Made by a program: the position numbers and the translations under genes
Assembly: GCF_002072105.2 (NCBI RefSeq)
Contig: NZ_MTBC01000001.1
Location: 372,001-436,000 of the forward strand
Reading direction: 5' to 3'
DNA: 64,000 nt
Source: Croceivirga radicis
GTDB lineage: Bacteria; Bacteroidota; Bacteroidia; Flavobacteriales; Flavobacteriaceae
Shown here: positions 1-64,000 of the stretch, piece by piece
How the letters are laid out: every line of letters starts with the position of its first letter
Numbering within the stretch: position 1 is the stretch's first letter
The notes under the pieces: generated by a model
Database searches by the model: none
Told to the model about the DNA's origin: nothing
Seen by the model: only the letters and a program-made list of their open reading frames with translations

Positions 1-1224
1 AATACTGATTTCTATATGGGTTGCCGTTTCTTCTCCACTTATACATATTTTAGGGACCGTATTTTCTTTTGTAAACTTTAAGGCATTGCCTATTAAGTTA
101 AGAAATAAAGAATTTAGTTCGGTTTCATTACCATAGGCATTGGGTAAATTTGAAACACTAATTTTTGCATTTTTTTCTTTGATAACCTTGCTAAGACTAT
201 TTAAGCTATTCTTCACTACTTCATTAAGATTTACCGTAGTTCTATTAGAATTACCTTGTAGTTTGGAATAATCTAACAATCCTGTTACCAAACTGTTCAT
301 TTTTTTTGTCTCATCTAAAATCAAATTTAAGTGAGACATACCTTCTTCATTTAAAATAGATTTGTAATCATTTAAAAACAAGTCTAATAGGCTGGCAATT
401 GTTTTAATTGGCTCTTGTAAATCATGGCTTGCGGTATAGGCAAATTGCTCCAAATTTTCGTTGCTGTTACTAAGCTGTTTTAATTTGGAAATATCGGTTA
501 GCGTACCTACTATTTTTAATGGCAAATTATTTTTATCCCATTCTATAATTTGCGCTTTGCTGTAACCCCAGATTACAGAACCGTTTTTGTGCCTATACCT
601 AACTTCCCCTTCAAAAGGCAGGGAACCTTTACTTGCAATATGTTTTTTAAATCCATAAATGGATTTAGATAGGTCTTCTGTAAGTATTTTTGATTTCCAA
701 AATTCCGATTTATTGGCTTCTGGGTCATTCTCGTATCCAAAAATTTTCTTGAAAGATTTACTTATATAGCCTTCGTTCTTATTAATGTTCCATTCCCAAA
801 AACCAATATTTGTGGTATTTAGTACTTTCTCAAAAAGCAATATTTGTTCAGCATATTTTTCTTGATACGATATTTCTTGTGTAATATCTTTAATTATGGA
901 AACAACATAACTTAACTTTTGGTTCTTATCTAATTTTGGAATGCTGTTAAGTTTGATCCAAACCTCATTACCATTAGCATCTATATTTTTTCTAATGGTA
1001 TCTTTTAATGCTATTCCCTGTTCTAGCTGCAACCAATCTATTTTGTGTTGTTCTTTGGCTTTTTCCGAACCAAAATCCATTACATGCTTGCCTATTAGTT
1101 GGTCTTTATGACTGCATTTATGAACCTTTACCAACTTTTGGTTGCAGTTTATTATACGACCCTTATTATCTAAAATAACAATTACATCTGGAGAGTTTTC
1201 AAAAATTTCTTGGTAAACATCCAT
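1..1224 (-). CDS. PAS-domain sensor histidine kinase, C-terminus cut by window edge
   Basis: The frame is open from the only ATG at 1224 to the window edge (408 codons visible). A first PAS domain starts at once (MDVYQEIFENSPDVIVILD). A second PAS domain of the PAS_3 type follows (IGFWEWNINKNEGYIS, then WGYSKAQIIEWDKN). Next is a HisKA dimerisation helix with the phospho-acceptor His in FAYTASHDLQEP, and the N-box of the HATPase domain (FLNLIGNALKF). The rest of the ATPase domain lies outside the window. There is no signal peptide or membrane segment, so it is probably a cytoplasmic sensor that autophosphorylates and passes phosphate to an unknown regulator. It is a paralogue of the next kinase, which lies upstream of it on the same strand. 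An upstream in-frame TTG is possible but the ATG fits the PAS start. The family call is firm; the ligand is unknown. Confidence 0.9.
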   Translation of the reverse strand, partial: MDVYQEIFENSPDVIVILDNKGRIINCNQKLVKVHKCSHKDQLIGKHVMDFGSEKAKEQHKIDWLQLEQGIALKDTIRKNIDANGNEVWIKLNSIPKLDKNQKLSYVVSIIKDITQEISYQEKYAEQILLFEKVLNTTNIGFWEWNINKNEGYISKSFKKIFGYENDPEANKSEFWKSKILTEDLSKSIYGFKKHIASKGSLPFEGEVRYRHKNGSVIWGYSKAQIIEWDKNNLPLKIVGTLTDISKLKQLSNSNENLEQFAYTASHDLQEPIKTIASLLDLFLNDYKSILNEEGMSHLNLILDETKKMNSLVTGLLDYSKLQGNSNRTTVNLNEVVKNSLNSLSKVIKEKNAKISVSNLPNAYGNETELNSLFLNLIGNALKFTKENTVPKICISGEETATHIEISI

Positions 1225-1529
1225 GGCAGGTATAGAATGTTTTCTAAAATAATTGTTATGATAATTATCTAAACTCAACTCAAGGGATTTTATAGGTACT
1301 TATTTATAGGGCATATAATTTTAAAAATTTCATAGTTTTTATAACAAATACGCGCAAACCATTTTTATTCATGATTAAGCATGAATAAATGTTGACCGAA
1401 CTTTACATGTAAGTATGAAATTCAAATTTGGTTAAGAATAATGGTTAGTTGATTCCTAATAGCTAATATAGAAAAATCTTACAAAAAACAATTAAAACCC
1501 TACAAAAAATAAGGTTTATCTAGTTGATA
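1225..1529. other. 305-bp intergenic region between two kinase genes
   Basis: AT-rich stretch between the stop of the upstream kinase and the start of the edge kinase. I see no gene in it. It holds one perfect inverted repeat (1364-1389, listed separately). I could not find a clean TAnnTTTG promoter for the downstream kinase. Confidence 0.6.
1364..1389. repeat. 10-bp perfect inverted repeat, possible operator
   Basis: TTTATTCATG at 1364-1373 is matched by CATGAATAAA at 1380-1389 across a 6-bp spacer. It has no T-run typical of a terminator on either side. It lies about 140 bp upstream of the minus-strand kinase start at 1224. A dimeric regulator could bind it, but this is inference from symmetry and position only. 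Confidence 0.4.
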
Positions 1530-3434
1530 TTAGGCCGTTTGGAGGGTAAAACTAAAGGTAGTTCCTTTGCCTTGTTCAGATTCACACCAAATTTCTCCAT
1601 TGTGTGTCTCTACTATTTTCTTACATTGAGAAAGTCCTATACCAGTACCACTAAATTCTTGACTATTATTTAATCGTTTAAATATTTCAAAGACGGTGTT
1701 CAGTTTATCTTTTGGAATACCAATTCCATTGTCGCTGATGTTAATTTTGAGCATCCCTTTGTGTAGGCCTTTGGTAATATTAATGTTGGGTATTTGTTCT
1801 TTTGTTGTAAATTTTAGACTATTTCCTATAAGATTTAAGAACAAAGAATGTAGTTCAATTTCATTACCTATAACATTGGGTAGATCAATTGTTTTTACAA
1901 TGGCATTTTTTTGTTTAATACTGGTATTTAAATCATTTAAAACATTTTTTAGTACCCGGTTCAAGTCAACCGTTTCTTTATGGCTAGTTTTGCCCACTTT
2001 AGAGTAATCCAATAAACCGGTAATGAGTTGCGTCATTCGTTCAGAAGAATTTTCTATAAACTCTAGATAGCTTTTACCGTCTACCCCAATTTTTGAACCA
2101 TATTCTTCTTTAAATATTTGGATAAAGTCTTTTATAGTGCGCAACGGCTCTTGTAAATCATGACTAGCCAAGTATGCAAACCGTTCAAGGTCTTCATTAC
2201 TTTTTGCCAAGTTTATTAAATTGGTTATATCTATATTACTGCCTACCATTCTAATAGGATTTCCTTCCTTGTCCCACTCAATTACCTTACCATTGCTTAA
2301 TACCCAAATTACGCTTCCGTTTTTATGAAAAAAACGGGTTTGTATGTTGTAGGGTACTTTTCCTTTGGTTCGTATATGTTCGTTATAAAGATTAATTAGT
2401 TTTGGTAGATCGTCTGGATGAACAATTTTGTGCCAGGATTCCACTGCGTTTTTCATCTCATGGTCTTTGTAGCCAAACATGGCCTTAAAGGTTGGGCTTA
2501 AGTATTGTATATTGTCTTTTATGTTCCAATCCCAGTAGCCGGCCATGGTACTTTCCAAAACGTGTTCAAACGTTTCATTCTGTCTAATTAACTCCTCTTG
2601 TACCTTGTTTAAAACTTTAGTGGCGGTAATGTCTGTTTCGGTGCCAATCATCTTTAAGGGAGTGCCATCAGAAGACCACTCAACAACTTTACCTCTAGTA
2701 AGCAAATATGTTATTCCCCCTTTGCTATTCTTGTATCTTATTTCTACTTGGTATGGTATTTTACCTTTGGATTCTATATGTCTTGCTATACCCCGTTCTA
2801 CTTTTTTTCGATCTAAAGGATGCATTAACTTAAACCAATTACCAACCGTATCTTCCAATTCTTCTGGTTTAAAACCTAGAACTTGTTCTAAAGATTTGTT
2901 ACGAGTGTGATTGTCTTTTAAATCCCAAATCCAAAAACTATCAGACGTTGCTTCTAAGGCTGTTAATTGATTCTCTAAATTTTTATTGGATACAACTTCC
3001 GTAGTTACATCACGAAACATAGATAGGATAAAATCAATTTCAAAGTTTTCTTTATAAATAGGCTTTACATTTAATTCTATATATCTATGGTTGCCTTCGC
3101 CATCAATAATTTCCCTTATTTCATTGGTTAGTTTTTTTCCACTTAAAAAAAGAGAAAGGTCTTTGTTAAAGATTTGCTGTTGGGATTGCGGGAGAAACCT
3201 AGTAATTGGTTGGCCTACGATCTCGCGTTTATCACTTACATTATTTAGTTGTAATAATTTGATGTTGCAATCCAGAACAATACCATTTTTATCAAAGACA
3301 CAAACAATATCCCTAGTATTATTATATAGTGCGCTAAGGTATTTTAGCGTATTAGAAGTGTAGGTTTCTTCTACATGGCGTTTACTGTCCATATAGATGA
3401 TTTCCTGGTTTGTGGTGGCACCAGATTTTTTCAT
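1530..3434 (-). CDS. Triple-PAS sensor histidine kinase
   Basis: 634 residues. Three PAS domains (about 25-150, 155-275 and 285-405) are followed by a HisKA helix with the acceptor His in FAYLASHDLQEPLRT, and a HATPase domain with an N-box (FLNLIGNSLKF), G1 box (DNGIGIP) and G2 box (GTGIGLSQCKKIVE). PAS2 and PAS3 both contain the W-N/L-D...HP-x-D pattern of PAS_3 domains and look like tandem duplicates. There is no membrane segment. No response regulator is adjacent, so the partner is unknown. It resembles the kinase downstream at 1-1224 in the HisKA and HATPase boxes, which suggests duplication. The ATG start at 3434 is the natural one. What it senses cannot be read from the sequence. Confidence 0.93.
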   Translation of the reverse strand: MKKSGATTNQEIIYMDSKRHVEETYTSNTLKYLSALYNNTRDIVCVFDKNGIVLDCNIKLLQLNNVSDKREIVGQPITRFLPQSQQQIFNKDLSLFLSGKKLTNEIREIIDGEGNHRYIELNVKPIYKENFEIDFILSMFRDVTTEVVSNKNLENQLTALEATSDSFWIWDLKDNHTRNKSLEQVLGFKPEELEDTVGNWFKLMHPLDRKKVERGIARHIESKGKIPYQVEIRYKNSKGGITYLLTRGKVVEWSSDGTPLKMIGTETDITATKVLNKVQEELIRQNETFEHVLESTMAGYWDWNIKDNIQYLSPTFKAMFGYKDHEMKNAVESWHKIVHPDDLPKLINLYNEHIRTKGKVPYNIQTRFFHKNGSVIWVLSNGKVIEWDKEGNPIRMVGSNIDITNLINLAKSNEDLERFAYLASHDLQEPLRTIKDFIQIFKEEYGSKIGVDGKSYLEFIENSSERMTQLITGLLDYSKVGKTSHKETVDLNRVLKNVLNDLNTSIKQKNAIVKTIDLPNVIGNEIELHSLFLNLIGNSLKFTTKEQIPNINITKGLHKGMLKINISDNGIGIPKDKLNTVFEIFKRLNNSQEFSGTGIGLSQCKKIVETHNGEIWCESEQGKGTTFSFTLQTA

Positions 3435-3515
3435 CTTTGGTTTGCTTAGGACACTAAGTTAGTAAAATTCCTACAAAAAACACGAAATTATCTGAAAGCC
3501 ATGTATTTATGGTCT

Positions 3516-5141
3516 CTATTTAAGTATAGCTTGGTATTTATTTGAATCACTTAGTAGGGTAGAAGCGGTTTTTATGGCCTCATCATTTTTTAAGTGATAT
3601 TTATACAGGCCTTTTCTGTAAAAGTATCTAGGAATTAATTCTTCTTCTAATTTATGTTCTATTGCTTTTTTATAGGTATCTAGAGCTTCAATCTTACTTT
3701 TATCTATAGCCACCAAAAGTTCTTTATACTTTTCTTTTACGGCAGCCCCAAGTAAAGAATCTTCGTTCTGTAATTGCTCTTCTAAAACAGCTTCGCTTTT
3801 GGTTTTAAACGAGAATCCATTTTTAGCTACAAATTGTTTAAAGGCGTTATAGTCTGTTGTGCTTAAATTAAATTGATCCAAACTAGACAGCGGGTTTTGG
3901 TAGTAATATTGCGTAGCAAAATCAAAAATAAGGTGGTTGTTATCCAAAGCTCTTACCAAATCATTGGTTTTTTGCGTGGCCAATTCTATATCTGGTAAAA
4001 CCCCACCACCATCTTCTACGGTTCTACCATTTTTAGTTTTAAATTGGTTGAAGGTAGTGTTTCTTATTGCTTTTCCGTTTTGATCTCTATTCCAATAGTC
4101 CAGTGCTTGTATACACCTACCAGAAGGTGTATAGTATCTTGATATGGTAACCTTAAGTTGGGTGCCATAGGTTAGTTTTAGTGGACGTTGAACTAGACCT
4201 TTTCCAAAACTTCTAGCCCCAACAATAACCGCACGGTCTAAATCTTGTAATCCGCCAGAAACAATTTCACTGGCAGATGCGCTCCTGCCATTTATAAGTA
4301 CAACTAAAGGTATTTCTGTGTCTAAGGCCTTATTTTTGGTTTTATATTCTTGATTAAATTTTTTAACCTTGGATTTTGTGGTAACTATTAATTCACCTTT
4401 AGGCACAAATAGATTAGTAACGTTGATAGCTTCTGAAAGTAAGCCGCCAGGATTACCTCTTAAATCCAAAATTAGGCGCTCCGCGCCTTTTCCTTTTAAA
4501 TCTATAATTGCCGCTTTGGTCTGTTCAGATGCTTTTCGGTTAAATTTAGATAAAACAATATACCCGGTTTTGTCATCTACCATTTCATAAAACGGTACAG
4601 CGTCTATTTCTACACCACCGCGCTTAATTGTGGTTTGTTTTGTTTCGCCTTGTCTTATATAGGTTACAGTTACCTCAGAATCGTTACTTCCTTTTAATAA
4701 TTCGCTGGCATTATCATCAAAGTCTGCCACATTTATTTCGCCAATTTTAATTAATTCATCACCTGCCTTTAAACCAGCTATGTCCGCAGGGTAACCCTCG
4801 TAAGGTTCTACAATTAACAACTTGTCTTTGTAAGAACGTACTAGGGCACCAATTCCAGAATATTGGCCTGCGTTATTAATACGGTACGCCTCTACGTCTT
4901 GTTCATTTAAGAATTTGGTATAGGGGTCCAACTCGTCCAACATGTTTTTAATGGCAGCATCCATTAATTCTCCTGGGTTGGTTTCGTCCACATAATTCAT
5001 ATTCAATTCCTTGAACAGCGTGGTAAAAATTTCTATCTGTTTGGCTATCTCAAAGAAATCGCTCTTAAAACTACTACCAACTATAAAAAAGGTAACTGCA
5101 AGAACAGGAACCAAAAACCGCTTTTTAACTTTGCCCATCAT
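3516..5141 (-). CDS. S41 family C-terminal processing peptidase (CtpA/Prc-like)
   Basis: 541 residues. An N-terminal hydrophobic segment (VPVLAVTFFIVGSSF, about 11-25) serves as signal peptide or anchor, so the enzyme acts in the periplasm. A PDZ domain follows (about 95-165, YSGIGALV... PADIAGLKAGD), then the S41 protease core. The nucleophile is in GRSASASEIVSGG (Ser near residue 288) and the general-base Lys in SFGKGLVQ (near 313). The core also contains LRGNPGGLLSEA. A long charged C-terminal region (390-541) goes beyond the core. The start overlaps the end of rnpA by 17 bp, so the two are co-transcribed. Two Met codons begin the frame; either may be used. Family members trim or degrade envelope proteins from their C-termini; the substrate here is unknown. 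Confidence 0.92.
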   Translation of the reverse strand: MMGKVKKRFLVPVLAVTFFIVGSSFKSDFFEIAKQIEIFTTLFKELNMNYVDETNPGELMDAAIKNMLDELDPYTKFLNEQDVEAYRINNAGQYSGIGALVRSYKDKLLIVEPYEGYPADIAGLKAGDELIKIGEINVADFDDNASELLKGSNDSEVTVTYIRQGETKQTTIKRGGVEIDAVPFYEMVDDKTGYIVLSKFNRKASEQTKAAIIDLKGKGAERLILDLRGNPGGLLSEAINVTNLFVPKGELIVTTKSKVKKFNQEYKTKNKALDTEIPLVVLINGRSASASEIVSGGLQDLDRAVIVGARSFGKGLVQRPLKLTYGTQLKVTISRYYTPSGRCIQALDYWNRDQNGKAIRNTTFNQFKTKNGRTVEDGGGVLPDIELATQKTNDLVRALDNNHLIFDFATQYYYQNPLSSLDQFNLSTTDYNAFKQFVAKNGFSFKTKSEAVLEEQLQNEDSLLGAAVKEKYKELLVAIDKSKIEALDTYKKAIEHKLEEELIPRYFYRKGLYKYHLKNDEAIKTASTLLSDSNKYQAILK

Positions 5142-5502
5142 TAGATTGTACTTTCTGGAGTTTATGAAAAAGTACCTTCATTTTCTTTTCTATAAAATGA
5201 AATTCAGGTATTTCCTTACCAAGGTATAAAATGGCGAACGCAAAATTTGCCTGAATGTTGTTAAAAAACACTTCTTTTTGAAGCCTATAATTCTCTCTTA
5301 ATACTCTTTTTACGGCATTACGTTCTACCGCTTTTTTAAGTGTTCTTTTGGGGGCAATAAAAGCTACCTTATTAATTTTATTTTCAATGGGCAGGTAAAC
5401 CAGCTTTAGTGGAAAGGCGTTAATTGATTTTCCTTCAGAAAATAATTTATCGATGATTATTTTTTCTCTAAGCCTTTCTTTGTGTGGTAGCGATGCGTTC
5501 AT
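5125..5502 (-). CDS. rnpA: Ribonuclease P protein component
   Basis: 125 residues from the chosen ATG at 5502. The open frame extends eight codons upstream, but MNASLPHKERLREK is the usual beginning of the family. The RNase P protein binds the catalytic RNA that removes 5' leaders from tRNA precursors. Diagnostic pieces are KERLREKIIIDKLFSEG at the N-terminus and the basic RNR-like motif region KKAVERNAVKRVLRENYR. In many bacteria rnpA sits beside rpmH; here it heads a pair with an S41 protease whose start overlaps it by 17 bp, and rpmH is not present. A terminator stands just upstream, so the promoter must lie in the short gap between 5502 and about 5550. Confidence 0.95.
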   Translation of the reverse strand: MNASLPHKERLREKIIIDKLFSEGKSINAFPLKLVYLPIENKINKVAFIAPKRTLKKAVERNAVKRVLRENYRLQKEVFFNNIQANFAFAILYLGKEIPEFHFIEKKMKVLFHKLQKVQSNDGQS

Positions 5503-5515
5503 GTATACCAAAATT

Positions 5516-5553
5516 AAAAAAACCACCTTGGAATAACACCAAGGTGGTTTTTA
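5516..5553 (-). terminator. Rho-independent terminator downstream of the M1 peptidase gene
   Basis: An 11-bp perfect stem (5521-5531 with 5539-5549) and a 7-nt loop are flanked by A5 on the left and T4 on the right. It ends the minus-strand M1/S8/MBL run and separates it from rnpA. It could work in both directions. Confidence 0.85.
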
Positions 5554-5570
5554 ATCATGTTAAATTATAT

Positions 5571-7433
5571 TTACTGGTCTGCTTGCCAGTTATTGTTGTT
5601 ACGATCAATATCTGCCATTAATTGAGACGGATCTATAGATATGCCCAAGACTTGATTTAAAGGTTTGTCTATTATCAACTCATAGGTGGGTTTTGCCCAA
5701 GACCAGTCTTCTTTTACGGTTCTTTTCAGATTGGGGTATGGATTGTCTTTTTCTCCACGCATCATTCTAAGGGGTATGTAATAGGTTTCTTGGTTACCAT
5801 TACCATCTACTACCAAAATATCCAATGGCATAGGCATTAAACCTTTTCGCTCTAATATTACCTTAGTTTTGTTTCCATCTGCAACTACTTCGTTAATGGC
5901 ATAATCTATGGTGTTGGTTGTCTGTGTCCAATCCGTTAGGTACCAATCTAGCTCCATACCGCTAACTTTTTCTGCGGTTCTTTTAATATCGTTTGGAGTA
6001 GGGTGTTTAAACTTAAAATCCTCAAAATATTTTTTTAAGGTTTCCATTAATTTATCTTGCCCAATTACATAACCTAGTTGCGATAGAAAGATAGAACCTT
6101 TGCTGTAGGCAGCTATGCCATAGGCAAAATTTAAATCGTACCGATCTGCATGTGTAGTTTGGGGTTGTTCTTTACCAGAATTTACCAAGGCATAATAACC
6201 TTTATAGGAACCTTCAAATGGATTTTCTTTATTTTGATCCATAATCTGATTCATACATAAGCTACTAATAAAGCTGGTAAAACCTTCGTCCATCCATGAA
6301 TGTTTAGATTCATTGGTAGCCAATACATGTTGAAACCAAGAGTGTGCCATTTCATGAACGGTTACCCCAACCAAGCTACCAAAGCTACGGTCTCCTGTAA
6401 TTAAGGTACCCATGGCATATTCCATACCTCCATCGCCACCTTGAATTACAGAATATTGGTCATACGGATATTGCCCCACGTTAGCACTTAAAAAACGCAT
6501 GGTTTCTGCAGTTTTAGGCTGTAAATCTTTCCAGTTTTTAGTAAGCTTAGGGTCGTTTTTATAAAGAAAGTGTAAGGTAGGCCCATTTTCCATTTTAAGC
6601 ACATCATGGACATATTCTGGATCGGCAGCCCACATAAAATCATGAACCATTGGCGCTTTAAAATGCCAAGTTAAAGTTTTGCCTTTTGTTTTAACCTTAG
6701 TGCCTGCGTCTTGGTAACCATGCCCTATTTCATTGGGGTTTTGCAAATAGCCGCTAGCCCCAACGGTGTAGTTTTTATCTAAGGTAAGTTTTACATCAAA
6801 GTTTCCCCAAACGCCATGAAATTCTCTAGCTATGTATGGATTGGGGTGCCACCCTTCAAAATCGTATTCAGATAATTTTGGGTACCACTGGCTCATACTC
6901 AAAGCCACACCTTCCTTACTGTTTCTACCAGACCTTCTAATTTGCAATGGAACTTGGCCTTTAAATTCCATTTCTAATACGGTTTTACTATTTGGTTGTA
7001 TGGGGGTGGCCAAATCTACCACAAGGATAGTACCTTCTTCAGTGAATTTTACTGGAGCACCATCTTGGGTAAGCGAAATGGCATGCAAGTAGCCAATTTC
7101 TTCTGGAGTTAACGTACTTATTCTGCTTTTGCCATCTTCTGTTAGCATTCTTTTATCGCCGTCTTTGATTGTTTGCAAACGGATGTCCATATCACTACCG
7201 GGTTGAAAGGCGTTAAAATACAGGTGATAATAGACACGATTTAATACATCTGGTGAGTTATTGGTGTAAACCAGTTTTTGAGAGCCGGTATACTGATATG
7301 TTTCTACATCCATGTTAACATCCATGGTGTAGTCTACATGCTGTTGCCAGTATGTTTGGTTTCCTTGTGCCATCAATACCGTAGAAATACCACATACTAC
7401 CAAAAAGGCAATCTTTTTAATTAAATGAATCAT
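5571..7433 (-). CDS. M1 family metallopeptidase (aminopeptidase N-like), secreted
   Basis: 620 residues with a signal peptide (IKKIAFLVVCGISTVLMAQG). The zinc site is the gluzincin pattern: His360-Glu361 and His364 in VTVHEMAHSW, with the third ligand Glu383 in WMDEGF eighteen residues after His364. GGMEYAMGT matches the substrate-binding GAMEN-type motif, here GMEYA, which is typical of Bacteroidota secreted M1 relatives. The enzyme should cleave N-terminal residues from peptides in the periplasm or outside the cell. Its start lies 2 bp after the stop of the S8 lipoprotein protease, so the two are probably one operon for extracellular peptide digestion. A terminator follows the gene. Confidence 0.93.
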   Translation of the reverse strand: MIHLIKKIAFLVVCGISTVLMAQGNQTYWQQHVDYTMDVNMDVETYQYTGSQKLVYTNNSPDVLNRVYYHLYFNAFQPGSDMDIRLQTIKDGDKRMLTEDGKSRISTLTPEEIGYLHAISLTQDGAPVKFTEEGTILVVDLATPIQPNSKTVLEMEFKGQVPLQIRRSGRNSKEGVALSMSQWYPKLSEYDFEGWHPNPYIAREFHGVWGNFDVKLTLDKNYTVGASGYLQNPNEIGHGYQDAGTKVKTKGKTLTWHFKAPMVHDFMWAADPEYVHDVLKMENGPTLHFLYKNDPKLTKNWKDLQPKTAETMRFLSANVGQYPYDQYSVIQGGDGGMEYAMGTLITGDRSFGSLVGVTVHEMAHSWFQHVLATNESKHSWMDEGFTSFISSLCMNQIMDQNKENPFEGSYKGYYALVNSGKEQPQTTHADRYDLNFAYGIAAYSKGSIFLSQLGYVIGQDKLMETLKKYFEDFKFKHPTPNDIKRTAEKVSGMELDWYLTDWTQTTNTIDYAINEVVADGNKTKVILERKGLMPMPLDILVVDGNGNQETYYIPLRMMRGEKDNPYPNLKRTVKEDWSWAKPTYELIIDKPLNQVLGISIDPSQLMADIDRNNNNWQADQ

Positions 7434-7435
7434 TG

Positions 7436-9079
7436 TTATTTAGCGTTTTGATCTAGATTTATTTTTCCTTTCGTAAAATTATCTGCCATAATTAATGCAT
7501 TGTAGGCATTTACCATTTTACCAGATTTTGAAGCTTGTTTAAACGGTTTAGTATTCCCTTCTTCACCAGCAAGAATTACATTGGTTTTAGTGGTAATTCC
7601 AGATTGCATTAGTATTTGCTTAAGTTGTTTGGCGTTTAGTTGAGGGTACTGCCCTTTTAACAAAGCGGCCACCCCACTAACTGCTGGTGCGGCCATAGAC
7701 GTGCCTCCCTGAAACTCGTATTTATTATTTGGCATGGTAGAGTAAATATTATCCCCAGGAGCAAAAACATCTACATTTTGGCTACCATAATTAGAAAATG
7801 ATGCGATCATTTTAGATCCATAACTAGGAGAAAGGGCCCCAACGGTTATTACATTATCCGTAAATTCTGTTGACATAAATTTATGGTCGTTAGGGAAGTT
7901 TGGATTATTTGCATTGTCTAAATCATTACCATCATTTCCGGCTGCATGAACAATTAATACATTTTTAGAGGCTGCGTAGGTAATGGCATCGTAAACCCAT
8001 TCTGCTTTTGGAGAAAAAGATTTTCCAAAGCTGCAGTTTATAATTGCAGCACCGTTATCTACGGCATATCTAATACCCCTAGCAATATCCTTATCATATT
8101 CATCTCCATTAGGAACGGCACGTATGCTCATAATTTTTACATTATTGGCAACACCATCTACTCCAATACCGTTATTTCTTTCTGCCGCAATTATACCTGC
8201 AACATGGGTGCCATGAGATTCATCTTCTACAAGATTTTTTGGATTACCATTTCCGTAATTAACATCAGTTAAATCATATGGGTTATCTCCTACCACTTCT
8301 CTGCCGTTAAAATCAACGTTTATATTGTAGTTCAATTTTTCGGTAAAATAGGCTACTCCCTCTTTTAATTGCGCCAAAACCTCATCTATACTGTCTTCGT
8401 ATTGATACATTTGTTTTAACACACCAACATACTGTAGAAGCTCCTGATCCGTAGTTTGTATTTTGGCTAAATCTTGTTTTGTATAGCTTTCTCGTCCCAA
8501 TTCTTTTTTAACGGCTTTATCCGCATTACCCACTATAAGGTACATTTGATCATACTGCTGTTTTTGTTGCAAGGTTTTTGGATATTCTTCATCTATCAGT
8601 TTTTGGGCTTTGGCCAAACTAGCGGCGTCACCAACCTTTAAGCGTAACATTCTAGCGTATTCTAGCTGCTCATTATAAGAATCTCCTAAAAAATTGTAGC
8701 CGTGTACATCATCTACAAATCCATTATTATCATCGTCCTTACCATTGTTTGGTATCTCTTTTGTGTTGGTCCAAAGTACACCGTCTAAATCTTCATGGTC
8801 CAAATCCATTCCAGAATCCAATACCGCAACGATAACAGTGCTTCCCTTTTTGTTTTTTAAAATATCGGCATAAGCTTTTTCCACGCTCATGCCTGGTATT
8901 GTATCTGTTAGCAAATCTTTATGGCCCCAAGATTGCTTTTCAGCATCTGTAAGTTCTATTACCTTAAGGGGTAATGCATCTATATTTTCAACTGGTGTAG
9001 ATACTAAAGTAGTGGCTCCACAACCCACCAAAAAAGACCCAGATAAGGCCACTAAAGCAGTTTTAGTCAATTTTATCAT
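7436..9079 (-). CDS. S8 subtilisin-family lipoprotein protease
   Basis: 547 residues. A lipoprotein signal ends in the lipobox LVGC (Cys20), so the enzyme is membrane anchored. The catalytic triad is visible: Asp in VLDSGMDLDHEDLDG (near 88), His in SHGTHVAGIIAAE (near 290), Ser in GGTSMAAPAVSG (near 460). About 150 residues rich in Lys, Glu and Gln separate the Asp and His blocks, an insertion seen in Bacteroidota subtilases. NNGFVDDVHGYNF follows the Asp block. The gene sits between the MBL-fold gene (22-bp gap) and the M1 peptidase (2-bp gap), which suggests a shared peptide-degradation operon. The substrate is not known. Confidence 0.93.
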   Translation of the reverse strand: MIKLTKTALVALSGSFLVGCGATTLVSTPVENIDALPLKVIELTDAEKQSWGHKDLLTDTIPGMSVEKAYADILKNKKGSTVIVAVLDSGMDLDHEDLDGVLWTNTKEIPNNGKDDDNNGFVDDVHGYNFLGDSYNEQLEYARMLRLKVGDAASLAKAQKLIDEEYPKTLQQKQQYDQMYLIVGNADKAVKKELGRESYTKQDLAKIQTTDQELLQYVGVLKQMYQYEDSIDEVLAQLKEGVAYFTEKLNYNINVDFNGREVVGDNPYDLTDVNYGNGNPKNLVEDESHGTHVAGIIAAERNNGIGVDGVANNVKIMSIRAVPNGDEYDKDIARGIRYAVDNGAAIINCSFGKSFSPKAEWVYDAITYAASKNVLIVHAAGNDGNDLDNANNPNFPNDHKFMSTEFTDNVITVGALSPSYGSKMIASFSNYGSQNVDVFAPGDNIYSTMPNNKYEFQGGTSMAAPAVSGVAALLKGQYPQLNAKQLKQILMQSGITTKTNVILAGEEGNTKPFKQASKSGKMVNAYNALIMADNFTKGKINLDQNAK

Positions 9080-9101
9080 GTAAGAAGTTTAGTTTTAGTT
9101 T

Positions 9102-9959
9102 TTAAAAAAGCTCGTCAAAGCTAAAAATATTGTCCACGCGAGCACCTTTTTCTGTTTCTTTTATGGAACAGATTTGATTGTGCGCGTCATGCTCAAAAAA
9201 CAGTAAAAGATTGTCTTTTATAGCACTATTTAAAAAGTTATTTTTTTCATCTAGAGTTAGTAAAGGTCTGGTATCATACCCCATTACATATGGTAAGGGA
9301 ATATGCCCTACGGTTGGAATTAAATCGGCCATAAAAACCAATGTTTTTCCTTTATAGTCAATATACGGAAGCATTTGTTTATCCGTATGGCCATCTACAA
9401 ACCGTATTCCAAAACCAAGCTCTGATGTTTTTATAAAGGTTGAATTGCCCCGTTCTATAAAACACAACTGACCACTTTCTTGCATAGGCACTAGGTTTTC
9501 TTTTAGAAAAGAGGCCTTTTCCCGGGCATTTGGTTTTGTTGCCCATAGCCAATGCTCCTCATTGGTCCAGAATTTTGCATTTTTAAAAGCGGGTTCATAA
9601 CCCGTTCTATCTTTATTCCATTGGATACAACCACCGGAATGATCAAAATGAAGGTGGGTTAAAAAAACGTCGGTAATATCATCTTTAGAAAATCCAAGGT
9701 TAGCTAAGGAATTTTCTATAGTATGGTTTCCCCATCTATGGTAATAGCTAAAAAATTTGTCGGACTGTTTATTGCCTAATCCTGTATCTATTAAAATTAA
9801 TCGGTTACCATCTTCAATTAATAGGGAACGGGCGGCAATATCAATTAGATTGTTGTTGTCTGCAGGATTTGTTTTGTTCCAAATAGTTTTGGGTACTACG
9901 CCAAACATAGCACCTCCATCTAATTTAAAATTACCTGTTTCAACGGTATATAACGTCAT
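9102..9959 (-). CDS. MBL-fold metallo-hydrolase (lactonase-like)
   Basis: 285 residues without a signal peptide. The metallo-beta-lactamase-fold zinc motif is THLHFDHSGG. Other ligands are likely the His in RFVDGHTDKQM and the Asp in VFMADLIP, with a final His in FFEHDAH. The N-terminal region (MFGVVPKTIW) and the layout match the AHL-lactonase/AttM-like branch, whose members hydrolyse lactones or similar esters. Naming a quorum-quenching role would go beyond the evidence. It is first in the probable operon MBL-S8-M1. The start ATG at 9959 gives the standard family N-terminus. Confidence 0.88.
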   Translation of the reverse strand: MTLYTVETGNFKLDGGAMFGVVPKTIWNKTNPADNNNLIDIAARSLLIEDGNRLILIDTGLGNKQSDKFFSYYHRWGNHTIENSLANLGFSKDDITDVFLTHLHFDHSGGCIQWNKDRTGYEPAFKNAKFWTNEEHWLWATKPNAREKASFLKENLVPMQESGQLCFIERGNSTFIKTSELGFGIRFVDGHTDKQMLPYIDYKGKTLVFMADLIPTVGHIPLPYVMGYDTRPLLTLDEKNNFLNSAIKDNLLLFFEHDAHNQICSIKETEKGARVDNIFSFDELF

Positions 9960-10155
9960 GTAGTCTGCAATCTATACTAAAATGGCACGTAAAATAAGAA
10001 ACCAAGGTGTAATCACCTTAAAAACATCTTATTATTATTTCTTTTTTAACAAATGCTTTTCCATTCAATTTATCTATTTGTTGATTTGGTTTTCTATGCC
10101 TTATAGAAGTAATGATTTTAAAAGAAAAAGGTTATTTTACCAAAAAATTTAAAAT

Positions 10156-12024
10156 ATGGTAGAATTAGCAGGTATAATCATTTTGGGGATTATTGCACAA
10201 TGGGTGGCTTGGCGTCTAAAATTACCCGCCATTCTTCCGCTAATTTTAATTGGTCTCTTGGTAGGGCCAATAGCAACCATGTTTACAGAGGATGGTCAAA
10301 AATTAATTGAGCCTATTTGGAACGGGGAAAAAGGTCTTTTTCCAGGAGAAGGATTATATTATTTTGTTTCCTTAGCCATAAGCATAATTTTATTTGAAGG
10401 AGGGCTTACACTAAAGCGTTCAGAAATTGCTAATGTAGGTCCGGTAATTACCAAGCTTATTATTGTTGGTTCCGTGGTTACCTTTTTTGGGGCTGGAGTA
10501 GCTGCGCATTATTTGTTTGACCTTTCATGGCAAATATCGTTTCTATTCTCAGCGCTAATCATAGTAACAGGACCAACAGTTATTACTCCTATTCTAAGAA
10601 ACATACCGTTAAAAAAAGATGTTTCTACGGTATTAAAATGGGAGGGCATACTTATTGATCCAATAGGTGCCCTAGTTGCTGTTTTGGTATTTGAATTTAT
10701 AAGTGTGGGCGAAGGTTCCGGATATACACAAACGGCTTTGATAGAGTTTGGTAAAATTATTTTATTTGGTAGCACTTTTGGCTTTACGTTTGCACATGCT
10801 CTTGCTTTTGCCATAAAAAGAAATTTTATACCACATTATTTACTAAACGTTGTTTCTTTATCAGCAGTACTACTGGTTTTTGTAGAATCGGACTTATTTG
10901 CGCACGAATCTGGGTTATTAGCGGTTGTGGTAATGGGTATGGTATTGGGCAATATGAACTTACCTAACCTTAAAGAACTCCTTTATTTCAAAGAATCTTT
11001 AAGCGTCTTGTTAATATCCATTCTGTTTATTTTACTGGCCGCGAATATTAATATATCTGACCTTGAACTATTAGTGAACTGGAATACCGTTTGGCTTTTC
11101 TTGGCAGTAGTTTTTGTAATACGGCCAATTGGAGTTTTCTTGAGTACCCAAGGCTCTAATTTAAAATTAAAAGAACGCTTATTTATTGGATGGGTTGGAC
11201 CAAGAGGTATAGTGGCCGCTGGTATAGCCTCTTTGTTCGGCTCTAAATTATTGGCTAAAGGTGAAGTTGGTGCAGAATACATTACCCCCTTGGTTTTTGT
11301 GATTGTTTTGGGTACGGTATTGTTAAATGCCACTACCGCTAGGCTATTTGCCCGTTTGGTAGGCGTTTTCCTTACCAAGTCCGAAGGTATTTTAATTATT
11401 GGCGCATCAAAGGTTTCTAGGTTAATTGCCAAGTATTTAAAAAAGAACAAAAGACATGTAGTACTTATAGATAGTAATCAGAATAATATAGAAAAAGCGA
11501 AAGCTTCTGGCCTTGAAGCTTTTGTTGCAGATATTTATTCAGATACATTAACGGACAATATTGAGTTAAACGACATGGGTTACTTAATGGCCATGACAGG
11601 AAACTCTGACATAAACAAATTCGCAATTGAAAAATTTACCTCACAGTTTGGTGAAAATGGTTCGTTTAGGTTGGTAGATTCAGATGAAATGAATAATCCG
11701 GATAACAACCCAAAAGAGGGATTGTTTTCCCATACGGATGATTTTATCAAGCTAACCGAAACTGCGAGAAAGAATAGTACCATCCACGAGATAATGATTA
11801 AAGATCGTGAGCATTATGAAGCCATGATAGAGCTTACAAAGGCCAATAATGCTATTATCCCGTTATTTTTAAAACAACCAGATGGCGATTTGGTTATCAT
11901 TCCTTCTTTCAGTAAAGAATTCACAGAAATAGAAGAAGGCAGCCAATTGGTTTATTTAGGAGAAGAATTTGAATTTATAGAAGAACAACTTGATGATACA
12001 GAAGAAACTAATTTAAACGATTAA
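10156..12024 (+). CDS. Cation:proton antiporter (CPA1 type) with TrkA-N-like domain
   Basis: 622 residues. The first ~400 form a multi-pass membrane domain with repeated hydrophobic helices and family motifs such as LFEGGLTLK, GPTVITPIL, DPIGALVAVLVFEF and GPRGIVAAGIASL, as in Na+(K+)/H+ antiporters. A Rossmann-type TrkA-N domain follows (ILIIGASKVSRLIAKYL, then VVLIDSNQNNIEKAK), suggesting NAD(H) control of transport. The acidic C-terminus (about 560-622) may be a further regulatory part. It exchanges monovalent cations for protons across the inner membrane, fitting a marine lifestyle. It stands alone, divergent from the MBL-fold gene and followed by a strong two-way terminator. The ion preference cannot be read from the sequence. 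Confidence 0.92.
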   Translation: MVELAGIIILGIIAQWVAWRLKLPAILPLILIGLLVGPIATMFTEDGQKLIEPIWNGEKGLFPGEGLYYFVSLAISIILFEGGLTLKRSEIANVGPVITKLIIVGSVVTFFGAGVAAHYLFDLSWQISFLFSALIIVTGPTVITPILRNIPLKKDVSTVLKWEGILIDPIGALVAVLVFEFISVGEGSGYTQTALIEFGKIILFGSTFGFTFAHALAFAIKRNFIPHYLLNVVSLSAVLLVFVESDLFAHESGLLAVVVMGMVLGNMNLPNLKELLYFKESLSVLLISILFILLAANINISDLELLVNWNTVWLFLAVVFVIRPIGVFLSTQGSNLKLKERLFIGWVGPRGIVAAGIASLFGSKLLAKGEVGAEYITPLVFVIVLGTVLLNATTARLFARLVGVFLTKSEGILIIGASKVSRLIAKYLKKNKRHVVLIDSNQNNIEKAKASGLEAFVADIYSDTLTDNIELNDMGYLMAMTGNSDINKFAIEKFTSQFGENGSFRLVDSDEMNNPDNNPKEGLFSHTDDFIKLTETARKNSTIHEIMIKDREHYEAMIELTKANNAIIPLFLKQPDGDLVIIPSFSKEFTEIEEGSQLVYLGEEFEFIEEQLDDTEETNLND

Positions 12025-12074
12025 TGCAGGGTTTCTATTCTTAAATAGTTCTTGGGATTTATTTTATAAAATCA

Positions 12075-12100
12075 AAAAAGCGGCAAATTTGCCGCTTTTT
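12075..12100. terminator. Bidirectional terminator between antiporter and lepA
   Basis: A perfect 26-bp palindrome with core GCGGCAAATTTGCCGC has A5 on its left arm and a T-run on the right. It lies between two convergent genes and should end both transcripts. Confidence 0.9.
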
Positions 12101-12101
12101 T

Positions 12102-13898
12102 TTAATCGTTTAGTTTTAAAACCGCCATGAACGCTTGCTGTGGTATTTCTACATTACCCACTTGTCGCATACGTTTTTTACCTTTCTTTTGCTTTTCCAA
12201 AAGTTTACGCTTTCTAGAAATATCCCCACCATAACATTTGGCCGTTACATCCTTTCTAAGTGCTTTTATTGTTTCCCTAGAAATAATTTTGGAGCCAATA
12301 GCGGCTTGTATAGGAATATCAAACTGTTGTCTTGGGATAAGTTCTTTCAACTTCTCGCACATCTTTTTGCCAATTGTATGTGCATTATCAAAATGTACCA
12401 AAGCAGACAAGGCGTCCACTGGCTGTGAGTTCAATAAAATATCTACACGCACCAATTTAGATACACGCATTCCAATTGGGGCATAATCAAAAGAAGCATA
12501 ACCTTTAGAAACGGTCTTTAAGCGATCGTAAAAGTCAAATACAATCTCTGCCAATGGCATATCAAAACTTAATTCTACACGCTCTGGTGTTAAATAAGTC
12601 TGATTGGTAATTTGGCCACGTTTATCAATACACAAAGACATTACGTTACCAACAAAATCTGATTTGGTAATAATAGTTGCCTTAATGTACGGCTCCTCTA
12701 CGCGGTCTAGCGTAGATGGGTCTGGCAAGTCTGATGGATTGTTAACAATTAGAATCTCTTGAGTATTTTTAGTGGTAAAGGCGTGGTAGCTTACGTTGGG
12801 TACCGTAGTGATAACCGTCATATTAAACTCACGCTCCAAACGTTCTTGAATAATTTCCATGTGCAGCATACCTAAGAACCCACAACGGAAACCAAAACCA
12901 AGAGCAGCGCTACTTTCAGGAGCAAACACTAGAGACGCATCATTTAACTGAAGCTTTTCCATAGAGGAACGTAATTCTTCAAAATCTTCAGTGTCTACCG
13001 GATAAATTCCTGCAAAAACCATTGGTTTTACATCTTCAAAACCTGCTATAGGTCTTGTAGATGGGTTGTCTGTTAGCGTAATGGTATCACCAACCTTTAC
13101 CTCCCTAGCATCTTTTATACCGGTTATTAGATAACCAACATCTCCGGTGCTAATTTTTTGTTTTGGATGCTGTACTAGTTTAAGCGTACCAATTTCATCG
13201 GCAAAGTAACTTTTGCCCGTTGCCATAAATTTAATTTTCTGACCCTTTTTTATTTCACCGTTTAAAACCCTAAAATAGGTCTCTACACCTCTAAATGGAT
13301 TATAGACCGAGTCAAAAACCAAAGCCTGTAAAGGTTCTTCCGGATTGCCTTCCGGAGCAGGAACCCTATTGATAATAGCCTCTAATATTTCTTCAATCCC
13401 TATACCTGTTTTGGCACTGGCCGGTATCACGTCTTCTGGAGCACAACCTAACAAGTCTACAATATCATCCGTTACCTCTTCTGGATTTGCACTAGGCAGG
13501 TCTACTTTGTTTAGTACCGGAATAATTTCCAAATCGTTTTCTAATGCCAAGTATAAGTTAGAAATGGTCTGGGCCTGTATGCTTTGGGCGGCATCTACAA
13601 CCAACAAAGCTCCCTCGCATGCCGCTATAGACCTGGAAACTTCGTATGAAAAATCTACGTGACCAGGAGTGTCAATAAGATTTAAGACATAAGTTTCCCC
13701 CTTAAAATTGTATTCCATCTGTATGGCATGACTTTTAATGGTAATGCCACGTTCGCGCTCCAAGTCCATGCTATCCAACAATTGGTCTTGTTTTTCTCTT
13801 TCGGTAACAGAACCGGTAAAATCCAACAGGCGGTCTGCTAAGGTACTTTTACCATGGTCTATATGTGCAATAATGCAGAAGTTTCTTATGTGCTTCAT
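12102..13898 (-). CDS. lepA: Elongation factor 4 (LepA)
   Basis: 598 residues, the usual length. This translational GTPase acts on stalled or mis-translocated ribosomes. G1 ([10 protein letters not shown]), G2/switch I ([11 protein letters not shown]), G3 (DTPGHVDF) and G4 (NKVDLPS) are all present. The LepA-specific C-terminal region is seen in [20 protein letters not shown] and [15 protein letters not shown]. It is monocistronic, with a TATCTTTG -7 element about 24 bp upstream and a two-way terminator after it. Confidence 0.98.
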
Positions 13899-13921
13899 TC
13901 AAGGAATGATTTTTAAATATG

Positions 13922-13929
13922 CAAAGATA
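13922..13929 (-). promoter_or_regulatory. Probable lepA promoter -7 element
   Basis: TATCTTTG on the minus strand fits the Bacteroidota -7 consensus TAnnTTTG and lies 24 bp before the lepA ATG. I did not find TTG at the expected -33 position. Confidence 0.5.
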
Positions 13930-14078
13930 CTATAAGGAATTTTGATTGCTTAAAAAATATAGCGTCTATAAGGGTATTTGGTAAAATTTGAGCAGATTAT
14001 TTAAAGAAGGTCTAAAATGCAATAAGTTATTACTGCCAAAAAAATAATTTACTAGATTTGAAGCATATCCAACTTACC

Positions 14079-16493
14079 ATGCATCGATTATGTTCCCTCT
14101 TACTAATTAGCCTTTTTGCATCCCTATCATATTCACAAGCGTTTGATGTTTCTGGAAAGATAATTGACCAAGATGGCCAGCCCATCTCATTTGCTAATGT
14201 CCTATTATTGAGTGCTAAAGACTCTACCTTCATAAAGGGAACATCTGCATCTGAAGAAGGTGTTTTTGTGTTTGAAGAAGTAGAACCAGCGCTATATTTT
14301 TTAAAAGCAAGTTATATTAACAATCAGTCTTCTTTATTGGGAATAGATGTAAAAGAAAGCGTTCAGATAGGTGCATTAATTATACCCTTAAATGTAGAGG
14401 AGTTAAATGAAGTGGTTGTAGCCGCGCAGAAGCCTACGGTTAAAAGACTCGCAGATCGGATTGTTTTTAATGTAGAAAACACGGTAGTTAGCCAAGGTTC
14501 AACTTTAGATATTTTAAAAAGTACTCCCGGAGTTATAGAAAATCAAGGTGGTTTTTTGATAAGGGGTCGAAAAGCAACAATCTATTTAAACAACAGAAAA
14601 GTTCAACTTTCCAATGATGAGGTTAATGATTTATTGAAAGGGTTTTCCGGGGTAAATATAAAGTCTGTTGAGGTTATGGCAATGCCGCCCGCCAGTTACG
14701 ATGCAGAATCTGGTCCTATTATAAATATTATTACAAATAAAAGTGTTTTACCGGGTTATAAGGGTAGCGTTAATGGCACCTATACCCAAGCTGTTTTTCC
14801 TAAATACAGTGTTGGTACCAGTCATTATTTTAAGACTGATAAATTAAATTTGTTCGCGAATTATTCTTACAACCCAAAAAAAGAAATTAGAAAGACTAAA
14901 AAGGGAATTAATTTTATTAATGATGCCAATCAGGTTTTCTCGATTTGGGATACAGATCTTGAAGAGCTCAAAAGGGCAAAATCACACAATGTTACTGTAA
15001 CAGTAGACTATAAGTTAAACGATAAAAACAGTTTAAATTTTTCAAGCTATTATTTAAACAACCCAAATGAGACCAATAATGGTAATTCTGTAACTACTAT
15101 TCTGAACAATCAAAAAACGATAGATTCTACATTTCGTACAATAAACCAATTAGAAAGAGATAATACCAATTTTGCTGCAGACCTTACATTTACCCATAGA
15201 TTAAAAAAAGATGGGGCCAAGTTGGACATTAATACCCATTACACCAATTATTCTGAAAATTTTCAACAAGCACTTAACTCTAATTATTTTGATGCATCTG
15301 CTAATGGAGTTAGAAGCTTTGGTTTTGATACAAGTTCAAAACAAGATATTGAAATATTCATAGGTCAATTAGATATAACAACGCCCATAGGCAATGGTTC
15401 TTTGGATGCTGGACTAAAAGCTTCTGTGATTAACTCTGAAAGTAACATTGATTATTTTAATTTCTCAGGCTCAGATGAATCCATAAGCCCGAATTTATCA
15501 GATAATTTTTTATATGATGAAAATATTTACGCTGCCTACGCATCTCTTGTAAAAGATTGGGACAAATGGTCTTTAAAGGCAGGGATTAGAGGAGAGTATA
15601 CAGATGCAAAGGGTACATCCCTGAACCTAGGATTAGCAAATGATCAAAACTTTTTTGAGTTGTTTCCATCATTATACATATTGCATACGCTTAACGAAAA
15701 AAATAGTCTAGCGTTCGATTATAATCGAGGTCTTGACCGTCCAAGATATAATGATTTAAATCCGTTTAGGAATTTTGTAAATGAGAATGATTTTGAAGAG
15801 GGAAATGCTAGGTTAACCGCTAGTTTTACTCAAAATTTCAATTTAAATTACACCTATAATGACGAATGGTTTTTTGATTTGTATTACAGAGATAATGGCC
15901 AACTCATAGAAAATTTAACATTTCAAGACAATGAAAACCTTACACAAAGAAAGCTAAAGCAAAACGTTTTAGAAAGTATATCGTATGGTTTTGATATTAC
16001 ATTTAGTAAGGGTATTATAGACCCGTGGTACTTATATGCTTATATTTCTATTTTTCATGAACATTTGGATGTAATTGCTGTAGAAAGCAATAACGCAATG
16101 CAACGATCTAGTGTAGATGGTCTATACGCCTATTGGGCAAATTATTTAACTTTGTCTAAAGATGGTACTTTCACAGGAGAACTGGGCTTCTCTTACATGT
16201 CAAATTTTAATTTTGGAACGTATATACAAGACGAACAAATTAACCTTTCTCTGGGTTTGAGAAAATCGTTATGGAATAACCGGGCGGCATTTTCCTTAAC
16301 CATAGAAGATATTTTGGAAGAATATGTGCCTACCTACACCTCTAAATACCTAAATCAAGACAACTATTACAAAAGAAGACCAGAAACCCAATTTGTTCGA
16401 TTTGGATTTACCTATAATTTCGGCAACTTTAGGCTGTCAGATAATCAAAGAGCAATTAGCAAGAGAGAACGAGAAAGATTAAAATCAGAGTAG
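14079..16493 (+). CDS. Outer-membrane beta-barrel protein of the TonB-receptor-like family
   Basis: 804 residues from the ATG at 14079; an in-frame TTG at 14058 would add seven residues. A signal peptide (LCSLLLISLFASLSYSQ) is followed by a carboxypeptidase-regulatory-like domain (about 20-95, VSGKIIDQDGQPISFANV). A plug-like region (100-220) contains IVFNVENTVVSQGSTLDILKS-type residues and GFLIRGRKATIYLNNRKV. The rest alternates aromatic and polar residues as in a large beta-barrel (OMP_b-brl_3 type). Such proteins import or bind nutrients at the outer membrane. No SusD partner, sigma/anti-sigma pair or substrate enzymes adjoin it, so the ligand is unknown. The terminal segment RLSDNQRAISKRERERLKSE is unusually basic for a barrel end. 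Confidence 0.85.
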   Translation: MHRLCSLLLISLFASLSYSQAFDVSGKIIDQDGQPISFANVLLLSAKDSTFIKGTSASEEGVFVFEEVEPALYFLKASYINNQSSLLGIDVKESVQIGALIIPLNVEELNEVVVAAQKPTVKRLADRIVFNVENTVVSQGSTLDILKSTPGVIENQGGFLIRGRKATIYLNNRKVQLSNDEVNDLLKGFSGVNIKSVEVMAMPPASYDAESGPIINIITNKSVLPGYKGSVNGTYTQAVFPKYSVGTSHYFKTDKLNLFANYSYNPKKEIRKTKKGINFINDANQVFSIWDTDLEELKRAKSHNVTVTVDYKLNDKNSLNFSSYYLNNPNETNNGNSVTTILNNQKTIDSTFRTINQLERDNTNFAADLTFTHRLKKDGAKLDINTHYTNYSENFQQALNSNYFDASANGVRSFGFDTSSKQDIEIFIGQLDITTPIGNGSLDAGLKASVINSESNIDYFNFSGSDESISPNLSDNFLYDENIYAAYASLVKDWDKWSLKAGIRGEYTDAKGTSLNLGLANDQNFFELFPSLYILHTLNEKNSLAFDYNRGLDRPRYNDLNPFRNFVNENDFEEGNARLTASFTQNFNLNYTYNDEWFFDLYYRDNGQLIENLTFQDNENLTQRKLKQNVLESISYGFDITFSKGIIDPWYLYAYISIFHEHLDVIAVESNNAMQRSSVDGLYAYWANYLTLSKDGTFTGELGFSYMSNFNFGTYIQDEQINLSLGLRKSLWNNRAAFSLTIEDILEEYVPTYTSKYLNQDNYYKRRPETQFVRFGFTYNFGNFRLSDNQRAISKRERERLKSE

Positions 16494-16536
16494 ATTTCTT
16501 AGAATTTGTAATTTTGCCTATCAAAAATTAAAAGAA

Positions 16537-17529
16537 TTGCCAAAGATAGGAGACATTCAACTGCCAGAATTTCCATTGTTGCTAGCCCCTATGGAAGACG
16601 TTAGTGACCCACCCTTTAGAGCGCTTTGTAAAGAAAATGGTGCCGATGTGGTGTATACTGAATTTATATCTTCTGAAGGATTGATAAGGGATGCGGCCAA
16701 GAGTGTAATGAAGTTGGATATTTATGAAAAAGAACGCCCAGTAGGTATTCAAATATTTGGTGCGGAAATGGATTCCATGCTAGAAGCAGTAGATATAGTG
16801 GAACGTTCAAGACCAGATATAATAGATATAAATTTTGGTTGTCCGGTAAAAAAGGTAGTATCCAAAAATGCCGGCGCTGGTATTTTACGGGATATTCCAT
16901 TAATGGTAAAACTTACGGAGGCCATGGTAAAACGCACCAACTTACCCATTACCGTAAAAACTAGATTAGGCTGGGATTCTGATTCTATCAAAATAGTTGA
17001 AGTTGCAGAAAGATTACAAGATGTAGGCATAAAGGCTATATCTATTCACGGTAGAACCAGGGTACAGATGTATAAAGGCAATGCTAATTGGGAGCCCATA
17101 GCTGCAGTTAAGAACAATCCTAGAATGCATATTCCGGTTTTTGGAAATGGAGATGTAGATACTCCGGAAGCAGCAGTAAAAATGCGAGACGATTTCGGTT
17201 TGGACGGAGCAATGATTGGCCGTGCCAGTATTGGAAATCCATGGTTTTTTAATCAGGTTAAACACTATTTCAAGACAGGAGAACATTTACCACCGCCAAA
17301 CATGGCACAACGTGTAGAAGCCGCACGTAGGCACCTACAAATGAGTATAGATTGGAAAGGTGAAAAGCTTGGTGTTTTTGAGACTAGAAGACATTACACT
17401 AATTATTTTAAAGGAATACCCCATTTTAAAGAATACCGCATGAAAATGGTGACCAGTGATGAAGCCGCCGATGTTTTTGCTACGTTTGATGAGGTATTGG
17501 AGAAATTTGCAGATTATCAGTTTGCCTAA
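16537..17529 (+). CDS. dusB: tRNA-dihydrouridine synthase B
   Basis: 330 residues. The enzyme reduces uridines in the tRNA D-loop using FMN and NADPH. Family motifs are LLAPMEDVSDPPFRALC at the start, INFGCPVKKVVSKNAGAGIL with the catalytic Cys, TVKTRLGWD, and ISIHGRTRVQMYKG. The start is TTG at 16537: no ATG occurs in frame upstream back to the previous gene, and PKIGDIQLPEFPLLLAP is the natural beginning. A TAATTTTG element lies at 16509-16516, about 20 bp before the start. The stop codon directly abuts the stop of the convergent permease gene. Confidence 0.95.
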   Translation: MPKIGDIQLPEFPLLLAPMEDVSDPPFRALCKENGADVVYTEFISSEGLIRDAAKSVMKLDIYEKERPVGIQIFGAEMDSMLEAVDIVERSRPDIIDINFGCPVKKVVSKNAGAGILRDIPLMVKLTEAMVKRTNLPITVKTRLGWDSDSIKIVEVAERLQDVGIKAISIHGRTRVQMYKGNANWEPIAAVKNNPRMHIPVFGNGDVDTPEAAVKMRDDFGLDGAMIGRASIGNPWFFNQVKHYFKTGEHLPPPNMAQRVEAARRHLQMSIDWKGEKLGVFETRRHYTNYFKGIPHFKEYRMKMVTSDEAADVFATFDEVLEKFADYQFA

Positions 17530-18744
17530 TTAATTTATGGCTAAAAGCTTTTTGGTGATGCGGCTACTGGCAATTTTGGCCGAAATAAGACCAAGTACAA
17601 ATATGGTGGCTAACACAATAAGTAGATTAATCCATTGAAATTCTACCGGGTAAGCCAAACTAGGGGTTATTTTAAGCCATTTAAAAGCAAGTTGGGAGCC
17701 CACGATCAATACACCTAAGAAAAGACCGAATACCCCACCAAAAGAGGTGACCATAAGCCCTTGATAAAAGTAAATTTTTCTTAACTGCTTAATAGTGGCA
17801 CCAAGGGCAAATAAGGTTCTTGAGTTTTGTTGTTTGTCCAAAATCATCATAATAATGGCCCCAACAACATTAAAAAGGGCAATGATTAACACAAGGGTAA
17901 AAATTAGGTATGTTGCTAAATTTTCCGTGTTTAACATTCGGTATAGTGTTCCGTTCATTTCACGCCTGTTTAGCACCTTAATATTTTTACCAAATACTTC
18001 TTTTAATTTCGCTTGGGTTTCGTCCAATTTGTTTTCATCCTTAATTTTAAAATTTATACCAGAAACCTCATTAGGATTTTTATCCAAAAAAGCCTGTGTT
18101 ATTGGTAATTGGGCAAAAACATACTTCTTATCCAAATTGTCTTCTACGGAGTAGACACCACTGGCAACAACAGAAAGTTGATTATAAAAGTTATTAGAAC
18201 TTAATGCGTTTGCAGAAATAGAACCTTTGCCAGGCTTAAGGGTTATTATGCTTAGTGGCTTGGTATAATTGTTTAAAGGGCCACCCAAAAGATTAAAAAC
18301 ACCCATTCCTATTACCACTTGGTTTTCTGCAACGCCCCAATTGCCAAATACTAGGGTGCTGTCTATAGCGGTGGTTTTTTTATATGCAGTATCTATACCT
18401 TTTATGTGGGCTATATGATTTTTACCATCATAGCTAAGATAAACACGCTCCTCAATCTCTTTTGCGTAAGAGGCTATATTTTCTAATTTTTCTAGTTGAT
18501 GCTGAGTCTCTTCTGAAAAACTAAAAAATTTCCCTTCTATTGGAACGGCTTTTAAATCAGGGTCAAAAACGTTGGTAAACTGTAGACTAAATGTTTTAAG
18601 TCCCGCAAACGCAGATAATACGATAAACAGAGCGGCCGCACCGATAACAATTACCAAAAAAGTGATAAAATTAATAATGTTTACCGCATTTTGGCTGCTC
18701 TTAGAACGGAGGTAGCGCCCAGCTATGTAAGTCGATAATGACAA
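17530..18744 (-). CDS. FtsX/LolC-LolE family ABC transporter permease
   Basis: 404 residues. One N-terminal membrane helix (VNIINFITFLVIVIGAAALFIVL part, about 21-47), a large periplasmic domain (50-265) and three C-terminal helices (about 275-400) give the standard MacB/FtsX/LolC topology. The start AGRYLRSKSSQNAVNIINF is typical of lipoprotein-releasing permeases, which move lipoproteins off the inner membrane. The start codon is TTG, since no upstream ATG is possible after the rbfA stop 3 bp away. It is co-transcribed with rbfA. The partner ATPase is not in the operon. Its stop abuts that of dusB on the other strand. Confidence 0.87.
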   Translation of the reverse strand: MSLSTYIAGRYLRSKSSQNAVNIINFITFLVIVIGAAALFIVLSAFAGLKTFSLQFTNVFDPDLKAVPIEGKFFSFSEETQHQLEKLENIASYAKEIEERVYLSYDGKNHIAHIKGIDTAYKKTTAIDSTLVFGNWGVAENQVVIGMGVFNLLGGPLNNYTKPLSIITLKPGKGSISANALSSNNFYNQLSVVASGVYSVEDNLDKKYVFAQLPITQAFLDKNPNEVSGINFKIKDENKLDETQAKLKEVFGKNIKVLNRREMNGTLYRMLNTENLATYLIFTLVLIIALFNVVGAIIMMILDKQQNSRTLFALGATIKQLRKIYFYQGLMVTSFGGVFGLFLGVLIVGSQLAFKWLKITPSLAYPVEFQWINLLIVLATIFVLGLISAKIASSRITKKLLAIN

Positions 18745-18747
18745 TGG

Positions 18748-19143
18748 TTACGATTTTTTCCGCTTATCTAAAAGGCTACGGTCCTCTATAGGATTTTCAA
18801 TTCCTTTTAAAGACTGCTCTATTCCATCAATATAATCAAGAGAATCATCTTTATAAAAAATAAGATTGGGTACCCGCCTTAACTGATTTTTTGTGCGCTG
18901 TGCCAATTCGTGCTTAATCAACGGTTCATTAGATTTAATACCCTCCAATAATTCGTCAGCATTTTTAGACGGAAAGATAGAAACGTAAACTTTGGCAATA
19001 GACAGGTCTGTGGTAATTGTGACTTTTGAAACGGAAATCAAAGTTCCTTTTAACCCACCATCCGTTGCTGCTCGTTGTAAAACCTCTGCTATGTCTTGTT
19101 GGATAATACCAGCTATTTTACGTTGTCTTTGTGATTGTTCCAT
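18748..19143 (-). CDS. rbfA: 30S ribosome-binding factor A
   Basis: 131 residues. RbfA binds the maturing 30S subunit and assists 16S rRNA 5'-end processing. The start (SQRQRKIAGIIQQDIAEVLQ) and the KH-type core (ISVSKVTITTDLSIAKVYVSIFP, then RVPNLIFYKDDSLDYI) are diagnostic. It is first in an operon with a LolC/E-type permease 3 bp downstream. A TAATTTTG element ends only 4 bp before its ATG, so the mRNA may have almost no leader. Confidence 0.95.
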   Translation of the reverse strand: MEQSQRQRKIAGIIQQDIAEVLQRAATDGGLKGTLISVSKVTITTDLSIAKVYVSIFPSKNADELLEGIKSNEPLIKHELAQRTKNQLRRVPNLIFYKDDSLDYIDGIEQSLKGIENPIEDRSLLDKRKKS

Positions 19144-19147
19144 ACTG

Positions 19148-19155
19148 CAAAATTA
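19148..19155 (-). promoter_or_regulatory. Probable rbfA -7 element very close to the start codon
   Basis: TAATTTTG on the minus strand matches TAnnTTTG. Four bases separate it from the rbfA ATG, so a transcript starting at the normal distance would be leaderless or nearly so. No well-spaced TTG was found. Confidence 0.45.
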
Positions 19156-19164
19156 TTCATTTCA

Positions 19165-19194
19165 TTGGCAATGTGAACTATTACCGTAATTTTA
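19165..19194 (+). promoter_or_regulatory. Probable promoter of the methylmalonyl-CoA epimerase gene
   Basis: TTG at 19165-19167, a 19-bp spacer, then TAATTTTA at 19187-19194. Only the last base departs from TTG-N19-TAnnTTTG. The ATG follows 18 bp later. The rbfA promoter lies immediately beside it on the other strand. Confidence 0.6.
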
Positions 19195-19212
19195 GGTAAA
19201 AATTACAAGTTC

Positions 19213-19617
19213 ATGAATAAAATTGAACACTTGGGAATAGCGGTAAAAGACTTAGAATCTGCTAATATATTGTTTGAAAAACTATTGGGTACACCGCATT
19301 ATAAGGTAGAAGAAGTGCCAACGGAAGGCGTGCGTACCTCCTTTTTTAAAAGCGGACCCAACAAAATAGAATTGCTTGAGGCCACAACTGAAGATAGCCC
19401 AATAGCCAAGTTTCTCTCCAAAAAAGGAGAAGGGGTACACCATGTAGCATTTGCGGTAGATAATATTGAGGAAGAAATTTCTAGATTAAAAAAAGAAGGC
19501 TTTACCGTTTTGAACGAAACCCCTAAAAAAGGAGCGGATAATAAGCTGGTTGCTTTCTTACACCCCAAAACCACAAATGGTGTTTTGGTAGAATTATGCC
19601 AAGAAATAATTGAATAA
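19213..19617 (+). CDS. mce: Methylmalonyl-CoA epimerase
   Basis: 134 residues. It interconverts the (R) and (S) forms of methylmalonyl-CoA in the propionyl-CoA/succinyl-CoA route. This is a single-domain vicinal-oxygen-chelate protein with two beta-alpha-beta-beta-beta modules. Likely metal ligands are His in IEHLGIAVKD, Glu in NKIELLEA, His in GVHHVAFAVDN and the terminal Glu in VLVELCQE. It stands alone behind its own promoter and in front of a tRNA gene. Methylmalonyl-CoA mutase is not in the window. Confidence 0.94.
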   Translation: MNKIEHLGIAVKDLESANILFEKLLGTPHYKVEEVPTEGVRTSFFKSGPNKIELLEATTEDSPIAKFLSKKGEGVHHVAFAVDNIEEEISRLKKEGFTVLNETPKKGADNKLVAFLHPKTTNGVLVELCQEIIE

Positions 19618-19629
19618 GCTTAAATTATT

Positions 19630-19660
19630 TTGGTGTAATAGAAAATAAAATATAATTTTG
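19630..19660 (+). promoter_or_regulatory. tRNA promoter
   Basis: TTG at 19630-19632, a 20-bp spacer and TAATTTTG at 19653-19660, followed by CACC. This is a good match to the Bacteroidota housekeeping promoter and lies 14 bp before the tRNA. Confidence 0.7.
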
Positions 19661-19674
19661 CACCCCTAGAAATT

Positions 19675-19751
19675 GGTCCTATAGCTCAGTTGGTTAGAGT
19701 AGCTGACTCATAATCAGTTGGTCCCTGGTTCGAGCCCAGGTGGGACCACCA
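19675..19751 (+). tRNA. tRNA with CAU anticodon (tRNA-Ile2 or elongator tRNA-Met)
   Basis: A full cloverleaf: acceptor arms GGTCCTA/TGGGACC, D-arm GCTC...GAGT, anticodon stem GCTGA/TCAGT with loop CTCATAA (anticodon CAT), and T-arm CCTGG TTCGAGC CCAGG. The CCA end is encoded (19749-19751). CAU fits either elongator Met or the Ile2 tRNA that TilS converts to lysidine. The acceptor pairs C4-G69 and C5-G68 are those of E. coli tRNA-Ile2 rather than tRNA-Met, so I lean to Ile2. An initiator is unlikely because the 1-72 pair is G-C. Confidence 0.9.
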
Positions 19752-19755
19752 ACGG

Positions 19756-19787
19756 AAAAGCCCTTACAAGTACTTGTAAGGGCTTTT
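19756..19787 (+). terminator. tRNA terminator
   Basis: A perfect 32-bp palindrome (AAAAGCCCTTACAAGT and its complement) with T4 at the end, starting 4 bp after the tRNA CCA. Confidence 0.85.
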
Positions 19788-19811
19788 ATTTTAACTTGAT
19801 TTATTCTCATT

Positions 19812-19842
19812 AAAAAACCCTTGTTTTTTGCAAGGGTTTTTT
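19812..19842 (-). terminator. Terminator downstream of the 58-residue membrane protein gene
   Basis: A 12-bp perfect stem (19812-19823 with 19831-19842) with a 7-nt loop and A/T runs on both sides, so it may act in both directions. It lies 32 bp after the stop of the small minus-strand gene. Confidence 0.75.
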
Positions 19843-19873
19843 TAATTGTTCGAGTTAGCTATCACACGAAACG

Positions 19874-20050
19874 TTATAACTGAGCTAGGCCTTGGTCTAA
19901 CTCAGGCACTATTTGGTTTATAGTTTGGGTAATTCCTTCTTTAATATTAGCACTGTTGACAACCAAAACACTATAGAAAAGTATTGCACTGGCAATAAGA
20001 ACAGCACCTAGTATAAAACGTTTTTCAAAAGATATTGGTTTAGTAGTCAT
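19874..20050 (-). CDS. Small single-pass membrane protein, unknown function
   Basis: 58 residues, starting with ATG at 20050 and ending at TAA 19874-19876. A basic N-terminal stretch (MTTKPISFEKRFILG) leads into one hydrophobic helix (about 13-32, ILGAVLIASAILFYSVLVV). A short polar tail rich in Ile, Gln and Glu follows (IKEGITQTINQIVPELDQG). The layout predicts a membrane anchor with the tail outside. It lies 60 bp downstream of the TSUP exporter on the same strand and has its own terminator, so it may be the second gene of that transcript. I do not recognise the family. Coding status rests on the clean ORF, its membrane-like composition and the terminator. Confidence 0.6.
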   Translation of the reverse strand: MTTKPISFEKRFILGAVLIASAILFYSVLVVNSANIKEGITQTINQIVPELDQGLAQL

Positions 20051-20110
20051 TTTTTTATATGTTAACTAAAAGTAAAAATTTCTTTTTAATTAACAAAATA
20101 TTAAGACATC

Positions 20111-20869
20111 TTATTTAAGTAAGATAGCTACGGCTCCTATCGCGGTAACTATAAGTATAAAGCGGCGGTAGTTTTTTTCCTTAATAATTCGTACAGCCTT
20201 AATACCCAAAAACATGCCTATAAATATGGCCGGCAATAGTTTTAAGTCTATAAGTAAAGTTTGCCAAGTAATAGTTTTCCAAACAAAAATGTGAAAAGGT
20301 AGTTTAAAGGCATTGGTAATAAGGAATAACCAAGCCGCAGTGCCTACAAAGACATTTTTTGGAAGCCGCATGGCCAGAAAAAAGATATTGCTAAATGCCC
20401 CGGCCAAGTTACCGATCATAGTACAAATTCCAGCAAGAATACCTACGCCACCTGCAAAGGTCCAATGGGTAGGTACCTGCTTAGATTTTCTTTGGTCCCA
20501 ATAAATTAGAATAGCAAGGCTTAAAAATATAACGATTACCATACCTATTTTAAACTGTAGCTCGGGTAGGTCTTTCCCTATTACCACACCAATAAGAATC
20601 CCGGTAATCATCCAAGGTAAAAACCGGCGAATGTAAACCCACTCTGTATGTCTGTTATAATAGATTACGGCAATAATATCGCCTACCAATAATAAAGGCA
20701 TTAAAATTCCAGTAGACTCTTTTGCCCCAAAAGCTAAGGCTAATAACGTTACGTTAAAAATGGACAATCCTTTTAAACCAGCTTTAGAAACGCCCAATAA
20801 AAATATAGAGGTAAACGCCATTGCCCATGCAGAAACGGCTATTGTAGATGTTGTTAAGATAAGTTCCAA
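20111..20869 (-). CDS. TSUP (TauE/SafE) family permease
   Basis: 252 residues with about eight hydrophobic helices in two halves. Family features are GVSKAGLKGLSIFNVTLLAL in the first half and GGVGILAGICTMIGNLAGA in the second. TSUP members move small sulphur-containing or organic anions such as sulfite or sulfoacetate across the inner membrane; the substrate here is unknown. The only usable start is TTG at 20869, since a TGA stop lies three codons upstream; an ATG at 20821 would remove the first helix. It diverges from the sodium/solute symporter. Confidence 0.88.
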   Translation of the reverse strand: MELILTTSTIAVSAWAMAFTSIFLLGVSKAGLKGLSIFNVTLLALAFGAKESTGILMPLLLVGDIIAVIYYNRHTEWVYIRRFLPWMITGILIGVVIGKDLPELQFKIGMVIVIFLSLAILIYWDQRKSKQVPTHWTFAGGVGILAGICTMIGNLAGAFSNIFFLAMRLPKNVFVGTAAWLFLITNAFKLPFHIFVWKTITWQTLLIDLKLLPAIFIGMFLGIKAVRIIKEKNYRRFILIVTAIGAVAILLK

Positions 20870-20939
20870 TTGCGTTCAGCGATTTAAGGATAAAGGTATT
20901 TTAAATTATTTTATATTTATCGTTAACCAACTATCAATT

Positions 20940-22751
20940 ATGCAACTCTCTTCTCTAGACTATGGGTTTATCATAGTATTCTTTTCCATCATTTTAGGCA
21001 TTGGTATATACGTTTCTAAAAAATCTGGAGAAAGTTCTAGTCAATTCTTTTTGTCCGGTAGAACAATGCCATGGTGGCTTTTAGGGCTCTCTATGGTTGC
21101 CACAACGTTCTCTACGGATACACCCAATTTGGTAACAGATATTGTTAGAACAAATGGTGTAAGCGGTAACTGGGTTTGGTGGGCATTTTTAATTACCGGC
21201 TTATTGACCGTATTCGTCTATGCCAAATTATGGCGAAAATCTAACGTAAATACGGATTTGGAGTTTTACGAATTACGATATGGAGGTAAGCCAGCTAGCT
21301 TTTTAAGAAAATTCAGGGCTATTTACCTAGGCGTAATATTCAATGTAATAACCATGTCCGCGGTGACCTTGGCAGCTATTAAAATAGGAGGTATCATGTT
21401 AGGGCTAGAACCTTGGCAAACCGTAGTAAGTGCAGGCCTAATAACAGTTATCTTTAGTGCCCTCGGCGGATTTAAAGGTGTGGTATATACCGATTTTCTT
21501 CTGTTCTTTGTTGCTATGGCAGGCGCATTGGGCGCTGCTATATATTTGGTAAATCTACCAGAGGTAGGAGGCATTACCGCTTTGGTGTCCAATGATATTA
21601 TAACAGAAAAGCTGTCTATTTTACCAGACTTTAGCAATACAGAAGCTTTGATAACCTTATTAATTATACCGTTGGCCGTGCAATGGTGGAGTTCTTGGTA
21701 TCCTGGAGCAGAGCCGGGCGGCGGTGGTTATATTGCACAACGTATGTTAGCCGCCAAAGACGAAAACCATGCTATTGGCGCCACGTTTTTCTTTAATATT
21801 ATGCATTATGCATTAAGACCTTGGCCATGGATATTGGTGGCTTTGTCTTCCTTAATCGTTTTTCCAGATATTGCAAGTATCCAAGAGGCATTTCCTAACG
21901 TACCTGCAGATAAGTTGGGGCACGATTTAGCCTACCCAGCCATGCTAACCATGCTGCCTAGCGGACTTTTGGGAGTAGTGTTAGCTTCTTTAATAGCTGC
22001 ATACATGAGTACAATAAGCACGCAATTAAACTGGGGTAGCTCATACATTGTATATGATTTTTACAAACAACAGGTAAATCCAAATGCCAGTGAAAAACAA
22101 TTAGTAACGGTTGGTAGATTGTCTACTGTTGTATTAATGGTGTTAAGTGCTATTTTGGCTTTGGCACTTCAAAATGCATTACAGTTATTTGAACTTTTAT
22201 TGCTTTTTGGAGCTGGTACGGGTTTAATATTTATTTTGAGATGGTTCTGGTGGCGTATTAATGCTTGGAGCGAAATTGTAGCCATGTTCGCTTCCGGTAT
22301 TGTTGCCATATTATTTAAAGTAACTGCTGTAGGCCCTTTTTTGTTCAACACAGAAGATGGTTTGTTGCCAAGTTGGGCCGAATACCCAACTATGGTAATT
22401 ATAATAAGTGTTTTCTGGTTGGGCGCTACTTTCATGACCAAGCCAGAAGAAGATGCCGTACTTGAAGATTTTTATAGAAAAATACAACCGGGCGGACCTG
22501 GATGGAAAAAGGTGTTGGCAAAGGCAAAACAAAAGAACATTGAAATTATTAATACTTCAGAAAAATGGAGTGTGCCTTCAGGTATCACTGCTATGTTGTT
22601 AGGCTGCGTGCTAATATATAGCTGTATGTTCGCCACCGGTTATTGGATTTATGGTGAAACAAAATTAGCATCAATATTAACAGTTGTTGCACTTATTTCT
22701 GGCGGGTTATTAATTAAAACTTGGCGGGGAATGAGAAATAACATACTATAA
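20940..22751 (+). CDS. Sodium:solute symporter (SSS family)
   Basis: 603 residues from the ATG at 20940. The frame is open 60 codons further upstream, but that part overlaps the TSUP gene on the other strand and looks non-coding. About 13-14 membrane helices are present. Family features include FFLSGRTMPWWLLGLSMVAT near residue 45 and AAYMSTISTQLNWGSSYIV near 360, the usual sodium-site helix. It imports an organic solute with Na+. Its stop overlaps the start of the next gene by one base (TAATG), so the two are translationally coupled. That partner is a glucosaminide-acetyltransferase-like membrane protein, which suggests an amino sugar or a glycoside as substrate, but this is inference. Confidence 0.92.
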   Translation: MQLSSLDYGFIIVFFSIILGIGIYVSKKSGESSSQFFLSGRTMPWWLLGLSMVATTFSTDTPNLVTDIVRTNGVSGNWVWWAFLITGLLTVFVYAKLWRKSNVNTDLEFYELRYGGKPASFLRKFRAIYLGVIFNVITMSAVTLAAIKIGGIMLGLEPWQTVVSAGLITVIFSALGGFKGVVYTDFLLFFVAMAGALGAAIYLVNLPEVGGITALVSNDIITEKLSILPDFSNTEALITLLIIPLAVQWWSSWYPGAEPGGGGYIAQRMLAAKDENHAIGATFFFNIMHYALRPWPWILVALSSLIVFPDIASIQEAFPNVPADKLGHDLAYPAMLTMLPSGLLGVVLASLIAAYMSTISTQLNWGSSYIVYDFYKQQVNPNASEKQLVTVGRLSTVVLMVLSAILALALQNALQLFELLLLFGAGTGLIFILRWFWWRINAWSEIVAMFASGIVAILFKVTAVGPFLFNTEDGLLPSWAEYPTMVIIISVFWLGATFMTKPEEDAVLEDFYRKIQPGGPGWKKVLAKAKQKNIEIINTSEKWSVPSGITAMLLGCVLIYSCMFATGYWIYGETKLASILTVVALISGGLLIKTWRGMRNNIL

Positions 22752-23845
22752 TGGATGTAAATAAGCGGATTGTTGCGGTAGATATTTTTAGGGGTATGAC
22801 CATTAGTTTAATGGTTCTGGTTAATACTCCTGGTACATGGTCTTCTGTTTATAGCCCGTTTTTACACGCACAATGGCATGGTTATACACCCACAGACCTG
22901 GTTTTTCCGTTTTTCCTTTTTATTGTTGGCACATCTATAGTATTTGCTTACAAAAACAAAAAGCCCTCCTTAAAGACATATAAAAAAATAGGCGTAAGAG
23001 CTTTAAAGCTTATTATTCTAGGCCTATTTTTGGGAGCATTTACGCTTAGCTTTCCATTTTTTAAGGATTTTGAGAACATTAGATTTCCTGGAGTATTGCA
23101 ACGCATAGGAGTGGTTTTCTTTATAACGTCTGCTCTATTTTTAAACTTGAACTGGAAAAAATTAATATTTGTTGTTTTAGTACTCTTGTTTGGTTATTGG
23201 GCGTTAATGACACTTATTCCAGTAGATGGGCAGCCTTCCACATTAACTAGGGCACCCAATAATCTAGCAAACTGGTTAGATGTACAACTGTTTGGAAGCC
23301 ACAACTATAAACCTGATTATGATCCAGAGGGGTTTTTAAGTACCCTACCCGCTATTGCAAGTGCCTTACTTGGTGTATTTACCGGTGAAATTTTAGTTGG
23401 TAAGCAAAAGAATAAAACAGCTTTATTATTTGGTTTAGGAGGTTGTTTGCTTATTGTAGGTCATTTATGGGATATAGTTTTCCCTATTAACAAAGCATTG
23501 TGGACAAGCTCTTTTGTTTTGGTTACTGCTGGTTGGGCAAACGTAGTTTTAGCTATAATTCACTACCTCTCAGATGACAGAAAAATAATATTTGGAAGTA
23601 TTTTTAAGTATGTTGGCTCTAATGCAATTACCATTTATTTTCTAAGTAGTTTCATTTCAAAGTTGTTTTACCTAATAAAAGTTGAAGGTGAAATTTCAGT
23701 ACATGAGTGGTTGTTCCATACCGTATATGTACAAGATTTTATTCCATTACAATTTTCATCTTTATTGTATGGCTTAAGCGTGGTTGGGTTTTATTGCTTT
23801 TTAGGGTATTTCTTATATAAAAAAGGAATTTTTATAAAAGTCTAG
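22751..23845 (+). CDS. Heparan-alpha-glucosaminide N-acetyltransferase-like membrane protein (DUF5009 type)
   Basis: 364 residues with about ten hydrophobic helices. The start RIVAVDIFRGMTISLMVLVN and the block YTPTDLVFPFFLFIVGTSIV are hallmarks of the HGSNAT/NagX (COG4299) family. The conserved FPGVLQRIGVVFF also occurs. The human relative acetylates terminal glucosamine across a membrane using acetyl-CoA. Bacterial members sit with amino-sugar genes, but their reaction is less clear. The start overlaps the stop of the sodium symporter by one base. Its stop lies 2 bp from that of ribE on the other strand. Confidence 0.85.
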   Translation: MDVNKRIVAVDIFRGMTISLMVLVNTPGTWSSVYSPFLHAQWHGYTPTDLVFPFFLFIVGTSIVFAYKNKKPSLKTYKKIGVRALKLIILGLFLGAFTLSFPFFKDFENIRFPGVLQRIGVVFFITSALFLNLNWKKLIFVVLVLLFGYWALMTLIPVDGQPSTLTRAPNNLANWLDVQLFGSHNYKPDYDPEGFLSTLPAIASALLGVFTGEILVGKQKNKTALLFGLGGCLLIVGHLWDIVFPINKALWTSSFVLVTAGWANVVLAIIHYLSDDRKIIFGSIFKYVGSNAITIYFLSSFISKLFYLIKVEGEISVHEWLFHTVYVQDFIPLQFSSLLYGLSVVGFYCFLGYFLYKKGIFIKV

Positions 23846-23847
23846 TA

Positions 23848-24438
23848 TTAACCCCTAAGTTCCAGTAAACGAGCTACGTATTTTCCAATTACATCAAACT
23901 CTAAGTTTACCACTGTGCCCACCTTATAATTGTTAAAACAAGTGTGTTCAAAGGTATATGGTATAATAGCAACGCTAAACTGATCTTTTTTCGAATTAAC
24001 CACGGTAAGACTAACCCCATCTACGGTAATGGATCCTTTTTCTATAGTAACGTTATTTTTGCTAGAATCATAGGTAAAGGTAAAAAACCAACTACCGTCT
24101 TTTTGGTCAATTTTTATGCATTCTGCTGTTTGATCCACGTGTCCTTGCACAATGTGTCCGTCCAGGCGTGTACCAAGAAGCATGGCACGCTCAAGATTTA
24201 CCTGTTGGCCAACCTTTAACGCCCCAATGTTGGTTTTTTCTAGGGTTTCTTGTATGGCGGTAACGGTATAGGTGGCATCTGTTAAGGAAACTACCGTTAG
24301 GCAAACCCCGTTATGGGCAATACTCTGGTCTATTTTAAGTTCAGGGGTGAGTTTAGATGCAATGGTTATGTGTAAATTATCGCCCTCTTTCTCAAGTCGC
24401 TCTACCGTTCCCAATGTTTCAATGATTCCCGTAAACAT
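23848..24438 (-). CDS. ribE: Riboflavin synthase, alpha chain
   Basis: 196 residues. It converts two 6,7-dimethyl-8-ribityllumazine molecules into riboflavin. Two tandem lumazine-binding barrels are visible: MFTGIIETLG...NGVCLTV in the N-half and GHIVQGHVD...VDGVSLTV in the C-half. It stands alone with no other rib gene and no FMN riboswitch that I can see. It is divergent from pdxA, with a 58-bp gap. Confidence 0.96.
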   Translation of the reverse strand: MFTGIIETLGTVERLEKEGDNLHITIASKLTPELKIDQSIAHNGVCLTVVSLTDATYTVTAIQETLEKTNIGALKVGQQVNLERAMLLGTRLDGHIVQGHVDQTAECIKIDQKDGSWFFTFTYDSSKNNVTIEKGSITVDGVSLTVVNSKKDQFSVAIIPYTFEHTCFNNYKVGTVVNLEFDVIGKYVARLLELRG

Positions 24439-24496
24439 GTCTATGTAAATTTAGCTAGCTTTGTGAATACAAAAATAGTTATACTCAAGCGGAAAG

Positions 24497-25558
24497 ATGG
24501 GAGAACCCAACAAAATAAAATTAGGAATCTCTATTGGAGATATTAATGGTATTGGATGCGAGGTGGCCTTAAAAACATTTTTAGATAACCGCATGTTAGA
24601 TTTTTGCACCCCAATTTTCTATGCGTCCAACAAAACCATATCCGAACAAAAAAAACGATTAGGATTAGAAATTTCTTTTCAGGGCATACCCAGTGCTGAA
24701 AAAGCACACCCTGGAAAAATAAATGTTTGCAATGTTTGGAAAGAAAATCCAAGGATACAGTTTGGAGAAGCCACTGAAGAAGGGGGTAAATTTGCCATAA
24801 AGTCTTTAAGAGCTGCAGTAAATGCTTTAAAAAAGAATGAAATTGATGTGTTGGTTACGGCACCAATAAATAAAAACAACATTCAGGCAGAAGATTTTAA
24901 ATTTCCGGGCCATACAGACTTTTTAGCTAAGGAACTTGGCGGTGATAGTTTAATGTTTATGGTTTCTGATGACCTAAGGGTTGGTTTGCTAACCGATCAT
25001 GTAGCGGTAAAAAACGTTGCAAACGAAATCACCACTAAAAGGGTAAAAGACAAGGTTTTTACAATGATGAATTCTTTAAAAGTGGATTTTGGTATTCGAA
25101 AACCAAAAATTGCTTTGTTGGGTATAAATCCACATAGTGGGGACAATGGTACAATTGGAGAAGAAGACGAAAAAATAATGAAGCCGGCAATAGCCTCTAT
25201 GTTTGATGATGGCCACCAAGTTTACGGCCCATATTCTGCGGATAGCTTTTTTGGCTCTGGTAACCATAAAAATTTTGATGCGGTCATTGCAGCATATCAT
25301 GACCAAGGGCTTATTCCATTTAAAACCTTGGCTTTTGGCAAAGGCGTAAATTTTACGGCAGGCTTATCCAAGGTAAGGACATCTCCAGATCATGGAACGG
25401 CATATGAGATAGCAGGAAAAGGAATGGCAGATGCCAGTAGTTTTACAGAAGCAGTGTTTTTGGCCTTAAAAGTATTTAAGAATAGGGAAGAATATGCAGA
25501 GCTAAGTAAAAATCCGCTTAAAAAACATCAATTAAAGAAAAAAACAAAAGCGCAATAA
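24497..25558 (+). CDS. pdxA: 4-hydroxythreonine-4-phosphate dehydrogenase
   Basis: 353 residues. The enzyme oxidises 4-phosphohydroxythreonine in the DXP-dependent pathway to pyridoxal phosphate. The start IKLGISIGDINGIGCEVALK is diagnostic. Metal-binding His residues are in FPGHTDFL, TDHVAVK and AYHDQGLIPFK, and the active region also contains SPDHGTAYEIAGKG. The ATG at 24497 is close to the divergent ribE start. A new promoter starts the next transcript, so pdxA is likely monocistronic. Confidence 0.96.
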   Translation: MGEPNKIKLGISIGDINGIGCEVALKTFLDNRMLDFCTPIFYASNKTISEQKKRLGLEISFQGIPSAEKAHPGKINVCNVWKENPRIQFGEATEEGGKFAIKSLRAAVNALKKNEIDVLVTAPINKNNIQAEDFKFPGHTDFLAKELGGDSLMFMVSDDLRVGLLTDHVAVKNVANEITTKRVKDKVFTMMNSLKVDFGIRKPKIALLGINPHSGDNGTIGEEDEKIMKPAIASMFDDGHQVYGPYSADSFFGSGNHKNFDAVIAAYHDQGLIPFKTLAFGKGVNFTAGLSKVRTSPDHGTAYEIAGKGMADASSFTEAVFLALKVFKNREEYAELSKNPLKKHQLKKKTKAQ

Positions 25559-25571
25559 TTTTTATAAATTG

Positions 25572-25601
25572 TTGGGTATGTATAAATAAATAGTATCTTT
25601 G
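25572..25601 (+). promoter_or_regulatory. Promoter of the DUF177-rpmF-fatty-acid cluster
   Basis: TTG at 25572-25574, exactly 19 bp, then TATCTTTG at 25594-25601 followed by CACCC. This is a full match to TTG-N19-TAnnTTTG. The first ATG is 42 bp further on. Confidence 0.8.
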
Positions 25602-25642
25602 CACCCGCCTTACGGGGCTGGTACACAAACAATAAGTGTAAG

Positions 25643-26176
25643 ATGAAGCAGTTAAAGGAGTTTTTTATTCCTTTTAAAGGATTAAAACAAGGAAAGCACA
25701 CGTTTGAGTACAAAATAGGCAATTCGTTCTTTGAGTCTTTTGATTATGAGGATTTTAATGATGTTAATGTGTCTGTTGAAGTGGCGCTCAATAAAATGAG
25801 CACCATGATGGAGCTAGACATGCGTGCATCTGGTGTTGTTAATGTAAATTGTGACATTACCAATGAGCCTTTTAATCAAGAAATTAATGGCGATTTACAT
25901 TTGGTTGTCAAATTTGGAGACGAATTTAACGACGAAGACGATGAAATTTTGATTTTACCTCATGGAGAACACCAGGTGTATATAGCACAATATGTGTATG
26001 AACTTTTGGTGTTGGCGGTACCACAAAAGCGGGTACATCCAGGGGTAGAAGATGGTAGTTTGGATTCTCCTGTTTTAGATAAACTAGAAGAGTTACAACC
26101 GAAAGAGGAAAAGATTGATAAAAAAAATACCGACCCAAGATGGGACGGACTTAAAAAGTTATTAACGGATAAATAG
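25643..26176 (+). CDS. DUF177 (YceD-like) protein
   Basis: 177 residues. Family members are nearly always encoded just before rpmF, as here (6-bp gap); E. coli YceD has been linked to 23S rRNA accumulation. The signature is VNCDITNEPFNQEINGDL, with a single conserved Cys rather than a CxxC pair, and an acidic stretch (FNDEDDEILILPHGEH) in the middle. The C-terminus DPRWDGLKKLL matches the family end motif. It is a soluble cytoplasmic protein. Naming is by domain and context. Confidence 0.92.
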   Translation: MKQLKEFFIPFKGLKQGKHTFEYKIGNSFFESFDYEDFNDVNVSVEVALNKMSTMMELDMRASGVVNVNCDITNEPFNQEINGDLHLVVKFGDEFNDEDDEILILPHGEHQVYIAQYVYELLVLAVPQKRVHPGVEDGSLDSPVLDKLEELQPKEEKIDKKNTDPRWDGLKKLLTDK

Positions 26177-26182
26177 GTAACA

Positions 26183-26383
26183 ATGGCACATCCTAAGAGA
26201 AAAATATCGAAAACGAGAAGGGATAAAAGGAGAACCCACTATAAAGCATCCATGCCTACTATTGCCCAAGATAGTGTAACTGGTGAAATGCACCTTTACC
26301 ACAGGGCTCATTGGCACGAAGGTAAATTGTACTACCGTGGCAAAGTGCTTATAGACAAGACAGAAGAAGAAACTGCTGCATAA
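26183..26383 (+). CDS. rpmF: 50S ribosomal protein L32
   Basis: 66 residues. [19 protein letters not shown] is the typical L32 start and [17 protein letters not shown] the end region. The zinc-binding Cys residues found in many L32 proteins are absent, so this is a C-minus form. It follows DUF177 by 6 bp and is followed by a terminator-like hairpin. Confidence 0.97.
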
Positions 26384-26403
26384 GCAATAGAAAAAGAAAT
26401 TTT

Positions 26404-26438
26404 AACTCCCGAAATTGAGAAATATCGGGAGTTTTTTT
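26404..26438 (+). terminator. Terminator-like hairpin after rpmF
   Basis: A 9-bp stem (26404-26412 with 26425-26433), 12-nt loop and a run of T. It stands between rpmF and fabH, so it may reduce read-through into the fatty-acid genes. Confidence 0.75.
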
Positions 26439-26555
26439 ATGGAATACGTCCAATAGGTCAAGAATCCTAATTTTAGCAGAGAAAGTCATAAAAAATGAGT
26501 AATTTTCGCCGAAATTTGGTCTTTTTTGGCCTTTTTTATTTAAAAACAATTCATA

Positions 26556-27551
26556 ATGGGTAAAACAACGGCGGCCATTACAGCCGTAGGGTCTTATGTT
26601 CCCGAGCATATTTTGACCAACAAGATGCTAGAATCCATGGTAGAGACCAATGATGAGTGGATTACGACAAGAACTGGTATCAAGGAAAGAAGAATATTGA
26701 AAGAAGAGGGGCAAGGAACATCCTTTATGGCCATTAAAGCCGCAGAAGATTTGATTAGAAAATCAAATTTAGACACGGAAAGTATAGATATGGTTTTAGT
26801 GGCAACTGCTACCCCCGATCAGCCTGTAGCCGCTACCGCTGCGTATGTTGCTAGTGAAATTGGTGCTAAAAACGCATTCGCTTATGATTTGCAAGCAGCT
26901 TGTTCTAGTTTTTTATACGGTATGTCTACTGCCGCCAGTTATATAGAATCTGGCCGATACAAAAAAATACTTTTGATAGGAGCAGATAAAATGTCTTCTA
27001 TTATAGATTACACAGACCGTGCTACCTGTATTATTTTTGGTGATGGTGCCGGTGCGGTACTTTTTGAAGGTAATGAAGAAGGTCTTGGATTACAAGACGA
27101 ATACCTGCGCAGTGATGGTGTTGGTAGAAATTTCTTGAGAATAGAAGCAGGAGGATCTATTTTACCAGCTAGCGAAGAAACAGTAAAAAACAATCAACAT
27201 TACGTATACCAAGATGGTAAAACGGTATTTAAGTTTGCCGTCTCCAATATGGCAGAAGTATCTGCTAAAATTATGGAACGTAATAGTTTAACAAAAGACG
27301 ATGTAACTTGGTTGGTACCCCACCAAGCCAATAAACGTATCATAGATGCAACTGCAAATAGAATGGGCGTGGAGCCAGAAAAGGTTATGATGAACATTCA
27401 ACGCTATGGTAACACTACATCTGCTACGTTACCGCTTTTATTAGCAGATTATGAAAAACAATTAAAAAAAGGAGATAACTTGGTATTTGCTGCCTTTGGA
27501 GGCGGCTTTACTTGGGGCTCTATTTTCCTTAAATGGGCATATAATTCGTAA
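26556..27551 (+). CDS. fabH: 3-oxoacyl-ACP synthase III
   Basis: 331 residues. It condenses acetyl-CoA (or a branched starter) with malonyl-ACP to begin fatty-acid synthesis. The catalytic triad is present: Cys in LQAACSSFLYG (near 116), His in VPHQANKRI (near 256) and Asn in YGNTTSATLPLL (near 286). The N-terminal TNDEWITTRTGIKER is diagnostic of FabH. It heads fabH-accB-accC, which together supply starter and carboxylated substrate. A terminator hairpin separates it from rpmF, so it may also have its own promoter. Confidence 0.97.
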   Translation: MGKTTAAITAVGSYVPEHILTNKMLESMVETNDEWITTRTGIKERRILKEEGQGTSFMAIKAAEDLIRKSNLDTESIDMVLVATATPDQPVAATAAYVASEIGAKNAFAYDLQAACSSFLYGMSTAASYIESGRYKKILLIGADKMSSIIDYTDRATCIIFGDGAGAVLFEGNEEGLGLQDEYLRSDGVGRNFLRIEAGGSILPASEETVKNNQHYVYQDGKTVFKFAVSNMAEVSAKIMERNSLTKDDVTWLVPHQANKRIIDATANRMGVEPEKVMMNIQRYGNTTSATLPLLLADYEKQLKKGDNLVFAAFGGGFTWGSIFLKWAYNS

Positions 27552-27576
27552 ATTACAACTAACTAAATCAGTATAG

Positions 27577-28068
27577 ATGGATATTAAAGAAATTCAAAGT
27601 CTAATAAAGTTTGTGGCCAAATCTGGCGCAAGTGAAGTTAAACTGGAGATGGAAGATATTAAAATCACCATCAGAACAGGTAGCCAAGGTTCTGGCGGTG
27701 AAACTACCATTGTACAACAAATACCAATGGCGCAAGCGCCAGTGGCCCAAGCTCCAGCACCTGCTGCAGCCCCAGCGCCAGCAGCTGCCGCCGCCCCAGA
27801 AGCTGCAAAAGCGGATGATGATTCTAAATACATCACCATTAAATCTCCTATTATTGGTACTTTCTATAGAAAGCCTTCGCCAGATAAGCCAGCTTTTGTA
27901 GAGGTAGGTAAAGACATTAAAGAAGGAGACGTACTTTGTGTTATTGAAGCCATGAAATTGTTCAATGATATTGAGTCTGAGGTTTCCGGTAAAATCGTTA
28001 AGATCTTAGTAGACGATTCTTCTCCGGTAGAGTTTGATCAACCATTGTTTTTGGTAGACCCTAGTTAA
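27577..28068 (+). CDS. accB: Biotin carboxyl carrier protein of acetyl-CoA carboxylase
   Basis: 163 residues. An N-terminal domain (1-45) joins a flexible Ala/Pro/Gln linker (about 47-80) to the C-terminal biotinyl domain. The biotin attachment site is EAMKL with Lys127; most bacteria have EAMKM, so Leu replaces the usual Met. The protein carries the carboxyl group from AccC to the carboxyltransferase. It lies 25 bp after fabH and 81 bp before accC. Confidence 0.97.
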
Positions 28069-28149
28069 TAAAAATTTCAATTAGCCAATTCCAGTTTTGG
28101 AGATTTTCAGAACAGGTTACTTCTACATTGAATTTTTAAACAAAACATT

Positions 28150-29502
28150 ATGTTCAAAAAAATATTAATTGCCAATAGGGGAGAAATTGCATTAAGGGTT
28201 ATACGTACCTGTAAAGAAATGGGTATAAAGACCGTAGCAGTTTATTCAAAGGCAGATGAGGAAAGTTTGCACGTACGTTTTGCAGATGAAGCGGTTTGTA
28301 TTGGGCCTGCTCCAAGTAGTGAATCGTACTTAAAGATTCCAAATATTATAGCTGCTGCAGAGATTACCAATGCAGATGCCATACATCCAGGTTACGGTTT
28401 CTTGTCAGAGAATTCTAAATTCTCTAGAATCTGTGCAGAACACGATATTAAGTTTATTGGTGCTTCTGGGGAGCAAATAGATAAAATGGGAGATAAGGCT
28501 ACGGCCAAAGAAACCATGAGAAAAGCTGGTGTACCTACGGTACCCGGTTCTGAAGGGCTTTTAAAAGATGTTGCCCACGCTAAAAAGGAAGCCGGTAAAA
28601 TGGGCTATCCCGTAATGATCAAAGCTACTGCTGGTGGTGGTGGTAAAGGTATGCGTGCCATTTGGTCAGAAGAAGAAATGGAAAGCAATTTTGAAAGTGC
28701 CGTACAAGAAGCAAAAGCTTCTTTTGGAAACGGTGGCATGTACATGGAAAAGCTTATTGAAGAGCCAAGGCACATAGAAATACAGGTGGTTGGGGATCAG
28801 TATGGGAAGGCCTGTCACCTATCTGAAAGAGATTGTTCCGTGCAACGTAGACACCAAAAACTTACCGAAGAAACGCCATCTCCGTTTATGACGGATAAGC
28901 TTAGGGAAGATATGGGAGCTGCAGCGGTGAAAGCCGCAGAATACATTAAGTACGAAGGTGCGGGTACGGTAGAATTTTTGGTAGACAAACACCGAAACTT
29001 CTACTTTATGGAAATGAATACACGTATACAAGTAGAACACCCAATTACCGAACAAGTAATTGATTATGATTTGATCAGAGAACAAATCTTGGTAGCTGCA
29101 GGTGTACCAATTTCAGGTAAAAATTACATCCCAAAACTACATTCTATTGAGTGTAGAATCAATGCGGAGGATCCGTTTAATGATTTTAGACCTTCTCCAG
29201 GTAAAATTACTACCCTACATACGCCAGGAGGTCATGGAGTACGTTTGGATACACACGTTTATAGCGGTTACATAATTCCGCCAAATTATGATTCCATGAT
29301 CGCTAAATTAATTACCACTGCTCAAACAAGGGAAGAGGCTATTAATAAAATGCGTAGGGCTTTGGATGAATTTGTTATTGAAGGTGTAAAAACAACTATA
29401 CCTTTTCATAGGCAATTAATGGATAGCCCAGATTATTTGGCAGGTAATTATACCACCAAGTTCATGGAAGGTTTTAAAATGGACGATAAGTATAAAGATT
29501 AG
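28150..29502 (+). CDS. accC: Biotin carboxylase subunit of acetyl-CoA carboxylase
   Basis: 450 residues. It uses ATP and bicarbonate to carboxylate the biotin of AccB. The ATP-grasp glycine loop is [12 protein letters not shown], followed by [39 protein letters not shown] residues around the Mg site and EHPITE. It closes the fabH-accB-accC run and is followed by a terminator. The accA and accD genes are not in the window. Confidence 0.98.
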
Positions 29503-29508
29503 TAATTT

Positions 29509-29535
29509 AACCCTCGTTTTAAACGAGGGTTTTTT
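29509..29535 (+). terminator. accC terminator touching the next start codon
   Basis: An 11-bp perfect stem (29509-29519 with 29521-29531) followed directly by T4 and then the ATG of the FAD oxidoreductase at 29536. The apex would open a few pairs to form a loop. Confidence 0.8.
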
Positions 29536-30657
29536 ATGCACTTTAGTTACTGGGAATACAAACAGTGGTTTCAACATGTAGATTATACGGTAGTTGGTAG
29601 TGGTATTGTTGGCCTATCTACGGCCTTGGCCATAAAGGAAGCGCAACCATCCGCTAGCATACTTATTTTGGAAAAAGGAAATCTTCCAGAAGGAGCAAGC
29701 ACAAAAAATGCTGGTTTTGCCTGTTTTGGAAGTGTTTCTGAGCTTTTAATGGATTTAGACACCCATTCTGAAGAAGAATTGATTGAATTGGTAAAAAGGC
29801 GTTACAACGGAATAAACGCTTTAAGGGCAATGTTTGGCGATGATGCAATTGGTTTTAAGCAATTGGGAGGGCATGAAGTATTTTTAAAAAAGGATAAAGA
29901 TTTATTTGAGCGGTGTAAAGACAAAATAGCTTATTTAAATACACTTTTTCATGAAGTATTTGTGCAAGAAGCATTTTCATTAACACCTAATAAATTTGGC
30001 TTTTCTGGTATAGAAGACCATTACATTACCCATTCTTTAGAAGGCCAATTAGACACGGGTAAACTAATGCAAGCATTGTTAAAAAAGGCACATAAAAGTG
30101 GCATAAAGATTATTAATGGCCTTAAGGTTTTGGGGTTCGATGCGATTGAAAATCAAGTTTCCGTTCAGCTAGAAAATTTTGACTTTAAAACCAAAAAATT
30201 ACTGATAACCAATAACGGATTTGCGAAGCAATTAACGGAACAAGCGGTAGAGCCGGCAAGAGCACAAGTGTTAATTACCAAACCCATCAAAAACTTACAA
30301 ATTAAGGGTACATTTCATTTAGATGCCGGCTATTATTACTTTAGAAACATAGATAACAGAATTTTACTTGGTGGAGGCAGGAATTTGGATTTTGAAGGAG
30401 AATCTACCACGCAATTAGGGAATACAGAACAAATTATATCCAAACTCAAAATGTTGTTACATCAAACCATCCTTTCTAATACTCCTTTTGAAGTAGATTA
30501 TACATGGAGTGGTATTATGGGGGTGGGCCCACGGAAAAAGCCAATTATAAAAGAGTTGACAAAGAATGTGTTTTGCGGTGTTCGTTTAGGTGGTATGGGT
30601 ATAGCAATTGGTGCTGCGGTTGGCCAAGACCTGGCAAATAAAGTTTTGAGAACATGA
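29536..30657 (+). CDS. FAD-dependent oxidoreductase of the DAO family
   Basis: 373 residues. The N-terminal dinucleotide fold is YTVVGSGIVGLSTALAIKE, and the DAO block LILEKGNLPEGASTKNAGFACFG follows. The C-terminal FAD contact is in GVRLGGMGIAIGAAVGQ. Members oxidise amines or amino acids, often D-amino acids or glycine. No substrate can be named. The ATG comes straight after the T-run of the accC terminator, so a promoter would have to lie inside accC, or the mRNA relies on read-through. Its stop overlaps the start of the next gene by 4 bp (ATGA), implying coupled translation. Confidence 0.87.
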   Translation: MHFSYWEYKQWFQHVDYTVVGSGIVGLSTALAIKEAQPSASILILEKGNLPEGASTKNAGFACFGSVSELLMDLDTHSEEELIELVKRRYNGINALRAMFGDDAIGFKQLGGHEVFLKKDKDLFERCKDKIAYLNTLFHEVFVQEAFSLTPNKFGFSGIEDHYITHSLEGQLDTGKLMQALLKKAHKSGIKIINGLKVLGFDAIENQVSVQLENFDFKTKKLLITNNGFAKQLTEQAVEPARAQVLITKPIKNLQIKGTFHLDAGYYYFRNIDNRILLGGGRNLDFEGESTTQLGNTEQIISKLKMLLHQTILSNTPFEVDYTWSGIMGVGPRKKPIIKELTKNVFCGVRLGGMGIAIGAAVGQDLANKVLRT

Positions 30658-31097
30658 TAAAGGGAGAGCTACTAGCATATTGTAAACAATTTGTAACAGG
30701 CAAATTGAAAAACCTAAACAACCGAATACAAGAGGTAAACCAAGCATTACTTTCCGAAACAAAAAGCACTGCCGGCGATAAACATGAAACAGGGCGGGCT
30801 ATGGTGCAATTAGAACGAGAGAAGTTAGGTTCGCAATTGGCAGAGTTGGAAAAAATGGAAAAGGTGCTAGCTAGAATATCAGAAACCCCAAATACCATAG
30901 GAGCTCTAGGAAGCCTTGTTGTAACGGATAAAGCAACCTATTACCTTTCTATTTCGGCAGGGCAATACAAAACAGAAAAACATGCCGTTTATTGTATTTC
31001 TACGGTATCACCAATTGGCAAGTTACTTTTAGGGAAAAAGGCAGGGGATTGTATTGAATTTAATGGCAAACCAATTACTATTAAAACAATATACTAG
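30654..31097 (+). CDS. GreA/GreB C-terminal-domain-like protein with N-terminal coiled coil
   Basis: 147 residues. Residues 15-80 are strongly helical and charged, probably a coiled coil. The rest resembles the FKBP-like C-domain of GreA/GreB: LGSLVVTDKATYYLSISAG and the signature SPIGKLLLGKKAGDCIEFNG. Gre factors enter the RNA polymerase secondary channel and rescue backtracked complexes through two acidic residues at the coiled-coil tip. Here the tip region (KSTAGDKHETGRAM) has Asp and Glu, so activity is possible but unproven. Databases sometimes call such proteins 3-oxoacyl-ACP synthase, which the sequence does not support. The start overlaps the previous gene; the stop shares CTAG with that of arfB on the other strand. 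Confidence 0.75.
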   Translation: MIKGELLAYCKQFVTGKLKNLNNRIQEVNQALLSETKSTAGDKHETGRAMVQLEREKLGSQLAELEKMEKVLARISETPNTIGALGSLVVTDKATYYLSISAGQYKTEKHAVYCISTVSPIGKLLLGKKAGDCIEFNGKPITIKTIY

Positions 31098-31501
31098 TAA
31101 TCTGGCTTTGGAGGTTTTCTCAAGTGTTTTTTTAAAGCCATTTTTTTCTTGGCGTCAAGACGTTTTAAAATGGCATTCTTACTGGGTTTGGTTGCCTTTC
31201 TTTTAGCAACCGGTTTTAGGCTGGATTCTAATATATTCCATAGCCGCTTTATTGCCAACTCTTTATTCTTGTGCTGACTTCTAGTTGTACTGCTTTGTAA
31301 AGACAAAACACCTTCTTTGGTTAGGCGATGTTGCAATTGCTCTTTTAAGCGTAGTTTTTCTAAATCGGACAGTCCGGCAGAATTGTTGATGTTAAATAGT
31401 AATTCAACTTTGGTGGCTACTTTGTTGGCATGTTGTCCACCAGGTCCACTACTTCTAACGGCTCTAAATTCTAATTCTTTAAGAATGATAGTCCTTTGCA
31501 T
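31094..31501 (-). CDS. arfB: Alternative ribosome-rescue peptidyl-tRNA hydrolase
   Basis: 135 residues. ArfB (YaeJ) frees ribosomes stalled without a stop codon by hydrolysing the peptidyl-tRNA. The catalytic GGQ is in VRSSGPGGQHANKVATKVEL. The basic C-terminal tail that threads into the mRNA channel is present (AKRKATKPSKNAILKRLDAK and KKMALKKHLRKPPK). The gene overlaps the 3' end of the upstream ABC ATPase gene by 23 bp, so they share a transcript. Confidence 0.95.
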   Translation of the reverse strand: MQRTIILKELEFRAVRSSGPGGQHANKVATKVELLFNINNSAGLSDLEKLRLKEQLQHRLTKEGVLSLQSSTTRSQHKNKELAIKRLWNILESSLKPVAKRKATKPSKNAILKRLDAKKKMALKKHLRKPPKPDY

Positions 31502-32480
31502 GCGTTTTAGAAATACGTTCCAATAGTGTTTTGGCCGTTCCTTTTAGTGCTACTTTGGTGCCGGGTATTATGGAGCGGGAATGTATAAACCAGACCATTA
31601 AATTGGTTTCGTGAAAGGCTTTGACCAAAAAATGGCTTCCTTTAAAAAAGGACTCTTCTACGGTTACCATAAAATCACTATTCTGTGTTACACTAAGCTC
31701 ATGGGGATAGACAATTATAGGTCTATCTATATAGTAACCAGGATTCAAAAAATACAATGGAATGGTGTTTGCCTCTCCAAATAAACTGGCGGCGTATAAA
31801 TTTTTAGGGTGATTGTAAACATTTTTTGTAGGCCCAAAATCTAAAATCTCACCATCTTTTAAAACTAAAGTAAGCCAAGAAAAAGGTAAAATATCGTCAG
31901 GATCGTGCGTAGCGTTGATTACCGTAATTCCCTTCTCTTTTAAATAAGGGAACAGTAACTGCTTTAATCCATTTTTTTTGAATTGGTCTATACTGCTAAA
32001 TGGCTCGTCTAACAATAATATTTTAGGCTCTTGGGCAAGTGCTTTGGCAATAGCAACGCGCTGTTGTTGGCCACCGCTTAGGTTTTTAACCTTTACATGG
32101 GCATAATCCTCAAGTTGTATCACCTCTAGCAATTCTTGAATACGTGCTTGGTGGGTTTCTGGTTCAAAAACAGACAAATGCTCACCAATATTTTCGCTTA
32201 CCGTGGTAAATGGCATTAAATCTAAATCTTGGGAAACATATTTCATATAGTTTTCCCCAGGAATTAAATTAAAATCTGGCCCCAAAACCTTTTGGTTGTT
32301 CCAAGAAACCTCTCCCTGACCCAATTTCAATTTTCCATATATAGCCTTTAAAAGTGTGCTCTTACCAGAACCACTTTCACCTATTAAAGCCAAGTGGCTT
32401 CCGTTGGGCAACTGAAAAGAGATGTCTTTTAAAATGGGGTTTTCGCCATAAGCGAAGAAAACATTATTAACCTGCAGCAT
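31479..32480 (-). CDS. ABC transporter ATP-binding protein
   Basis: 333 residues from the ATG at 32480 (a TTG six codons upstream is less likely). Walker A is GESGSGKST, the signature LSGGQQQRVAIAKAL, Walker B ILLLDEPFSSID, and the switch His is in NATHDPDD. About 100 residues follow the ATPase domain, similar in place to a TOBE regulatory domain of importer ATPases such as PotA or UgpC. No permease or binding protein is nearby, so the complex is unknown. Its end overlaps arfB by 23 bp. Confidence 0.9.
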   Translation of the reverse strand: MLQVNNVFFAYGENPILKDISFQLPNGSHLALIGESGSGKSTLLKAIYGKLKLGQGEVSWNNQKVLGPDFNLIPGENYMKYVSQDLDLMPFTTVSENIGEHLSVFEPETHQARIQELLEVIQLEDYAHVKVKNLSGGQQQRVAIAKALAQEPKILLLDEPFSSIDQFKKNGLKQLLFPYLKEKGITVINATHDPDDILPFSWLTLVLKDGEILDFGPTKNVYNHPKNLYAASLFGEANTIPLYFLNPGYYIDRPIIVYPHELSVTQNSDFMVTVEESFFKGSHFLVKAFHETNLMVWFIHSRSIIPGTKVALKGTAKTLLERISKTHAKDYHS

Positions 32481-32547
32481 AGTGTGTAATGTAAGCAATT
32501 TTGGCCTAGAATAAAAGCGGTTATCCTAAGCCAAAAGTACTCAAGTC

Positions 32548-34701
32548 TTAGTCTTTAAACTCTTTTAAAACCGATTGGTTCGGCAATTGTTCATAGCCCA
32601 TATTGAACAAGGTAAAACCAAAAATATCGGCATATTGTTCTATGGTCTTACTAACGGGTGTACCCGCGCCATGGCCTGCATTTGTTTCTATACGTATTAA
32701 CGTAGGGTTAGTACCTGCCTGCTTTTCTTGTAATTCTGCCGCAAATTTAAAACTATGCGCAGGTACCACGCGATCATCATGGTCTCCGGTGGTTACCAAT
32801 GTGGCAGGGTAACTGGTTCCTGTTTTTACGTTATGCACAGGAGAATAGCCTTTTAAATAAGTAAACATTTCTTTATTGTCTTCTGCGGTACCATAATCAT
32901 AAGCCCAACCTGCACCGGCAGTAAAAGTGTGGTAACGCAACATGTCTAGAACACCTACCGCAGGTAAAGCTACCTGCATTAAATCTGGCCGCTGCGTCAT
33001 AGTGGCACCTACTAATAGACCACCATTGGAACCACCGCGAATAGCCAAATATTCTTTAGAGGTATACTTGTTATCGATAAGATATTCTGCAGCAGCAATA
33101 AAATCGTCAAAAACGTTTTGCTTCTGTAGTTTGGTACCGGCGTCGTGCCATTCTTTTCCATATTCACCACCGCCCCTTAAGTTGGGTACGGCATACACGC
33201 CGCCTTGCTCCATCCAAACTGCGTTGGCTATACTAAAAGAAGGTGTAAGGCTAATATTAAAGCCACCATAGCCATAAAGTATAGTTGGGTTTTTGCCGTT
33301 TAGTTCTAGTCCCTTTTTATGGGTAATGATCATAGGTACCTTGGTACCATCTTTGGAAGTATAGAATACTTGTGTAGATTCGTAATCTGAAGGATTAAAA
33401 TCGATTTCTGGTTTCCAGTATTGCTCGTATTTACCTGTTTCTACGTTATACTTATAAGAAGATCCTGGGGTATTGTAATTGGTAAAAGAAAAATAAAACT
33501 CTTTGTCTTCATCTTTACCGCCAAAACCACCAGCACTACCCACTCCTGGAAGTTCTACTTCTCGTATTAATTTTCCATCGTAGTTATATTGGTAAACTTT
33601 TGAAATGGCATCTACCATATATTCTGTAAAGAAATAGCCACCACCTTTACCGGCAGTTAAAACATGCTCTGTTTCTGGAATTACATCTTTCCAGTTTTCC
33701 GGGGTTGGGTTGGCTACCGTAGTAACCACAATTTTTTTGTTTGGCGCCTCCAAATTGGTCACCATCCAAATTTGGTCACCTTCATTATCAATCACGTAAG
33801 TATCAGAGTCGGTATGGTCTAAGAGGGTAACTAAAGGGCTGTTTGCCTTAGTTAAATCTTTCATGAATAATTTATTGCCAGAAGTAGATACAGATGCCGA
33901 AATAAACAAGAAACGTTCATCTTCTGATACACGGCCACCTACATATCTGTGTTTTTCAGCTTCGGTACCACCAAATACAAGTTCATCTTCTGCTTGTGGT
34001 GTGCCCACCTTATGGTAGTAAAGTTTATGCTGATCTGTTTTAGCAGATAATTCACTTCCTTTAGGCTTGTCATAGCTAGAATAGAAGAAACCTTCATTTC
34101 CTTTCCATGAAATTCCAGAGAACTTGATGTCTACCAAGGTATCCTCTACCTGCTCCATGGTTTCTGTATCAATAACTATAGCTTTTCTCCAATCAGAACC
34201 TCCTTCTGAAATTAAATAGGCGGCCATAGAACCATCTTCTGTAAAACTAAGCCCCATTAAGGAGGTGGTGCCGTCTTCAGAAAACTCATTTGGGTCTAAG
34301 AAGATTTCTTCGGCACCATCTTCTTTTTTTCTATAGACAACATATTGGTTCTGTAGTCCATCGTTCTTATAAAAATAAGTGTATTTCCCTTCTTTAAAAG
34401 GCGAACCTAATTTTTCATAATTCCACAATTTTTCAAGACGATTTTTTAAATCGGTACGGAATGGAATTTTATCCAGATAGCCGAATGTTGTTTTGTTTTG
34501 GGACTTCACCCATTCTTCGGTTTCTGGGCTTCTATCATCTTCTAACCAGCGGTAGGGGTCTTTTACTTCCTCACCAAAATACACGTTTACCGTATCTACT
34601 TTCTTCGTTTCTGGGTACGTCACAACAATAGGTTCAGGTTTTGATTCATTTTTACAGGCCACGGCAGCACCAATGGCCAGTAGATAAATTAGTTTTTTCA
34701 T
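32548..34701 (-). CDS. Prolyl oligopeptidase family serine peptidase (S9A), lipoprotein
   Basis: 717 residues from the ATG at 34701; the frame is open 16 codons further but [16 protein letters not shown] is a clear lipoprotein signal with the lipobox AVAC. The enzyme cuts short peptides after proline. A beta-propeller (about 70-420) covers the active site, and the alpha/beta-hydrolase domain carries the triad: Ser in [11 protein letters not shown] (near 556), Asp in [11 protein letters not shown] (near 640) and His in NAGHGAGTP (near 675). Residues DPYRWLEDD near the start are typical of the family. It is on its own transcript and is another secreted peptidase in this window. Confidence 0.95.
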
Positions 34702-34808
34702 GGTTGTATAAGCAATTAGTCTATCTAAAAATACCAATGAATAAGCCAATCTAATGATTGGGCATGAATCTCTTAACTATTTTTAACGTTCTAAATGCGT
34801 TTACAATT

Positions 34809-34839
34809 AAAAAGGGACATGATTGAAAAATCATGCCCC
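34809..34839 (-). terminator. asd terminator
   Basis: On the minus strand a stem of 11 pairs (34839-34829 with 34824-34814, one G-U pair) with a 4-nt loop is followed by U5. It starts 27 bp after the asd stop. Confidence 0.8.
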
Positions 34840-34865
34840 TCATATATTTTTTGGATGCTAAACTT

Positions 34866-35855
34866 TTATACAAGTTTATTTGCCACCAAGTACTCTGCAA
34901 TTTGAACGGCATTGGTAGCTGCCCCTTTTCTTAAGTTATCGGCAACAATCCACATATTTAATGTGTTGGGTTGCGTTTCATCTCTACGCATGCGGCCAAC
35001 GAATACCTCATCTTTATCGTGCGCGTAAATGGGCATAGGATAACTATTTGCCGCTGGGTTGTCTTGCACTACTATACCTGGTGTATTGTTTAGAATTTCT
35101 CTAACTTCATTTAAATCAAAATCATTGCGAAACTCTACATTAACACTTTCAGAATGTCCCCCGGCAGTAGGGATACGAACCGCAGTAGCTGTTATGCTAA
35201 ACGTTCTATCGTCCAATATTTTTTGTGGTTCACGAGCCAATTTCATTTCTTCTTTGGTGTAACCGTTTTCCATGAAAACATCGCAATGTGGTAAAGCATT
35301 CTTATTTATAGGATAAGGATAGGCCATTTCGCCTTTGATTCCTTGAGCCTCATTTTCCATTTGTTCAACTGCCTTAACACCTGTTCCAGAAACCGACTGA
35401 TAGGTAGAAACAATAACGCGTTTCATTCCATATTTTTTGTGTAAAGGGTTTAACGCCATAACCAATTGTATGGTAGAACAATTGGGATTGGCAATAATTT
35501 TGTCTTCTTTGGACAAAACATTGGCATTTATTTCTGGTACTACTAACTTTTTATCTGGGTCCATACGCCAAGCAGAAGAATTATCTACCACAGTGGTACC
35601 AACTTCTGCAAATTTTGGCGCCCATGTTAAAGAAGTGTCTCCGCCTGCAGAAAAGATGGCTATATCCGGTTTTGATTCTACAGCGGTTTGTAACCCTATC
35701 ACCGTATGTTCTTCACCTTTATATGTCAATTTCTTACCTACGGAACGCTCAGAAGCAACCAATAACAATTCTGAAATGGGAAAATTACGTTCTGCCAATA
35801 CTTTTAGCATTACTTCGCCAACCATACCGGTAGCGCCAACTACAGCTACTTTCAT
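34866..35855 (-). CDS. asd: Aspartate-semialdehyde dehydrogenase
   Basis: 329 residues. It reduces aspartyl phosphate to the semialdehyde, on the way to lysine, methionine, threonine and diaminopimelate. The NADP site is VAVVGATGMVGEVMLKVL. The nucleophile is Cys126 in IANPNCSTIQLV, and the substrate-binding His is in IPTAGGHSESVNVEF. It is a single-gene transcript with its own terminator. Confidence 0.97.
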   Translation of the reverse strand: MKVAVVGATGMVGEVMLKVLAERNFPISELLLVASERSVGKKLTYKGEEHTVIGLQTAVESKPDIAIFSAGGDTSLTWAPKFAEVGTTVVDNSSAWRMDPDKKLVVPEINANVLSKEDKIIANPNCSTIQLVMALNPLHKKYGMKRVIVSTYQSVSGTGVKAVEQMENEAQGIKGEMAYPYPINKNALPHCDVFMENGYTKEEMKLAREPQKILDDRTFSITATAVRIPTAGGHSESVNVEFRNDFDLNEVREILNNTPGIVVQDNPAANSYPMPIYAHDKDEVFVGRMRRDETQPNTLNMWIVADNLRKGAATNAVQIAEYLVANKLV

Positions 35856-35969
35856 CAGTTTTAAATTTAAGGTTGTAAAGTTAAGTCTAGTAAATTTGTA
35901 AACAAGCGTTTTCGGTTGAAATATATAAAAAACAACAAAAAGTTATAAATATAACATTTGGGTTTAATT

Positions 35970-36004
35970 AAAAAAAACCGCCCACAAGGATTCCTGTAGG
36001 CGGC
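35970..36004 (-). terminator. mscL terminator
   Basis: On the minus strand an imperfect GCCGCC...GGCGG-type stem with a short loop is followed by a run of eight U. It lies about 57 bp after the mscL stop and before asd. Confidence 0.7.
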
Positions 36005-36060
36005 TTAAAGTTAAAAATAGGTGTAGCGGTTGTCCTTCCCTAATTTGGGAAAGGCTACGA

Positions 36061-36462
36061 TTATTTTTTCAACGCATCTCTAATTTCCATCAAAAGGTCT
36101 TTTTCAGACGGTCCTGGATCCGGAGCTGGCGCTTCTTCTTCTTTTTTCTTCATTTTGTTAACACCCTTTACGATCATGAACATTACAAATGCCACAATGA
36201 TAAAGTCGATAACGTTGGTTAAGAATTCTCCGTACAATACGGCAACCTCTCCAACGGTTTCTCCTGCCTCGTTCACGGTACCTTCAGTTATAATGTATTT
36301 TAAATCTTTAAAGTCGGCATTAAATATTAAACCGATAAGTGGGGAAACAATACCACCAGTAAATGAGGCTACTACCTTGTTAAAAGCAGCACCCATTACG
36401 AAACCTACAGCGATATCCACTAGGTTTCCTTTCATTGCAAAGTCTTTAAACTCTTTAAGCAT
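36061..36462 (-). CDS. mscL: Large-conductance mechanosensitive channel
   Basis: 133 residues. MscL opens under membrane tension and releases solutes during hypo-osmotic shock. The N-terminal helix and TM1 are MLKEFKDFAMKGNLVDIAVG and FVMGAAFNKVVASF; TM2 is NVIDFIIVAFVMFMIVKGV. The charged C-terminus (KKKEEEAPAPDP) and a terminal helix are typical. It stands alone with a terminator downstream. Confidence 0.97.
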   Translation of the reverse strand: MLKEFKDFAMKGNLVDIAVGFVMGAAFNKVVASFTGGIVSPLIGLIFNADFKDLKYIITEGTVNEAGETVGEVAVLYGEFLTNVIDFIIVAFVMFMIVKGVNKMKKKEEEAPAPDPGPSEKDLLMEIRDALKK

Positions 36463-36539
36463 TTTTACAGATTATAATGGTTAATAGATAGCGAAAGTAC
36501 AAAATTCACAAAAATTAAGAAGTGTTTAACAAAAAAACA

Positions 36540-37643
36540 CTACAAAATTTTACGTTTTACCCTAGCGCCGATTCCTGTGAGCAATTCATAAGAAATGGTT
36601 TTTGCCGTGCCTGCCATTTTATCAGCACTATGGTTGGCACCAAAAAGTAAAACTTCATCTCCTTCTTGGCATGGTATACCGGTTACATCTACCATAATCA
36701 TATCCATACAAACATTACCGATTATAGGTGCCCAATGCTGATGTATTTGTACAGCGGTTTTACCGTTTCCGTATTGTCTGCCTATACCGTCTGCATGGCC
36801 TATGGGTAAAGTTGCCGTACGCATAGGTTTATCTGCAACAAAGGCCCGGTTATAGCCAATGCTTTCTCCTTTTTCTATGGAATGTATTTGTGAAATAACC
36901 GTTTTTAACGTAGCTACAGGTTTTAGCTCTTTATCGTACTTAGCTTCATTACCATAACCGTATAGCCCAATGCCGCTTCTAACCATATCAAAGTGTGCTT
37001 CTGGATAATTTAAAATACCAGAAGTATTGCACATGTGCATCATGGGTTTGTAACCAATTAGTTTAGATAAAGCATTAGTATCTTTAATAAAGTGCGCTAT
37101 TTGGTTGGTGCTAAAGGTTTTCTCTTCTAAATCTTCAGATGCTGCCAAATGGGATAATACGCTTTTAATGAAAACGCTTTCCGTTTGATTTATCTTGTTG
37201 GCGATATTTTCAATATTTTCTGCCTTAAGCCCAAGTCTATTAAGACCGGTGTTGAATTTTAGATGAACAAGGTATTTCTTAACCCCTTTTTGTTCGGCTA
37301 AGTAAATAAAGTCTGCAATTATTTTTTCGCTATACAGGTTTGGCTCTAAATTGTATTGAATAACCTCTTCAAAATTTGCCTTTAAGGGGTGCAATACCAA
37401 AATGGGTAATGTTAGGCCCGCGTTTCTTAACAAAACACCTTCTTTGGCATAAGCCACGGCCAAGTAATCTGCCCCCAGTGCTTCTAGCTTTTTTGCAATG
37501 GCAACCATGTCACTACCATAGGCAAACGCCTTTACCACCCCAAGAAATTTAGCGCCGTTCTCTATTTTAGATTTTAAATAATGGTAATTATGGCTTAGCG
37601 CATCTAGGTCTAAGAACAAGGTGGTTTCCTCAACATTACTCAT
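36540..37643 (-). CDS. alr: Alanine racemase
   Basis: 367 residues. It makes D-alanine for peptidoglycan using PLP. The PLP Lys is Lys38 in [12 protein letters not shown], a variant of the common [20 protein letters not shown] lies near 225, and the catalytic Tyr region is [15 protein letters not shown] near 260. [10 protein letters not shown] follows near 310. The start overlaps the end of tdk by 8 bp, so the two are co-translated. Confidence 0.96.
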
Positions 37644-38280
37644 TCGCCGCTTTGTTTTTTTTGGCTATCTCTTCTGCCTGCACATCCATCTTTTTAACCT
37701 TTTCTCGCAACATCGCTTTGAAAAAAGCAGCCCTGCTAAGCGGTTCGTATTCTTCGGTCTCCCCTAACAAGACCAATTTATCGTCACTGGATTTTCTAAA
37801 ACTATAGTTGGCCAAGTTACCCGTTCGGGTACAAACCGCGTGTACTTTTGTAACGTATTCTGCGGTGGCCATAAGGGCAGGCATGGGACCAAAAGGATTT
37901 CCCTTAAAATCCATATCTAGGCCGGCTACTACAACACGTATGCCTTTGTTGGCCAAGTCATTGCAAACAGATACTATTTCATCATCAAAAAACTGGGCTT
38001 CATCTATACCTACTACATCACAGCCATCTGCCAAAAGCCTAATATTAGCCGCGGCCGGTACCGGAGTAGAACGTATCTCATTTGCATCATGGGAAACTAC
38101 CATTTCCTCATCGTAACGAGTGTCTACTTGAGGCTTAAAAATTTCAACCTTTTGTTTGGCAAATTGCGCACGTTTAAGTCGCCTTATCAGTTCCTCGGTC
38201 TTACCAGAGAACATAGAACCACAGATTACTTCTATCCATCCAAACTGTTCTTTGTGGTTTACGGTGTTTTCGAGAAACAT
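37636..38280 (-). CDS. tdk: Thymidine kinase (type II)
   Basis: 214 residues. It phosphorylates thymidine in the salvage pathway. The P-loop is [16 protein letters not shown], the Walker-B-like motif [10 protein letters not shown] holds the catalytic Glu, and the lasso region is near [10 protein letters not shown]. The zinc-finger Cys found in many TK1-type enzymes are reduced to one visible (VHAVCTRTG), so zinc binding may be lost. It is first in tdk-alr. A TAGCTTTG element lies about 50 bp upstream. Confidence 0.95.
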
Positions 38281-38331
38281 GTTGTATTTTTAATGCTTAA
38301 TTACGGAAATGCCTCTATGGCACAAGAGGAA

Positions 38332-38339
38332 CAAAGCTA
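38332..38339 (-). promoter_or_regulatory. Probable tdk-alr -7 element
   Basis: TAGCTTTG on the minus strand fits TAnnTTTG. At the expected -33 place, 19 bp away, is TTA instead of TTG. Confidence 0.5.
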
Positions 38340-38436
38340 CTAAAAATTTATAGCGGATTAAACGTTAAAATTTAACCTTTTGTTCTCAGTACAAATTCCG
38401 TTTTGGTATTACATTTATAGTTAAAGAATTAGTGCG

Positions 38437-39108
38437 ATGAAAAGAAAGTTAAGGGAAGAATTGATTAAGCTGGCAACAGAGATAATTACTAGCCGCGAAG
38501 ACAAGGAACTAGCTGCATTGTACGACACGGCCAAAAACTTGTACGAAAAAATTGCCGTACTAAAATTCATTGACGAAAAACTGAATGACCTTGAAGTAGA
38601 TGTATCTAAAAATGCTATCGCTGCCAAGTTTGAAACCATGGCAACAGCTGTTTTAAATGATAACAAACAGGTGCCAGAGAATAATCCGCACGACGAGGAT
38701 ATCATTACACCCGGTATGGATACTATAAAAGATATGGTTTCAGAAATGCCCAATGAAGCCTTGGAATACATATTTGGCGATTTTATAGCAAAGCCCCAGA
38801 CCATGAAGAACGAAAAGGAAATCTTGGCTCCGGAAACTGCAACACCAGCCACGGCAAAATCCTTGAACGATAAGCTGAATAAGGAGCTACAAATAGGTTT
38901 AAACGATCGTTTAGCATTTGTGGGTCAACTATTTGGTGGTAGTATGGAAGATTATACACGGGTTATTTCGCAATTGAACACTATAGGCTCAGAGGCAAAA
39001 TCTATAGAATTTATAGACAACATGGTAAAGCCAGAATACAATAATTGGGCAGGCAAAGAGGAATACGAGACACGTTTTAAGCAAATAATACAAAGACGGT
39101 TTGCATAA
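38437..39108 (+). CDS. Unknown protein upstream of rsmI
   Basis: 223 residues, soluble, with no signal peptide. The N-terminal ~60 residues (MKRKLREELIKLATEIITSR onwards) look helical and charged. The middle (65-145) is acidic and rich in Pro/Thr/Ala, probably disordered. The C-terminal ~70 residues are an ordered helical block with LNDRLAFVGQLFGGSMEDYT and VISQLNTIGSEA. I recognise no domain. It sits 49 bp before rsmI on the same strand, and across from tdk. The tripartite layout, folded end plus linker plus helical end, would suit an adaptor or scaffold, but this is a guess. Confidence 0.75.
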   Translation: MKRKLREELIKLATEIITSREDKELAALYDTAKNLYEKIAVLKFIDEKLNDLEVDVSKNAIAAKFETMATAVLNDNKQVPENNPHDEDIITPGMDTIKDMVSEMPNEALEYIFGDFIAKPQTMKNEKEILAPETATPATAKSLNDKLNKELQIGLNDRLAFVGQLFGGSMEDYTRVISQLNTIGSEAKSIEFIDNMVKPEYNNWAGKEEYETRFKQIIQRRFA

Positions 39109-39157
39109 CCACTACTTATTGCAATAAACCGTAGATAAAACAGGTATACCGTAAAAT

Positions 39158-39829
39158 ATGGGAAAATTGTACTTGGTGCCCACACCAATTGGTAATTTGG
39201 AAGACATGACCTTTAGGGCTATAAAGGTTTTGCAGTCCGTAGACTTAATTTTGGCAGAAGACACCCGTACCAGTGGTAAGCTCTTGGGGCATTTTGAAAT
39301 TGATACTCCTATGCAAAGCCATCATATGCATAACGAGCATAAGACCGTAGACCAACTTTTGAAAAAACTACAAACTGGCTTGGTAATTGCATTAATTTCA
39401 GACGCGGGCACTCCTGCTATTTCTGATCCTGGATTTTTACTCACACGGGCCTGTGTTGAAAACAATATAGAGGTAGAATGTTTACCGGGAGCTACGGCTT
39501 TTGTACCTGCCCTGGTCAATAGTGGTTTACCTAACGATAAATTTGTGTTTGAAGGCTTTCTCCCGATTAAAAAAGGGCGCCAAACACGCCTACAATTGTT
39601 GGCAGAAGAAACCAGGACAATTATTTTTTATGAAAGTCCACACAAATTGGTAAAGACCTTAACACAATTCGCAGATTTTTTTGGTGCGGATAGGCCAATA
39701 TCTGTCTCCAGGGAATTAACCAAAATGTATGAAGAAACCGTAAGGGGAACCGTTACAGAAGTATTGGAGCACTTTACTACGCACCCACCAAAAGGAGAAT
39801 TTGTTTTAGTTGTTGGTGGTAAGAAATGA
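39158..39829 (+). CDS. rsmI: 16S rRNA (cytidine1402-2'-O)-methyltransferase
   Basis: 223 residues. It methylates the ribose of C1402 in the decoding centre. The start LYLVPTPIGNLEDMTFRAI and the blocks LAEDTRTSGKLL and SDAGTPAISDPGFLL are diagnostic of this tetrapyrrole-methylase-fold family. It is shorter than the ~286-residue E. coli enzyme because the small C-terminal domain is absent, as is common in Bacteroidota. It follows an unknown gene by 49 bp. Confidence 0.96.
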   Translation: MGKLYLVPTPIGNLEDMTFRAIKVLQSVDLILAEDTRTSGKLLGHFEIDTPMQSHHMHNEHKTVDQLLKKLQTGLVIALISDAGTPAISDPGFLLTRACVENNIEVECLPGATAFVPALVNSGLPNDKFVFEGFLPIKKGRQTRLQLLAEETRTIIFYESPHKLVKTLTQFADFFGADRPISVSRELTKMYEETVRGTVTEVLEHFTTHPPKGEFVLVVGGKK

Positions 39830-39980
39830 TTGCTTTTAGCTGAGCATTTAAGGGAAGTTTGTATTCATGGTAGATTATCGGGTAGACCCTAAAAGTTTTC
39901 CAATTTTAAAAATCTTCTGTTTCCTGTTCCGCTAGCAAAAAGAAAAGCGTTAGATACTTTTTGTAATAAGTAGTAAATTG

Positions 39981-40583
39981 CTAATACATACTTCCATCAT
40001 GCTTACCTTTCTCCCAGCCATATTTTCCCAGATAGTGTTTTCCGCTTTCAACGGCACCTTCTTCAATATCCGTACCCATAGAATCATTCCATCTGTTTAA
40101 ATACCCAAAAAGAGAAATAACACCCAAGATTTCTACTATCTCACCAGCCGTCCAATGTTCGTGTAAACGTTTTTTTATTTCTGCGTTTACGGTGTTAGGC
40201 ACTTGTGATGCCGCCAAAGAAAAGTCTAGCGCCGCACGTTCGGCCTCAGAAAAAGCTGGGTGGCTACGGTATTCCCAAATATTTTCTAATTGCTCTTGTT
40301 CTGCACCATAGCGTTCCGCAGCACGTATGGCATGGGCTTGGCAATACCTACAACCAGTAGCATTACTGCTTACCCAAGCAATCATTCGTTTTAAGGCCGA
40401 GGTAACTTTACCCTCGTTGGCCATTACTGCTTTGTTCAGATTTATAAATGCTTTTGAAATGGCAGGTCTGTGTTGCATGGTCAAGACCGAATTTGGACAA
40501 AAACCCAATGTCTCATTAAAAAAAGCTGCCAACTCCTTAGTTTCTTGATCGTGTTCTGGGTTTAGGGGATTAACTAATGCCAT
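39981..40583 (-). CDS. AhpD-like / carboxymuconolactone-decarboxylase-family protein
   Basis: 200 residues. The redox motif CRYCQAHAIRAAERYG is the CxxC...H of AhpD-like peroxidase-related proteins. The C-terminal half is helical and contains WTAGEIVEILGVISLFGYLNRWND. Such proteins reduce hydroperoxides or act as disulfide reductants; the partner is unknown. It is divergent from an OsmC-family peroxidase-like gene with a 57-bp gap, so both may respond to oxidative stress. Confidence 0.9.
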   Translation of the reverse strand: MALVNPLNPEHDQETKELAAFFNETLGFCPNSVLTMQHRPAISKAFINLNKAVMANEGKVTSALKRMIAWVSSNATGCRYCQAHAIRAAERYGAEQEQLENIWEYRSHPAFSEAERAALDFSLAASQVPNTVNAEIKKRLHEHWTAGEIVEILGVISLFGYLNRWNDSMGTDIEEGAVESGKHYLGKYGWEKGKHDGSMY

Positions 40584-40640
40584 GTTCTTCTATTTAGTTT
40601 TGTTGCCGTATTTTTATTCTTTAACAAGAAACGAAATCTT

Positions 40641-41069
40641 ATGGCAAATACAAATCATATCATTACAACTTGGTTGGGCAACATGGCGTTTGAAAGTACC
40701 AACCCGTCTGGTCATACCCTAAAAATAGACGCTGGACCAGATGATGGGGGCGAGGGAAGTGGGTTACGCCCTAAAGCTTTAATGCTTTCTGGTTTAGCTG
40801 GCTGCTCTGGATTAGATGTTGCTTCGTTAATTAAAAAGATGAAATTAGAGGTTAAGGATTTTAGAATACATACCATAGCCAATCTTACGGACGAACACCC
40901 TAAGTATTACGATAAGGTGGTCATTGAATATCATTTTACTGGTAATAATCTAAACGAAGCCAAACTACAGCGCGCCGTAGATTTAAGTGTTGAAAAATAT
41001 TGTGGCGTAATGGAAATGTTTAGACGATTTGCAGATTTGGAAATCAAAACAGTTTTTACAAAAGGCTAA
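40641..41069 (+). CDS. OsmC family protein
   Basis: 142 residues. The conserved peroxidatic-Cys region is MLSGLAGCSGLDVASLIKKM, and a second Cys lies in EKYCGVMEMFRR, giving the usual two-Cys arrangement of OsmC/Ohr proteins. They reduce organic hydroperoxides. It lies 6 bp upstream of recJ and divergent from an AhpD-like gene. Confidence 0.92.
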   Translation: MANTNHIITTWLGNMAFESTNPSGHTLKIDAGPDDGGEGSGLRPKALMLSGLAGCSGLDVASLIKKMKLEVKDFRIHTIANLTDEHPKYYDKVVIEYHFTGNNLNEAKLQRAVDLSVEKYCGVMEMFRRFADLEIKTVFTKG

Positions 41070-41075
41070 TTCTAT

Positions 41076-42764
41076 ATGCGTTGGACCATTAAGCCAAAAC
41101 CAGAACAAAAAATGGTCGATGCCTTGGCAACAGCATTAAATGTTGATGGTTTGGTAGCGCATTTACTCGTGCAACGCGGTATTACCAATTATGAGGAAGC
41201 CAAAAAATTCTTTAGACCAGAGTTAAAACACCTGCATGATCCTTATTTAATGAAAGATATGGATAAGGCCGTGCATAGGATAGTAAAGGCTATAGAGGAT
41301 GGGGAGAATATTTTGGTATATGGCGATTATGACGTTGACGGTACCACTGCGGTAGCTTTAATGAGTAGCTTTCTGCTAGAGCGTTACCCCAAGGTGGCAA
41401 CCTACATACCAGATCGGTATACCGAAGGATATGGTGTTTCTTTTAAGGGTATTGACTTTGCAGAGGATAATGAGTTTACTTTGATTATTGCCTTGGATTG
41501 TGGTATTAAAGCCTTGGATAAAGTGGCTTATGCAAAAGAAAAAGGCATTGACTTTATAATCTGTGACCACCACCGACCCGGAGAGCAAGTGCCCAGTGCG
41601 GTTGCGGTATTAGACCCTAAACAAGAAGATTGTTCTTACCCCTATAAAGAATTATGCGGTTGCGGGGTAGGCTTTAAGTTAATACAAGCACTAGCTGCAG
41701 AAGAAGGTTTGGGAATAGATGCCTTGTTACCCTATTTAGACCTAGTGGCAACAGCAATTGCTGCGGATATTGTACCTATAACTGGAGAAAACAGGGTATT
41801 GGCCTATTACGGATTGGAAGTAATTAACAGCCAACCTAGAACAGGGATAAAGGCTATAATTAATCAGCTTAAGAAAAATAGACTTACAATAACCGATGTG
41901 GTTTTTGTTATTGCACCACGTATAAATGCTGCTGGGCGTATGGAACACGGCCAGCATGCGGTTAATTTGTTGGTAGAGACTAATTATGCACAAGCAGAAA
42001 ATTTTGCAAAAGAAATAGAAGAATTCAACACAGACCGTAAAGGTTTGGACAGAACCATTACCCAAGAGGCCCTACAGCAAATAGTGGCAAACAAGGAAGA
42101 AGAAAAGTATACTTCTGTGGTATATCAAGAAGATTGGCACAAGGGCGTAATTGGTATTGTTGCATCTAGGCTTACCGAGACTTACTATAGGCCTACCCTG
42201 GTTTTTACAAAAAGCGGCAATAAATTGGCGGCATCTGCAAGGTCTGTGAAAGGTTTTGACGTATACAACGCCTTGGAAGCTTGTGCGGATTGCATTGAGC
42301 AATTTGGAGGGCATAAGTATGCTGCGGGCCTTACCTTGTTAGAAGAGCAATATGCAGAATTCAAAAAGAAGTTTGAAGAAGTGGTATCTACTACTATAGA
42401 TGCCAAATTACTTACCCCAGAGTTACATATAGATGCTATTCTAGAATTGAATCAGATTACGCCTAAACTAATGCGGATAATAAAACAATTTGCACCTTTT
42501 GGACCAGGAAATATGACACCGGTTTTTATGACAGAGAATGTAAAGGATACCGGTTATGCTAAGGGAGTAGGGCAAGAAGAAGCCCACTTAAAGATGGCGG
42601 TCACAAAAAATGGAGCTGGGCCAATTAGTGCCATTGGTTTTAACCTAGGAAAAAAGCTATCGCTGTTAAAAAATCATAATTCTGTTGCTATTGCATACAC
42701 ATTAGACGAAAACGAATGGAACGGTAACGTAAGTTTGCAGTTAAAAATTAAAGATATTAAGTAA
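41076..42764 (+). CDS. recJ: Single-stranded-DNA-specific exonuclease RecJ
   Basis: 562 residues. RecJ digests single-stranded DNA 5' to 3' during recombination and mismatch repair. The DHH-family motifs are VYGDYDVDGTTAVALM (I), LDCGIKALD (II) and ICDHHRPG (III, DHH), with IAPRINAAGRMEHG later. The DHHA1 domain (about 340-450) contains GVIGIVASRLTE and FGGHKYAAG. It is one gene in osmC-recJ-MFS, spaced 6 and 15 bp. Confidence 0.97.
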   Translation: MRWTIKPKPEQKMVDALATALNVDGLVAHLLVQRGITNYEEAKKFFRPELKHLHDPYLMKDMDKAVHRIVKAIEDGENILVYGDYDVDGTTAVALMSSFLLERYPKVATYIPDRYTEGYGVSFKGIDFAEDNEFTLIIALDCGIKALDKVAYAKEKGIDFIICDHHRPGEQVPSAVAVLDPKQEDCSYPYKELCGCGVGFKLIQALAAEEGLGIDALLPYLDLVATAIAADIVPITGENRVLAYYGLEVINSQPRTGIKAIINQLKKNRLTITDVVFVIAPRINAAGRMEHGQHAVNLLVETNYAQAENFAKEIEEFNTDRKGLDRTITQEALQQIVANKEEEKYTSVVYQEDWHKGVIGIVASRLTETYYRPTLVFTKSGNKLAASARSVKGFDVYNALEACADCIEQFGGHKYAAGLTLLEEQYAEFKKKFEEVVSTTIDAKLLTPELHIDAILELNQITPKLMRIIKQFAPFGPGNMTPVFMTENVKDTGYAKGVGQEEAHLKMAVTKNGAGPISAIGFNLGKKLSLLKNHNSVAIAYTLDENEWNGNVSLQLKIKDIK

Positions 42765-42779
42765 TGCTATTTTTCTTTT

Positions 42780-44051
42780 ATGTCTAAAAAATTAGACCCT
42801 TACGCAGCCCTTCGTTTTAGGGAGTTCAATATTTTTTTATTGGTACGTTTTGCTATGGTGTTTGCTTGGTCTATGCAGTTTATAGTTATAGAATGGCAAG
42901 TTTATAGTTTAACCAAAGACCCATTGGCTTTGGGTATAATTGGTTTAATGGAAATAATACCTGCTATTAGTATAGCCTTGTTTGCAGGGCATTTTGTAGA
43001 TCAAAACGAAAAGCGAAACTTACTGGTAAAATGTATTTTGGGCTTTACGCTGGTAAGTTTGGGACTATTTTTAATTAGTGCACCTAGTGTGGCAGAAAAG
43101 TATGACCAAAAAACTATTTTATATAGCATATATGCCTTGGTTTTTATTGGTGGCTTGGTACGTGCTTTTATTGGCCCCACTATTTTTTCCTTAATCGCTT
43201 TGATTGTACCCAAGCGTATTTATCCAAATGCGGCTACTTGGAGTAGTTCTACGTGGCAATTTGCATCGGTTTTAGGGCCTGCCTTGGCAGGATTTTCCAT
43301 TAGTTGGATAGGTGTGCACTGGTCTATGTGCGTAATTTTTGGTTTTAGTGTCTTGGCTTTACTATTCTTATCACAAATTAAGAAAAAGCCAATTTTAAAC
43401 CCAAAACTAGGAGAGCCGGTTTTACAAAGTCTTAAAGACGGACTCAAATTTGTATTTAGTACCAAGGCTATTTTAGGAGCGTTGAGTTTAGATATGATCG
43501 CGGTTTTATTTGGTGGTGCGGTAGCTTTGCTACCCATATTTGCGCAAGATATTTTAAAGGTAGGTTCAGAGGGTTTTGGTATTTTAAGGGCAGCACCTGC
43601 GGTAGGCGCATCTATTACCATGTTGGCTAGTACTCGTTTTCCGCTACACAAAAATGCGGGCAAGAAGTTGTTATGGGCCGTTTTTGGATTTGGACTTTGT
43701 ATTCTAATATTTGGTCTTTCCAAGCTCTTTTGGTTATCTGTCTTGGCTTTGTTCTTAAGTGGTGCTGTAGATGGTGTAAGCATGATTATTAGACAAACCA
43801 TTCTGCAATTAAAAACACCGGATAATATGCGCGGTAGGGTGGCCTCTGTAAATTCAATCTTTGTTGGATCTAGTAATGAATTGGGAGCATTTGAGAGCGG
43901 GGTTACGGCGAAATTGTTTGGTACGGTAAGGGCCGTTATATTTGGCGGCACCATGACTTTACTTACGGTGGGCGGCATGGCTATTTTTTCACCTAGTTTT
44001 AGAAAACTAGACTTATCTAAGGACGTAGAGGAACAAGAGGCAGAAAAATAA
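42780..44051 (+). CDS. Major facilitator superfamily transporter
   Basis: 423 residues with about twelve hydrophobic helices. The first loop has AGHFVDQNEKRNLLVKC, a variant of the MFS motif A. The family resembles enterobactin-exporter-like (EntS/MFS_3) proteins. NMRGRVASVNSIFVGSSNELG late in the protein is typical of this group. The substrate is unknown. It follows recJ by 15 bp and ends in a terminator. Confidence 0.88.
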   Translation: MSKKLDPYAALRFREFNIFLLVRFAMVFAWSMQFIVIEWQVYSLTKDPLALGIIGLMEIIPAISIALFAGHFVDQNEKRNLLVKCILGFTLVSLGLFLISAPSVAEKYDQKTILYSIYALVFIGGLVRAFIGPTIFSLIALIVPKRIYPNAATWSSSTWQFASVLGPALAGFSISWIGVHWSMCVIFGFSVLALLFLSQIKKKPILNPKLGEPVLQSLKDGLKFVFSTKAILGALSLDMIAVLFGGAVALLPIFAQDILKVGSEGFGILRAAPAVGASITMLASTRFPLHKNAGKKLLWAVFGFGLCILIFGLSKLFWLSVLALFLSGAVDGVSMIIRQTILQLKTPDNMRGRVASVNSIFVGSSNELGAFESGVTAKLFGTVRAVIFGGTMTLLTVGGMAIFSPSFRKLDLSKDVEEQEAEK

Positions 44052-44081
44052 AAAAATCCCTTTCTAGAAAGAGATTTTTTT
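44051..44081 (+). terminator. Terminator after the MFS gene
   Basis: A 13-nt arm on each side (44051-44063 with 44068-44080, one C-A mismatch) with a 4-nt loop and a T-run. It starts at the last base of the MFS stop codon. Confidence 0.7.
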
Positions 44082-44276
44082 CAGTAGGTAATTAAGATTT
44101 GGTTGCACCTTAATCCAAGAATTGGGGGATAGATTTTAGTGCTGTAGGTTAGTTCAAAAATTTGGATTATCCCTGTGTCTAAGCATATAGATTTGGAACT
44201 ATTTCTAATTTGTTATTCCAAAACTACAGCGACAAAAAAGTTTAAAGAATTTATTGTTGTGAAAGCACCAAAACAA
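44082..44276. other. Intergenic stretch with no recognisable feature
   Basis: 195 bp of AT-rich sequence between the two terminators of convergent genes. I see no ORF with coding character and no repeat in it. Confidence 0.5.
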
Positions 44277-44298
44277 GTTGTAGGATAATACCTACAAC
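44277..44298 (-). terminator. Possible lpxH terminator
   Basis: GTTGTAGG and CCTACAAC form an 8-bp stem around a 6-nt loop. One arm overlaps the last codons of the gene and the U-tract is weak. Confidence 0.45.
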
Positions 44299-45065
44299 GT
44301 TGTTTCTAGTTTATTGAGCACTAGTTCTTTTCCGTCAAATACTGCGTAGGTGTAATATTTTATCCAGTCTCCTAGATTTATATAGGTAGAATTACTATTT
44401 AATTCAATTTTCATGGGTAAATGTCTGTGGCCAAAAACAAAATAATCATAATGCTGGGTTTCTAATTTACGTTTGGCATATTGTATGAGCCATTCTTTAT
44501 CCTCACCTAAAAAATTAGCATCTGCATCCCCAGAAATAACTTTATTGTTCACAGATAGGTATTGTGCCAGTTTAACGCCCAAGTCTGGATGCAACCACCT
44601 AAAGAACCATTTAGAAACTGGATTTACAAATACTTTTTTCATCAACTTAAAACCAGTATCTCCCGGCCCTAAACCATCGCCATGACCAATAAAGAAAGAA
44701 GTATTATTAATTACAAACTGCATGGGCTTGTGATAAACGGGTATATTTAGTTCTTCTTCAAAATAACCATTCATCCAAAGGTCATGGTTGCCCACAAAAT
44801 AATGAATTTGAATACCAGCGTCTGAAAGCTCTGCGAGTTTGCCCAGAGTACGGGTAAACCCTTTAGGGACTACTTTTTTATATTCAAACCAAAAGTCAAA
44901 CAAATCTCCCATTAAGAAAATAGCTGCTGCATCCTTTTTAATATGATCTAGCCAAGCAACAAAACGTTTTTCTCTGGGTAGGCTTTCTTTAAAGTTGGGT
45001 GCTCCCAAATGGTTATCACTGGCAAAGTAAACTTTTTTGCCTTCTGCTAAGTTTTTAATATCCAT
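44292..45065 (-). CDS. lpxH: UDP-2,3-diacylglucosamine diphosphatase (LpxH-like)
   Basis: 257 residues from the ATG at 45065; an upstream TTG would add 13 residues and overlap the preceding gene. LpxH removes UMP to give lipid X in lipid A synthesis. Calcineurin-type metal motifs are FASDNHLGAP, FLMGDLFDFWFEY, FVGNHDLWMNG, FIGHGDGLGPGD and VFGHRHLPM. It is last in a run of seven same-strand genes and probably acts at the cytoplasmic face of the inner membrane. Confidence 0.9.
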   Translation of the reverse strand: MDIKNLAEGKKVYFASDNHLGAPNFKESLPREKRFVAWLDHIKKDAAAIFLMGDLFDFWFEYKKVVPKGFTRTLGKLAELSDAGIQIHYFVGNHDLWMNGYFEEELNIPVYHKPMQFVINNTSFFIGHGDGLGPGDTGFKLMKKVFVNPVSKWFFRWLHPDLGVKLAQYLSVNNKVISGDADANFLGEDKEWLIQYAKRKLETQHYDYFVFGHRHLPMKIELNSNSTYINLGDWIKYYTYAVFDGKELVLNKLETTL

Positions 45066-45096
45066 TGGGGGCAAAGATAGGATTTCTAGTTGTGCA

Positions 45097-45519
45097 TTAA
45101 CCAAGCCTGTAAGCCAAATAGGAAAATCCTATGACCAATAACGGCGATGCTATCATGAAAGTTATTACGCTACCGCGATATAAATCCCAAAAGGATAACA
45201 CTTTCATTTTTGAAGTGTTCTTTTTATCATAAATTATAGACACCACATCATTAATTTCGTAAGGTGGTGGATAAGAATCTATTGTGCTGGTGTACGTTTG
45301 TTTTTGGTTTTGGTGGTCTGTATACTCAAATACGGGGCTGTAAAGGGTATTGCTTTCACCACGTGAAGTTTTATAACCTATAATGGTTGCCTTAGTCTTA
45401 ATACCTGTTGCTAAAAGCTTCTTGGTATGCATAAACTGGGTATAGGCCGTATAGCTTAACCCTAGGCCAAGCAGCAGTAAAAAACTATAAAAGATAACCC
45501 ACCCCATGGATTTTGCCAT
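45097..45519 (-). CDS. DUF3592-type membrane protein
   Basis: 140 residues. Two hydrophobic helices (about 8-27 and 117-136) flank a beta-rich soluble part with ATIIGYKTSRGESNTLYSPV and DVVSIIYDKKNTSKMKVLSF, the usual form of DUF3592 proteins. The function is unknown. It lies 10 bp after a 37-residue peptide gene and 31 bp before lpxH. Confidence 0.8.
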   Translation of the reverse strand: MAKSMGWVIFYSFLLLLGLGLSYTAYTQFMHTKKLLATGIKTKATIIGYKTSRGESNTLYSPVFEYTDHQNQKQTYTSTIDSYPPPYEINDVVSIIYDKKNTSKMKVLSFWDLYRGSVITFMIASPLLVIGFSYLAYRLG

Positions 45520-45529
45520 TAAATTCTAT

Positions 45530-45643
45530 TTATCGCTTGTATTTTTTGTTATTTCTATATCTGGTAAAAATATAAACACCAATTACAAGTAAGGCTAAAA
45601 AAGGCATTACTAAGTCGCTATTTAATATATCTAATAGTTCCAT
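45530..45643 (-). CDS. 37-residue single-pass membrane peptide
   Basis: 37 residues, MELLDILNSDLVMPFLALL followed by VIGVYIFTRYRNNKKYKR. A hydrophobic helix spans about 12-27 and the C-terminus is strongly basic, predicting an N-out/C-in anchor. Its ATG follows directly after the TAA of the upstream DUF4199 gene with no gap, and the next gene begins 10 bp after its stop, which is the spacing of a translated operon member. I recognise no family. Confidence 0.6.
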   Translation of the reverse strand: MELLDILNSDLVMPFLALLVIGVYIFTRYRNNKKYKR

Positions 45644-46117
45644 TTATTTTTTCTTTAAAAATAGGGCTACAATGGCAGAAGTTACAACTCCCATGATAAC
45701 AGCGCCCAAGGCACTTTGAAATAAATAACTGTTTAAATTAAAATAGGCTTCCATCTGGCCTCTGTCTTGGCCTTGAGAAACAGCATGTTCAATAGCGTTA
45801 GAAAAATAATCTGGTGTTATAAAGCTATGTGTAAGGTACTGACTTAAAGGCGTTAATAATGCAACGAACAGGGATATAACTACTCCGGCAACAAAACCTT
45901 GAACCCAGGTCATGTGGCCATTATAGTCTTTGTCTCGTTTTTCTTTCAAGGCAAAAACAAAAATCAATATGGCAGGTATGGCAAAAAGATTGGTATAAAT
46001 TGCATGTTTGGCAATTTGTTCGTCATGCCAACCCAAAGCTTTTTCTAGCACCATCCATAGCAAGGCGGTTAGGGTAAAAATTATACCCCATTTTATTTCA
46101 GTTTTAATGGTTTTCAT
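45644..46117 (-). CDS. DUF4199-type membrane protein
   Basis: 157 residues with four hydrophobic helices (about 8-25, 38-55, 70-90 and 130-152). The FVFALKEKRDKDYNGHMTW segment after helix 2 and the TPDYFSNAIEHAVSQG segment before the last helix are typical of DUF4199 proteins, which are mainly known from Bacteroidota. The function is unknown. It lies 33 bp after the enoyl-CoA hydratase gene. Confidence 0.82.
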   Translation of the reverse strand: MKTIKTEIKWGIIFTLTALLWMVLEKALGWHDEQIAKHAIYTNLFAIPAILIFVFALKEKRDKDYNGHMTWVQGFVAGVVISLFVALLTPLSQYLTHSFITPDYFSNAIEHAVSQGQDRGQMEAYFNLNSYLFQSALGAVIMGVVTSAIVALFLKKK

Positions 46118-46150
46118 ATGGTTTTGTTATTGGTTACCAGTAAGATAAGA

Positions 46151-46918
46151 TTATTTTTTAAACTTATCTAAAGCCATCTTGGTAGCCTTGGATAAGGCAA
46201 GTTCACCGGTAATTTCCGCTCTTTGTAGTAGTAGGGAATCCCAGTTGTTCGTTCCTTCCCAAAGTATTTTTTTCATTTGTATTAAGGCTTCCGGATTATA
46301 TTTTGCAAGGCTTTGACTATGAAAGTCTAGTTCTTTATCCATTTCTGTAATAGTTTCAAAAACTCGAGCATATAACCCTTTTTCTTTGGCCCAATATGCA
46401 TTTTTCCATTCGGTTGGAGCTAATGACAGTTCTGCTAAACCAACTTTGCCAATTTTACGTTCTACCGCTGGTGCAATAACAAAGGGGCCAATGCCTATAG
46501 AAAGTTCTGACAATTTTATGGAAGCAGCTTCCGTGGCATACACATAATCACATGCAGCAACCAGACCTACGCCACCTCCAACGGTTTTGCCTTGAACCCG
46601 ACCTATTATTGGTTGCTTACAAACCCGCATGGCATTGATAACCTTAGCAAAGCCACTAAAAAAGGTTTTACCTTCTTCTAAAGTAGACACGGCAACTAGC
46701 TCTTCAAAAGATGCCCCTGCACAAAAGGCGCGTTCCCCTTCAGATTTTAAAATTATCAAGTGTACGGATGTATTAGCAGAAAGTTCTTTGAAAGAATTAG
46801 CCAAACGTTCTAATAATTCAGATACAAAGGAATTACTTGCAGGATGCCCAAACTCTATTGTAGCTATATTATTTTCTATGTTAACATATAAACTTCCGTT
46901 TTCTCTAGTGGTGCCCAT
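46151..46918 (-). CDS. Enoyl-CoA hydratase/isomerase family protein
   Basis: 255 residues of the crotonase fold. Oxyanion-hole segments are ERAFCAGASFEEL and QGKTVGGGVGLVAACDY. The Glu of LSELSIGIGPFVIAP is a candidate catalytic residue. It probably adds water to, or isomerises, a 2-enoyl-CoA; methylglutaconyl-CoA hydratase of leucine breakdown is one option. The substrate is not certain. It follows the MATE gene by 20 bp in a same-strand run. Confidence 0.88.
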   Translation of the reverse strand: MGTTRENGSLYVNIENNIATIEFGHPASNSFVSELLERLANSFKELSANTSVHLIILKSEGERAFCAGASFEELVAVSTLEEGKTFFSGFAKVINAMRVCKQPIIGRVQGKTVGGGVGLVAACDYVYATEAASIKLSELSIGIGPFVIAPAVERKIGKVGLAELSLAPTEWKNAYWAKEKGLYARVFETITEMDKELDFHSQSLAKYNPEALIQMKKILWEGTNNWDSLLLQRAEITGELALSKATKMALDKFKK

Positions 46919-46938
46919 GGATATCTTTTGGTGTAAAA

Positions 46939-48279
46939 TTAAGGGTTTTGCAATAGTGGTTTAAATTTCTTTCTAAATTGAAAAACCAAAGCTCCTCCTC
47001 TAATAGCCATCCAAACTACAAAAGCAATCCAGATAGCATAAAACCCACCTCCTAGAAATTTACCAATGTACAGTGTAGGGAAAAAACCTAAAAAGGTGGC
47101 CGCAAGTAATACATTTCTAAGGTATTTCATTTGTCCCATTCCCTTAAAAATTCCATCATAAATAAAAGCGATGGCATTCATTGGTAAACCTAAAATCACA
47201 ATAAAAAAGATGCTGTAAAAAGCTGCTAGCACGGGTTGGTCGTTAGAAAATAATCTTCCTAAAGGTTTGTAGAAAATAAAGCCCAAGCACATAAGTGCAA
47301 TACTTATTATCCAGCCATTTAGAAATACTTTTTTGGCTAACTTCCATAGCCCTTTATAATCTTTGGCACCTAATAATTTGCCGGCCATACTATTACCTGC
47401 AGCTGCGTAACCATCTATAAAAAAGGCAGAAAACATCCAAAGGTTAATAGCTATGGTATGTGCTCCAATGTAATTATTACCCAATAAAGTAGCTTCTCTA
47501 ACGGCAACAATTAATGCTGCATTTAGAGCCAAGGTGCGTATAAATAAATTTAAACTCATCCCAATTAAGTTTTTGATTTCTCTATTAAAAGGGAATCGAA
47601 GGTTTAAGGAGATATTGGTTTTTAGGCGAAACACGATTAAAACAGCAATAGCCATAACTGCTTGAGAAATTAAACTGGCATATGCCGCACCCTCTAAATA
47701 TAGAGCTGGTATAAGACCTTCAACTCCATAAACAAGTGCAAAATCTAAAACAACATTTAGAGCGGCACCTGTAATGGCAATTACCATTGGATAAAACGTA
47801 TTTTGTAAACCTCTAAAAATACCAAACAGGGCAAAGGTAAAGAGGGTAAGAGGTAGACCCCAAACCCTAATGCTGAAATAGGATACACAGTATTCTAAAA
47901 TTAGACCGGACGCTTCAAATAGACCAAAAATATCTTCTGCAAAAAACAGGCTTATCAATACTAGCAAAATACTCAGCGAAATATTCAAAAAGATGGCTTG
48001 CGCGGGCATATCGGCAATTTTATTAAGCTTATTTGCGCCCAAATACTGAGAAATCAAAGCTGAAATGGCACTTCTAGTTTGGCCTAATACCCAAACCAGC
48101 ATTGATAAGAAGGAGCCCACAATACCGGCGGCGGCCAAAGATGCCACGCCATTTACGGGTATATTGCCCACAATTGCCGTATCTGTAATAGACAATAGTG
48201 GTTCCGCTATGCCGGCTATAGTTGCTGGTATAGCTAATTTATTGATTGTTTTAAATGAAACGATAGTCTTGTTGTGCAC
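46939..48279 (-). CDS. MATE family efflux transporter
   Basis: 446 residues with about twelve membrane helices in two halves. The family features are KLAIPATIAGIAEPLLSITD at the start and SQYLGANKLNKIADM after helix 2. It exports drugs or metabolites with Na+ or H+. The start is GTG at 48279, two bases after the stop of the GNAT gene, so they are coupled. Confidence 0.93.
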   Translation of the reverse strand: MHNKTIVSFKTINKLAIPATIAGIAEPLLSITDTAIVGNIPVNGVASLAAAGIVGSFLSMLVWVLGQTRSAISALISQYLGANKLNKIADMPAQAIFLNISLSILLVLISLFFAEDIFGLFEASGLILEYCVSYFSIRVWGLPLTLFTFALFGIFRGLQNTFYPMVIAITGAALNVVLDFALVYGVEGLIPALYLEGAAYASLISQAVMAIAVLIVFRLKTNISLNLRFPFNREIKNLIGMSLNLFIRTLALNAALIVAVREATLLGNNYIGAHTIAINLWMFSAFFIDGYAAAGNSMAGKLLGAKDYKGLWKLAKKVFLNGWIISIALMCLGFIFYKPLGRLFSNDQPVLAAFYSIFFIVILGLPMNAIAFIYDGIFKGMGQMKYLRNVLLAATFLGFFPTLYIGKFLGGGFYAIWIAFVVWMAIRGGALVFQFRKKFKPLLQNP

Positions 48280-48281
48280 GT

Positions 48282-48782
48282 TTACAAAACTAATTCATAA
48301 CAGTAGAACGGAAAATTGCTTTGTTTTGGAAAATAGATATCACCTAATTTTTGATAACCTCTAGCTTCATAAAATCTTTGATTTCTTTGGTTTTTAGAAA
48401 AGGTGTCTAGACGAACTGAATTATAATTCTTTTGTTGGGCTATATTTTCTGCAAAATCCATAAGTTTTTTGGCATACCCCTTTTTTTGATAATTAGGATG
48501 TACGCTTAATCTATGAATATAAATATTGTTTTTGTTGGGTGTTAACCACTTAATGGGAACGTATTCTTGGTCCATTAATGTAGAAACTACAATGGTTCCA
48601 ATTATTTTATCTTCTTCCGTAAGAACGAATAGTTCTCCCCTTGCTATATCATTTAAAAAAGCTGTTGCATTAGGATATTCATCGTTCCATTGATAAATGC
48701 CATTGGCTATCATGTGGTTAGCGCAGGCACGGCAATTTTCCATGATTTTAGGCACGTCGTTCTTGGTTGCAGATCGTATCAT
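48282..48782 (-). CDS. GNAT family N-acetyltransferase
   Basis: 166 residues. The acetyl-CoA loop is LSVHPNYQKKGYAKKLMDFA, and the substrate region NSVRLDTFSKNQRNQRFYEA is typical. The substrate is unknown. It is the first gene of a likely long operon, followed by MATE, enoyl-CoA hydratase, DUF4199, a small peptide, DUF3592 and lpxH. Confidence 0.9.
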   Translation of the reverse strand: MIRSATKNDVPKIMENCRACANHMIANGIYQWNDEYPNATAFLNDIARGELFVLTEEDKIIGTIVVSTLMDQEYVPIKWLTPNKNNIYIHRLSVHPNYQKKGYAKKLMDFAENIAQQKNYNSVRLDTFSKNQRNQRFYEARGYQKLGDIYFPKQSNFPFYCYELVL

Positions 48783-48830
48783 GTTCAGATTTAATGTGTA
48801 AATTTAAACTATATTAAAATCAACCTAATT

Positions 48831-49628
48831 ATGAAAAATATCTTGGTCCCAATGGGCACGTCCCCAAATGCAGTAAAAACCTTAGAATACGCAGTAGGCT
48901 TTGCTGCAGATATGGGTGCCAAAGTATTTGTTATGGATGTATTTACCGTGGCTACCGTTGCTGGGAGTTTGTCTAATGTTACAGAAAAGGTTGCATCTAC
49001 AGGTAGAGAGCAAATAAAGGAATATATTAACCAAATAGATACCAAAGGTGTGTCTGTTAGTATTGCATCTTACAACGGGGATATAATTGATGGCCTTAAC
49101 CAAATAAACAAAGAATTGGGGATAGACTTATTAATACTTGCCCCTAAAAGCAATGATGTAAATGAAGAGTATTATCTAGGAAATACTACTGGTAGAATTA
49201 TTAAGCAAACCAATATCCCTGCATTGATTGTACCCAAAGAATACAAGTATATACCTGTTAAAAGTGTTTTAGTTGCCTTTAAATCTGGTGTGTTAAAACG
49301 TAGTAGAATATTACACCCCCTATTAGAGGTTGTAAACAATTTTAAGGCAAGTGTAAATCTGTTAATGGTTAAAACACCTGGTTATACAGATGACGACTTA
49401 CAGATAAACACGGCTCTTTTAGATTTAAGCAAGAATCTAACAATAACAGAAAACCAAACTACTTACCATGGGGTGCTAGAACATTTTCAAGAAAAAAAAC
49501 CAGATTTGTTATGTGTCTTTAGGCGCAAACGTGGGTTTTTTAAAAAGCTTTGGGAAAAAAGTACCATTTTAAAGTCGGAATTTTATGCCCCTGTACCTGT
49601 TTTGGTACTTAGTGTTAAAAAGTATTAA
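48831..49628 (+). CDS. Universal stress protein, two-domain
   Basis: 265 residues. The first UspA domain (1-140) has NILVPMGTSPNAVKTLEYAV and the nucleotide motif GNTTGRIIKQTNIPALIVPK. The second half (about 145-265) has KSVLVAFKSGVLKRSRI but no complete G-2x-G motif, so it is a degenerate copy. Such proteins bind ATP and help survival in stress. It stands alone. Confidence 0.9.
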   Translation: MKNILVPMGTSPNAVKTLEYAVGFAADMGAKVFVMDVFTVATVAGSLSNVTEKVASTGREQIKEYINQIDTKGVSVSIASYNGDIIDGLNQINKELGIDLLILAPKSNDVNEEYYLGNTTGRIIKQTNIPALIVPKEYKYIPVKSVLVAFKSGVLKRSRILHPLLEVVNNFKASVNLLMVKTPGYTDDDLQINTALLDLSKNLTITENQTTYHGVLEHFQEKKPDLLCVFRRKRGFFKKLWEKSTILKSEFYAPVPVLVLSVKKY

Positions 49629-49642
49629 ACGCAAAAACTATT

Positions 49643-49672
49643 TTGATACTTATTTAAAATGTAGTTCCTTTG
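49643..49672 (+). promoter_or_regulatory. tRNA-Ala promoter
   Basis: TTG at 49643-49645, exactly 19 bp, then TTCCTTTG at 49665-49672, one base off TAnnTTTG. It ends 11 bp before the tRNA. Confidence 0.6.
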
Positions 49673-49683
49673 CGAACTGCAAT

Positions 49684-49757
49684 GGGGGATTAGCTCAGTT
49701 GGCTAGAGCGCTTGCCTGGCAGGCAAGAGGCCACCGGTTCGAATCCGGTATTCTCCA
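49684..49757 (+). tRNA. tRNA-Ala (GGC)
   Basis: A complete cloverleaf: acceptor GGGGGAT/ATTCTCC with two G-U pairs, D-arm GCTC/GAGC, anticodon stem CTTGC/GCAAG with loop CTGGCAG (anticodon GGC), T-arm ACCGG/CCGGT. The next bases are CGG, so CCA is not encoded, unlike the tRNA at 19675. Confidence 0.93.
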
Positions 49758-49772
49758 CGGAACCATAAAATG

Positions 49773-49802
49773 AAAAAAGCCACATGTATTTGTGGCTTTT
49801 TT
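49773..49802. terminator. Terminator between tRNA-Ala and the response regulator
   Basis: A 12-bp perfect stem (49773-49784 with 49791-49802), 6-nt loop and A/T runs on both sides. It can end both the tRNA and the convergent regulator transcript. Confidence 0.85.
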
Positions 49803-49810
49803 TTGCTTTT

Positions 49811-50209
49811 TTATAGATTGTTCAAAATCTCGTTGAGGTCTTCTTCTGTTATAGGTTTTACAAAATAATTGCTAACCACATTTAGTTCTTTAGCTCTTTG
49901 GTGGTCTCTAGCATCTATAGAGGAGCTTACAACATACACTCTTACGGTTTCTCTATTATGATTGGGTATTTTTACAAAATCTTCTAAAAACTCCCAGCCA
50001 TCCATGATAGGCATATTTAAATCTAGAAAAATAACCTGAGGTAGCTGTTCTTTGTTTTTTAATCGTTCTAGAAGGCCGTCTATAGCTTCTTGTCCATTTT
50101 TGAACACCAATAATTCATCACTAAACCCAATTTTTTTAAGTAAGATTTTCATCCCAAAAATGAAAATTGGGTCGTCATCGACCACGCAGGAAACCGCTAA
50201 TTTGCTCAT
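49811..50209 (-). CDS. Single-domain response regulator
   Basis: 132 residues, one receiver domain and no output domain. The phospho-acceptor is Asp63 in VIFLDLNMPIMDGWEF. The acidic pocket is DDDP near residue 11 and the conserved Lys is in SNYFVKPITEED. It acts by contact with other proteins, perhaps as a phospho-relay. It starts one base into the stop of the partner kinase (TAATG), so the pair is translationally coupled. Confidence 0.94.
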   Translation of the reverse strand: MSKLAVSCVVDDDPIFIFGMKILLKKIGFSDELLVFKNGQEAIDGLLERLKNKEQLPQVIFLDLNMPIMDGWEFLEDFVKIPNHNRETVRVYVVSSSIDARDHQRAKELNVVSNYFVKPITEEDLNEILNNL

Positions 50210-52029
50210 TATTTGTTGTTGTAAAATGTTAAATGAAACGTAGACCCAACCCCTTCTTTGCTTTCTACGCTTATCTCTCCATTCATTGATTCCATTTGGT
50301 TTTTAGAGATAAATAGTCCAATACCTCTTGCTTCTGAATGGTCGTGGAACGTTTTATACATCCCAAATAACTTCTTTCTATGCTTTTTTAAATTAATTCC
50401 AATGCCGTTGTCCTTGATACTTAAAATTTTACCATCCTTATTTGTTGTAAATTCTATGTTCAATTTTAAATCGCGCTCAGGGTGCTTGTATCTAATGGAG
50501 TTGGATATTAAATTTAATAGTATGCTGTCTAAATACGCTGCAACCGCAGGAACCTTTGTATTATCTGTTAAATTATGTGTTAACTTGGTATTGGCGTCTT
50601 TAACGCTAACATCTATACTCTCTAAAACATTCTCTAGAATAGGTTTTACGGCAATGTTTTTGAGCTTTTCTGTGGCATTTGTTTTTACTTCTACAACCTC
50701 GTTTAGGTGTACAATGGTCTCGTTAAGGTTTTTAGCTGCTGTTTTTAATAACTGAAGGGATTCTGAATTGGCACCAGAATCTTTTAGATCATCATCTAAA
50801 AAATTAGATAACATGGCAATATTACTAGCATGCGATCGTAGGTTATGAGAAACTATATGTGCAAAATTCAATAAGCCTTCATTCTGGCTTGTGGTTACCT
50901 TTAATAGCTGTTTTAAACGGGCTTCATTTTCTTTGCTTTCCGTAATATCCCAATTAGAGCCAATCATTTTTGTAGGCTCACCTTTTCCGCCATATACAAT
51001 AGTTCCTTGTGCTTTTAAATGTCTTACTCTATTGTACTTTGCTATAATTCTGTACTCTGTATTAAAGGGTTTAATACCCTGTTTAGCAAGTTGTAAATCT
51101 TTAATAATACGTTCTTTGTCCTCAGGATGTAACGTGTTTTCCCATGTAGTGTAATGGGGAACAAAGCTTTTTGGATTAATGCCAAAAAGGGAATACATGT
51201 TTTTGTCCCAAATTATTTTTCCCGTATCAAATTCGTATTCCCAAATTCCAATTCTACCAGAAGAAGTGGCGGTTTGCAATCGGTTAGAGGTGCGTTCCAT
51301 GGCAATCTCAGAACGTTTTTCCTTGTCTATATCTTGAAAAGTTCCAAAAAGCCGTACGCATTCCCCATTTACAAAATCGGTCTCTCCCTTGGCTCTTACC
51401 CATTTTTCATTGCCTTTGGCCGTTACAATAATTAGTTCTTCATTGTAAGATATTCCATATTTTATGGCATTGTCTACCAATTGTTGAATGCGCTGCCTGT
51501 GCTCCCCTTCTTTATAGAATTTTAAACCTTCTTTTAGTTGTGGTGCATAATGGTTTGGTACCTCATGAATTAATTTGGTAACGTCTGTCCAAAAGAGCTC
51601 ACTGGTTTTGATGTTTAATTGCCACCCTCCAACCAGCGCAACCTCTTCAACACGTGTAAAGAAATCTTCCATTTGTTTTAACTTGGAAACTTCTTCTAAA
51701 TAAACAAGAAGGTTAATAGTCTTGTCTTCCTTTATTCTGGGGGTAATACGCCATTTTAACCATTGTATATCGTTGCGATAGTTCACATATTGCACTGCAG
51801 GGTTTTCATCACCGCACTTGTAAACAAAACAATCGTTTATAGCTGTAAAGAATAAAGAAGGTAAAAATGGAATGGCTTCTGCTATGTGCTTTCCTGTTAA
51901 TTCCGTCTTTTTAGGCAAAAACTCGTGCACCAGGTGCTCGGAGTAAGACTCAATTTCAAACCGATCGTTTAATATAAGGGCAGAAATAGGTAGGTCCTTG
52001 AATAAGGTATTTTGGGTTTTTACTTGCAA
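50209..52029 (-). CDS. PAS-domain sensor histidine kinase
   Basis: 606 residues. A diverged N-terminal PAS-like domain (about 10-115) and two further PAS domains (about 120-240 and 245-370) are followed by a HisKA-like helix with His near 395 in FAHIVSHNLRSHASNIAML, and a HATPase domain (NLISNSIRYKH, DNGIGINL, ARGIGLFISKNQ). Asn follows the acceptor His, in place of the Glu/Asp usual in HisKA. No membrane segment is present. The start is TTG at 52029; no ATG occurs until residue ~116. A TAATTTTG element lies 20 bp upstream. Its cognate regulator is next. Confidence 0.9.
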   Translation of the reverse strand: MQVKTQNTLFKDLPISALILNDRFEIESYSEHLVHEFLPKKTELTGKHIAEAIPFLPSLFFTAINDCFVYKCGDENPAVQYVNYRNDIQWLKWRITPRIKEDKTINLLVYLEEVSKLKQMEDFFTRVEEVALVGGWQLNIKTSELFWTDVTKLIHEVPNHYAPQLKEGLKFYKEGEHRQRIQQLVDNAIKYGISYNEELIIVTAKGNEKWVRAKGETDFVNGECVRLFGTFQDIDKEKRSEIAMERTSNRLQTATSSGRIGIWEYEFDTGKIIWDKNMYSLFGINPKSFVPHYTTWENTLHPEDKERIIKDLQLAKQGIKPFNTEYRIIAKYNRVRHLKAQGTIVYGGKGEPTKMIGSNWDITESKENEARLKQLLKVTTSQNEGLLNFAHIVSHNLRSHASNIAMLSNFLDDDLKDSGANSESLQLLKTAAKNLNETIVHLNEVVEVKTNATEKLKNIAVKPILENVLESIDVSVKDANTKLTHNLTDNTKVPAVAAYLDSILLNLISNSIRYKHPERDLKLNIEFTTNKDGKILSIKDNGIGINLKKHRKKLFGMYKTFHDHSEARGIGLFISKNQMESMNGEISVESKEGVGSTFHLTFYNNK

Positions 52030-52048
52030 CTTTATGCGTAATTTCTTC

Positions 52049-52056
52049 CAAAATTA
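52049..52056 (-). promoter_or_regulatory. Probable promoter -7 of the kinase/regulator pair
   Basis: TAATTTTG on the minus strand fits TAnnTTTG and lies 20 bp before the TTG start. TTC stands at the -33 place, 19 bp away. Confidence 0.5.
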
Positions 52057-52136
52057 TAACTAAATATTAATACTGGAAGGTTTAGTTATTAATTAATTAT
52101 TTATCAATTTAATAAATCAAATTTTAAAATTGAGAT

Positions 52137-52844
52137 ATGTCGGTTAATAAAGTAGCATATATTACAGGAGGTAGTAAAGGAATAGGTTTAGGAATTGCGC
52201 AGATTTTGGTAAAGAATAATTACCGAGTAGCCATAAGTGGTAGACAAAAGGATACGGTTGAAAAAGCTGCAAAATCTTTGGGAGACAGTAGTGTGGCCCT
52301 AGCTTTGGTGTCTGATGTTACAAAGCTTGAAGACGAAAAAAATGCCGTAAAAAAGATATTGGAACATTTTGGCCAATTAGACATTGTACTAGCCAATGCG
52401 GGAGTGGGTATCTTTTCGCCAGTAGATCAGATGAAGGATGAAGATTGGCACACAATGATCAACACTAATTTAAATGGCGTTTTCCATACCTTAAAAGCTT
52501 CCGTGGATGCTTTAAAAAAATCTGAAGGGTATTATATAACCCTGGCAAGTTTGGCAGGAACCAATTTTTTTGCTCAAGGTGCTGGTTATAATGCCACTAA
52601 ATTTGGTGTTGTTGGGTTTACCCAGGCCGCTATGTTAGACCTTAGAAAGTATAACATAAAGGTTAGTACAATTATGCCTGGATCGGTAGCTACCCATTTT
52701 AATGGCAATACGCCATCAAAAGAAGATGCTTGGAAAATACAACCGGAGGATATTGGTAAATTAGTATTGGATTTGTTAACCATGCATCCACGTACGTTAC
52801 CCAGTAAAATTGAGGTAAGGCCTACAAGACCGGACTTAAAATAG
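52137..52844 (+). CDS. Short-chain dehydrogenase/reductase
   Basis: 235 residues. The cofactor motif is YITGGSKGIGLGIA and NAGV lies in LANAGVGIF. The catalytic Ser is in TLASLAG and Tyr151/Lys155 are in GYNATKFGVVG. The C-terminal HPRTLPSKIEVRPTRPDLK is typical of one Bacteroidota SDR group. The substrate is unknown. Its stop directly abuts the AddB-like gene's stop on the other strand. Confidence 0.93.
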   Translation: MSVNKVAYITGGSKGIGLGIAQILVKNNYRVAISGRQKDTVEKAAKSLGDSSVALALVSDVTKLEDEKNAVKKILEHFGQLDIVLANAGVGIFSPVDQMKDEDWHTMINTNLNGVFHTLKASVDALKKSEGYYITLASLAGTNFFAQGAGYNATKFGVVGFTQAAMLDLRKYNIKVSTIMPGSVATHFNGNTPSKEDAWKIQPEDIGKLVLDLLTMHPRTLPSKIEVRPTRPDLK

Positions 52845-55586
52845 CTAAGTTTCGTCCAAATCTATAAAAGGCACACTTGGGTCTAAAATAGTGCCAATTA
52901 AGATGTTTAATTGTTGCTCAAAAGAGGTTAATAGTTCCAAATCTATAATTGGGTTGTTTTTTTGAGCTCTAGGTGTGTCCTTTATCCCAAATAATATAGT
53001 ACCAAGGTTCAAATTTTTAATGGGTATAATACCCGCTTTAAATTGATCTACACCGTTTTGTTTATGATACATTAAAGCATAACAAAGTAATTGAAAAGCC
53101 TTAAGGCTAGTATCTGAGGTAGTAATGCTATCAAAGTCTGCCGTTTTTACCTCAGAAATAGCAACATTACCGGTTTTGTAATCCAAAATATGTATATCTC
53201 CGTTTACGGATTCTATCCTATCAATTTTACCGCGTAGAAAAACAGGAAAGTCTTTAAAATGAGCTAAGGCCAATCTTAGGTCCAGTTCTAAACCAAGTAC
53301 AACTATTTTATTGTTTTTAATTCGGTTTATATCAAATTCAATTTGTTTGTGAACGTATTGCTCTACTACACGCAGTGCAATTAAATTCTGCCCATTTTTT
53401 AAATCGGTTTCGGTGTAAAATTTTAGAAATTGCTTTTTCACAACCTCTTTAACTTTAGAATTCAGGGTATTAAGTAATTCCTTGGTTAATACGGTATTTA
53501 CCAAGGGCAAATACAATTCCTCTAAACTATCATGAATTATAGTGCCAAACGTGTTATGTGCAATTTGTTCTTCAACTTGTTCTACATCTCTAATACGTAA
53601 AACAGATTGTAAATAGAAGTTATATGGGTTCTTAATATAATTAGATAAAGAAGAAGGAGAAAAACCACTTGCGGCAATTTCTTTTAGGCGGTCTACCAAA
53701 AGCTCGGTTTTTTCTACAGCTCGTTTTTCTTTCTTAAACGATGAAATTTTGGGTGTGGCCAGTATTTCTTTTAGTTCTAATTTTAAAGAATCATCGGTTA
53801 AAAGTTGTGATATAAACCGGCTTTTTTCATTGCCTAACAAAACATCTGGTTCGGTATTGTATGTAATGTAAGCGTTTTTACAGCGTTGTAGCAAACGGTA
53901 AAAATGATAGGCGTAAACCGCATCTTTCTCCTTATAAGTGGGCAAACCAAATTCTTTTTTAATTTCAAACGGGATGAAAGAGTTATTGCTTTTTCCTGCT
54001 GGTAAAATACCTTCATTTACAGAAACCAAAATCACCGTTTCAAAATCTAGATTTCTACTTTCCAACATTCCCATTATCTGCAACCCGTCCGTAGGGCTGC
54101 CTTTAAAATCTATTTGTTCACTATCTATAAGTTCCAGATACAGGCTTTCTAATGTGTTTAAATCTTTTATGTATGATTTTCTAGTTTGAAGCAGATTTAA
54201 TTGGTTTATAACTTGTATAAAACGCTTAAGACTTTGAAGTTCATAAGTATTTTCTTTAGAGATGTAGACTTGCCTAAGCTTTTCCAATACTTCTAGTAAG
54301 TTCTTAACAAAACGTTCTGGGTTATCGTTGTTAGAATTTAATAAAAGATGTACAAGACTTTCTTCGTCAAACTGTTCTGCTATCTGCTCAACGGGCAGGA
54401 ATAATATATTTTGTTCTTTAATATATTGAAGTAGCGAACTTAGTTTGGTTATCTCGTATGGTTTTAAAACTGTTTTAAAGTAGGTATTAGAGGTTAACTG
54501 CAAAATATCTTTATGATACCACCCTTTCTGGTTTTTGGTTTGATGGGTACGCAGAAATGTACAGATAAAAGCGTTTAAGGCTGTTTTGGCTAAAGGCAGT
54601 CCCATGGTGATATTGGTTTGCGGAACTTCTTTTGGTAATGCGTTTAAGACTGCGGGCAATAATGTTTCATCGCTAAGCACCAAAGCAACAGGTGATTGTT
54701 TTATTTCTGGATTTTTATAGATTTCTTTGAGCAAGTTACCTACGTATTTGGCCTGTGCAATATTTTTAGGGGTACCCGTAATCGTTATTTTTTTAGACTC
54801 ACTGTTGTAAAGTTTACTGGGGGTTATTGGATTTTCTTGTAAAAATTTCCAGGTCTGTTGATGGGAGCGAATAAAATAGCCGGCTTCATGTTGTTTGTCT
54901 TCGTAAAAATGAGCGTCTATATCCCAATAGATTTTTGCGCTACCAGAATCTAGTAAGCATTTTACAATTTCTGACTCTGCTGTGTTCAAAGCGTTGAATC
55001 CGATAAAAAAATAATGCTCTACTCCTTTTGTTCTTTTAAAGGCTTCTATTTTTTGGTGAGCGGTTCTATATATAAGTCCTTGGTAGCCAGTTTGTACGCT
55101 TAGCAAGGTCTTTTGATATTTTGGATACAGTTCCGTAAGGCGGTTAATGAATTTTAAATTGCCCTTGATTAAATCTGTTGGTTCTTGGTTGGGGTTCCAC
55201 TGTTGTATTCTGGTAACGGCGGTAATGTAATTAAATAGTTCTTCTGCATTTCCCAGGTGTCTATCAATTTCATTAAAATCACCCAGTAGGGTAGTTCCCC
55301 AGGTAAGAAAATCAGCTAGGGTTTCTTTGGGTTCTATTTCTAAATAACATTCATAAAGTTTAAGAAGAAGGTCAAAGTTGGTCGTTTCTTTTAGTTCAGA
55401 AACTTCTAGAATAAACTCTTCAATACTTATGATTTTTGGACTTATTATTGGCTTTTTAAGTTGTTGTGCCAAATGTTTTTTAAGATAAAGCCCAGCTCTT
55501 CTACTAGGTAGAATAAAGTAAGATTGTCCTAAATTAGGAGATTCTGCTACTATTTTTAGAACTGTTTCTTGTAGAAAGGAAATCAT
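52845..55586 (-). CDS. AddB-like helicase-nuclease subunit (PD-(D/E)XK nuclease family)
   Basis: 913 residues. The N-terminal region has YFILPSRRAGLYLKKHL in the place of a helicase motif I and lacks a functional Walker A, as in AddB. A long helicase-like middle is followed by a C-terminal RecB-type nuclease (about 650-905): His in FGTIIHDSLEELY, Asp in RGKIDRIE, Asp-Tyr-Lys in HILDYKTGNVA and Gln in KAFQLLCYALMY. The Cys ligands of the AddB iron-sulphur cluster are not seen: FSPSSLSNYIKNPYNFYL has Asn where Cys is usual. With the AddA-like protein at 58319-61402 it should process DNA ends for recombination, though the two genes are not adjacent here. Confidence 0.85.
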   Translation of the reverse strand: MISFLQETVLKIVAESPNLGQSYFILPSRRAGLYLKKHLAQQLKKPIISPKIISIEEFILEVSELKETTNFDLLLKLYECYLEIEPKETLADFLTWGTTLLGDFNEIDRHLGNAEELFNYITAVTRIQQWNPNQEPTDLIKGNLKFINRLTELYPKYQKTLLSVQTGYQGLIYRTAHQKIEAFKRTKGVEHYFFIGFNALNTAESEIVKCLLDSGSAKIYWDIDAHFYEDKQHEAGYFIRSHQQTWKFLQENPITPSKLYNSESKKITITGTPKNIAQAKYVGNLLKEIYKNPEIKQSPVALVLSDETLLPAVLNALPKEVPQTNITMGLPLAKTALNAFICTFLRTHQTKNQKGWYHKDILQLTSNTYFKTVLKPYEITKLSSLLQYIKEQNILFLPVEQIAEQFDEESLVHLLLNSNNDNPERFVKNLLEVLEKLRQVYISKENTYELQSLKRFIQVINQLNLLQTRKSYIKDLNTLESLYLELIDSEQIDFKGSPTDGLQIMGMLESRNLDFETVILVSVNEGILPAGKSNNSFIPFEIKKEFGLPTYKEKDAVYAYHFYRLLQRCKNAYITYNTEPDVLLGNEKSRFISQLLTDDSLKLELKEILATPKISSFKKEKRAVEKTELLVDRLKEIAASGFSPSSLSNYIKNPYNFYLQSVLRIRDVEQVEEQIAHNTFGTIIHDSLEELYLPLVNTVLTKELLNTLNSKVKEVVKKQFLKFYTETDLKNGQNLIALRVVEQYVHKQIEFDINRIKNNKIVVLGLELDLRLALAHFKDFPVFLRGKIDRIESVNGDIHILDYKTGNVAISEVKTADFDSITTSDTSLKAFQLLCYALMYHKQNGVDQFKAGIIPIKNLNLGTILFGIKDTPRAQKNNPIIDLELLTSFEQQLNILIGTILDPSVPFIDLDET

Positions 55587-55594
55587 GTCTAAAA

Positions 55595-55625
55595 ATAAAA
55601 AAGCCCCGGCAAATGCCGAGGCTTT
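55595..55625 (-). terminator. ompA terminator
   Basis: On the minus strand an 11-pair stem (55625-55615 with 55610-55600, one U-G pair), 4-nt loop and U-rich tail. It lies 23 bp after the OmpA stop and just before the AddB-like start. Confidence 0.85.
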
Positions 55626-55647
55626 AATTTAGTTTAATTGCTTAAAC

Positions 55648-57009
55648 TTATTTTACCAAGTTGATTTCAACTCTTCTGTTTTGTGTTCTACCTGCTCTTG
55701 TGTTGTTAGTTGCGATAGGCTTATCTTCACCGTAACCAATTGCAGTTAATCTATCAGCACCAATACCTTTATCGATCAAGAAGTTTCTAACAGAGTTAGC
55801 TCTTTCTTCTGATAATTTTTGGTTCAATTTAGCGCTACCTACGCTATCAGTGTGACCTTCAACTGTAAATTTAGCAGTTGGGTACTCGTTCAAGATTTGG
55901 ATAATGTCTACCATTACAGAAGTAGATTCTGCTTTAATAGAAGATTTACCAGTATCGAACAAGATAGTTCTAGCATAGTCATTTAATTGTTTTTGTACTT
56001 CTTCAGTAACTTCTGGACAACCGCTGTTTGCAACAGTACCAGCAACTTCTGGACATTGATCGTCTTTGTCTAGTACACCATCGTTGTCAGAATCTGGCCA
56101 TGGGCATCCTTTGTTCTCAGCAGGACCTGCTTCGTTTGGACACTCATCTTTGTTATCAGCCACACCGTCACCATCAGCATCAGGACAACCAGCTAAAGCA
56201 GGAAGACCAGCTGTGTTAGGACAAGCGTCATCTTTATCAGCTACACCGTCACCATCAGCATCAGGACAACCGTTCATTTCTTTAGAACCAGCTTGATCAG
56301 GACAGCTATCTTTGCTATCTTCGATACCGTCACCATCAGAATCAGGACAACCGTTGAATGCTTCTAAACCAGCAACTTCTGGGCAAGCATCATCTTTGTC
56401 ATAAACACCATCACCGTCAGTATCAGTACCACCAAATTTGATGCTAATACCACCTAAGTGTTGGAAATGTTTTACACCGTAATCTTCAAATGCGTGCTTG
56501 TATTGAGTCTGTAAAGTTAAACCTACGTTTTCTGAGAACCAGTAGCTTAAACCGATACCACCATTAACAGTACCAGCGCCGATTTCATCAACCCAAGTGT
56601 AACCACCACCAATCTCTACGAAAGGATCAAGTTTGGTGTTTTTTAGGATGTTGTACTTAATAGTACCGTCAATAGCGTAGTGAGATAAATCATCTACACT
56701 AACATCCCCTAACTTTTCGATTCTGTTTAAAGAACCTCTAGCTCCTACAGAGAAACCATCACCAACATATCTAGATACAGATACATAAGAAATAGAAGGG
56801 ATAATGTTCCAGTGATCGGATACGTTGAAATACTCGTCAAACAAAGAGCTTGTCATAACACCGTCCGCAGGATCGGCATTGGTTGGGTAAACGTCTATCG
56901 CGTTCGCACCGAAACTAACCTGCCATGGGTTGTTCTCGTCTTGCGCGTGTAGGTTGTTTAACCCTAAAGCAAGTAAGGCAACAACTAAAAATTTGCTTAG
57001 ATGTTTCAT
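55648..57009 (-). CDS. OmpA-family outer-membrane protein with thrombospondin type-3 repeats
   Basis: 453 residues from the ATG at 57009; a TTG two codons upstream is less likely. The signal peptide is [20 protein letters not shown]. An eight-stranded beta-barrel (about 25-200) is followed by five calcium-binding TSP3 repeats of the form DxDGDGVxDxxDxCP (about 200-335). The C-terminal OmpA domain (about 345-453) binds peptidoglycan through [11 protein letters not shown] and [16 protein letters not shown]. It links the outer membrane to the cell wall. It has a consensus promoter and its own terminator, and should be highly expressed. Inserted between kbl and the AddB-like gene. Confidence 0.95.
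56070..56420. repeat. In-frame tandem repeats encoding calcium-binding motifs
   Basis: Four to five imperfect direct repeats of about 70-85 bp, such as the shared ACCGTCACCATCAGCATCAG, correspond to the TSP3 repeats of OmpA. The DNA-level similarity between neighbours is high, which favours repeat-number change by slippage or recombination. Confidence 0.75.
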
Positions 57010-57043
57010 GTTCAAAATTTTAAGTTTAAGTGTTTATCAGCTG

Positions 57044-57073
57044 CAAATGTAAGTTGTTAGTAGTTATTAACAA
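57044..57073 (-). promoter_or_regulatory. ompA promoter
   Basis: On the minus strand TTG (57073-57071), exactly 19 bp, then TACATTTG (57051-57044). It is a full match to the Bacteroidota promoter and lies 34 bp before the ATG. Confidence 0.8.
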
Positions 57074-57122
57074 AATATACCCAACATTTTTTTTTGTAGC
57101 TTTTTATACGTTTTTTAAGGGC

Positions 57123-58316
57123 TTATACAATTTTTAAATCTTTGCCAACCTTAGTAAATGCGGCAATTGCTTTGTCTAGGTGTTCTTTTTCGTGTGCAGC
57201 ACTTAATTGCACTCTTATACGGGCTTTGCCCTTTGGTACCACGGGATAAAAGAACCCTATGACGTAAATACCTTCTTTTAGTAACGCATTGGCCATTTCT
57301 TGTGATAATTTAGCATCATACAACATTACCGGTACAATTGCAGAGTCTCCATCTATTATATCAAAACCTGCTGCTTTCATCCCTTTTTTAAAATAAGAGG
57401 TATTTTCTTCAAGTTTGTCCCTTAGACTTGTGTCGTTTTTCAATAAATCGAACACCTTTATAGATGCGCCTACAATGGCAGGTGCTAATGAGTTTGAAAA
57501 AAGATAGGGTCTAGAGCGTTGCCTTAACAATTCTATAATTTCTTTTTTACCTGTAGTATAGCCACCCATGGCTCCGCCCAAGGCTTTGCCCAATGTACCG
57601 GTAATTATATCAATACGGTTTAGAACACCTTTTTCTTCTAAAGTTCCCCTGCCCGTTTCTCCAATAAAACCGGCGGCATGGCATTCATCTATCATAACTA
57701 GGGCATCGTACTTTTCTGCCAAATCACATATTTTATCTAAAGGAGCCAATAGACCGTCCATTGAAAATACGCCATCTGTTACAATGATTTTAAAACGGGC
57801 CCCATCTGAATTGGCTTGTTTTAAACTTTCTTCAAGCGCGGCCATATCATTATTGGCATAACGATATCTTTTTGCCTTGCAGAGTCTTACGCCATCTATG
57901 ATAGACGCATGGTTAAGCGAGTCTGATATTATAGCATCCTCTGCCGTTAGCAAAGGTTCAAAAACACCACCATTGGCATCAAAAGCGGCAGCATACAATA
58001 TGGTGTCTTCAGTTTGGTAAAAATCCGCAATTTTAGCCTCTAGGGTTTTATGGATGTCTTGTGTACCACAAATAAAACGAACAGAAGACATGCCAAAACC
58101 ATGGGTGTCCATAGTGTCTTTTGCAGCTTGTATAACTTCTGGGTGAGCGGATAGCCCCAAATAATTATTGGCACAAAAGTTAATTACTTCTTCTCCTGTA
58201 TTAATTTTTATGACAGCGTCTTGTGGTCCAGTAATAATTCGTTCTTCCTTAAAAAGGCCGTCTTCTTTTATTTGTTGAATTTCCTTTTCTAGATGTTCTT
58301 TAATTTTTCCGTACAT
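57123..58316 (-). CDS. kbl: Glycine C-acetyltransferase (2-amino-3-ketobutyrate CoA ligase)
   Basis: 397 residues. It cleaves 2-amino-3-ketobutyrate with CoA to glycine and acetyl-CoA in threonine breakdown. The PLP Lys is Lys244 in [15 protein letters not shown]. Other diagnostic parts are [16 protein letters not shown] near the start, [14 protein letters not shown], and [17 protein letters not shown]. It starts 2 bp after the stop of the AddA-like gene, so the two are one transcript. Threonine dehydrogenase is not in the window. Confidence 0.96.
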
Positions 58317-58318
58317 AC

Positions 58319-61300
58319 TTATAGGAATAGAGGTTTTACAGTTTCGTTTAAGTAAATAAGTATTTTTTGCGATACAAAGTACCCCATTTTTGATAAGATA
58401 GCTTCGTATTTTTGCAATTGTTTTTGATGGTACAAGCTTTCTTTACCTGTTTTGTAATCTATTACAATCGCATTTTTTCCCACTACTACCAAGCGGTCTA
58501 ACCTAACTATTTGTCCGGTTGTATCTAATAATTCAACTTCATTATAACCAATAGTATCACTTGCAAAAAAGGGGGCTAATTTTGGATGGCTGACCAAATT
58601 TTCTAGTAAGGACTCAATGGCTTTAGCATCTACATTACCAATAAGTCCTAGATTAATACTTTTTTTAATGGTTGGCTCTATGTCTTTTTGGGTATGGATG
58701 TCTTCTAAAATGGTATGTAGATTGTTCCCTTTTTCTACGCTACTTTGTGTATCATCGTCCCAAAAAATTGTTTGTGAAATAGAATAGGTATATGGGGGTT
58801 CTTCAGAACGGTAGAGATAAGGAATAATAGAACTATCTTCTTGCTTTTTTACCGTAGCACCTTCTGGGATGTTACCATATTGATATGTCTGTTTATCTGG
58901 AGACCATAGATTTTGTTCTTGTAGGTAACTTTCAAAAAAAGCACCATAGCCTTCCTTTTGTTTTTGGTCCGTGTAGATAAAAAGCCCTTTTACCGGTCTG
59001 GTCAAAGCTACATAAAGCACGTTAATGTTGTCTAATTCTGCCAATTGGTATTCCTTTTCTAAAATTGCAGCGCTAGAAGCGGAATGGTTTAGTAAATCTT
59101 TATTGCCATTTACCAATAGTTTTTCTAAATGGGGAATAGCATTTTCCTGATCTGGAATCCAAAGTTTATCGGTTTTAGCTTTATCGTTTAGTTTACTAGT
59201 GGCAAAAGGGAATAAAACAAATGGAAATTCTAAACCTTTAGACCGGTGTATGGTCATAATACTTACGGCATCTAAATTAGTAGGGACGGTAATGGCCAAA
59301 TTATTTTTAGAATTCCAATAATTTATAAAACCATATAAATCTGTATTTTCATTCTCTTGATAATCCATTATAACGTCTAACAAATGTGTTAGGTGGGCAT
59401 GAGATGTAGGTGCCAAATCAAAAGCCGCAATAAGTATTTCTGCTATATCTAAAACACTAAAGTTGGTAAGTAAATAACAATCTAATTGATGTTGCTCTAG
59501 AAGAAAAGTATAGAGGGTTTCTAGATTTGCTTGTATAAAGTCATATCCTAAAAGGTGCTTATTGGCCAAATAATTTAAAATTTCAAAAGCATAAGCCCTT
59601 TCTTCAGGTTCTAGTAAAAATTTGAAGAACGACAGTACAAAGGAAACCTCTTCGTTGTTTTCAAGTAATAAGGCTTCATTAGAAATTATAGGAATTTGGT
59701 GTTCTGATAGAAAATTGGCCACTTCAACAGCATGTTTGTTATTACGAACCAAAACACAGATATCCTTATATAGATGACCTTTATTTTTAAGTTGATCAAT
59801 GTCTGCCAAAACACACTCACAATAGGCAATTTCTTCTTGCTCAGGAGCTAAAAAGCTTATCTGAACGTAACCTTCCTTATCATTGGTTGCTTCTTGACTA
59901 CTTTCTGATTGGAAGATGCTTCTAAAATTCTGATTATTTAAATACTTAGAAACATGCTGGAAGAAACTATTGTTAAAATCAACAATAGTTTTGTGGCTAC
60001 GGTAATTAGAAGCTAACCTATTTGTTTGCACGGGAACCGAAAAAGGAGCACTATCGCCATTCAACAATTGTACAAACTGCTCTGGATTACCACCACGCCA
60101 ACGATAGATAGACTGTTTTACGTCTCCGACCAAAAGCACCGAACCATTTTCTCCTTTCTCATTTAAACTCTCCAATCCATTTGCCATTAGCGGAATTAGG
60201 TTTTGCCATTGCATGGCAGAAGTGTCTTGAAATTCATCTACAAAAAAGTGCCGGTAACGTTCTCCTAATCTTTCATAAATATAAGGTACGGGTTGGTCTT
60301 TTATCTGTGAGGCTATAAGCTTATTAAATTCTGCAATATGAAGCTTACGCTTTTTTACGCTTATGTCTTGTAGCTCTTTTGCAATTTCGTTTAAGACAGT
60401 TAGTGGTAAAATGTTTTTATAGACATTGGTATAAAATTGTATTTGATAAAAACCGGCTTCAATCTTTTTGAAGTCTTCCGCAATTTTTGGTTGTAGCCCA
60501 TCTATTATTTCTTGTTTGTGTTGTTCACATTTTTTAGGGTATAACGGTACGCTGTCTATATTTTGAACCCATTGCGTGTCAAAAGACAAGTTAAAATCTT
60601 GCGCAGCAACCTTGGTTAAGAATTTTGGAAGTGATCCCCTAGAAAAATCAGAATGTTCTAATTCGTTTTGTTCAAAAAGAGAAAGCAGTTCTTCGGCTAG
60701 GCTTTTTAGACCGTTTTCTTTAATGGTAATTTTCTCTTTTAGGGAGGTTTTTACTTCTTCAAAATTGGAAATAGTTAGGTTTTGTAATTTTTCAATTTCT
60801 ATAAAATGGTTTTCATTAAACAGTAATTGACCAATCTTTTTTAAATCGAATGTTACATTCCAACTTTTTTGGTTATTTACTTTTTCTAACGCAAAAGAAA
60901 CCAACGTTTTTGTTAGTTGTTCATCACTACCAATTCTGTAATATAATTGCGCAATAGCTTCGTCTAATAGTTGGTCCGTATCCATGACCACTTCAAAATT
61001 TTGCGCAATCTTAAGGTCTTTGGCAAAGGTTCTAACAATTTTATGGGTAAACTTGTCTATAGTGGCAACCTCAAAAAAAGCATAGTTGTGTAAAATTTCC
61101 TTTAAGGTAAACTTTGCTTTTCTTTGTAAGGCTTCTGGCGTTAGACCCAACTCTTGGGTCAATTCTATAAACATTGAATTTTCTTGGGTAAGTGCTAGGT
61201 CTTTAGAGAAGGTGTACAGGCTGTTTAAAATCCTATCTTTCATTTCTGCAACGGCCTTATTGGTAAAAGTAATTGCCAGTAGCGACCTAAAACCCCTAGT

Positions 61301-61402
61301 TGTGCTGTCTGCTAAAATTTTTTTAAGGTAAATTTTTACCAGTTGATAGGTTTTACCAGACCCTGCAGAGGCATCTAAAATTTTAAATCCGTTCGTATTC
61401 AA
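58319..61402 (-). CDS. AddA-like UvrD-family helicase-nuclease
   Basis: 1027 residues. Helicase motif I is [17 protein letters not shown], motif Ia [18 protein letters not shown], motif [15 protein letters not shown], with [13 protein letters not shown] after it, and motif V in [19 protein letters not shown]. The C-terminal RecB-type nuclease has His in [13 protein letters not shown], Asp in [10 protein letters not shown], Asp-Tyr-Lys in [10 protein letters not shown] and Gln in [12 protein letters not shown]. With the AddB-like protein it forms a likely AddAB-type end-processing enzyme. The start is TTG at 61402; a stop lies nine codons upstream and no ATG occurs between. It is first in a pair with kbl. 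Confidence 0.9.
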
Positions 61403-61477
61403 TATATAAATGTTGTTTAGCTATGAATCTTACAATCTTGTTAACATACAAAATATGGTTTTTGTTTGTTAAAACAG

Positions 61478-61485
61478 TATTTTTG
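61478..61485 (+). promoter_or_regulatory. Probable superoxide dismutase promoter -7
   Basis: TATTTTTG fits TAnnTTTG, 34 bp before the ATG. The -33 position has TGG rather than TTG. Confidence 0.45.
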
Positions 61486-61519
61486 ATAAACAGTAATAAC
61501 ATATAAAACACATAATAAC

Positions 61520-62128
61520 ATGGCTTTTGAATTACCTAAGTTACCATACGCATATGATGCGTTGGAACCAAATATTGACGCCCGCACAATGGAAATACAC
61601 CATACAAAACACCATAACGGGTATACTACTAAATTAAACGGTGCAATAGAAGGCACAGACTTGGAAGGTAAAGATATTGAAGAAATACTTACCAATCTTG
61701 ATATGAGTAATGCTGCTGTAAGAAACAATGGTGGCGGTTTTTACAACCATTCTTTGTTCTGGGAAGTTATGTCCCCAAATGGCGGGGGTACCCCAAGCGG
61801 AGCTTTGGCAGACGCTATAGATGCGGCCTTTGGTTCTTTTGATGCCTTCAAAGAAAAATTTAGCGCTGCGGCCGGTAGTAGATTTGGTTCAGGTTGGGCT
61901 TGGCTTTGTGTTCATAAAGGAGGTAAAGTAGAAGTTTGCTCTACACCTAACCAAGACAACCCTTTAATGCCAGATACCGGTTGCGAGGGTTATCCTATTT
62001 TAGGTTTAGATGTTTGGGAACATGCGTACTATTTAAACTATCAAAATAGAAGACCTGATTATGTTAGCGCATTTTTCAATGTAATCAATTGGGATAAAGT
62101 ATCAGAGTTATACGAAGCAAATAAATAA
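61520..62128 (+). CDS. Superoxide dismutase, Fe/Mn type
   Basis: 202 residues. It converts superoxide to oxygen and peroxide. Metal ligands are the His in [12 protein letters not shown], the His in [11 protein letters not shown], and Asp/His in [18 protein letters not shown]. The fingerprint DVWEHAYY is complete. Fe or Mn use cannot be told safely. The gene is single, with a promoter-like element and a terminator. Confidence 0.97.
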
Positions 62129-62153
62129 TAGGTAGAACTATTAATTTAAAGTT

Positions 62154-62181
62154 AAAGCGTGGCCTTAGGCTACGCTTTTTT
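62154..62181 (+). terminator. Superoxide dismutase terminator
   Basis: The stem AAAGCGTGGCC/GGCTACGCTTT (one G-T pair) with a 3-nt loop and a T-run, 26 bp after the stop. Confidence 0.8.
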
Positions 62182-62210
62182 TATGCTTTTATATTGAGTT
62201 TTGAAAATAG

Positions 62211-62280
62211 AAAAGGGCGGAAATTAATCCGCCCTTTTCGTCCCAAATCTTACCATAAACTTAACCTACTTATGCTATGG
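62211..62280 (-). ncRNA. Tandem small-RNA gene, copy 1
   Basis: On the minus strand the block starting CCATAGCATAAGTAGGTTAA (62280 downwards to 62242) is shared with copies 2 and 3, with one differing base (T instead of C near its middle). It is followed by a terminator: stem 62238-62229 with 62220-62211, 10 bp, 8-nt loop, U-rich tail. Upstream are TTG (62315-62313), a 19-bp spacer and TAATTTAG (62293-62286), ending 5 bp before the block. The predicted RNA is about 70 nt. The call rests on the promoter-block-terminator layout; transcription is not shown. Confidence 0.6.
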
Positions 62281-62394
62281 CGAAACTAAATTACTGGTAT
62301 TAAGTATAATAACAAAAGAAAAATGAGAAAAAATATCGACGAAATGCAGCTTTTATTCAAAACCGATGGGTAAGTAGTTGTGATTCAAAATAAT

Positions 62395-62463
62395 AAAGAA
62401 GGCGGGTGTTGCCCGCCTTCTTTCCCCAAATCTTACCATGAACTTAACCTACTTATGCTATGG
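62395..62463 (-). ncRNA. Tandem small-RNA gene, copy 2
   Basis: The same 39-bp block lies at 62463-62425 on the minus strand. The terminator has an unrelated stem (62423-62412 with 62406-62395, 12 bp, 5-nt loop) and a U-rich tail. A consensus -7 TACATTTG is at 62476-62469, ending 5 bp before the block as in copy 1. Confidence 0.6.
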
Positions 62464-62600
62464 TCCTCCAAATGTAAGTTTAGCTTATGGTTTATTCTAT
62501 TCTATTGGTCAAAAGACGAATTAAAACGTTTAAAGGTGTGTGCCGGAAAAATATCTTATAGGTCTATTAGGAAAAGCCTTACCCAGCAAAAGTGTAAAAT

Positions 62601-62671
62601 AAAAAAGGTGGAGAAGTTTCCACCTTTTTTGCCCCAAATCTTACCATGAACTTAACCTACTTATGCTATGG
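62601..62671 (-). ncRNA. Tandem small-RNA gene, copy 3
   Basis: The same block, identical to copy 2, lies at 62671-62633 on the minus strand. Its terminator again has its own stem (62630-62619 with 62612-62601, 12 bp, 6-nt loop) and U tract. The upstream element is weaker (TAATTTTA, 6 bp before the block). Confidence 0.6.
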
Positions 62672-62727
62672 TAGTTATAAAATTAACGTAGTATTTATCT
62701 TACTAATTTTAAATATCGATAAAAGGT

Positions 62728-62753
62728 AAAAAACGTCGATGAACGACGTTTTT
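62728..62753 (-). terminator. purF terminator
   Basis: A 10-bp stem (AAAACGTCG-type arms) with a 5-nt loop and U6 on the minus strand, 22 bp after the purF stop. It isolates purF from the small-RNA array. Confidence 0.85.
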
Positions 62754-62775
62754 CTATAGACAATCAACCTAAAAT

Positions 62776-64000
62776 TTAATACGCACGTTCGTTTTTACCT
62801 TCATAAAAGTTCATAAATGCCTTATTAACAACACGGTTACCGCCCGGGGTAGGGTAGTCTCCCGTAAAATACCAATCTCCAGGATTGTCTGGACAAGCCA
62901 CATGTAGGTTCTCAATGGTTTGGTAGATAATTTCTACTTTGGTTCCAATATCTTGAGGACTCAATAGTTCCGCTATTTTTTTAGAGATTTCTTCTGGAGT
63001 AAATGCTTCGTATAATTCTTTTACAAAATTCTCAGATTGGTTCGTAGCCTTTTCTGCTTGTGCCACACACTTATTGTAAATTTTTTCTAAAATAGATAGG
63101 GTGTTTTGTTCCTTATGCAATTCTACGGCAGCTCTAAAAGCAATAAAATCTTCTAGTTTGGCCATATCAATACCGTAACAATCTGGATATCTAATTTGTG
63201 GTGCAGAAGATACTACCACTATCTTCTTTGGGCTTAACCTATCTAACATTCTAAGAATACTCTTCTTTAGTGTTGTACCACGTACAATACTGTCATCTAT
63301 AATAACAAGATTGTCTTCTTTGCCAACTGATCCGTAGGTTATGTCATATACATGGGTAACCAAATCGTCCCTACTACTATCTTGGGTAATAAAGGTCCTT
63401 AATTTCGCATCTTTAATGGCCACTTTCTCTATTCTGGGCCTTACATCTATTATTTTGTGTAATTCTTCTCTAGTTATATTGGGCCCCAGCGCTAATATTT
63501 GTTCTTCTTTCTTCTTGTTTAGATAATTCTGGGCTTCTTTTACCATACCAAAGAAAGAGGTTTCTGCCGTATTAGGTATGTAAGAGAATACCGTATTGGT
63601 CAGATCATCTTCTATAGATCGAAGTATTTCTGGGAAAACCAGTTTTCCCAACATCTTTCTTTCTTGATAAATTTCTTTATCACTGCCTCTGGAGAAATAG
63701 ATACGCTCAAAAGAACAAGCCTTTCTTTCCAAAGCAGGCAATATTTCTTCTGTGGTTACCTTACCATTTTTCTTTATAATTATAGCATTTCCTGGGGTAA
63801 GCTCCCTAACATCTTCATATTTTACATTAAATACCGTTTGTATGGCTGGTCTTTCTGATGCTACCACAACAACTTCATCGTCCATGTAGTAATAAGCCGG
63901 TCTTATACCAGAAGGGTCTCTAAGTAAAAAAGCGTCTCCATGGCCTAAAAGACCACCCATGGCATAACCACCGTCCCAGTTTTTTGCTGCTTTTCTAAGA
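62776..64000 (-). CDS. purF: Amidophosphoribosyltransferase, N-terminus cut by window edge
   Basis: The frame is open to the window end; the Met at 63960 is internal, since AAKNWDGGYAMGGLLGHGDA reads through it. PurF makes phosphoribosylamine from PRPP and glutamine, the first step of purine synthesis. The visible part holds the end of the glutaminase domain (LLRDPSGIRPAYYY) and the phosphoribosyltransferase domain with the PRPP motif VIIDDSIVRGTTLKKS and YPDCYGIDMA. The C-terminal part VACPDNPGDWYFTGDYPTPG is a feature of the long Bacteroidota enzyme. A terminator follows. Confidence 0.95.
   Translation of the reverse strand, partial: LRKAAKNWDGGYAMGGLLGHGDAFLLRDPSGIRPAYYYMDDEVVVVASERPAIQTVFNVKYEDVRELTPGNAIIIKKNGKVTTEEILPALERKACSFERIYFSRGSDKEIYQERKMLGKLVFPEILRSIEDDLTNTVFSYIPNTAETSFFGMVKEAQNYLNKKKEEQILALGPNITREELHKIIDVRPRIEKVAIKDAKLRTFITQDSSRDDLVTHVYDITYGSVGKEDNLVIIDDSIVRGTTLKKSILRMLDRLSPKKIVVVSSAPQIRYPDCYGIDMAKLEDFIAFRAAVELHKEQNTLSILEKIYNKCVAQAEKATNQSENFVKELYEAFTPEEISKKIAELLSPQDIGTKVEIIYQTIENLHVACPDNPGDWYFTGDYPTPGGNRVVNKAFMNFYEGKNERAY

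Follow-up and report, generated by a model that had tools for sequence, protein, structure and literature searches.

We consider it likely that in Flavobacteriaceae a LytTR-type activator induces surface-protein genes together with a redundant array of small RNAs (sRNAs) that would repress them; expression, pairing and the regulator are all inferred, and no transcript data were available. This reading grew out of three tandem blocks in a 64,000-nucleotide stretch of Croceivirga radicis DNA, the whole of which is called the window here. Flavobacteriaceae form a major part of marine, freshwater and soil communities, and to our knowledge little is known of sRNA control in this family.

Three putative sRNA gene copies between sod and purF

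The blocks are present three times on the minus strand, in register, with start-to-start distances of 183 and 208, as a sequence-only reading of the window had described. They lie between a plus-strand gene and a minus-strand gene that we take, from recognition of their sequences, to be sod and purF, respectively. The features of the region are as follows.

62593..62672, minus strand: sRNA copy A (purF-proximal), with body 62672-62632, terminator stem 62630-62601 and U tract to about 62593; ends inferred
62386..62464, minus strand: sRNA copy B (middle), with body 62464-62424 and terminator stem 62423-62395; ends inferred
62203..62281, minus strand: sRNA copy C (sod-proximal), with body 62281-62241 and terminator stem 62239-62210; ends inferred
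62678..62685, minus strand: -7 box of copy A, TAATTTTA; position conserved across family promoters
62469..62476, minus strand: -7 box of copy B, TACATTTG, exact TAnnTTTG; position conserved across family promoters
62286..62293, minus strand: -7 box of copy C, TAATTTAG, inside the alternative promoter form ..ATACCAGTAATTTAG
62712..62748, minus strand: direct repeat of copy A, GTTCATCGA / TTTATCGAT, 20 bp apart, score 21.0; LytTR-like operator inferred
62505..62538, minus strand: weaker direct repeat of copy B, TTAAACGTT / TTTGACCAA, 20 bp apart, score 31.8 including the -7 box
61520..62128, plus strand: presumably sod (superoxide dismutase), the convergent flank; conserved neighbour by tblastn
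62776..63999, minus strand: presumably purF (amidophosphoribosyltransferase), upstream of the array on the same strand and running past the window end; conserved neighbour
62154..62178, plus strand: terminator-like stem (11 bp) after sod, parting sod from the array

In each putative gene, about 78 nt long, a 41-nt body follows the -7 box and leads into a terminator. Three bases vary in the body (the first base, the C/T before ATGG and the last G), only one of which falls within the 39-bp block for which a single variable base had been noted. The TAnnTTTG-like promoter element proposed earlier was found as a -7 box at all three copies, and the terminators are indeed alike in form and unlike in sequence, each having a 12-bp perfect stem that differs among the three. 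The 5' ends had been placed at 62280, 62463 and 62671; the probable ends, inferred from the body and the -7 box and unmeasured, are about 62281, 62464 and 62672, that is, one base further. No additional copy was found in the 3.60-Mb window genome when the 23-nt core was searched with up to 3 mismatches. The best explanation of each block, in the absence of transcript data, is a small RNA gene that would be transcribed on its own into an RNA of about 78 nt.

Conservation of the array in Flavobacteriaceae

When up to 3 mismatches were allowed, the body core turned up in 158 of the 199 family genomes and in 157 of 198 genera, so that the blocks are conserved far beyond chance; the control of this search gave one match in the table. 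Among good-quality family genomes, 140 of 165 carried the core and 25 of 165 had no match. Of 296 genomes sampled from the order, 39 were matched by a covariance model of the body (R1) under stricter filters, and every one of these belongs to the same family; the number of non-family genomes covered by that search is not known. A scan with named sequences matched at least 118 stretches, and among the 80 matches listed the titles were those of Flavobacteriaceae genera (Zobellia, Maribacter, Flavobacterium, Winogradskyella and others), a few giving only a higher group. An exact-pattern scan of phages in IMG/VR gave no matches.

We then collected 169 loci, in which some species are represented twice. 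Both purF and sod were found in 128 of the 169, and the array lay between them in all 128. The partial loci comprised 24 with purF only, 12 with sod only and five with neither in the DNA at hand (L021, L036, L045, L071 and L098). Where purF was found it was always on the strand of the sRNA (152/152), and sod was always opposite, in convergent orientation (140/140). The 128 complete arrays had one (40), two (40), three (26), four (15), five (6) or six (1) copies. Since copies lay far apart on one contig in at least three genomes (G014, G024 and G155), a minority of genomes has a second locus. Single copies off the purF-sod locus were also seen in a minority, namely in these three genomes and at loci L036, L045, L071 and L098. 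Scattered repeats lacking a fixed link to promoters and terminators would have refuted an sRNA gene, and this outcome was not met with: the purF-sod position was kept in 128 of 128 loci where both genes were found, although 5 of 169 loci had neither gene in the DNA at hand and at least three genomes had copies far apart.

A strict test for a perfect terminator stem was passed by 245 of 354 units, with 92 distinct stem arms, and failed by 109. The terminator stem thus varies freely next to a nearly fixed body, in which most positions outside the search pattern are at least 95% conserved, and this family-wide conservation supports the earlier claim of real non-coding RNA genes with a promoter, a fixed body and changing terminators. 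Two loci deserve separate mention. In a Flavobacterium-type genome (L215, 2489-3497), four copies of a five-copy array share a T-rich 5' stem arm unlike that of the first copy, suggesting recent tandem duplication. At L070 (6678-6718) the linker is damaged, with AACATGTGTGA in place of AAGATTTGGGG, and this is perhaps a decaying copy.

Predicted structure of the RNA body

The body is predicted to fold as ACCAUARC.UAA-GUAGG-UUA.GUU-Y-AUGGU, followed by an unpaired linker, (A)GAUUUGGGG. This minimum-energy fold is an imperfect hairpin of 11 bp whose loop is the 5-nt GUAGG, and it replaces the weak closing stem around an open AU-rich loop that had been drawn from the window alone. The hairpin is itself weak. 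It presents, together with the linker, a nearly invariant two-part surface, that is, the hairpin loop in UAAGUAGGUUAAG and the linker GAUUUGGGG, ahead of the changing terminator. Among the aligned copies, no change was seen in GUAGG or AUGGU and almost none in the linker, that of L070 being the exception. Standard pairs made up 98.1% of the hairpin pair counts, and two-sided covariation was found in none of the 11 pairs of the body hairpin. Because no two-sided change was seen, covariation neither proves nor refutes the hairpin. Stem letters were altered in variants of Flavobacterium and other genomes, and the inner stem closing the GUAGG loop was kept in five of seven diverged variants, with weak z-scores of -0.3 to -2.1.

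Promoters and a shared direct repeat

The -7 box, TAnnTTnG, is conserved at a fixed offset from the body, with letter frequencies at that offset of T 0.85, A 0.89, T 0.98, T 0.91 and G 0.73. When 333 promoters were aligned on this box, a direct repeat emerged, TTNANCNAA, the best form of which is TGCATTTCATCGAAA. Half-site pairs with a sum of at least 11 of 12 were spaced by 20 bp in 110 of the 333 promoters, by 19 bp in 15 and by 21 bp in 23; none occurred at the remaining spacings within 8-29, and no spacing had more than 2 after shuffling. A 20-bp direct repeat of GCATTTCATC lay upstream with a score of at least 14 in 232 of 294 copies, compared with a background of 3 in 688 gene upstreams of the window genome. 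Note that the matrix was trained on the same sRNA promoters that it scores. By position in the array, the copies reaching this score were 83 of 88 in first place, 67 of 78 in the middle and 51 of 88 at the end; of the single copies, 31 of 40 did so.

Often the sod-proximal copy lacks a clear direct repeat and has another conserved promoter (..ATACCAGTAATTTAG) instead. This alternative form, ACCAG..TA beside the -7 box, was present in 34 of 88 last copies vs. 2 of 206 others, suggesting that the last copy may answer to a second input. In the window, the repeat is clear at copy A and weaker at copy B, and copy C has the alternative form (62286-62310).

We infer, without binding data, that the repeat would be the operator of a LytTR-family response regulator. 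The half-sites are about 10 nt long and start mostly 20-21 nt apart, and hence the gap between them is about 10-11 nt. LytTR regulators are described, in the accessible part of PMC4847170, as binding a pair of 9-11-nt repeats with a gap of 11-13 nt, and the same part gives a direct repeat of GGCATTTCAT for YpdB, a LytTR regulator of E. coli. The YpdB operator resembles the present one in being a direct repeat, of GGCATTTCAT there and of the half-site GCATTTCATC in Flavobacteriaceae. It differs in coming from another phylum, and binding in Flavobacteriaceae is inferred from sequence only.

A candidate LytTR regulator

A LytTR response regulator gene (PF04397, PF00072) had the repeat upstream in all three Flavobacterium genomes examined (L305, L399 and G314), with scores of 15.6-27.0 by one or other matrix. 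Among the best matches to it outside Flavobacterium, two of seven had a weak repeat (13.2 and 15.3) and five of seven had none. The window genome's orthologue (L402, a best match without a tree) had no upstream repeat, and genome G030 had repeat-bearing genes but no match to the LytTR protein at 1e-10. Twenty other LytTR regulators, from fetched loci only, scored at most 12.7. On these sequence-based predictions a regulator of the LytTR class is likely, and the individual protein is not settled.

Complements of the sRNA in leaders of repeat-bearing genes

In the 24% of the window genome that was sampled, the best repeats outside the sRNA genes stood before a Big_9-domain lipoprotein gene and a DUF1800 gene. 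The Big_9 lipoprotein is pectate-lyase-like by eye and adjoins sugar-nucleotide dehydrogenases, also named by eye. A search for the half-site word was extended to the whole window genome and seven others, and the matches were fetched in full in two cases (28 and 26) and for 30 of 34 in the third. The word TGCATTTCATC occurred 26 times in three Flavobacterium genomes vs. 2 for the reversed word, and 34 vs. 7 times in four other genomes. The products downstream of the repeat included subtilases (PF00082), a CAP lipoprotein (PF00188), a CBM96 lipoprotein (PF24517) and DUF1800 proteins (PF08811), as well as a sub-threshold beta-helix protein and a 147-aa protein without a Pfam match. This 147-aa family, which has a cysteine-containing N-terminus, stands behind the strongest repeats in three genera (L278, L336 and L337); its lack of a Pfam match rests on the L278 member.

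We defined a set of 15 genes with a repeat score of at least 20 and a start within 250 nt, drawn from the window genome, G102, G164, G030 and G106 and excluding sRNA genes as well as the three Flavobacterium genomes; the leader was taken as -120 to +20. A perfect complement of the sRNA of at least 9 nt was present in the leaders of nine of the 15 genes, compared with 2.4% of random window-genome leaders (binomial 1e-11, orthologues not collapsed). On the same 15 leaders, shuffled sRNAs gave a mean of 0.25 and a maximum of 3, and the reversed sRNA gave none. The remaining six genes had no 9-nt complement. The duplex energy fell below the 5% level of random leaders for nine of the 15 genes and did not for six.

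Eight of the nine sites are directed at the loop (CTTAACCTACTTA) or the linker (CCCCAAATCT). Linker sites were found in six genes (L278, L329, L336, L337, L338 and L353), loop sites in two (L276 and L343) and a stem-arm site in one (L334). The idea of redundant seeds pairing with mRNAs is therefore supported by complementarity in genes with the same operator. The loop seed AAGTAGGTTAAG proposed from the window holds as one seed and not as the only one, since the linker GAUUUGGGG is a second seed and is matched more often (six vs. two of nine genes). Complements of both seeds, in antiparallel order, were present in leaders L278, L338, L467 and L487. Two other repeats of the window genome, at L285 and L293, lack a start within 250 nt; ACCTACTTA follows them 243 and 254 nt downstream, and they were not counted.

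All evidence on targets is from genera outside Flavobacterium. The Flavobacterium repeat gene of note (L327), encoding a CAP-like lipoprotein (CAP by eye), has only a 7-nt complement of the linker. Within the 800 kb sampled from one Flavobacterium genome, no strong complement was found at any repeat gene, and the LytTR regulator promoter was the only notable match. Taken together, the data indicate that the RNAs may pair with the start regions of surface- and secreted-protein mRNAs that share their control element, with pairing and expression as yet unshown.

Reverse and genome-wide searches

The reverse search, for the complement ACCTACTWATGA, ignores the repeat; 30 loci were fetched per set. 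This word was more frequent than its reverse in 22 non-Flavobacterium genomes (47 vs. 27) and rarer in 22 Flavobacterium genomes (48 vs. 64). Outside Flavobacterium, a repeat scoring at least 20 lay within 320 nt in four of 19 loci with the T-form, ACCTACTTATGA (L467, L469, L487 and L488), and in one of 11 with the A-form (L484); none of the 30 Flavobacterium ACCTACTWATGA loci had a repeat of at least 20. The four of 19 T-form loci compare with 3 of 688 window-genome genes (Fisher 1e-5). The leader and early coding region of L467 hold complements of 12, 10, 13, 10 and 7 nt. At L463, an A-form locus with a repeat score of 15.9, 23 contiguous nt are complementary to a T-variant sRNA copy of its own genome and are followed by ACTTATG at the start codon of a small ORF. 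In six leaders picked for having both repeat and complement, pairing was stronger than in 200 simple shuffles each.

Small ORFs were seen near several sRNA sites. Those of L463, L467 and L484 (about 1500) are related to one another and 42-43 aa long, and those of L469 and L488 are related and 29 aa long. Endings include YLTKKIFML and YLAKKVFLLM, and the repeat score exceeds 20 in four of the five. It is possible that these 29-43-aa ORFs form a new small-protein family, and also possible that their transcripts serve as sRNA decoys.

No clear genome-wide excess was found. Loop complements with up to 3 mismatches showed no excess in the window genome (11 non-self vs. 31 reversed), and complements of the linker plus stem numbered 63 non-self vs. 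50 reversed. CCTACTTATG was not in excess there either (6 non-self vs. 5 reversed), and one of the six had a repeat. Seed 6-mers around the starts of 688 genes were only modestly enriched (ACCTAC, 11 vs. 4.8 expected). Note that words containing AUG are trivially enriched around starts.

Coevolution of the loop predicts that the Flavobacterium sRNA form UUAGUAGG should go with the target form CCTACTAA. This prediction failed, with one A-form vs. three T-forms at real starts. The A-form was commoner in Flavobacterium (40 of 48 matches vs. 17 of 47 elsewhere), and 24 of 25 fetched Flavobacterium A-forms were away from a start; because the excess lies mostly off starts, the loop seed is not shown to coevolve. 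For the linker there was a weak trend, a CTT extension being counted by eye in four of six class-1 vs. none of four class-2 loci (p 0.08). The neighbouring sod gene was also considered as a target through its CCCCAAAT codons. These were kept in only three of 58 sod genes, and the match is thus put down to chance.

Proposed mechanism and alternatives

We propose that a LytTR-type activator would turn on genes for surface and secreted proteins and the sRNA array through the same repeat. Using one or both seeds, the sRNAs would then base-pair at or close to the start codon of the mRNAs induced alongside them and prevent translation, most likely at initiation. Such an incoherent feed-forward loop could impose a pulse, a threshold or a ceiling on surface-protein output. 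Multiple copies would raise the dosage, and the different promoter of the last copy in many arrays would perhaps bring in a different input. The sign of the effect, its timing and the regulator are inferred.

Pairing could instead activate the targets, stabilising or opening the mRNA and making the loop coherent. We regard this as unlikely, and yet it is the alternative that survives best: five of the nine best repeat-side sites lie 14-28 nt upstream of the start, where activation is possible, and the F. psychrophilum sRNA Rfp18 is needed for protease mRNA levels according to the accessible part of PMC9723704. The sites at L276 and L343, however, include the AUG, where pairing would most simply block initiation. 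The sites at L467, L469, L487 and L488 include it too, but they were retrieved with a search pattern that contained ATG.

RNAs of the CsrB/RsmY type titrate a protein. The present RNAs might likewise mainly bind and titrate an RRM-type or other RNA chaperone via the GUAGG loop and the GGGG linker, the complements being secondary. A near-invariant loop and linker across the family, multicopy dosage and single-stranded motifs would all suit such a role, and in Bacteroides the RRM protein RbpB binds the multicopy FopS sRNAs, as stated in the part of PMC11697453 at hand. However, leaders with the same operator hold long complements of the motif and not copies of it, up to the 23 contiguous nt in leader L463, and we find titration as the main role improbable, more so than activation. 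That the blocks are merely a duplicated DNA repeat or structural element, such as a protein-binding or recombination site, with no sRNA transcript, would agree with the lack of expression data, the evident tandem duplication and the second place in G014, G024 and G155, but it is scarcely credible in the face of -7 boxes conserved at a fixed distance, terminators that differ in sequence and yet pass the strict stem test in most units, and the constant strand relative to purF.

Repression by a co-induced sRNA array thus remains the preferred reading. Its extension to a family-wide circuit is more tentative, and we stop just short of calling it probable. In that circuit, one LytTR-type operator would serve surface- and secreted-protein genes, a gene for the 29-43-aa small protein and an sRNA array pairing with those mRNAs via two seeds, and some leaders with serial sRNA sites (L467 and L463) may double as decoys. 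If true, the findings amount to an sRNA family that is conserved in most of the genera covered and has no match in Rfam 15, and they provide a testable target list, a predicted operator and a candidate regulator for an sRNA of Flavobacteriaceae. They also make sRNA action on messages without Shine-Dalgarno sequences directly testable.

Comparison with known RNA families and systems

None of the Rfam 15 families reached its gathering score at the blocks. The only matches at gathering in the window were tRNA genes at 19675-19748 and 49684-49757. Below threshold, the best minus-strand match on copy B was sraA (27.4 of 56 bits), and STnc40 matched copy A on the minus strand (24.3 of 45 bits); both were taken as chance. 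The suggested link to Flavo-1 (RF01705), which the consulted part of PMC2864571 lists as a Bacteroidetes RNA not thought to be cis-regulatory, found no support, as its covariance model matched nothing, either across the window at the gathering score or within 61900-62900 when E values up to 10 were allowed. Membership of FopS (RF04319) was rejected as well, its only match at E up to 10 being one of 18.1 bits (gathering 56) at 62720-62786, off the blocks. We recognised no published description of this RNA in the literature searched, which did not extend to subscription journals and supplements. Identity with one of Rfp1-89 is not excluded, and the transcript may already have been seen, unrecognised, among Rfp1-89 or the candidate ncRNAs of F. 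columnare (PMC5395568, available in part).

A trans-acting base-pairing sRNA should have its own promoter and an intrinsic terminator, and both are present as far as sequence alone can tell. It should also have a conserved unpaired seed complementary to leaders beyond chance, which holds for the repeat genes, with no clear genome-wide excess. Rfp18 of F. psychrophilum is similar in being a flavobacterial sRNA with predicted protease and adhesin mRNA targets; in the portion of PMC9723704 that could be consulted it pairs through a third stem-loop, whereas the present RNA has one body hairpin and a terminator. LhrC1-5 of Listeria are highly homologous sRNAs that are activated by one response regulator (LisR) and down-regulate cell-envelope proteins, as given in the available text of PMC5880928. 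They belong to an unrelated phylum, and that text does not state for LhrC that targets and sRNA share an operator.

FopS is represented by 14 paralogues in Bacteroides thetaiotaomicron with a single-stranded 5' stretch (PMC11697453, in the part accessible). The likeness is one of kind and not of membership: both are multicopy Bacteroidota sRNAs with a conserved seed ahead of a rho-independent terminator, and FopS, on the same partial source, pairs around the start codon of surface-system mRNAs, to which the predicted targets here are similar. Unlike FopS, the present RNA has tandem genes, a body of hairpin and linker, two seeds and an operator common to the sRNA and its predicted targets. It would be a new family of sRNAs, though not a new kind, FopS and LhrC being the nearest to it in kind.
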